A stretch of 22,262 nt of DNA, taken from a virus. The notes beneath the pieces were generated by a model. That model saw only the letters and a program-made list of their open reading frames with translations, did not search any database and was not told where the DNA came from. A program made the translations under genes and the position numbers. Position 1 is the stretch's first letter. Each line of letters begins with the position of its first letter. The DNA lies in the IMG/VR virus record IMGVR_UViG_3300047319_000447, positions 1 through 22,262 of that record. One strand, written 5' to 3'. Positions 1-22,262 of this stretch are shown here, one piece after another.

Positions 1-7
1 CGAACCC

Positions 8-45
8 AAAACAAAAACGGCGTTGTGATTTCTCACAACGCCGTT
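8..45 (-). terminator. Rho-independent terminator downstream of tRNA-His remnant
   Basis: A perfect 13-bp inverted repeat pairs bases 16-28 with 33-45 around the 4-nt loop TTTC. Read on the minus strand it is followed by a T-rich run (complement of the A-rich bases 8-17), so it terminates minus-strand transcription. It lies 28 bases beyond the tRNA 3' end. It is therefore best read as the host terminator of the tRNA-His transcription unit, which places the bacterial chromosome at the left edge of the window. On the plus strand no T-tract follows, so it is unlikely to work in that direction. Confidence 0.85.
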
Positions 46-72
46 CGTAAAACTTTTACTGCTTGAATTCTT

Positions 73-120
73 TGGGGTGGCTGATGGGGCTCGAACCCAC
101 GACAACAGGAATCACAATCC
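73..120 (-). other. tRNA-His 3' fragment, putative prophage attachment-site core
   Basis: On the minus strand these 48 bases read as the 3' part of tRNA-His, from position 29 to the encoded CCA. Visible parts are the anticodon loop TTGTGAT with anticodon GTG, the 3' anticodon strand TCCTG, a T-arm with loop TTCGAGC, the acceptor strand CAGCCAC and the C73 discriminator typical of tRNA-His. Going upstream, the next base (121) gives T at tRNA position 28, where A is needed to pair with T42, and no D-arm or 5' acceptor strand follows. The gene is thus broken at 120/121. Integration at tRNA 3' ends leaves such a displaced fragment at one junction and an intact tRNA at the other. I infer this is one att junction, with the host to the left and the phage to the right. 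Confidence 0.8.
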
Positions 121-281
121 AGCCGTCAAAACCCATCAAAGCCTTTACCAGTATAGGTTTTAGCACCGGGTTTCGGAACGTGGATCCATTTCCACCCCAC
201 GGTTTTATGCGGTTCTCCGGGCACCCGTTCCGAAATTGCACGAGATTTAAGCCAATGCAGAATTAATATTTCCGCCACTCT
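121..281. other. Non-coding prophage end with inverted repeat (possible integrase or accessory-protein sites)
   Basis: No convincing gene lies between the att core and the holin stop. TTTCGGAACG (171-180) is repeated in inverted orientation as CGTTCCGAAA (226-235), with 45 bases between. GGTTTTA occurs as a direct repeat at 156-162 and 201-207. The location beside the att core is where tyrosine-recombinase arm sites or Xis/IHF sites occur. The assignment is inferred only from position. Confidence 0.35.
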
Positions 282-830
282 TTACCCGCGGTTATCACTC
301 GGGACGCGCGGGTCGCTTTGCATCTTCCCGCGGAAGAAACTCGCCACCCCTAGCACTCCGCCAATTGCGATCCATGCCTCGGGCGGGATACTCGGCTGAG
401 CGATGTTCGGCCACCAGCCGCGCAACACAGGGATGATGAAATAGCCGCCGATCCACGCGAACCCGAAACAGAACCCGACGAACGGCCGCCATGCGTAGGT
501 CGGCCAATGGTCCGCCTTCGCCTCAACCTGCATCGTCGCGTTGACCGTCTGCGTTTCGGCGGTATCGGCAGCCAGTTCAGCCTTCGTCACGTCGGCCGCG
601 ATCTGCGCCAGCTGCGCCTGCTGGTCGAGCACGGCCTTCTGGAATTGCATCGACAGATTGGGGTCGGACTGGATCGCGGCGAGCGCAGCGTCGGGCGCGG
701 ACTGGCCGGTAACCGTCTGGGCGATCCCGACGACCTTGCTGGCGACGCTCTCGGCTTTCGAGCCGCCGAGCCAGCCGGCGATCATCGGGGCGAAATTGGC
801 GAGCGCCATTGCGATAGGGATCAGTGGCAT
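282..830 (-). CDS. Phage holin, 3TM type (GTA_holin_3TM-like)
   Basis: This 182-aa protein is most likely the holin, which permeabilises the inner membrane at the end of the lytic cycle. It has an N-terminal hydrophobic helix (about residues 1-22), a central charged, Ala/Gln-rich helical region (about 60-105), the segment TYAWRPFVGF that is typical of the 3TM holin family, and two further hydrophobic stretches (about 115-138 and 150-166). It ends in a short charged tail. The start is supported by GGAG eight bases upstream, inside the end of the endolysin gene, whose TAG abuts this ATG. It is the last phage gene before the att site. The family call rests on the WRP motif and membrane layout. 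Confidence 0.75.
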   Translation of the reverse strand: MPLIPIAMALANFAPMIAGWLGGSKAESVASKVVGIAQTVTGQSAPDAALAAIQSDPNLSMQFQKAVLDQQAQLAQIAADVTKAELAADTAETQTVNATMQVEAKADHWPTYAWRPFVGFCFGFAWIGGYFIIPVLRGWWPNIAQPSIPPEAWIAIGGVLGVASFFRGKMQSDPRVPSDNRG

Positions 831-1313
831 CTATGCGGCTCCTTTTTTCAGATTTGAAGCAATGCGGTTGGTCCAGCCTTTGCCGAAGGTCGGCCATGTC
901 TTGAGCGACGTGAAATAGTTAAGGCGCAGCGCGTTCCAGCGCAACATGAAGCGCAGCGGGTCACCGGCCCGCACCGCTGCGATGGTGGCGTCCCCGATCA
1001 GACCATCGACCTTCGCGCCGGCGGCGCCCTGCATCCAGATCACCGGATGGCCGCCGTTGTAGTTCGCGTCGAAGATCTGGAACGCGACCCGTGCATCCAG
1101 CTCGTCGAGCCGCAGCGGATCCCAATAGAGTTTCTTCGCGATCGCCTTCGCCGTGTCGCGTGGCAAGTCCTTCATCGGCCCGGCGTAACCTGCCGCGCGT
1201 GCGACTCGCGCTGTGACGCCCCACATCGTTTCGCCGCCCGGATCTGCCGGATTGTTCGAATAGCCGCCCTCGTTGCCGATCAGCGCGGTAAATGCATCGT
1301 CGAAGCTGCTCAT
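831..1313 (-). CDS. Endolysin, glycoside hydrolase family 108 with peptidoglycan-binding C-terminus
   Basis: A 160-aa muramidase-type lysin that cleaves the glycan backbone of peptidoglycan once the holin has opened or depolarised the membrane. The N-terminus carries the GH108 signature NEGGYSNNPADPGGETMWGVT, in which the Glu of EGGY is the family's catalytic acid. The C-terminal half (FQIFDANYNGG through GWTNRI) matches the companion peptidoglycan-binding domain. No signal peptide is visible, so export should depend on the holin. I chose the ATG at 1313 because it overlaps the upstream TGA by one base (TGATG) and begins right before the domain. A longer reading to 1385 would add an Arg-rich out-of-family leader. 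Confidence 0.88.
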   Translation of the reverse strand: MSSFDDAFTALIGNEGGYSNNPADPGGETMWGVTARVARAAGYAGPMKDLPRDTAKAIAKKLYWDPLRLDELDARVAFQIFDANYNGGHPVIWMQGAAGAKVDGLIGDATIAAVRAGDPLRFMLRWNALRLNYFTSLKTWPTFGKGWTNRIASNLKKGAA

Positions 1314-1507
1314 CAGCCACCCCACTTCTTGAACCCGCCGCCGGCGCCATAGGCCGCCAACGCGAGCAGAGCCAACATGAACCACTTCCAGAGCAATGCG
1401 AGCACCCCACGGCCAATATTTAGCTGAAAGCGCTGCAAGACACTCTTTTCAAGGCGTTCAGCCAGCGCATCTACGTCGGCGTCCGTCAGCGTACGTTTGT
1501 CTTCCAT
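1313..1507 (-). CDS. Small single-TM lysis-cassette protein, unknown function
   Basis: A 64-aa protein with an acidic N-terminal amphipathic region (residues 1-30), one strong hydrophobic segment (about 33-55, rich in Leu/Ala/Trp) and a short Gly/Lys tail. This suggests a single-pass membrane protein with the N-terminus inside. It sits between a YfiM-like membrane protein and the endolysin, and its TGA overlaps the endolysin ATG. The start at 1507 has a GGGGAA purine run upstream; the next upstream ATG (1558) would overlap the preceding gene. It could be an antiholin or second holin, but sequence alone does not decide this. No family is recognised with certainty. Confidence 0.6.
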   Translation of the reverse strand: MEDKRTLTDADVDALAERLEKSVLQRFQLNIGRGVLALLWKWFMLALLALAAYGAGGGFKKWGG

Positions 1508-1523
1508 TGTCTGTTCCCCGTTG

Positions 1524-1769
1524 TTATCGAAAGAAGCACAGCAGGCCCAGCGCACCACCGCTGGTCGTCGCTACCACGTCCCATATCGACACGTCGCCGC
1601 CAGTGAAGTGATCGAGCGTTTCCTTCGCAACGCCGGCGATCAGCACGGCGGCAATCCCGGCCTGCCACGTGATGAAATGAGCCGCGCCAAAGATCAACAC
1701 GCCAGCTATGACGTGCAGGCATTTGTCCTGCGGCACGGTGCGCAGGATCCAAGCTTCGAGAGATCGCAT
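1524..1769 (-). CDS. YfiM/VanZ-like small membrane protein of the lysis cassette
   Basis: An 81-aa protein with two predicted membrane segments (about residues 18-33 and 36-50) and a third weaker one (about 65-80). It shows the pattern DKCLH at 15-19, KE..D at 49-53 and a later Asp-Gly-Gly region, which recalls the YfiM (DUF2279)/VanZ-like small membrane proteins found beside phage lysis genes. The ATG at 1769 follows GGGGAATTGACT and is preferred over a longer start at 1829, which would run into the tailspike gene. Function is unknown; a holin-related or membrane-stress role is possible. The family link is moderate. Confidence 0.65.
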   Translation of the reverse strand: MRSLEAWILRTVPQDKCLHVIAGVLIFGAAHFITWQAGIAAVLIAGVAKETLDHFTGGDVSIWDVVATTSGGALGLLCFFR

Positions 1770-1782
1770 AGTCAATTCCCCG

Positions 1783-3849
1783 TTAAGCGCGCAGCGCGCG
1801 CACGTTCTTGATGTAGACGTCGCCGACAAAAGCGGAGACGGTGAAATACCGCTTGAAGCTCACAGCCTGGGGCGGAACGGTCTGGATGCGGTGATCGATC
1901 GTCATTGCGCGGTTGCGGCCAGATGCGAAGTTCGGCAGCGCCGTGTCTGCATAGGCGTCAGCCATCTTGTATGTCGCTCCAAGGTCGGCCCCCACCTGGT
2001 TACCCTGGTAGTCGTAGAAGCGCATGAAAACGCGGATATTGAGGTCGCCAGTCGTGCCGTTCGCAAACACATCGCAACCGGGGCAATACACTTCACCCGA
2101 CTTGCACGGGATGTTGTCGTTTGCGTGAAAGGTGATCGTGGAATCCGCAGCCACGCCGTGCAGATGGAGCGACTGACCAAGCGTCGCTGAAACCTGAATG
2201 TCACGCACATCGACATCCACCAAGCCCGCGTCACGCGTCCAGTGCGTCAGTGCGTCGCCGCTTGTACCGACTGCATTCGCCGTGAAGTCGTAATCACGAC
2301 CGAGCGACCGAGCTCGAGCGAGCGGAATGTAATAGCCTTCCTGAATGGTTCCTTCGAGCGCATGGATAAGGACGTTATCGCCGATGACTGGGGTGTCAGA
2401 AAGATACGGACGCCAAAGGTAGCGCAGCGACGTTCCGAAGGCCGACATGCGCAGCCGGTTCGCGGCGTTGCCGTCTACGAGCATGCGCGGCGATGCGATC
2501 ACCGAAGCATTGACATAGTGCGTCGGTAAAATCTCGTGGCCCTGCATCGTCAATTCGACGCGATCACCGCTCGTTGTTGCGTCAAACCAGAGGCCGTCGA
2601 ACGCTTCGGAATGGCCACCTTTGAAGAGAAAGCGCGAGTATCGGCCGAGCGCATCGACCTTGAACGGGATCGCGTGATAGTCAAACGAGCAGCCATCGAA
2701 TTCGAAACTGTAACTATCGCAATTGTGATAGACCGCATTGCTCGCAGCGGCGAAAATGCAATCTTTGAACGTCATACGCTCGCCGCTGTTTGTCACGGCA
2801 ACATCGCTGCTGACGTACAAATTCTCCGATCCGTTCTGTTCGAACCGGCACCGATCCCACGTGATCAGGTACAGGTTGATTGGGTCGTAGCGCAATGCGC
2901 CGCGCCAACCCGTCACCACAACGTAGCGGCCGCCAGTATCGCGAATGTCGCTAGATGCGGCCGTGGTGTTACCCATGCGGATGCCCCAGCCGGTCGACGT
3001 CGCCTTGCCCGGGCCTAACACAACAATCGTTCCGCCGGCGCCATCGAGAAACGGCGAAATCGAAGCCCACTTGGCGTCGCCCATCGGAATAGTCGTCTGC
3101 TCATTGCGCATGACGATTCCATCTTTTGCAGCATCTATTGTGCTGAAGTCGAGCACCACGGTGCCGCGCGAATAGAACTTGTGCCACGGCTTCAGGTTCA
3201 GCGTGTCGGACAGCTTGTACGTCCCCCTCGGCAACTCAATTGCCGGAGCCGGGTACGGCAAAGCCTGCGCCGTCACGATCGCAGTAACGGCTGCGACGGC
3301 CGCATTAAAAGCCGCAAGCGAATCCGTCGCACCGGTTGCATCAGCGCCTTCGAAATCGGTCACCCTGAGCGACTCGCGCAGCACCGATTGCACCGTGCGA
3401 AGCGCCGCCCCGGTGCCCGCTTGAAGAAAGCCCACCAGCACTGACCCGCCGTCGTTGGCTAACACACGATCATCCACGGCGTGCGCCACCAGCGAGACAC
3501 CTTTGAACGGGTCGGCCAAATCGGTACGCAATGCATCGACGCCTGTAGCAACAGCCTCCTGAACATAGGCTTCGTCGATCGACGACACGACTTCGTCGTA
3601 GATCGTTACTTCCAGCGGGCCGATTACCTCTTTAAGCACCTGACGGTAGCTCCCGCTACCCCAGATTACAGCCTCGCCCCGTGCGTCGAGCACCACCGGA
3701 TTTGTATTCGGGATCGTGGCGGCTTCGTCCTGCCACGTATCCTTTTTTGTATCGGTGCCAGGCGCATAGAAATAGACCTTTCCGCCGACTAGCGGTCGGC
3801 CGAGCAGATTCGTGAACTGCGTTTTACCCTTTGGCAGAGGTGCGGCCAT
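1783..3849 (-). CDS. Tailspike protein with P22-type head-binding domain and beta-helix
   Basis: A 688-aa receptor-binding tailspike. Residues 1-87 match the P22 tailspike head-binding fold: TQFTNLLGRPLVGGKVYFYA, a GT.T.K.TW.DEA pattern, NTNPVVLDARGEA at 48-60 and a YR..L region. This domain attaches the spike to the tail hub. A linker helix (90-160) leads into a parallel beta-helix of the pectate-lyase type, entered at VTDFEGADATGATDSLAAFN (163-182) and running to about 450; it would bind and probably cleave surface polysaccharide. Residues about 515-688 form a separate C-terminal beta-rich module with Cys 582, 589 and 592. AAGGA nine bases before the ATG supports the start. The specific glycan and the active-site acids cannot be read from the sequence. 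Confidence 0.85.
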   Translation of the reverse strand: MAAPLPKGKTQFTNLLGRPLVGGKVYFYAPGTDTKKDTWQDEAATIPNTNPVVLDARGEAVIWGSGSYRQVLKEVIGPLEVTIYDEVVSSIDEAYVQEAVATGVDALRTDLADPFKGVSLVAHAVDDRVLANDGGSVLVGFLQAGTGAALRTVQSVLRESLRVTDFEGADATGATDSLAAFNAAVAAVTAIVTAQALPYPAPAIELPRGTYKLSDTLNLKPWHKFYSRGTVVLDFSTIDAAKDGIVMRNEQTTIPMGDAKWASISPFLDGAGGTIVVLGPGKATSTGWGIRMGNTTAASSDIRDTGGRYVVVTGWRGALRYDPINLYLITWDRCRFEQNGSENLYVSSDVAVTNSGERMTFKDCIFAAASNAVYHNCDSYSFEFDGCSFDYHAIPFKVDALGRYSRFLFKGGHSEAFDGLWFDATTSGDRVELTMQGHEILPTHYVNASVIASPRMLVDGNAANRLRMSAFGTSLRYLWRPYLSDTPVIGDNVLIHALEGTIQEGYYIPLARARSLGRDYDFTANAVGTSGDALTHWTRDAGLVDVDVRDIQVSATLGQSLHLHGVAADSTITFHANDNIPCKSGEVYCPGCDVFANGTTGDLNIRVFMRFYDYQGNQVGADLGATYKMADAYADTALPNFASGRNRAMTIDHRIQTVPPQAVSFKRYFTVSAFVGDVYIKNVRALRA

Positions 3850-3859
3850 AGTCTAAAAT
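3831..3859 (+). promoter_or_regulatory. Sigma-70-like promoter on the plus strand, antisense to the late operon
   Basis: TTGGCA at 3831-3836 and TAAAAT at 3854-3859 each match the sigma-70 consensus hexamers at five of six positions and are separated by exactly 17 bases. Transcription would begin near 3866, just before the ribosome-binding site and ATG of the plus-strand gene at 3887. The -35 lies inside the first codons of the tailspike and the -10 in the gap between tailspike and gp16 homologue. This is a pattern match only. Confidence 0.6.
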
Positions 3860-3886
3860 CCTTACGTCATTGAAGCGGAGATCCGC

Positions 3887-4129
3887 ATGAACCAGTTTTG
3901 GCTTGGCGTAATTTCGAGCGCGCTCTTCACGGGTTTCGTTCGGTTAGCGATGCATTGGTACAGTCGCAGCCCCAGCGATCCCCGGAAGGAACGGCAAAAG
4001 CTGATTGACCGGGTCAACCGAACTCCGCTCGACCGTCACTGGCGCTTGGCCAGCAAGCGCCTCTTGCGCGAGCCGTTTGTTACCGGTTTGATCAATCGCA
4101 TTTTTTGCAATCCCCGCACCAAGCCTTAG
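3887..4129 (+). CDS. Antisense small membrane protein, putative lysogenic-conversion (moron) gene
   Basis: An 80-codon ORF on the opposite strand to all neighbours. It encodes a hydrophobic N-terminal helix (about residues 4-22), then a strongly basic, Arg/Lys-rich cytoplasmic-type tail. GGAG at 3877-3880 lies six bases before the ATG, and a near-consensus sigma-70 promoter precedes it. The first 19 codons lie outside any other gene; the rest overlaps the 3' end of the gp16 homologue by 186 bases. By hand count over the overlap, third-position GC is about 70% in this frame but only about 54% in the gp16 frame, which favours real coding here. No homologue is recognised. The position between gp16 and tailspike equals that of immI/sieA in P22, so a lysogen-expressed exclusion or conversion role is inferred. 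A chance antisense ORF is the alternative. Confidence 0.5.
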   Translation: MNQFWLGVISSALFTGFVRLAMHWYSRSPSDPRKERQKLIDRVNRTPLDRHWRLASKRLLREPFVTGLINRIFCNPRTKP

Positions 4130-6565
4130 CCCCGGAACCTTCTCTGCAATAGAGAGCAACGCGTTGACGGCAGAATTCGAAATTGCCGCTGCGGTGTTCG
4201 AATGGTTCACTGCGGATCCAGCCGGCTCCGCTTGAATGTTCGCGGCCACACGACCGATCTGTCTCAATTGCGCGACTTGCCCCGGGTCAAACAGCGCATT
4301 CAATTTCTGTGTGCCAATCGAATTGAGGGCTTTGTTGTAGCCCGATTGCGAGAACGTGCCGACTTCGTCGCTCGCGCCGCCGAGCGCCTTTTGCTTCAGG
4401 TAATCGACCATCTGGCGCCGCAAGGCCATGCCTTGGTCGGGCACGATGTTCAGCATGGCGTTGATGTCGCCGACATTCCCGTTGAGCACGAATCGATTGA
4501 AGAATGTGTCTGGCACAGCGCGGCCATTGACAACTGCATTCAGCGCCGGCACCGAGTCAATCGTGTCGAAGCGCTCGCGAGCGACAGCGCGCGCCTGATT
4601 GAATGCCGCGATCGCGGCGGCGCCCTGATCGGCCTCGCCACCCATCAGTGGCTGTGTGTTATCGAGCGAATTGCGGACGATGCCAAGGGCGTTGACCACG
4701 TTCCCTTTGCCAGCGGCTTCGGCGTTCGCGATATCCTGGGCGAGAATCGTCTTAAACTGTTCGGCCGTACTTACGTTGAGCGGCGTGTCGCCGCTTTCGA
4801 AGCGGTCTAGCTGGCGCGAGACAGTCGTCGGCAGATGCAAGTCTCGCATCTGCGCTGTGAGCTGCTGGCGCGCGTCGTTGACAAATGCGACATGGTCGAG
4901 CGGAATGTCGCCACCGTCGATTGCGCGCGCTTGGCCATAAAGCCCGCTGATACCGGCTTGCACTTCCGCGTCGCGCTGCGCGAGCGCGTTCATAACGCCT
5001 TGGCCGGCTTGGTATTCGCCCGGCGCCTCGAGCGCGCCTTGGTTGTTCAGCGCCGAAATGAGGCCGCGATTTTGGTCCGCGTAACGCTGGGCGAGCTGCT
5101 CGCCGCCGATTTTGCCGCGCGTATTGCGCTCGAGCGTGAACTGCGTTGGATCGCGCGTCGCCTGCCCGAGCGTCAAACTACTCTCAGGACCGAGCACGGC
5201 GTCACCCTCTGCCCGACGAAGCACGGCGGCCGCGTCGATCGTGCCATCACGCGACAGCGCGTCCGTGACTCGCTGGCGCGTCGCTGCGAGGATCGATTGC
5301 GGAATCGCTGCGATATCGATGTTTTGTTCCTGCGCAGCCTGCCTGATCAGGTCGTCAGCATTGACGCGCGCCGCGGCTTGCGTGCTCGGTAAGGTTGAGC
5401 GCACCGCGCTCACCAGCCGATTGACACCTGTCGCCAGACGATCGGCAACGGCGCCGACCGCGCCACCAACGACCGAGCCGGCCGCGCCGCCTGCCGCGCC
5501 GCCGGCAATGCGGCCCGCGAAATCGCCGACGGTGTCATCAGAGTGCAGAGGTTGCGCGCCGGCCGTCGTCGCACCGGCAAGCGCGCCGCGACCCACCGTC
5601 GAGAGCGCACCGGTCGCCGGTGCCATGATTTCGCCGCCCACCAGATTCACCGGGTTTGCAACCGCGTCGGCGATATGCCCGACCGTTTGCTCGGTGCCGT
5701 TCCAGGCGTCGGGCGTAACGGCATCAACGCCGCGGCGAATGAGCGTGTCGACATCCTGCAAATGCGGGTCATGGCCGATCATGCTGCCGGCGGTGTTGAT
5801 TACCGCATTGACCGGGTTCGCAACAAGCCCAACTGCGTCCGCAACGCCGTGCCCGACGGCGCGCGCCGTGCGGCCGATCTGGTGCCCAAGTTGATCGATA
5901 AAGCCCGGTTGCTGTTGTGCTTGCGGATTGCCACGCGCCGCCAACGCTGCCAGCAAATCGGCATCGCTGATACCCGATAGCTCTTGCGGCGTCGCGGCGT
6001 TTGCGGTGCCGGAAATTGCGCTTGCGACGGCATTGCCGACGCGCGCGAGGACGCCCGGCTGCTGCGGCGCCGTTTGCGCCTGCTGTTGGGGCTGGTTGCG
6101 TTGCACGGTTTGCACGACCGCAGCAAGTTTTTGCGGGTACTGCGGATCTTCCGCATAGCCATGCAGGCCGCTCGCGAACTTGCTGACGTCGGACCCAGCG
6201 CCGACTACGCCGGGATACTTCCGCGCGAGCAGGCTGGCTTGATCCGCGGCAAAGGCGTCTGGCGATGAATACGCGCGGTAGTTGTCCGTCGATCCGGTCG
6301 CGTTGTCGGTCGCTGCCACGCCGCCGCCGGAGAAATCCTTGACGTTGCCGAGATTGTTCGTGCCCGGCACGACGGACTTGCCCCAGCCAGTCTCAAGCCC
6401 CCATTGAGCAAGCAAAAGATTCGGATCCACGCCGAGTTGCTGACCGGCGGCCGCCGCCGTGCCAGCGTGCTGCGCTACGAACGCCGCGGGCGTGTGAGCG
6501 GCGGCCGGTGCCGCGCCGACAGCGGACAGAAGCGCGTCGTCCGAGAGCGAGCTGATATCGGCCAT
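3944..6565 (-). CDS. P22 gp16-like ejection protein with N-terminal glucosaminidase/transglycosylase-like domain
   Basis: An 873-aa virion protein expected to be ejected with the DNA and to help it cross the envelope. Residues about 28-158 form a glucosaminidase (FlgJ/LytG-type) domain with LETGWGKS around Glu58, the likely catalytic residue, then NLGNVK and the Y..P..F..D pattern. This domain would open a local hole in peptidoglycan. The middle is low complexity and includes a Gly/Ala-rich stretch (about 350-376) that could enter membranes. A long helical region with NTRGKIGG and NQGA-type motifs follows, as in gp16-like proteins. The gene begins directly after the p20-like stop and ends 94 bases before the tailspike start. 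Its last 186 bases are overlapped by a plus-strand ORF. The domain call is firm; the gp16 equivalence rests on order, size and composition. Confidence 0.8.
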   Translation of the reverse strand: MADISSLSDDALLSAVGAAPAAAHTPAAFVAQHAGTAAAAGQQLGVDPNLLLAQWGLETGWGKSVVPGTNNLGNVKDFSGGGVAATDNATGSTDNYRAYSSPDAFAADQASLLARKYPGVVGAGSDVSKFASGLHGYAEDPQYPQKLAAVVQTVQRNQPQQQAQTAPQQPGVLARVGNAVASAISGTANAATPQELSGISDADLLAALAARGNPQAQQQPGFIDQLGHQIGRTARAVGHGVADAVGLVANPVNAVINTAGSMIGHDPHLQDVDTLIRRGVDAVTPDAWNGTEQTVGHIADAVANPVNLVGGEIMAPATGALSTVGRGALAGATTAGAQPLHSDDTVGDFAGRIAGGAAGGAAGSVVGGAVGAVADRLATGVNRLVSAVRSTLPSTQAAARVNADDLIRQAAQEQNIDIAAIPQSILAATRQRVTDALSRDGTIDAAAVLRRAEGDAVLGPESSLTLGQATRDPTQFTLERNTRGKIGGEQLAQRYADQNRGLISALNNQGALEAPGEYQAGQGVMNALAQRDAEVQAGISGLYGQARAIDGGDIPLDHVAFVNDARQQLTAQMRDLHLPTTVSRQLDRFESGDTPLNVSTAEQFKTILAQDIANAEAAGKGNVVNALGIVRNSLDNTQPLMGGEADQGAAAIAAFNQARAVARERFDTIDSVPALNAVVNGRAVPDTFFNRFVLNGNVGDINAMLNIVPDQGMALRRQMVDYLKQKALGGASDEVGTFSQSGYNKALNSIGTQKLNALFDPGQVAQLRQIGRVAANIQAEPAGSAVNHSNTAAAISNSAVNALLSIAEKVPGLRLGAGIAKNAIDQTGNKRLAQEALAGQAPVTVERSSVDPVNQLLPFLPGIAGAATVPMHR

Positions 6566-7972
6566 TTAATGCCCCATCTGAGCAAGGCGCGCAGCAAGCG
6601 CTGGGTTCGTCGCGGCGCGTCGGCGCAACTCGGCGAGCGCCGCGTCGGGCGCGACGGCGGCGGCTCGGTGCTGCTGTGCCTGCGGTTGCGGCTGTGCGGT
6701 CTGAACCGTGCCGGATTGTTGCTGCGGCGCCGCCGCCGGCTGACCAGCGCGCGGCTGGCCGGAATAGTCCTGATTGGCGGACGAAATGATCCCTGGGATT
6801 AGCGATGCGCCCTGGCCAGCCTGCGCCTTCAGACCTTCGATTGCGAGGTCACGAGCACGCGCTTTCTGTTCGATGGTGGCTGCCGAGTCGCCGGGTTGCG
6901 GGAAGTATTTTTTGTCTTCTGTATCGAATTCAGCCGGCGCGATTGATGCACCAGATTCTTTGCGCAGCACAGCCGTAATGAAATTCGACTTGGCCTGCTG
7001 ATAGCTCTGCTGTTGGTCGCTGTTCAGCCAATTCGTCGCCGCGCCGAGCGCGCCGCCGACGCCCGGAAGAGCAGAAGCAGCGCGATTGACCGCATTGCTG
7101 TTCGTCGTTCCGCCTGCCTCCAGTTGACGCAACGTGCCTTGAGCATCGAGCGCGCGTGCGCCGAAGGCAACCGCATTCGACTGATCTTGCGTCAGGTTGT
7201 TGGCCGTACCACCGATCGGCTGACCGTTCGCGCCCATGACAGGCGTCGATTGGCCGGTCACCTTATTTACGACAACGCCGTTCTTCGGATCGAAGTCGAG
7301 CGCGCGCATGTCCTGGCCGCGTGTTTCCGTCGCTGCCGTGAGATTCTGGCCGCGAACGGTGCTGGCCTCGGTCGCCTGGTTGTGTCGCTGCGTCTCGTCG
7401 AACTGCGATTGCTGCAAGGCCTGGTCGATCGCCTTGCTATGCTGGTCGAGCTGCTGCACGGTGGTCAGCGCTTCCTGCCGCTTTTGTGCGACAAGATTGG
7501 GATCGTATTGAGCTGGCATGTTCGCAACAGCATCGGGGCCGACATGCTGAATGGCCCACTGCCGCGCAGCGTCGTAGCTTTGTTGATCCGTCACGCCACC
7601 CAGAACCTGGCCGACCGCGCCGAGCTGCTGAATCGCACCCGCTACTTTCTCCTTCTGCGTGTTGAGCGCGGCTAGGTCCGACTCATTGAGCGTCTTCGTG
7701 AGCGCCGGCAGTGCAGACCCGTAGCCCGCTTGAGCCACGCCCTGAGTTAGTGTCGCGCGGTTGAGCGAACCATCGGGATTCACGCTATTGCGAAACGCAT
7801 CATTGACCGCTTGGTTCTGCCCAATCTCACGCTGCCTGTCCTGAATAGCGAGCCCGGTCAACGCGTTCTGCTGCTGCGCGTTCTGGATGGCCGAAACCTG
7901 CGCGTACTGCGTCAGCGGGTTTTGTACCTGCACCGGCTGCACCTGCAAAGCAATGCTAGGGTCGAGCGCCAT
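6566..7972 (-). CDS. P22 gp20-like DNA transfer (ejection) protein
   Basis: A 468-aa Gln- and Ala-rich, largely helical protein. It lies between the p7-like and gp16-like genes, the order of ejection proteins 7-20-16 in P22. The segment FITAVLRKESGASIAPAEFD (about 331-350) followed by YFPQPGD is common in this class of podovirus injection protein. The N-terminus (residues 1-60) is Gln/Asn-rich, and the C-terminus (about 395-445) is a Pro/Gln/Ala low-complexity tail before a final helix. The stop TAA is immediately followed by the next gene's ATG. It is probably stored in the capsid and released at infection. The call combines the recognised motif and synteny. Confidence 0.75.
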   Translation of the reverse strand: MALDPSIALQVQPVQVQNPLTQYAQVSAIQNAQQQNALTGLAIQDRQREIGQNQAVNDAFRNSVNPDGSLNRATLTQGVAQAGYGSALPALTKTLNESDLAALNTQKEKVAGAIQQLGAVGQVLGGVTDQQSYDAARQWAIQHVGPDAVANMPAQYDPNLVAQKRQEALTTVQQLDQHSKAIDQALQQSQFDETQRHNQATEASTVRGQNLTAATETRGQDMRALDFDPKNGVVVNKVTGQSTPVMGANGQPIGGTANNLTQDQSNAVAFGARALDAQGTLRQLEAGGTTNSNAVNRAASALPGVGGALGAATNWLNSDQQQSYQQAKSNFITAVLRKESGASIAPAEFDTEDKKYFPQPGDSAATIEQKARARDLAIEGLKAQAGQGASLIPGIISSANQDYSGQPRAGQPAAAPQQQSGTVQTAQPQPQAQQHRAAAVAPDAALAELRRRAATNPALAARLAQMGH

Positions 7973-8716
7973 TTACATAGTCCCCCATGCGTCGGTTGCG
8001 GTGTTGTTCTTCGTCAGGGCACTCAGCAACAGCGCGTTCTGGCCGCTGCCGAGCGCGCTTGAAATCCCGCTATTGATCGCATTCGCCGAACCTACGGTGC
8101 CAGCGGCCGATGACGCGGCGCCAGAAGTAAGCGTGCCTGCGACACTGTTGGCCGACTGCGTGCCAAGAGCGCCGGTCTGCGCGGCAGAATTCTGGCCAAC
8201 GGTGACGAGTCCAAGCAGCCGGTTCACTGCGTCAGATGCCTGCCCGTAGTTCGTCGAGAACGTCTGCAGCGCCCGGTTATAGGTGTCGCCATAGGTCGAA
8301 TCGGCGAGCCCGGTCGCATACGCACTTGCACCCTTGAGCGCCGCACCTGATGAGCCAAGCCCGCGTGCGGAAGCGCTGTTTTGCTGTGCCTTCAACCCGT
8401 TATCGAGCGTGAACTGATAGCCCGGTGTTGCTGCGGCCTCCGCCGCCGTGGGCGCCGTAAATGCGGTCGTGAGCAGCGGGTTCTTAATTGCCGAATTCAG
8501 CGCAGTAATACTGCTGGTTCCAAGATTGCGATACGGCTCCAGATCGCTGCGCGTCTGTTCGTATTGCTGCTCCTGGAGCTGGGCCGCGGCGTCGGCGGCG
8601 TTCGCCTGGGTGCTGGCCGCGCTTTTCGCTGCATTTCCGCTGATGACCGCGCCCCCGATCGCACCGACACCGGCCGCAATACCGCCAATCGCAGCTGCTG
8701 ACAGTCCAAAGCTCAT
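7973..8716 (-). CDS. P22 gp7-like DNA transfer (ejection) protein
   Basis: A 247-aa protein with a Gly/Ala-rich hydrophobic N-terminus (about 5-28), a helical Gln-rich stretch (36-60) and the conserved block PGYQFTLDNGLKAQQNSASA continuing to GLADSTY (98-142), widely seen in phage DNA-injection proteins. The C-terminal 90 residues are Ser/Ala/Gly rich. P22 gp7 is of similar size and is the first of the three ejection proteins. The ATG at 8716 overlaps the upstream stop as ATGA, implying coupled translation. It is inferred to be a virion protein ejected with DNA. Confidence 0.75.
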   Translation of the reverse strand: MSFGLSAAAIGGIAAGVGAIGGAVISGNAAKSAASTQANAADAAAQLQEQQYEQTRSDLEPYRNLGTSSITALNSAIKNPLLTTAFTAPTAAEAAATPGYQFTLDNGLKAQQNSASARGLGSSGAALKGASAYATGLADSTYGDTYNRALQTFSTNYGQASDAVNRLLGLVTVGQNSAAQTGALGTQSANSVAGTLTSGAASSAAGTVGSANAINSGISSALGSGQNALLLSALTKNNTATDAWGTM

Positions 8717-9177
8717 GGGGTTACCTCGATACGGTTGTTTTGCAATTGCCGGTTTTCATTGCCTCCGAGCAACTGCAAGTTTGTCGACTCGGTCAGTTCC
8801 TCAACGAGTTTGTCCAGATCCGTCTCGCCGGTTGCATGAACCGTCGTCCAGATCGTGTCTTCGTGGGCATAGCCGGCGCGCTTCGCACCTGGCTTGGATG
8901 AAAAGATCGCATGTGCGTCGGTGATACGGCGCGCGCCCGTATCCGTGGTGACTTCGATATCGCCGGAGACAATGCATAGATGCTCCGTTTTATGCACCGC
9001 GCCGGTCAGCACCGTTCCTTTCGGAATCAGCATTTTTCGCGCGTAAAGGCCAGGCGCGAAAAAATGCCAGACAGGACAATCAACCTGCGGCATTTTTTCA
9101 ATCTCTGCCTCGAGTGCGCAGACGTGCGCGCGCATCGTTGGTTGAGTTTCGACCGGCGTAATAGCATCCGACTTCAT
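8713..9177 (-). CDS. Cupin-like phage structural or assembly protein (unknown role)
   Basis: A 154-aa protein whose core (about residues 38-128) reads as a small beta-barrel: HFFAPGLYARKMLIPKGTVL, a GAVHKTEHLCIVSGDIEV strand pair, then an IFSSKPGAKRAGYAHEDTIW segment and a DLDKLVEEL helix. This type of cupin-like protein is common in podovirus neck and ejection operons, but its biochemical role is not established. It lies where P22 has gene 14, just before the p7 homologue. Both ends overlap neighbours by ATGA. Residues His57, His61 and Glu60 could bind a metal, but this is only a reading of the pattern. Confidence 0.7.
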   Translation of the reverse strand: MKSDAITPVETQPTMRAHVCALEAEIEKMPQVDCPVWHFFAPGLYARKMLIPKGTVLTGAVHKTEHLCIVSGDIEVTTDTGARRITDAHAIFSSKPGAKRAGYAHEDTIWTTVHATGETDLDKLVEELTESTNLQLLGGNENRQLQNNRIEVTP

Positions 9178-9500
9178 GCATCCGCCTCTGCGCCCGTCAC
9201 CGTGAGCGTTACACCAGCGCCGTCAGCAAACAGCGCCCAGCCTGCGATGACCTTCAGATTGAGCAACTCAGGAACCGGAATCGACTTCCCGGCCGGAATC
9301 GAGACCTGATGTACGCGCGTGGTGTCATCAGCAGCACCGGCAGCGGGGACTAAATACACATTCATCGTCACCGCAGCAACGGTCGGATTCCACGCATTCG
9401 CGCTTTGCACGGATGCCTGTTTCGCGACGGCCGGCGTGTATTTCGCCGCGGGGGCGCCAGTCAGAACAGATTGAGTGAAGGGTTTCCAGGCTACGGACAT
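9174..9500 (-). CDS. Small beta-rich putative virion protein
   Basis: A 108-aa protein, Ala/Val/Thr rich, with alternating beta-strand patterns (VTMNVYLVPA; VHQVSIPAGKSIPV; GVTLTVTG) and no Cys. It resembles small head- or tail-associated proteins of phages by composition and the opening MSVAWKPFTQSVLTGA. GAGG about nine bases before the ATG and an ATGA overlap with the next gene place it in the structural operon. No specific function can be assigned. Confidence 0.6.
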   Translation of the reverse strand: MSVAWKPFTQSVLTGAPAAKYTPAVAKQASVQSANAWNPTVAAVTMNVYLVPAAGAADDTTRVHQVSIPAGKSIPVPELLNLKVIAGWALFADGAGVTLTVTGAEADA

Positions 9501-9504
9501 CGTT

Positions 9505-9948
9505 CTATGCCTCGATCAGTTTGCGAAGGTCATCGGATGCCGCACGCTGAACGGCGACCGGCTCGGGTAAGTTGGTTTGGACCGCGTGAAGCGCCGCGAC
9601 CGGTTCGGGCAGCATGGCGACCGACGCGCTCGTCGCGTTTGCGACCGGCATGCTCGCGACCATCATTTCGAGCACCGCCATGCGTCCGAGCACTGCGGCA
9701 ATCGCGGCACCGAAAGGATTCGACTCGACAAGCAATTGCAGGTCGGCTACTTCGCCATCGAGCGTATCGAGCCGCTCAGTGTGTGCATTCACAAGCGCCG
9801 TCAGGGCACCCAGATCGCCGCCGAGCTCAGAGCCCGTTCGGCGGAACTGCGTAAGCAAAAATTCGAGCCAGACGCGGTTTATGCGTCCCTGAGAGTCGAC
9901 GAACCCCAGCGAGGGCGATGGAAACGGGCTTTTCAGATTGGCCGCCAT
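9505..9948 (-). CDS. Coiled-coil structural protein in the tail-needle position
   Basis: A 147-aa protein starting MAANLKSPFP at 9948, where its ATG overlaps the gp10-like TAA by one base. Residues 16-39 (FVDSQGRINRVWLEFLLTQF and RRTG) are a motif found near the N-terminus of many phage tail or neck proteins. Residues about 45-75 show a heptad pattern of Leu/Val (LGALTALV, LDTLDGEVADLQLLV) suggesting a coiled-coil trimer. LPEPVA occurs twice near the C-terminus. In P22 the gene after gene 10 is gene 26, the trimeric tail needle, so a needle or plug analogue is inferred from position and coiled coil only. A 168-aa reading from 10011 is rejected because its leader lies in the gp10-like gene. 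Confidence 0.6.
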   Translation of the reverse strand: MAANLKSPFPSPSLGFVDSQGRINRVWLEFLLTQFRRTGSELGGDLGALTALVNAHTERLDTLDGEVADLQLLVESNPFGAAIAAVLGRMAVLEMMVASMPVANATSASVAMLPEPVAALHAVQTNLPEPVAVQRAASDDLRKLIEA

Positions 9949-11360
9949 TACGCCCCCAACTGCGGATCGACATAGGCGCCATTGAGCGCCGTCTTCACAT
10001 TGGCCGACCACGACACTTCAAAGACGCGTTCGCGAGACTGCCCGCAGCGATTGAACTGCACCAGGTGACCGAACTCGCCACGCGCGCCAAGGCCACGGGA
10101 AACCGGGTTTCGCCATGAGCGCCCGCGCGTGTCCGACCAGCGCAGCCGCACTTGTGGTTCGTCCTGATCGACCGGAATTTCGCCAACCTCCATATCGAGG
10201 CTGAACCTGTCCAGAAAAATGCGCTTCTTTTCGTTCGACAGCGCTGGCCACGACCGCACATGCAGCATGTCGGTGCCCGCATCGTCGAAAGCATCCGGCG
10301 TCATCTCGTACAGATCGCCGGTTTCCCAATCGCCCACAAGCTGCATGCGCTTCCATTGCGCAAAGCAATTGCTGCGGTGTCGGTGTTCGCCGCCGTTACT
10401 ATCGAGCCACATGCGTTCGTGCCATTGGCCCGTCGCGAGGTCATAGCACCATGTCTTATCGGCAGTCGGAAACGTCAGCACGTAGAAGGCGTGCCCGTCA
10501 CGCTGGTAGCAATAGCCGATAGCATCGTCGACGCGCGAGTACTTCTTGACTTCCTGATCCATCGCATACGTCGAGATTCGCGACGCAGTCATCTGGCTGC
10601 TGCGAAACACCATGCCTTCGCCATCCGCGCCATCAGAAAGCCAATAGACGACCGTGTCGATAACCGCTACGGACGCCGCAGCGGCGCAGCCTTGCTGTAT
10701 GAAGACACCCGGGTAGCGCTCGAATACGAAATCGGCCGCGCCGCTGTTGTACCAGACCTCCGTGCTCCGCTCGCCAAACAGCCAGATGGTGTGATCGACG
10801 ACCGCGTGCGTGATCAGTTTGTCAGGAGCTCCGTTCTTGGACGCGATATCAAGCGGATCGAAAGTGACGGCGAGCGCACCAGAAATATAGAACTGCCGCG
10901 TATCGGGTTGGTTGAAAATCAGGAAATCGTCCAGCACAGACACGCGAGGCGAGCCGTAAAACGAATCCTCATCGATAACGGCAAAGTCATATGTTTTGAG
11001 GTCAACCGTGTAGCCCGAATCGGTGGCGTCGACGACGACGAGCGTCAGACTGTTGTCGCACATCGAGACGGGACCGTGCCCGCTATTCAGTGCGCCGAGA
11101 AGATGGAACGACCAATCATCGGCGATTCGGTACAGGTTCGACGAGACCGCTGCATAAAGATCGCCACTCGACGCTGTATATAGGCCGCGAAATCCCTCCA
11201 GCGGCGCCATCGCGCGCTTGATTAGGCCCGGCGTTGGATAGTGTGTCGTCGGGAATTCCGAATCGCTCGGATTCTGCTCGAGGAACAAGTTCACGCAGCG
11301 CTGAGCGCTTGCGATCACGCTGCGCGCCTCGTAAGCGCCGGTTAGTAATGGCTGTTTCAT
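9948..11360 (-). CDS. P22 gp10-like packaged-DNA stabilisation / tail hub protein
   Basis: A 470-aa protein close in length to P22 gp10 (472 aa), which forms the tail hub that closes the portal after packaging and carries the tailspikes. It opens MKQPLLTGAYEARSVIASAQ followed by CVNLFLEQN, the usual start of this family, and continues with repeated beta-strand blades (LYAAVSSNLYRI; DGHAFYVLTFPTADKTWCYD; TGQWHERMW) suggestive of a propeller-like body. I prefer the ATG at 11360, which overlaps the upstream TGA as ATGA. A GTG three codons earlier (11369) is possible but has a poorer ribosome-binding site. It probably works with the gp4-like protein and the tailspike. Confidence 0.8.
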   Translation of the reverse strand: MKQPLLTGAYEARSVIASAQRCVNLFLEQNPSDSEFPTTHYPTPGLIKRAMAPLEGFRGLYTASSGDLYAAVSSNLYRIADDWSFHLLGALNSGHGPVSMCDNSLTLVVVDATDSGYTVDLKTYDFAVIDEDSFYGSPRVSVLDDFLIFNQPDTRQFYISGALAVTFDPLDIASKNGAPDKLITHAVVDHTIWLFGERSTEVWYNSGAADFVFERYPGVFIQQGCAAAASVAVIDTVVYWLSDGADGEGMVFRSSQMTASRISTYAMDQEVKKYSRVDDAIGYCYQRDGHAFYVLTFPTADKTWCYDLATGQWHERMWLDSNGGEHRHRSNCFAQWKRMQLVGDWETGDLYEMTPDAFDDAGTDMLHVRSWPALSNEKKRIFLDRFSLDMEVGEIPVDQDEPQVRLRWSDTRGRSWRNPVSRGLGARGEFGHLVQFNRCGQSRERVFEVSWSANVKTALNGAYVDPQLGA

Positions 11361-11743
11361 GCGCGCCACCCGTAATCACTACCGCTCACGCAAAACCAAT
11401 CGAGCAAATTGCGACGCCGCGTCACCACATAGCCGAAGATCAGCGTGGTTTTCAGAGCGTCGGCATCGACCATATAAATCCGAAACGGCGCCCGCGCGCT
11501 GCGGTATCGCCGGCTCGGAAACGGTGCAAACGTGAACGTGCTGCCGGTGGCCTGAACCGATTGGGACGGATAGCCAGGCAGTTCGAACGTGAGTGTCGAA
11601 GCGCTAAGATCGATCGTGTCGATATCGTCAGCACTGTCGGTCGCGTAAATATCGACGATCACACGGAAGTCGTCGTCATGCGATATCTCGAAATCGCGTT
11701 CCTGTGCTGGCGAGTCAAGCGCAACCGAAAATTTGACGTCCAT
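11357..11743 (-). CDS. Small neck-region protein of unknown function
   Basis: A 128-aa protein with an acidic N-terminal half, a Ser/Thr-rich beta region around VQATGSTFTFAPFPS and a C-terminal stretch ending in RRRNLLDWFCVSGSDYGWRA. The start MDVKFSVALD at 11743 overlaps the gp4-like stop by one base (TGATG); the 155-aa alternative from 11824 would read through the gp4-like gene and is unlikely. Its place between gp4-like and gp10-like genes suggests a head-tail connector role, but no family is recognised. Confidence 0.6.
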   Translation of the reverse strand: MDVKFSVALDSPAQERDFEISHDDDFRVIVDIYATDSADDIDTIDLSASTLTFELPGYPSQSVQATGSTFTFAPFPSRRYRSARAPFRIYMVDADALKTTLIFGYVVTRRRNLLDWFCVSGSDYGWRA

Positions 11744-12075
11744 CAGAAGTACTCCGTGGGCGTGCTCTCGCCAGACGCCGGCGTGCTGATCAGGCGCGTA
11801 ATCTCCTGCTGCCCCCAGTTCCACACGTCCTGCGTTAGCCCCTGACCGAAGGACGGCGCAGCCAGGAAAGCTGCCATGAACACATACGCCTCTTCGGCGG
11901 CTTCAGGAATCTCCTGAACGGTCCACCGCACACGCTCGTCTTTCTTCAGACTCGCGTGCACGGCAGACACTTTCTGCTCGGCGATAAGCTGGTCTTCGGC
12001 ATCGGCCGTTTGACCGGTCCCTAGCACCTTCAGATTCTGAAGGACGCGTTTGGCCAGTTCCGCCTTGGTCGCCAT
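11743..12075 (-). CDS. gp4-like tail accessory / head-completion protein
   Basis: A 110-aa helical protein with the order LAKRVLQNLKVLGTG, an acidic ADAEDQLIAEQKVSAVHASL helix, a W-containing turn RWTVQEIPEAAEEAYVFMAA and APSFGQG. This layout is that of small helical connector proteins that extend the portal ring. P22 gp4 is longer (166 aa), so this is a shorter relative or functional analogue. It follows the capsid block and precedes the gp10-like gene by one small ORF. Only three bases separate it from the upstream stop. Confidence 0.6.
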   Translation of the reverse strand: MATKAELAKRVLQNLKVLGTGQTADAEDQLIAEQKVSAVHASLKKDERVRWTVQEIPEAAEEAYVFMAAFLAAPSFGQGLTQDVWNWGQQEITRLISTPASGESTPTEYF

Positions 12076-12078
12076 CGC

Positions 12079-12513
12079 TTAGGCCTGCGGCGGTGCCGGC
12101 TGCGGAACGAGCGCGGTCAGGCGGTCGATTTCAGCCTTCATCGTTGCAGCAGTCGCGTCCGATTCAGCCTTCGCCGCGGCGAGCGCAGCAGCGGCTTCCT
12201 CGTCCTTCTTCGCGCTCAACGCGGCGAGCGCTGCGTCACGCTCCGCATTCTTCTGCGCCTCGAGCTTGCCCATTGCGGCGTTGAATTGCTCGCGCGTGCA
12301 TGTGTCGACGCTCGTCTGTTTTTCTTCGCTCGCATCGGTCTCGGGCGGCGCTTTGTAGCCCGTGACTTTGAAATGCGAGTTGTTGACCAGCTTCGATGCG
12401 ATGAAATCGGGCACCGACACGGTGATACCGCGCTCGAAAAACGTGCCCTTGTGATCGACGCCCGGTGTGTTGTCGGCGCCTTTCGGGTCACCGATGAAAG
12501 TTACTTTTGCCAT
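12079..12513 (-). CDS. Small head-region protein with Ala/Lys coiled-coil tail
   Basis: A 144-aa protein. The N-terminal 50 residues (MAKVTFIGDPKG, then GTFFERGITVSVPD and NSHFKV) match a small beta domain widespread in phage head operons. The remainder (about 75-135) is a charged Ala/Glu/Lys coiled coil ending in a Pro-rich tail. GGAG nine bases upstream favours the start at 12513 rather than 12528. It might act as a head decoration, scaffold-like or connector protein; the sequence does not decide. Confidence 0.65.
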   Translation of the reverse strand: MAKVTFIGDPKGADNTPGVDHKGTFFERGITVSVPDFIASKLVNNSHFKVTGYKAPPETDASEEKQTSVDTCTREQFNAAMGKLEAQKNAERDAALAALSAKKDEEAAAALAAAKAESDATAATMKAEIDRLTALVPQPAPPQA

Positions 12514-12532
12514 TGCTATTCGCTCCATTCGT

Positions 12533-12558
12533 CGGGGCCGGCCGGCTGGCCGACCCCG
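12533..12558 (-). promoter_or_regulatory. Strong intergenic RNA hairpin without T-tract
   Basis: Bases 12534-12543 pair with 12548-12557 around a 4-nt loop, with one G-T wobble and an extra closing C-G pair at 12533/12558. The hairpin begins seven bases after the TAA of the upstream head gene and ends just before the GGAG of the next gene. No T-run follows on the minus strand, so termination is unlikely; RNA processing, 3'-end protection or modulation of downstream translation is more plausible. Confidence 0.5.
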
Positions 12559-12564
12559 CGCGCT

Positions 12565-12999
12565 TTACGCGCTCGGCGGAAGGAAGAAGACGGTCAGATC
12601 GATCGTGCCGGCCTGGCCCGTCGCCGGCGCCGCGTGAACGGTGACGTTGATCGTGTCGTCGCTCGCGAGCGTCAGCGGCTTCGCCGTCACAGCGCTGGCG
12701 CGCGCAATGCCGCCAGCCTGGCCGATGTTCGATGCCGCGATGAAGTAATCGGGATCGCCGCTGTAACCGACGTCGAGCGTGATCGTCGGCGCAGCGTTCG
12801 AATCCAGATCGGATGCCACAGCGATGACGTCGACGACCGTCGAGCCATCGGCCAGTTTCGGCCCGATCAGCAGATCGTTGAGCAGCAAGGCGGCGGCCAG
12901 TGTGATGCGCATGGTTTTGCACTTCAGACCGGCAGCATCGCCGGCGCCAGGCATCGCGTCCGGACGACCGTCCGGATTGCTCATGTGATAAGTGGTCAT
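12565..12999 (-). CDS. Small head protein, possible decoration protein
   Basis: A 144-aa beta-rich protein directly downstream of the major capsid gene, the usual site of head decoration genes. It contains repeated strand patterns (TVVDVIAVASDLDSNAAPTI, TLDVGYSGDPDYFIAASNIG and a closing GTIDLTVFFLPPSA) with few charges and one Cys. The ATG at 12999 is chosen because GAGGA lies about eight bases upstream; the alternative at 13056 adds a basic leader with no ribosome-binding site. The decoration role is inferred from position and size. Confidence 0.65.
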   Translation of the reverse strand: MTTYHMSNPDGRPDAMPGAGDAAGLKCKTMRITLAAALLLNDLLIGPKLADGSTVVDVIAVASDLDSNAAPTITLDVGYSGDPDYFIAASNIGQAGGIARASAVTAKPLTLASDDTINVTVHAAPATGQAGTIDLTVFFLPPSA

Positions 13000-13037
13000 G
13001 TCAGGATCCTCAGAATTCGGTTTCGACTTGAAAGAGC

Positions 13038-13054
13038 GGCGCCGCGCGGGCGCC
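13038..13054 (-). terminator. Weak terminator-like hairpin downstream of the capsid gene
   Basis: GGCGCC at 13038-13043 can pair with GGCGCC at 13049-13054 around a GCGCG loop. On the minus strand it is followed by GCTCTTTC, a poor T-tract. It lies between the capsid stop and the next ribosome-binding site. It may give partial termination after the most highly expressed gene, but both arms are self-complementary and the T-tract is weak. Confidence 0.3.
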
Positions 13055-13076
13055 ACCGTCTCACATCATTGCCGGC

Positions 13077-14171
13077 TTATGCGTCGGCGACTGCCGCCGT
13101 ATAGACCGTCACCAGGCCGTGCTGAACGAGGTTGTCGGTGTCGTCCGGACCGCGGCCGAAGAGCAGCTTTTCAATGCCGCGAATTTCCTGCACGCCGACG
13201 CCGGTGCGGAAACCGTAGTCGCGGACATTGGTCGTCGACTTCGTGCGCTGCGCCCATGCCACGCCAATTGCTTGCGCACCGCACAGGAAGTTCGCGCCGA
13301 CCTGAATACCGCCAGCACCCACACCGGCCAGGTACGGAATTTCCGGAATTTCGCGGATGATCACGCCATCCCATTGCAGCGAACCGCCGGTGAACAGCGG
13401 GTTGTTGCTCATGGCGCCGCTTTCGCGCGGGCGCGCGGTGCGATTCGCTTCAACCATCGCGGGGTCTTTGCTCAGATCCCGGAACGAAAGAGAGTTCGCA
13501 AACATCACGAACCATTCTTCGTCTTCGGACAGGCGAATCGGCTTGATTGCCGGCGACGCGAGCTGCGCGCGGCGCTTGGCCAAGCTGACCATGTCGCACG
13601 ACAGCTTGTCGGCGGTGTTGTCGAGGTTCGCGAGCGAGGCCGAATGGTCATTGCCGCTGTTATTGCTCAACGCGGCACCGAACAGCACGCGGTCCGAGTT
13701 GTCGGCGAGCCACGCATCCTTCTGCGCTTCGGTCGCAGTCGTGTACAGCACGCCATTGATCGAATAGAAGGCTGCGATCGTGCCGTCGCGCATTTTCTCC
13801 ATCGCCCACAGCTTGAGAGCCGTCTTGCCGGCGTCGCGCAACTCGATAACCGACTTCTGTTCGTCCCAATCGGTGACGACCACGGCATTACGCAGCGGGT
13901 TGACCTGGACGGACATCGAACGCGAGTCGAGTTCGTCTTCGTTGCCTTCGAGCACCTGATTGCCCGTGACGCCGTCGCCCTTGAGCTTGCGCACATTCGC
14001 GAACGTGACGCGGTCACCCGGCTTGCGGGTGAGGTCGTCCTTCAGTTGGATGATGGAATTCTCGTCGGTGCCCATGTAGCGCTTGAAGCGCGAGTCACGG
14101 ACGTATTCCATGAAGAACGAATCGTCCCATTGCTGGGGGGTTAGACCTTGACGTGCGACTGTATCAACCAT
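13077..14171 (-). CDS. Major capsid protein, N4-gp56 / DUF4043 type
   Basis: A 364-aa HK97-fold-type capsid subunit. The stretch SFFMEYVRDSRFKRYMG followed by KDDLTRKPGDRVTF, then LKGDGVTGNQVLEGNEDEL (about 63-81) and VNPLRNAVVVTDWDEQKS, is the N-terminal signature of the N4-gp56 / Phage_capsid_4 family. The gene directly follows the scaffold, and GAGGT about seven bases before the ATG gives a strong ribosome-binding site, as expected for the most abundant virion protein. The capsid family differs from P22 gp5 although the neighbouring portal and tail genes are P22-like, which points to a mosaic head module. Confidence 0.85.
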   Translation of the reverse strand: MVDTVARQGLTPQQWDDSFFMEYVRDSRFKRYMGTDENSIIQLKDDLTRKPGDRVTFANVRKLKGDGVTGNQVLEGNEDELDSRSMSVQVNPLRNAVVVTDWDEQKSVIELRDAGKTALKLWAMEKMRDGTIAAFYSINGVLYTTATEAQKDAWLADNSDRVLFGAALSNNSGNDHSASLANLDNTADKLSCDMVSLAKRRAQLASPAIKPIRLSEDEEWFVMFANSLSFRDLSKDPAMVEANRTARPRESGAMSNNPLFTGGSLQWDGVIIREIPEIPYLAGVGAGGIQVGANFLCGAQAIGVAWAQRTKSTTNVRDYGFRTGVGVQEIRGIEKLLFGRGPDDTDNLVQHGLVTVYTAAVADA

Positions 14172-14173
14172 TT

Positions 14174-14932
14174 TTAAGACCTCGGTTTCAGAATGTCATT
14201 GAGCGGCGTCGGCCCGGTCCACGCCGGCGCCGAGCGCGGCCCAGCGGAACGGGCTGTTGCCAGTGATTTCGGAAGAACGGGCGCGGCGGCTTGCGCCGTG
14301 GCTGCTGCAGGCGTTTGCTGTTGCTGTTGACCTTGAATCTCGGCCATGATCTTGTCGCGCAACTTCGCTTCGTATGCGGTCGGATCGTCACCGATATCGT
14401 TCAGCGCCTGAATGCGCTGGGCCTGCTTGTACATCCATTCCCACGGATGCCGTTGCTTCGCCAGTTCTGCACCCAGCGCGGGGTTCTTCGCTACTTCTGC
14501 TTGGAACACCGCGAGCTTGTCGTCCACGTCCTGATGCTGGTTGCGAAGCATCATTTCGGAGACGTTCATCCGCTCATTGAGAAGCGCCTGCTCGAAGGTC
14601 AGCGGCGACGACTGTTCTTGCTGCTGCTGACCTTGCTGCCCGCCACCGGCGCGCAGATGCTTAAGCTCTTCCTCAAAGCGAATGGCCTTTTCCTTCCAGT
14701 CTTGACGGCCTTTGCGCTCTTCCTCCAGCGCTTTCAACGGAACTAGCTTGTCTTGTTCGGATGCCGGCGGCGCACCATTTGCAGGTTGTTGATGTGCGAC
14801 TTCGCCTTCTGCTGCTGGCTGCGGCGCTTCCTGCGTTTCGCCCGTGCGTTGAACTTGAGTGTTGTCAGTTGCTGCAACAGCGGTATTGACATCGCTCGAC
14901 TCTCCGCGAAGAACGTTTTCCAAGCTTTCCAT
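14174..14932 (-). CDS. Scaffolding protein
   Basis: A 252-aa acidic, Gln-rich, almost wholly helical protein between portal and major capsid genes, the standard place for the scaffold. Features are a disordered N-terminus (1-60), a charged coiled coil (about 60-94, LKALEEERKGRQDWKEKAIR onwards), a Q-rich linker (97-107), a second helical block containing ERMNVSEMMLRNQHQDVDDK and a C-terminal Ala/Gln linker ending in PLNDILKPR, whose basic tail may bind the capsid. GGAG about seven bases upstream supports the start. It would direct procapsid assembly and leave before or during packaging. Confidence 0.75.
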   Translation of the reverse strand: MESLENVLRGESSDVNTAVAATDNTQVQRTGETQEAPQPAAEGEVAHQQPANGAPPASEQDKLVPLKALEEERKGRQDWKEKAIRFEEELKHLRAGGGQQGQQQQEQSSPLTFEQALLNERMNVSEMMLRNQHQDVDDKLAVFQAEVAKNPALGAELAKQRHPWEWMYKQAQRIQALNDIGDDPTAYEAKLRDKIMAEIQGQQQQQTPAAATAQAAAPVLPKSLATARSAGPRSAPAWTGPTPLNDILKPRS

Positions 14933-14956
14933 TTCCAGCTCCCAACAACGCCCGAT

Positions 14957-15000
14957 TAAAGCCCGGCGGCAGCATTACGCCCGAAGCCCGGCGGCGGCTA
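14957..15000 (-). repeat. Two-copy imperfect 25-bp repeat between portal and scaffold genes
   Basis: AAGCCCGGCGGC occurs at 14959-14970 and again at 14984-14995, a period of 25 bases. It fills most of the 68-base gap between the portal stop and the scaffold start, one of the few true gaps in the late operon. Role unknown. Confidence 0.5.
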
Positions 15001-17013
15001 CTACCCAACCTGTACGACTTGCGGCGGCTGCTGAGCGTCGGCGATGCTCTTGATTGCTGACGCCTGCAACTGGCCGGCTTGTGCGTTGAGCTTTCGAATT
15101 TCGGCGGCCGTCTTCAATTGATCGAGCGTCGACGGCCCCTGTACGGGTTGCGACGGCGCCGATGATTGCTGCGGCGGTTGCTGTGCATCGCTCATGGCCT
15201 TTACAGCCTGCGCGTGCGAGTGCTCGGCTTCGGCCTGCGTCTTGGCGATATCGGCCTGAGTCTTCTCCATGCCGAGTTGCTGCACCTGTTGTTGCGTGCC
15301 GGCATTGGCTTGCTGCGACTCTTCGAGCATCTCGATCAGCTTGTCTTTGTTCCGCAACTGCGACGCTTGGATCAGCACCGCCGGCGGGAACTGCACACCG
15401 GCTTGCGCAAGCTGCGTCAGCATCTGGAACTGTTCGGCCTGAATGTTCGCGACGTCCGGACCCTCTTCGATCGTGATATCAACGTCGAGCCCGGCAATGT
15501 CGTTATCCACGCGCACGATCTGCTGAAGCCGCGGGTCGTTCGGCTGAAGCGGCGGCTGCACCTGTTGCATGAATTGCTGGGCTTCCGCCGGATCAAGTTC
15601 GCCGAGCGCCTGCTGCAATGTGACGGGCTGATTCAAGCCAACCCATTTCGCGTTTCGTTCGTCGTCCGTGACGCGGATCCACTTCTGCTGGGTCCAGAAC
15701 TGACGGATGCACAGCCACGCGGCTTCATAGACCTGTTTCGTCCACTGGCGCAAATCGTCGATGATCGGCTCAACCTCGATAGCGCCGCCGGCCTGCTGCG
15801 ACTGAATTGCTCGGCCTGATTGGATGCGTGGATCTTTGCCGGCCATCGCTGCATTCGGGCCGCTCGCCTGCAATTCACTGGTCGCGTGCTGCATCAATTC
15901 GACCTGCGCCGATGCCATGTCGCCGGTCGGCAACACACCGAAGTCCTGATTCAGCACGCCAGCATTCTGGATTTCGATATGACCGTCAGGCTTCGCTAGC
16001 TCGCGACGCGCTTTGTCGACGTCGGCGATTGCCTGCTGATTGCCGAACGTCTGACGCACGCTCATGAGGTGCAGCGCCTTCGAGCGGCGCTTGTTCACCT
16101 CGTCTTGCAGCGACAGCATGTCGTTGACGTGGCCGTAGCGATTGTTCTCACGATCGACATACGCGGCGCGCAAATGCAGAGTGCTCGCGGGCTTGCCCTC
16201 GCGATCGAGGTAAGGCGACACCATCGGCTCTTCGAGGTACCCGCCTTTGGTAAACGTCGCGATCATCCACGTGCCTTTCCAGATGAAGTGACACTGCACA
16301 ATGCGCACGCGCGTGCGGCGGTTGTCACTCCATGTCGAGAACTTCGGCCGATCGTCGTACGTCTGGCTCAGCGATACCGAATTGAGCGTGGCTTCGATCA
16401 CGTCTTCTTTATCAGGCCAATCGTCGAGCGCCTGCTGGCGATCCATCCAGATCACGATGCCCTTGTAACGCGCGTCGCTGAAATCCTTCTGGCGGCTGTA
16501 CGCGTCGTACCAGATGCGATCCCAGGGAATGCGTGCGACGTTGACGTCGTACCCATCGGCGCTCGGCTTGGCCGTGATATCGACGCCGCCGTAACCCTCG
16601 ATCAACATGTCTTCGTAAACGTCCGAGCGGATCACGTCGAAGTCGTTGCGATCGGCGACATAGCGCAGCGAGTCGGTTGCGGCCTCGCTCAACTGCTCTT
16701 CGGCGGGATCACGCGGAAACGCCTTCGGATCACTACGCATACGGCGCTCGAAGCCCCGTAGGTATTCGACCTTGCGCTTTACGTAGTTGATCGTGAGTGC
16801 CGGCTGGCCGCGCTTGCGCAAAATCTCGAGTTCGCGCGCGGTCCATTGCTGGCCGTCGTAATAGTCGCGGGCGCGCTCAGAATTCAATCGAGCGTCGCGC
16901 GTCATCTGTTCGGACTCTTCGAACCAACGGCACAGAACCGTCGCATCCGGCGCATCAACTGCGGCCGGCTGGTCGTATCCCGTATCGGACGTGACGGTCA
17001 CGCTGTTTTCCAT
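15001..17013 (-). CDS. Portal protein, P22 type
   Basis: A 670-aa portal subunit forming the dodecameric DNA channel and the docking site for terminase and the gp4-like protein. Residues about 45-100 show the family pattern SERARDYYDGQQW, then RKRGQPALTINYV and a GFERRMRSDPKAFP segment. The middle carries AYVDRENNRYGHVNDMLSLQ followed by DEVNKRRS, a typical portal stretch. The C-terminal 120 residues are a Gln/Ala-rich helix (a probable barrel-like extension) ending in PPQVVQVG. The ATG overlaps the end of the terminase gene by 16 bases. Length is near that of P22 gp1 (725 aa). Confidence in function is high. Confidence 0.9.
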   Translation of the reverse strand: MENSVTVTSDTGYDQPAAVDAPDATVLCRWFEESEQMTRDARLNSERARDYYDGQQWTARELEILRKRGQPALTINYVKRKVEYLRGFERRMRSDPKAFPRDPAEEQLSEAATDSLRYVADRNDFDVIRSDVYEDMLIEGYGGVDITAKPSADGYDVNVARIPWDRIWYDAYSRQKDFSDARYKGIVIWMDRQQALDDWPDKEDVIEATLNSVSLSQTYDDRPKFSTWSDNRRTRVRIVQCHFIWKGTWMIATFTKGGYLEEPMVSPYLDREGKPASTLHLRAAYVDRENNRYGHVNDMLSLQDEVNKRRSKALHLMSVRQTFGNQQAIADVDKARRELAKPDGHIEIQNAGVLNQDFGVLPTGDMASAQVELMQHATSELQASGPNAAMAGKDPRIQSGRAIQSQQAGGAIEVEPIIDDLRQWTKQVYEAAWLCIRQFWTQQKWIRVTDDERNAKWVGLNQPVTLQQALGELDPAEAQQFMQQVQPPLQPNDPRLQQIVRVDNDIAGLDVDITIEEGPDVANIQAEQFQMLTQLAQAGVQFPPAVLIQASQLRNKDKLIEMLEESQQANAGTQQQVQQLGMEKTQADIAKTQAEAEHSHAQAVKAMSDAQQPPQQSSAPSQPVQGPSTLDQLKTAAEIRKLNAQAGQLQASAIKSIADAQQPPQVVQVG

Positions 17014-18614
17014 GAGCCGTCGTCCGTGTCATCGTTGTTGAATGCGCGATCCCAGCTATCGCGCTCGACCGGCCGCGCTTCCTTCACCGGGATAATCGCC
17101 GGGTGCGCGTCAGCGATCGCCCGACCGATCAAACTGCCTGCGTCGACCTCGTCGTCATGCTTCGCGGTCGGGAACTTGATGTACTGGTCGACAATGTCGT
17201 CGCCTTCGGGGCCTTCCGGCACCCACACGCAACCGCTCGACGCCATACCTTGAAAGGCCTGCGCCTTGACCTCTTTGTCGTTGCCATGCGGGCTGATCGG
17301 CTCGATACGAATGAATTGCTTCTCGCGACGCATCGCGGCAGTGACGAAACCAGCAACCGACTTCCAGTTGTTGTCGTCTTCAGGGAACCAGGCGAGCGGC
17401 TTATATTTGCGAATCAGGCCCGTGCGCTTTTCTTCCGGCGGAACCTCGCGGTTCTCCGCTGCCTTCACGTTGCCGACGACGCGCGCGCACAACTTGTCCA
17501 TCGTGATCTGTTCGCGGAAGCCATCGATCAGGTACACGTTTTCGAACTGGTCAACGCCCCACACGCGCACGCACGCGAAGTCGGCGTTATCCGCGCCGCT
17601 CGGCGCATGGTCGCTGGTGATGTAGTAGTTGAGCCGTGCAGGCTGGCTACCAGGGCGATAGCGGCGAAACCACGCCTTCTGAAAGTACGTGCCCTCGGCG
17701 GGCGCGGGCTTCTGCTGATACAGCGAAGACCACGTGCGGCGATTGAGCTTGAACGGCTCCCAATGCTCGAGGCTGAACCACTCAGGCCACAGCGTTTCAC
17801 CGATCTGGCGGCCGAGCGGATCGTCCGCGCGGTCTGCGATCGCCGGCAGGCAGATGACGTGCCACACGCGACCATCGCGGCCACGGAACACACCTGATTC
17901 ACCGTCCCAACCTTCAGGCAGGATGCGGCCGGCGATATCGTCTTCGTGCCAGCGCGTCTGAATGATGACCTGCGGCGCGCCCGGGATCAGGCGCGAACAG
18001 AAATCGTCGATGTACGCATCCCACGTGGAGTTGCGCACCGTCTCCGATTCCGCTTCCTTCCGGCCTTTGATCGGGTCGTCAAGCACGCCGAGCGCGCCGC
18101 GGTTACCGGTCAAACCGGACAGCAGACCGCCGGCCATGAACTCGGAGCCGTTGTCGAGCGTCCACTGGTGCGCGGCGCGGTTATCAGCGACGAGGCCGAC
18201 GTCCATCAATCGCTGAAAGCTGCGCGACTTGACGAGCTGCCGCGCGCGGCGCCCTTGCTTCATTGCGATTTCGGTCGCGTAGCTGGCGAGGATGGTATTG
18301 CGACGCGGCTTGCGCGCCATGAACCACGGAACGAAGACGATATCGCTGTAAGTACTCTTCGCCGAGCCCGGCGGCATGAGCACCATGAGATTCGGGATTG
18401 TGCCGTCGTCGATGCCCTGCAATTTGACGCAAAGGAATTGGTGATGCGCGGCGAGCTTGCCGATACGCATCATCGAGAACTGGTCTTCGTCGGCAGCGTC
18501 GGTGATCGGCACCGTGGGAATGTCCACCATGCATGCGAAGTCGGGAAGGCTGCGCTGGGCGAGCAATCGCCGCGCTGCCATTACGTCTTCGACGGTGAAG
18601 TCCCTACCGCCCAT
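16998..18614 (-). CDS. terL: Terminase large subunit (ATPase/nuclease)
   Basis: A 538-aa packaging motor. The N-terminal ATPase has Walker A MPPGSAKST at 80-88, Walker B with GVLDDP at 176-181, and TRWHEDD (220-226) as the family's coupling region. The C-terminal RNase H-like nuclease shows TSDHAPSG with Asp335 and HDDEVDA at 486-492, which supply likely metal-binding acids. It translocates DNA into the procapsid through the portal and cuts concatemers. The ATG directly follows the TerS stop. Packaging mode (headful or cos) cannot be read here, although P22-like relatives use headful packaging. Confidence 0.93.
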   Translation of the reverse strand: MGGRDFTVEDVMAARRLLAQRSLPDFACMVDIPTVPITDAADEDQFSMMRIGKLAAHHQFLCVKLQGIDDGTIPNLMVLMPPGSAKSTYSDIVFVPWFMARKPRRNTILASYATEIAMKQGRRARQLVKSRSFQRLMDVGLVADNRAAHQWTLDNGSEFMAGGLLSGLTGNRGALGVLDDPIKGRKEAESETVRNSTWDAYIDDFCSRLIPGAPQVIIQTRWHEDDIAGRILPEGWDGESGVFRGRDGRVWHVICLPAIADRADDPLGRQIGETLWPEWFSLEHWEPFKLNRRTWSSLYQQKPAPAEGTYFQKAWFRRYRPGSQPARLNYYITSDHAPSGADNADFACVRVWGVDQFENVYLIDGFREQITMDKLCARVVGNVKAAENREVPPEEKRTGLIRKYKPLAWFPEDDNNWKSVAGFVTAAMRREKQFIRIEPISPHGNDKEVKAQAFQGMASSGCVWVPEGPEGDDIVDQYIKFPTAKHDDEVDAGSLIGRAIADAHPAIIPVKEARPVERDSWDRAFNNDDTDDGSWKTA

Positions 18615-19214
18615 TTATTCGACCTTGATAGATGCAAGTGCGCGAAGCTGTTCTTCGCTGAGTGAGCTAACGTCTACAGTCGTGCTGACGGGAATCGGAC
18701 CGCCGCCCGGTCCAGATAACTCGCCTTTCACTTTGTCCTGATTCCAACCCATCACGCGCGCAATGCTGTCGAGCGCTGACTTCTTGTCGACCCATTTGAC
18801 CTTCTTCACAAACATCGGGATCGGTATGACGTTGCCTTCGTCATCGATTTCCGCCGACTGCTGCTCGACCACCTCAAACCCCGCGAGCGAAGCGGCGGTG
18901 TCTGCATCAAGTTCGGGAATGTTCTTCAGCGTTCCGTCGGGCCGATAAAACTTCCGGGGGTCTGAAAAGGCGAGCTTTGCGTACTCCGCAAGCACACGCT
19001 CCCGCGTAATTTCGAACTTCGTGGCCAGCGACTCACGCGCTGCGCAAATCGCCTCCTGAATATCTGCTTTTGTCAACAGGCGCGAACCCTGTTTAACCGC
19101 CGTCTTAGGGCTATATCCCGCACGGATCGCCGCCTGAGTCGCATTCAAATCGACGAGATACTCGTCAACAAAGCGGGCACGCCCGGCTGAGAGTTTTCGC
19201 GGCGGTTTCGTCAT
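18615..19214 (-). CDS. terS: Terminase small subunit (terminase_2 type)
   Basis: A 199-aa DNA-recognition subunit. The N-terminus has the terminase_2 pattern LSAGRARFVDEYLVDLNATQ and AAIRAGYS (8-35), a helix-turn-helix, then LLTKADIQEAI. FEITRERVLAEYAKLAFSDP and RKF (67-89) leads into the oligomerisation region. WVDKKSALDSIARVMGWNQD near 140-160 is also typical. It directly precedes the large subunit with no gap. The ribosome-binding site is weak. It should bind the pac or cos region and hand DNA to the large subunit. Confidence 0.88.
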   Translation of the reverse strand: MTKPPRKLSAGRARFVDEYLVDLNATQAAIRAGYSPKTAVKQGSRLLTKADIQEAICAARESLATKFEITRERVLAEYAKLAFSDPRKFYRPDGTLKNIPELDADTAASLAGFEVVEQQSAEIDDEGNVIPIPMFVKKVKWVDKKSALDSIARVMGWNQDKVKGELSGPGGGPIPVSTTVDVSSLSEEQLRALASIKVE

Positions 19215-19270
19215 GCTGGCGGTGTTACCCGTAAAAGGAATAGACTCCAGTGAAAGCGGAACATGGGTAC

Positions 19271-19552
19271 TTAGCAGCCCGCAGTATCCGACATATCGCT
19301 AGACGAAATCTTGGCTAAATTGCGCGGATGCGCACGAATCGTCGGCGCTTCGCTTGGATCACTTCCGGACTTGATAGCCCAAGCAATCAGCAATAGCGAG
19401 CCAACGGAATGCGACGGCTCGACGCCGTTGCGATAGCTCTGCAGTGAGCTGCGTGGAATTGAAGTGATGCGGGAGAGTTTGTACAAAGAGAAGCCGTCCC
19501 CGCAAAGGTCCGCGAGGACTCTGAACCAGTCAATGCAAACGGTGGACGGCAT
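19271..19552 (-). CDS. Small helix-turn-helix protein
   Basis: A 93-aa protein with an HTH-like segment FSLYKLSRITSIPRSSLQSY followed by RNGVEPS (about 21-47), followed by a hydrophobic helix SVGSLLLIAWAIKSG. The pattern recalls XRE-type domains in which the recognition helix is SIPRSSLQSYRNG. It lies between the gp49-like gene and the terminase genes, 56 bases ahead of TerS, and could be a late regulator or terminase-associated DNA-binding protein; neither can be shown. No clear ribosome-binding site is visible before its ATG, which suggests coupling to the upstream gene 15 bases away. Confidence 0.6.
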   Translation of the reverse strand: MPSTVCIDWFRVLADLCGDGFSLYKLSRITSIPRSSLQSYRNGVEPSHSVGSLLLIAWAIKSGSDPSEAPTIRAHPRNLAKISSSDMSDTAGC

Positions 19553-19567
19553 AGGCGCGCGGTGCTG

Positions 19568-20113
19568 TTACTTGCTGCCGTGCAAACGCTGATGCGCGTT
19601 CGCGGTGTCGTCGAACACTTCAGGCGACAGCGGCGGCTGAGTCATCTGGAACAGTTGCTCTTTCAGCGCGTAGCCGGCTAGCGGCCAGATCTTTTCGCGC
19701 GCATTCTTCCGGGCAATGTCGCGGCCAATCTGCGCATCGAAGTTTTCGGGGCTAGCGCATGCGCTCTCGCCCGTCACCGTGAAGCCATTGCGCAGCACCA
19801 GGACGCAAAATGTCAGCAACGTGAGCGGCTGCGAAATGTCAGCGTTCGCATCAATGTCGATGCACGCGCCGCTATATGAACGCGTGGTCATGCTGAAAAG
19901 AACGGCGTTGCGTCGGTCGCGCGCGTCGTGGTCGAGAATGTCTTCGGTCAGGTAGCCGAAACGAGCTGCATCGGCCGCCGTAAAAAAGAATTCGCCGACG
20001 ATCGCCGCGTCGATATCGGCGGGCGTCACGCGCGGCGCGGTTTTGCCCGCCTTCACGATTGCGGCCTCGGTGCTCTGTTCGTCGGTCAGCGGCGTGTGGT
20101 TTGCCATGTTCAT
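19568..20113 (-). CDS. Phage protein of the N4 gp49 / Sf6 gene 66 family
   Basis: A 181-aa protein. RVTPADIDAAIVGEFFFTAA (28-47) and the block LTFCVLVLRNGFTVTGESAC with ASPENFDAQIGRDIA (about 100-134), then KIWPLAGYALKEQL, are diagnostic of the gp49/gp66 family. Its molecular function is unknown. AGGAG seven bases before the ATG at 20113 supports the MNMAN start over the ATG two codons later. The first 25 residues are an added disordered leader. It belongs to the accessory block upstream of the packaging genes. Confidence 0.82.
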   Translation of the reverse strand: MNMANHTPLTDEQSTEAAIVKAGKTAPRVTPADIDAAIVGEFFFTAADAARFGYLTEDILDHDARDRRNAVLFSMTTRSYSGACIDIDANADISQPLTLLTFCVLVLRNGFTVTGESACASPENFDAQIGRDIARKNAREKIWPLAGYALKEQLFQMTQPPLSPEVFDDTANAHQRLHGSK

Positions 20114-20226
20114 GGTGTTGCTCCTGTCGCATCAAATTGGAATGAAGTTGCTGCTTTCGCATCACTGCACGCCAGGGGTCTTACGCGCGACGTCCGTAGC
20201 CCCGAGGCTTACTGCCGCGCCGTGGG
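20114..20226. repeat. 113-base gap holding a direct repeat
   Basis: CTGTCGCATCA (20124-20134) and CTTTCGCATCA (20154-20164) match at 10 of 11 bases and begin 30 bases apart, about three helical turns. The first lies next to the ribosome-binding site of the gp49-family gene. A paired operator-like site is possible. No gene or clear promoter is visible in the gap. Confidence 0.3.
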
Positions 20227-21012
20227 TTATTCAAATGCCGCGATGCGCTCGCCGAGCACCGCCGAGTACTGGGACATGACGAACGCCTGCTTATCGAGAC
20301 GATCGCGCTCGGTCTCGGCGAGGCCCGAAAAGATTGCTGTCCGGAAGAACGCCAGAAGTTTTTCGCGGCGGCCGTCGAGTTCAACTTTCTCGTCGATCAC
20401 GCGTTGCTGGTGAGGCGCATATGGCGATGTCACATGCTTCTCTGAATCAATGACGTGCCAGTCATCGGCGAGCAGATCGCTGACGCTTGGCACCCAGGTG
20501 CTCACCGCGTCGTCGACGCCCTTCAGAGCGAAATACGCGTTGTAAGGCACCTTCGAGCCTTCGCCGAAATACTCTTTGGCGGCGCCCGTCTGGGCCGGAT
20601 ATGAAGCGGGCGGCACCATGTACGCGAACATGCCCTTACCGTTCCAGCCGGCACGCGCAACGCGTCGACCGTCTTTGAGGGCCGCCAGCGCGCCTTGAAA
20701 GGTCGGCGTATATAGCGCCGGTACAACGGAAACGACGGGCATGTAACCATCCTCGAAGGCCTTGGCCGGCGAGAAAGATTGATAGCCACCCTTGTACACA
20801 ACGTAGTACCCGCCAATGCGCGGGCTGTGCTTCAGTACATAGTCGTGGTGAGACACTTCGATCGGTGCATAACCGGGCTCTTCAACGTCGAGCAACCAAC
20901 TACCACCATCGAATCTCGATTCACCGTCGTGCTGGCGGATCGCTTTGATCTTGAGTGCCCAAACCTGCTTGTGGCAGACATACAGTGGCATTTGCGTTGC
21001 AGCTTGATTCAT
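20227..21012 (-). CDS. Three-module protein with central Tad2/DUF2829 (anti-Thoeris) domain
   Basis: A 261-aa fusion of three units. Residues 10-93 (YVCHKQVWALKIKAI; HSPRIGGYYVVYKGGYQSFS; PAKAFEDGY) form a small domain known alone in many phages, function unknown. Residues 104-189 match DUF2829: FQGALAALKDGRRVARAGWN with GKGMF, then STWVPSVSDLLADDWHVI; this family includes Tad2, which sequesters the gcADPR signal made by Thoeris ThsB. Residues 200-260 (HQQRVIDEKVELDGRREKLL through QAFVMSQYSAVLGERI) match the crAss001_48-related helical domain. GGAG eight bases upstream supports the start. It lies upstream of the late packaging genes, beside NinX-like and gp49-like genes. Domain identification is strong; anti-defence activity of this member is inferred. 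Confidence 0.8.
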   Translation of the reverse strand: MNQAATQMPLYVCHKQVWALKIKAIRQHDGESRFDGGSWLLDVEEPGYAPIEVSHHDYVLKHSPRIGGYYVVYKGGYQSFSPAKAFEDGYMPVVSVVPALYTPTFQGALAALKDGRRVARAGWNGKGMFAYMVPPASYPAQTGAAKEYFGEGSKVPYNAYFALKGVDDAVSTWVPSVSDLLADDWHVIDSEKHVTSPYAPHQQRVIDEKVELDGRREKLLAFFRTAIFSGLAETERDRLDKQAFVMSQYSAVLGERIAAFE

Positions 21013-21042
21013 TTCCGTTGCTCCGATTGATTTGATGCATGG

Positions 21043-21117
21043 TTACTTCAAAAAGAGCCCGGTGACTGCCAAACAAGCAGCCATTGCGAGCACGATGAAT
21101 TCGGTTGTGATGGTCAT
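21043..21117 (-). CDS. 24-aa single-TM micro-ORF
   Basis: ATG at 21117 to TAA at 21043 encodes a short protein beginning MTITTEFIVLAMAACLAVTG, almost entirely one hydrophobic helix with a C-terminal Lys. It fills the 117-base gap between the NinX-like and Tad2-like genes, which would otherwise be unusually long for this operon, and starts 12 bases after the preceding stop. The ribosome-binding site is weak (CGAG). Translation may be coupled. Small hydrophobic phage proteins of this kind can act on host membrane proteins, but nothing specific can be assigned. Confidence 0.45.
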   Translation of the reverse strand: MTITTEFIVLAMAACLAVTGLFLK

Positions 21118-21129
21118 GGTTGGACTCGG

Positions 21130-21609
21130 TCAGTGTCGCTGTTTCCAGCGCAAAAGACTTTGATAGGCCTGTCCGTCCGTCATGGCTGCGAGGCCGCGGC
21201 TCGCAAAATCGCGCGGCGCCATGGGCCGCAGACGGAATGGGGAATCGGTAAGTAGGCTCTCGGCGATCCATTCGGCGACGCATAGGCGGCAGATAGCCAC
21301 ATGCGGCGATTCGTCGCAAAAGAGGCCGTGATAGTTAGGGTTCTGCTGCGCCTCCGCCAGCCACACCCAAACCGACGGCGCGCCGCCGGCGCAGGCATCA
21401 AGGCGCGGAAATAGGGTGTAGTGGCGTTCGAACGCAATGGCCCCGGAGAGCAATACGTTTTCAGTCGGCTGATAGATCTGATAGCCGCCGCCGTGCACGT
21501 CGATGCGGCAATAGCTCTGCCCGTACAAACTCCGCAACTCGGGCTCCAGACCGCGCGCCTTGGCCACCCAGAAATCAAGCTCCGCGCCTTTGAGTTCGTC
21601 GATATTCAC
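21130..21609 (-). CDS. NinX-like protein (DUF2591)
   Basis: A 159-aa protein opening VNIDELKGAELDFWVAKARG, the signature of the P22 NinX / DUF2591 family, followed by an internal GGGYQIYQPT segment and a region rich in Cys/Trp/His (CDESPHVAICRLCVAEWIAE). The C-terminus contains RLRPMAPRDFASRG. The family is common in early or nin-type regions of lambdoid phages and has no established function. The start is GTG at 21609: GGAGG sits six bases before it and it overlaps the upstream TGA as GTGA. Longer readings from upstream ATGs give Arg/Cys-rich frame-shadow sequence. Confidence 0.8.
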   Translation of the reverse strand: MNIDELKGAELDFWVAKARGLEPELRSLYGQSYCRIDVHGGGYQIYQPTENVLLSGAIAFERHYTLFPRLDACAGGAPSVWVWLAEAQQNPNYHGLFCDESPHVAICRLCVAEWIAESLLTDSPFRLRPMAPRDFASRGLAAMTDGQAYQSLLRWKQRH

Positions 21610-21896
21610 GCTGCACCTCCGACGTTCCACTCGTTGTCGTTGCTCGCGAGAAAGGCCGCGAGGGATCTGCGGTTGTAGGCGACCACCACTTCGACCGGAT
21701 AGGTTCCGTCGGCATTGAAAAGACGCAGATTGGCAAATGCGCGGTACTTCTCCGGCAGATCGATATCGGCATAGAGATATGCAGCAGCTTTCTTCGGTGC
21801 AATCACTGGCCGGCGCACGCGGGCCACGACGCATTCGAACGTCTCGTATCCCTCGGTGCTCTGGAAAGGCAGCGGCATGCGCACAAGCAGTCTCAA
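21606..21896 (-). CDS. Small conserved-looking phage protein, unknown function
   Basis: A 96-aa mixed alpha/beta protein (core FECVVARVRRPVIAPKKAAA; YLYADIDLPEKYRAFANLRL; TYPVEVVVAYNRRSL) with no motif I recognise. Start choice is unsettled. A TTG at 21896 overlaps the upstream TGA as TTGA and has GGAGG four bases before it. A GTG at 21884 and an ATG at 21878 give shorter versions but lack a well-spaced ribosome-binding site. The longer ATG at 21947 lies inside the upstream gene. It is coupled by overlap to both neighbours. Confidence 0.55.
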   Translation of the reverse strand: MRLLVRMPLPFQSTEGYETFECVVARVRRPVIAPKKAAAYLYADIDLPEKYRAFANLRLFNADGTYPVEVVVAYNRRSLAAFLASNDNEWNVGGAA

Positions 21897-22237
21897 GCAG
21901 CCTCCGCAAGCGCAATGCCGAGCTTGGCGGCGCGCACTGGCACCCAAGCGGCGAGCCCTGTGTCGAACGTGAGAACCTTCGTCTCACGCACCGCCGGGCC
22001 GAAGTCAAGCCAGTAATGGCATGGTCCGCAGCCCGGCACGGTGAATTCGTGCTTCGCCTTCAGCGCGCCGCCCTTGCCGTGCTTCGACTGGTTCGAATGA
22101 CAATCGACGACAGATGGATGCGCCCAGCCGACGCTGCAACAGATGCCGGGCACGCGCAGATAGCACTCTTCGCCGCGGCACGCATCGATGTATGCAGAGC
22201 CCTCAGCCTTCGTCGGGCGTTTGCGGCGACTGCGCAT
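21893..22237 (-). CDS. YbcO/DUF1364-like putative nuclease
   Basis: A 114-aa protein with the YbcO (DUF1364) layout: CYLRVPGICC (25-34), then HPSVVDCHSN, KGGALKAKHEFTVPGC and CGPCHYWLDFG. The paired Cys/His residues suggest a zinc-binding HNH-like fold; family members occur in phage nin-type recombination regions. The basic N-terminus RSRRKRPTK could bind DNA. It is the first complete gene at the right edge; GGAG about nine bases upstream lies in the final 25 bases of the window, which contain nothing else I can call. Confidence 0.75.
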   Translation of the reverse strand: MRSRRKRPTKAEGSAYIDACRGEECYLRVPGICCSVGWAHPSVVDCHSNQSKHGKGGALKAKHEFTVPGCGPCHYWLDFGPAVRETKVLTFDTGLAAWVPVRAAKLGIALAEAA

Positions 22238-22262
22238 CGGCGTGGTGCTCCGCGCGATCGGC

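Follow-up and report, generated by a model that had tools for sequence, protein, structure and literature searches.

The fusion gene and its surroundings

The window analysed in this study, meaning the whole stretch of 22,262 bases, is an IMG/VR virus record and makes up the whole of its contig. The large terminase encoded in it reaches at most 44% identity to its best matches in cultured phages; therefore, the window comes from a little-sampled lineage, and near DNA relatives among cultured phages were not found. The genes and features considered here are the following.

13077-14171, minus strand: major capsid protein (Phage_capsid_3)
15001-17013, minus strand: P22-like portal protein (PF16510)
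19271-19552, minus strand: small protein matched by a family of phage transcriptional repressors (phrog_16553, E=1.5e-10), encoded between the genes for the Acb4-like protein and the small terminase
19568-20113, minus strand: adjacent downstream gene, 181 amino acids, Acb4 / gp49-Sf6 gene 66 family (PF13876, profile match, identity to N4 gp48, own GGAG site)
20227-21012, minus strand: P0001, the NT-Tad2-CT protein, 261-amino-acid reading frame (open frame, GGAG, Pfam, PHROG, AlphaFold2)
20230-20421, minus strand: CT module, residues 198-261 of P0001, predicted crAss001_48 helical hairpin (PF21825, model helices, crAss001 match)
20446-20703, minus strand: Tad2-like domain, residues 104-189 (PF11195, ModTad2 match, Foldseek)
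20458-20499, minus strand: putative pocket strand, loop and helix, residues 172-185, TWVPSVSDLLADDW (ModTad2 alignment; beta4 and alpha3 form the pocket wall, PMC12043709)
20620-20652, minus strand: putative pocket loop beta1-beta2, residues 121-131, AGWNGKGMFAY (ModTad2 alignment, PMC12043709)
20722-20991, minus strand: NT module, residues 8-97, predicted OB fold, motif VWALKI...GGYYVVYxxGYxSxSPxxAFExGY (phrog_872 and phrog_11049, 12-sequence alignment, Foldseek, profile)
21130-21588, minus strand: unnamed phage protein directly upstream of the fusion gene (weak phrog_4389 match)
21893-22237, minus strand: HNH endonuclease family, at the window end, upstream of the fusion gene (phrog_131, E=1.5e-24)

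The product of 21130-21588 resembles a NinX-type protein and may be one.

The frame of P0001 runs uninterrupted from 21012 to 20227 on the minus strand, with GGAG 8 bases upstream of its ATG, and the same span read in frame 1 of the plus strand holds two internal stops. An earlier note on this DNA had described one intact frame of this length here without giving a strand; the frame is confirmed on the minus strand, and the motifs quoted in that note lie in the translation at residues 18-22 (WALKI), 67-73 (GGYYVVY), 119-129 (ARAGWNGKGMF), and 171-188 (STWVPSVSDLLADDWHVI). The three-block reading proposed there was also correct, as the protein consists of NT (about residues 8-97), a Tad2-like block (104-189), and CT (about 198-261), matched respectively by PHROGs 872 and 11049, by PF11195, and by PF21825. 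This three-block observation is far beyond chance. No Pfam family matched residues 1-100, and NCBIfam and PADLOC returned nothing meaningful. The AlphaFold2 model, folded as a monomer from a 45-row alignment that excluded CT-only rows, had a mean pLDDT of 88.4. As the phrog_872 match spans residues 3-188, namely NT and Tad2 together (E=6e-38), the NT-Tad2 fusion is already known and common, and only the three-part order NT-Tad2-CT is unusual; this order is rare.

The middle domain and the adjacent Acb4 homologue

The earlier note had assigned the central DUF2829 block to Tad2, and our analysis supported this assignment. PF11195 matched residues 104-188 with E=2e-22 and 79.8 bits against a gathering score of 25, and the domain showed 56% identity over 84 residues to ModTad2 (phmmer E about 1e-27, 8v3e/9eib). 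In a Foldseek search, the Tad2 fold in the P0001 model matched 9eib, 8v3e, 8kbi, and 8sme, with E=6e-11 for 9eib. The ligand pocket of Tad2 is built from the loops beta1-beta2 and beta3-beta4, strand beta4, and helix alpha3 (PMC12043709). At the level of aligned residues, 10 of the 11 positions in the stretch 121-131 and 11 of the 14 in the stretch 172-185 are the same as in ModTad2. The structure prediction and pocket comparison that had been proposed as a check gave a monomer model fitting the ModTad2–hisADPR structure with nearly unchanged pocket loops. These data indicate that the middle domain, judged by sequence and model, genuinely belongs to the Tad2 family, stands nearest to ModTad2, and keeps the pocket loops.

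Concerning the ligand, ModTad2 has been described as a binder of His-ADPR that inhibits type II Thoeris (cited in PMC13299392). The Tad2 domain comprises 86 residues in P0001, 84 in ModTad2, and about 102 in AcrIIA7. The long beta2-beta5 insertion of the cyclic-dinucleotide-binding HgmTad2/AcrIIA7 type, which goes with the binding of such ligands (PMC12043709), is absent from the P0001 domain; therefore, P0001 resembles ModTad2 rather than that type. The Tad2 part of P0001 thus probably traps ADPR-type TIR signals, a ligand assignment drawn from these resemblances. Members of DUF2829 have been annotated as anti-CRISPR, and the domain in P0001 might instead have lost its sponge role in favour of another function, such as the inhibition of Cas9 for which AcrIIA7 was initially reported. 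However, AcrIIA7 itself has been solved with 1',2'-cADPR and cGG, and the pocket loops of P0001 are more ModTad2-like than AcrIIA7-like, so we regard such a loss as very improbable.

The second signal-trapping activity of the locus is most probably encoded by the adjoining gene, a point that was not visible to the earlier note. The protein encoded from 20113 to 19568 matched PF13876 with E=4.5e-30 and 104.4 bits against a gathering score of 27; a profile of this protein and its relatives matched the solved Acb4 structure 9e4w (E=2.9e-8), and the protein is 33% identical to gp48 of phage N4, which acts as Acb4, as shown by others (PMC12657230). By these matches, the product belongs to the Acb4 family. 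PF13876 is the family of Acb4, tetrameric sponges of which eight out of eight tested homologues bound 3'3'-cGAMP (PMC11722364). Of the pocket residues of SPO1 Acb4, F48, F62, and I66 are kept in the neighbour and K36, E49, Y57, and T70 are not; the unmatched K36 and E49 are the guanine-reading residues, and their loss speaks against a sponge role, although N4 gp48, active in tests by others, likewise carries T in place of E49. The neighbouring homologue probably traps cyclic dinucleotides.

A comparable pair is seen in phage N4, in which gp48 abuts gp49, an NT-Tad2 protein. This pair lies at 4003-4486 and 3633-4004 of locus L278, corresponding to 34003-34485 and 33632-34003 of N4. The gp49 protein is annotated merely as DUF2829, and the pair offers a tractable laboratory model.

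The flanking modules

The NT block occurs in two subtypes. The "VWALKI" subtype is also found as a stand-alone protein of about 85 amino acids (L082) with 82% identity to the NT of P0001, and the shorter "IGTK" subtype shares with it the core GYxVxYxDGYxSxSPxxxFExxY (profile comparison 99.5%). When the NT model was searched alone with Foldseek, the only significant PDB match was the decoration protein Dec of phage L (6e3c; E=4.5e-4, TM 0.62, 28% identity), and weaker matches included OB folds of DNA ligases, RPA, and Teb1. The sequence profile of NT matched Dec across the whole domain (E=0.042), and its predicted element order, beta-beta-beta-alpha-beta-beta-alpha, is that of the Dec OB domain as described in PMC6449081. 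Profile and predicted fold place NT among OB-fold modules, with Dec of phage L as a relative. Identification of P0001 as a Dec protein was rejected, since the C-terminal trimeric beta-helix of Dec is absent and the Tad2 domain follows NT in its place. Homology between NT and a PGDYG-like module found in relatives was likewise rejected; their C-terminal motifs look alike, but profile comparison finds no match (probability 0.6%).

The likeness to Dec in both sequence and fold, down to the order of elements, raises the question of whether NT docks the sponge on the finished or assembling capsid as the OB domain of Dec does. The P22-like portal of the window phage would suit such a role, as phage L is P22-like, and in Burkholderia phage CSP3 an NT-CT gene lies between the portal and major capsid genes. 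Nevertheless, capsid docking appears highly unlikely: NT genes usually lie among accessory genes, NT is also carried by Acb4 and other partners without a capsid link, the trimeric beta-helix is missing, and a decoration on the outer capsid is not expected to enter the next cell. As a separate observation, gp96 of Pseudomonas phage Dolphis (L256, 2986-3480), which is labelled "capsid decoration protein", lies among accessory genes and consists of NT and a different C-terminal part without Tad2; its label probably derives from the OB-fold likeness to Dec.

The CT block is matched by PF21825 (crAss001_48) at residues 200-258 with E=3e-15 and 56.5 bits against a gathering score of 24.8. In the AlphaFold2 model, it forms two long helices, 200-223 and 233-258, and it matched a predicted protein of phage crAss001 with TM 0.93. 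Neither profile nor fold searches gave a PDB match for CT, and an Acb2-like helical sponge was rejected as its identity, no Acb2 entry being matched by either route. CT is present in 56 cultured phage records, often as its own gene of about 65-75 amino acids. In the order to which Comamonas suwonensis belongs, four of 399 genomes contained PF21825 and three contained PF11195; both families are rare in these bacterial genomes, which is consistent with phage-borne accessory genes. Most relatives are without CT; therefore, CT is evidently not an obligatory partner of the Tad2 domain. In a locus from the order of Comamonas (L263, 616-1692), CT is fused behind an unassigned domain, which by association is a candidate new anti-signalling domain.

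Exchange of modules and a proposed role for the locus

Module profiles were used to assign architectures over 254 loci, with counts given as distinct sequences. The most frequent forms were ACB (87), NT-TAD (74), and TAD (69), followed by ACB-CT and TAD-CT (five each) and by NT-CT, NT-ACB, and ACB-TAD (two each), the carriers of ACB-TAD being Psychrobacter phenylpyruvicus and a Campylobacterota MAG. NT-TAD-CT was represented by two distinct sequences, from the window and L001. NT-ACB-TAD and NT-TAD-ACB-CT were found once each and confirmed by Pfam, as a single protein of 293 amino acids (NT-Acb4-Tad2; L064, 4374-5252) and a single protein of 456 amino acids (NT-Tad2-Acb4-CT; L075, 4749-6116). 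A fifth, PGDYG-like module was found as PG-TAD, PG-TAD-CT, and NT-PG-CT. An unassigned stretch between NT and Tad2 in another locus (L133, 5557-6261) may be a diverged Acb4-like domain.

Among 54 non-redundant Tad2 loci (less than 90% identical), an Acb4-like domain was fused to Tad2 or lay less than 1 kb away in 17, all on the same strand, and at 1 kb or more in none (mean flanks above 4 kb); in the other 37, an Acb4-like gene was absent from the DNA examined. When the search was seeded with Acb4, 6 of 79 loci had Tad2 within 1 kb, and none had it elsewhere in the flanks; therefore, Acb4 mostly occurs without Tad2. These linkage counts come from searches favouring relatives of the window and describe those relatives rather than all phages. 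In Klebsiella phage PW7, Acb4, NT-Tad2, and CT are three genes in succession.

Two comparisons capture the exchange itself. Klebsiella phages LASTA and SopranoGao carry the same NT, which leads into a PGDYG-like module and CT in LASTA gp52 and into Tad2 in SopranoGao_55. Their DNA is 84% identical before the switch and 96% after the stop codon, with an unalignable replaced segment between, and the swap falls at the domain boundary (L270, 2057-2682, versus L276, 2738-3084). In the Tad2 tree, the window clusters with L004 and L005 (support 97); the Tad2 domain of L004 is 87% identical to that of the window, but the L004 protein has a PGDYG-like N terminus and no CT. L004 resembles the window in having an Acb4-like gene immediately downstream. 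Therefore, flanking modules have been replaced around a conserved sponge. The tree, with 84 columns and 45 of its 72 inner branches open, is too short for deep forks, and consequently its counts of 7 changes of the C-terminal and 23 of the N-terminal partner are only indicative.

The modules thus occur both apart and together, as the earlier note had stated, in stand-alone genes, repeated fusions, and close linkage. The further suggestion that the three work together was weakened in its strict form: each module also joins Acb4-like or other partners, which makes the three-part unit one combination among those of a larger set.

Based on this evidence, we consider it probable that this is a modular anti-signalling locus, in which Tad2 would act against an ADPR-type signal and Acb4 against CBASS signals, with NT and CT as accessory parts. 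During infection, the Tad2 domain of P0001 would form a tetramer, as solved Tad2 proteins, which are homotetramers (PMC12043709), do; it would soak up the ADP-ribose-type signal made by the host TIR protein, either His-ADPR or a cyclic isomer of ADPR, and thereby keep the Thoeris effector from being triggered. At the same time, the Acb4 homologue would trap the cyclic dinucleotides of CBASS. NT and CT would then probably be add-ons tuning the assembly, avidity, or placement of the joined sponge. Since Tad2 forms tetramers and Acb4 does too, chains in which they are fused could come together in a single assembly.

A role of NT and CT as assembly or avidity modules is favoured over extra signal binding or docking to a phage or host component. 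The earlier note had suggested that the flanking domains may bind other signals or defence proteins or aid oligomerisation. Our data do not support signal binding by them; the only significant solved relative of NT is a capsid decoration protein, and CT is without a solved relative. A version of that idea, in which NT, CT, or both are independent sponges or inhibitors for other signals or effectors and P0001 is multi-specific on one chain, does fit several observations: both modules occur as stand-alone phage genes and associate with two different sponge families, two proteins (L064 and L075) join these families on one chain, and NT has the OB fold, often nucleotide- or oligonucleotide-binding, with a strongly conserved aromatic motif. 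We nonetheless judge it unlikely, because no solved relative of either module binds nucleotide, the only significant one of NT binds capsid, and CT matches neither Acb2 nor any other PDB entry. It also counts against this version that assembly is the more usual role of small helical hairpins.

A broader proposal, which we put forward tentatively as somewhat short of probable, is that these families constitute a common kit for multi-specific "combination sponges". Tad2 and Acb4 would recombine with OB-fold, PGDYG-like, and helical-hairpin modules to give either one polypeptide or closely paired genes, and a single locus would thereby neutralise several signal classes; NT and CT would be shared docking or further signal-binding modules making the parts interchangeable.

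Each of the families is known; the combination with Acb4 and the swapping were not found described in the part of the recent sponge literature that was covered, and the Acb4 preprint mentions just "additional extensions" on some homologues (PMC11722364). Tad2 and Acb4, described so far as separate sponge families, are neighbours in N4 and in many further phages and are fused on one chain in a few, with partner domains swapped precisely at domain boundaries. This suggests a rule for finding anti-defence genes, in which anything joined to NT, CT, or the PGDYG-like module is a candidate, and it opens two large families without an assigned function, crAss001_48 and the NT module, to testing. It further connects the Dec OB fold with a sponge for immune signals, and multi-signal sponges, if true, would bear on Panoptes, a defence that senses sponges (PMC12657230).

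Compared with known systems, the Tad2 domain of P0001 stands closest to ModTad2 of a Myroides odoratus prophage (9eib with hisADPR, 8v3e apo), with the same fold and near-identical pocket loops, but ModTad2 is a lone domain of 88 amino acids, whereas the domain in P0001 is flanked by NT and CT, and an Acb4 homologue is encoded by the adjoining gene. AcrIIA7/HgmTad2 and SPO1 Tad2 also have the Tad2 fold, but at about 31-36% identity, and P0001 lacks the insertion of the former. Dec shares the OB fold with NT through a weak, end-to-end sequence match, but it has the C-terminal beta-helix that the NT protein lacks. Regarding Acb4 (SPO1 Acb4 and N4 gp48), the neighbour is by sequence a family member, and this domain is joined in other loci to the NT, CT, and Tad2 modules seen here; in the window, the neighbour is a separate gene in which the guanine-reading residues of SPO1 Acb4 are not kept. 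Finally, PHROG 872 and N4 gp49 have the same order of NT then Tad2, and the N4 protein also adjoins an Acb4 gene, but both are without CT, and gp49 carries the short "IGTK" subtype of NT, whereas the window carries the longer "VWALKI" subtype.
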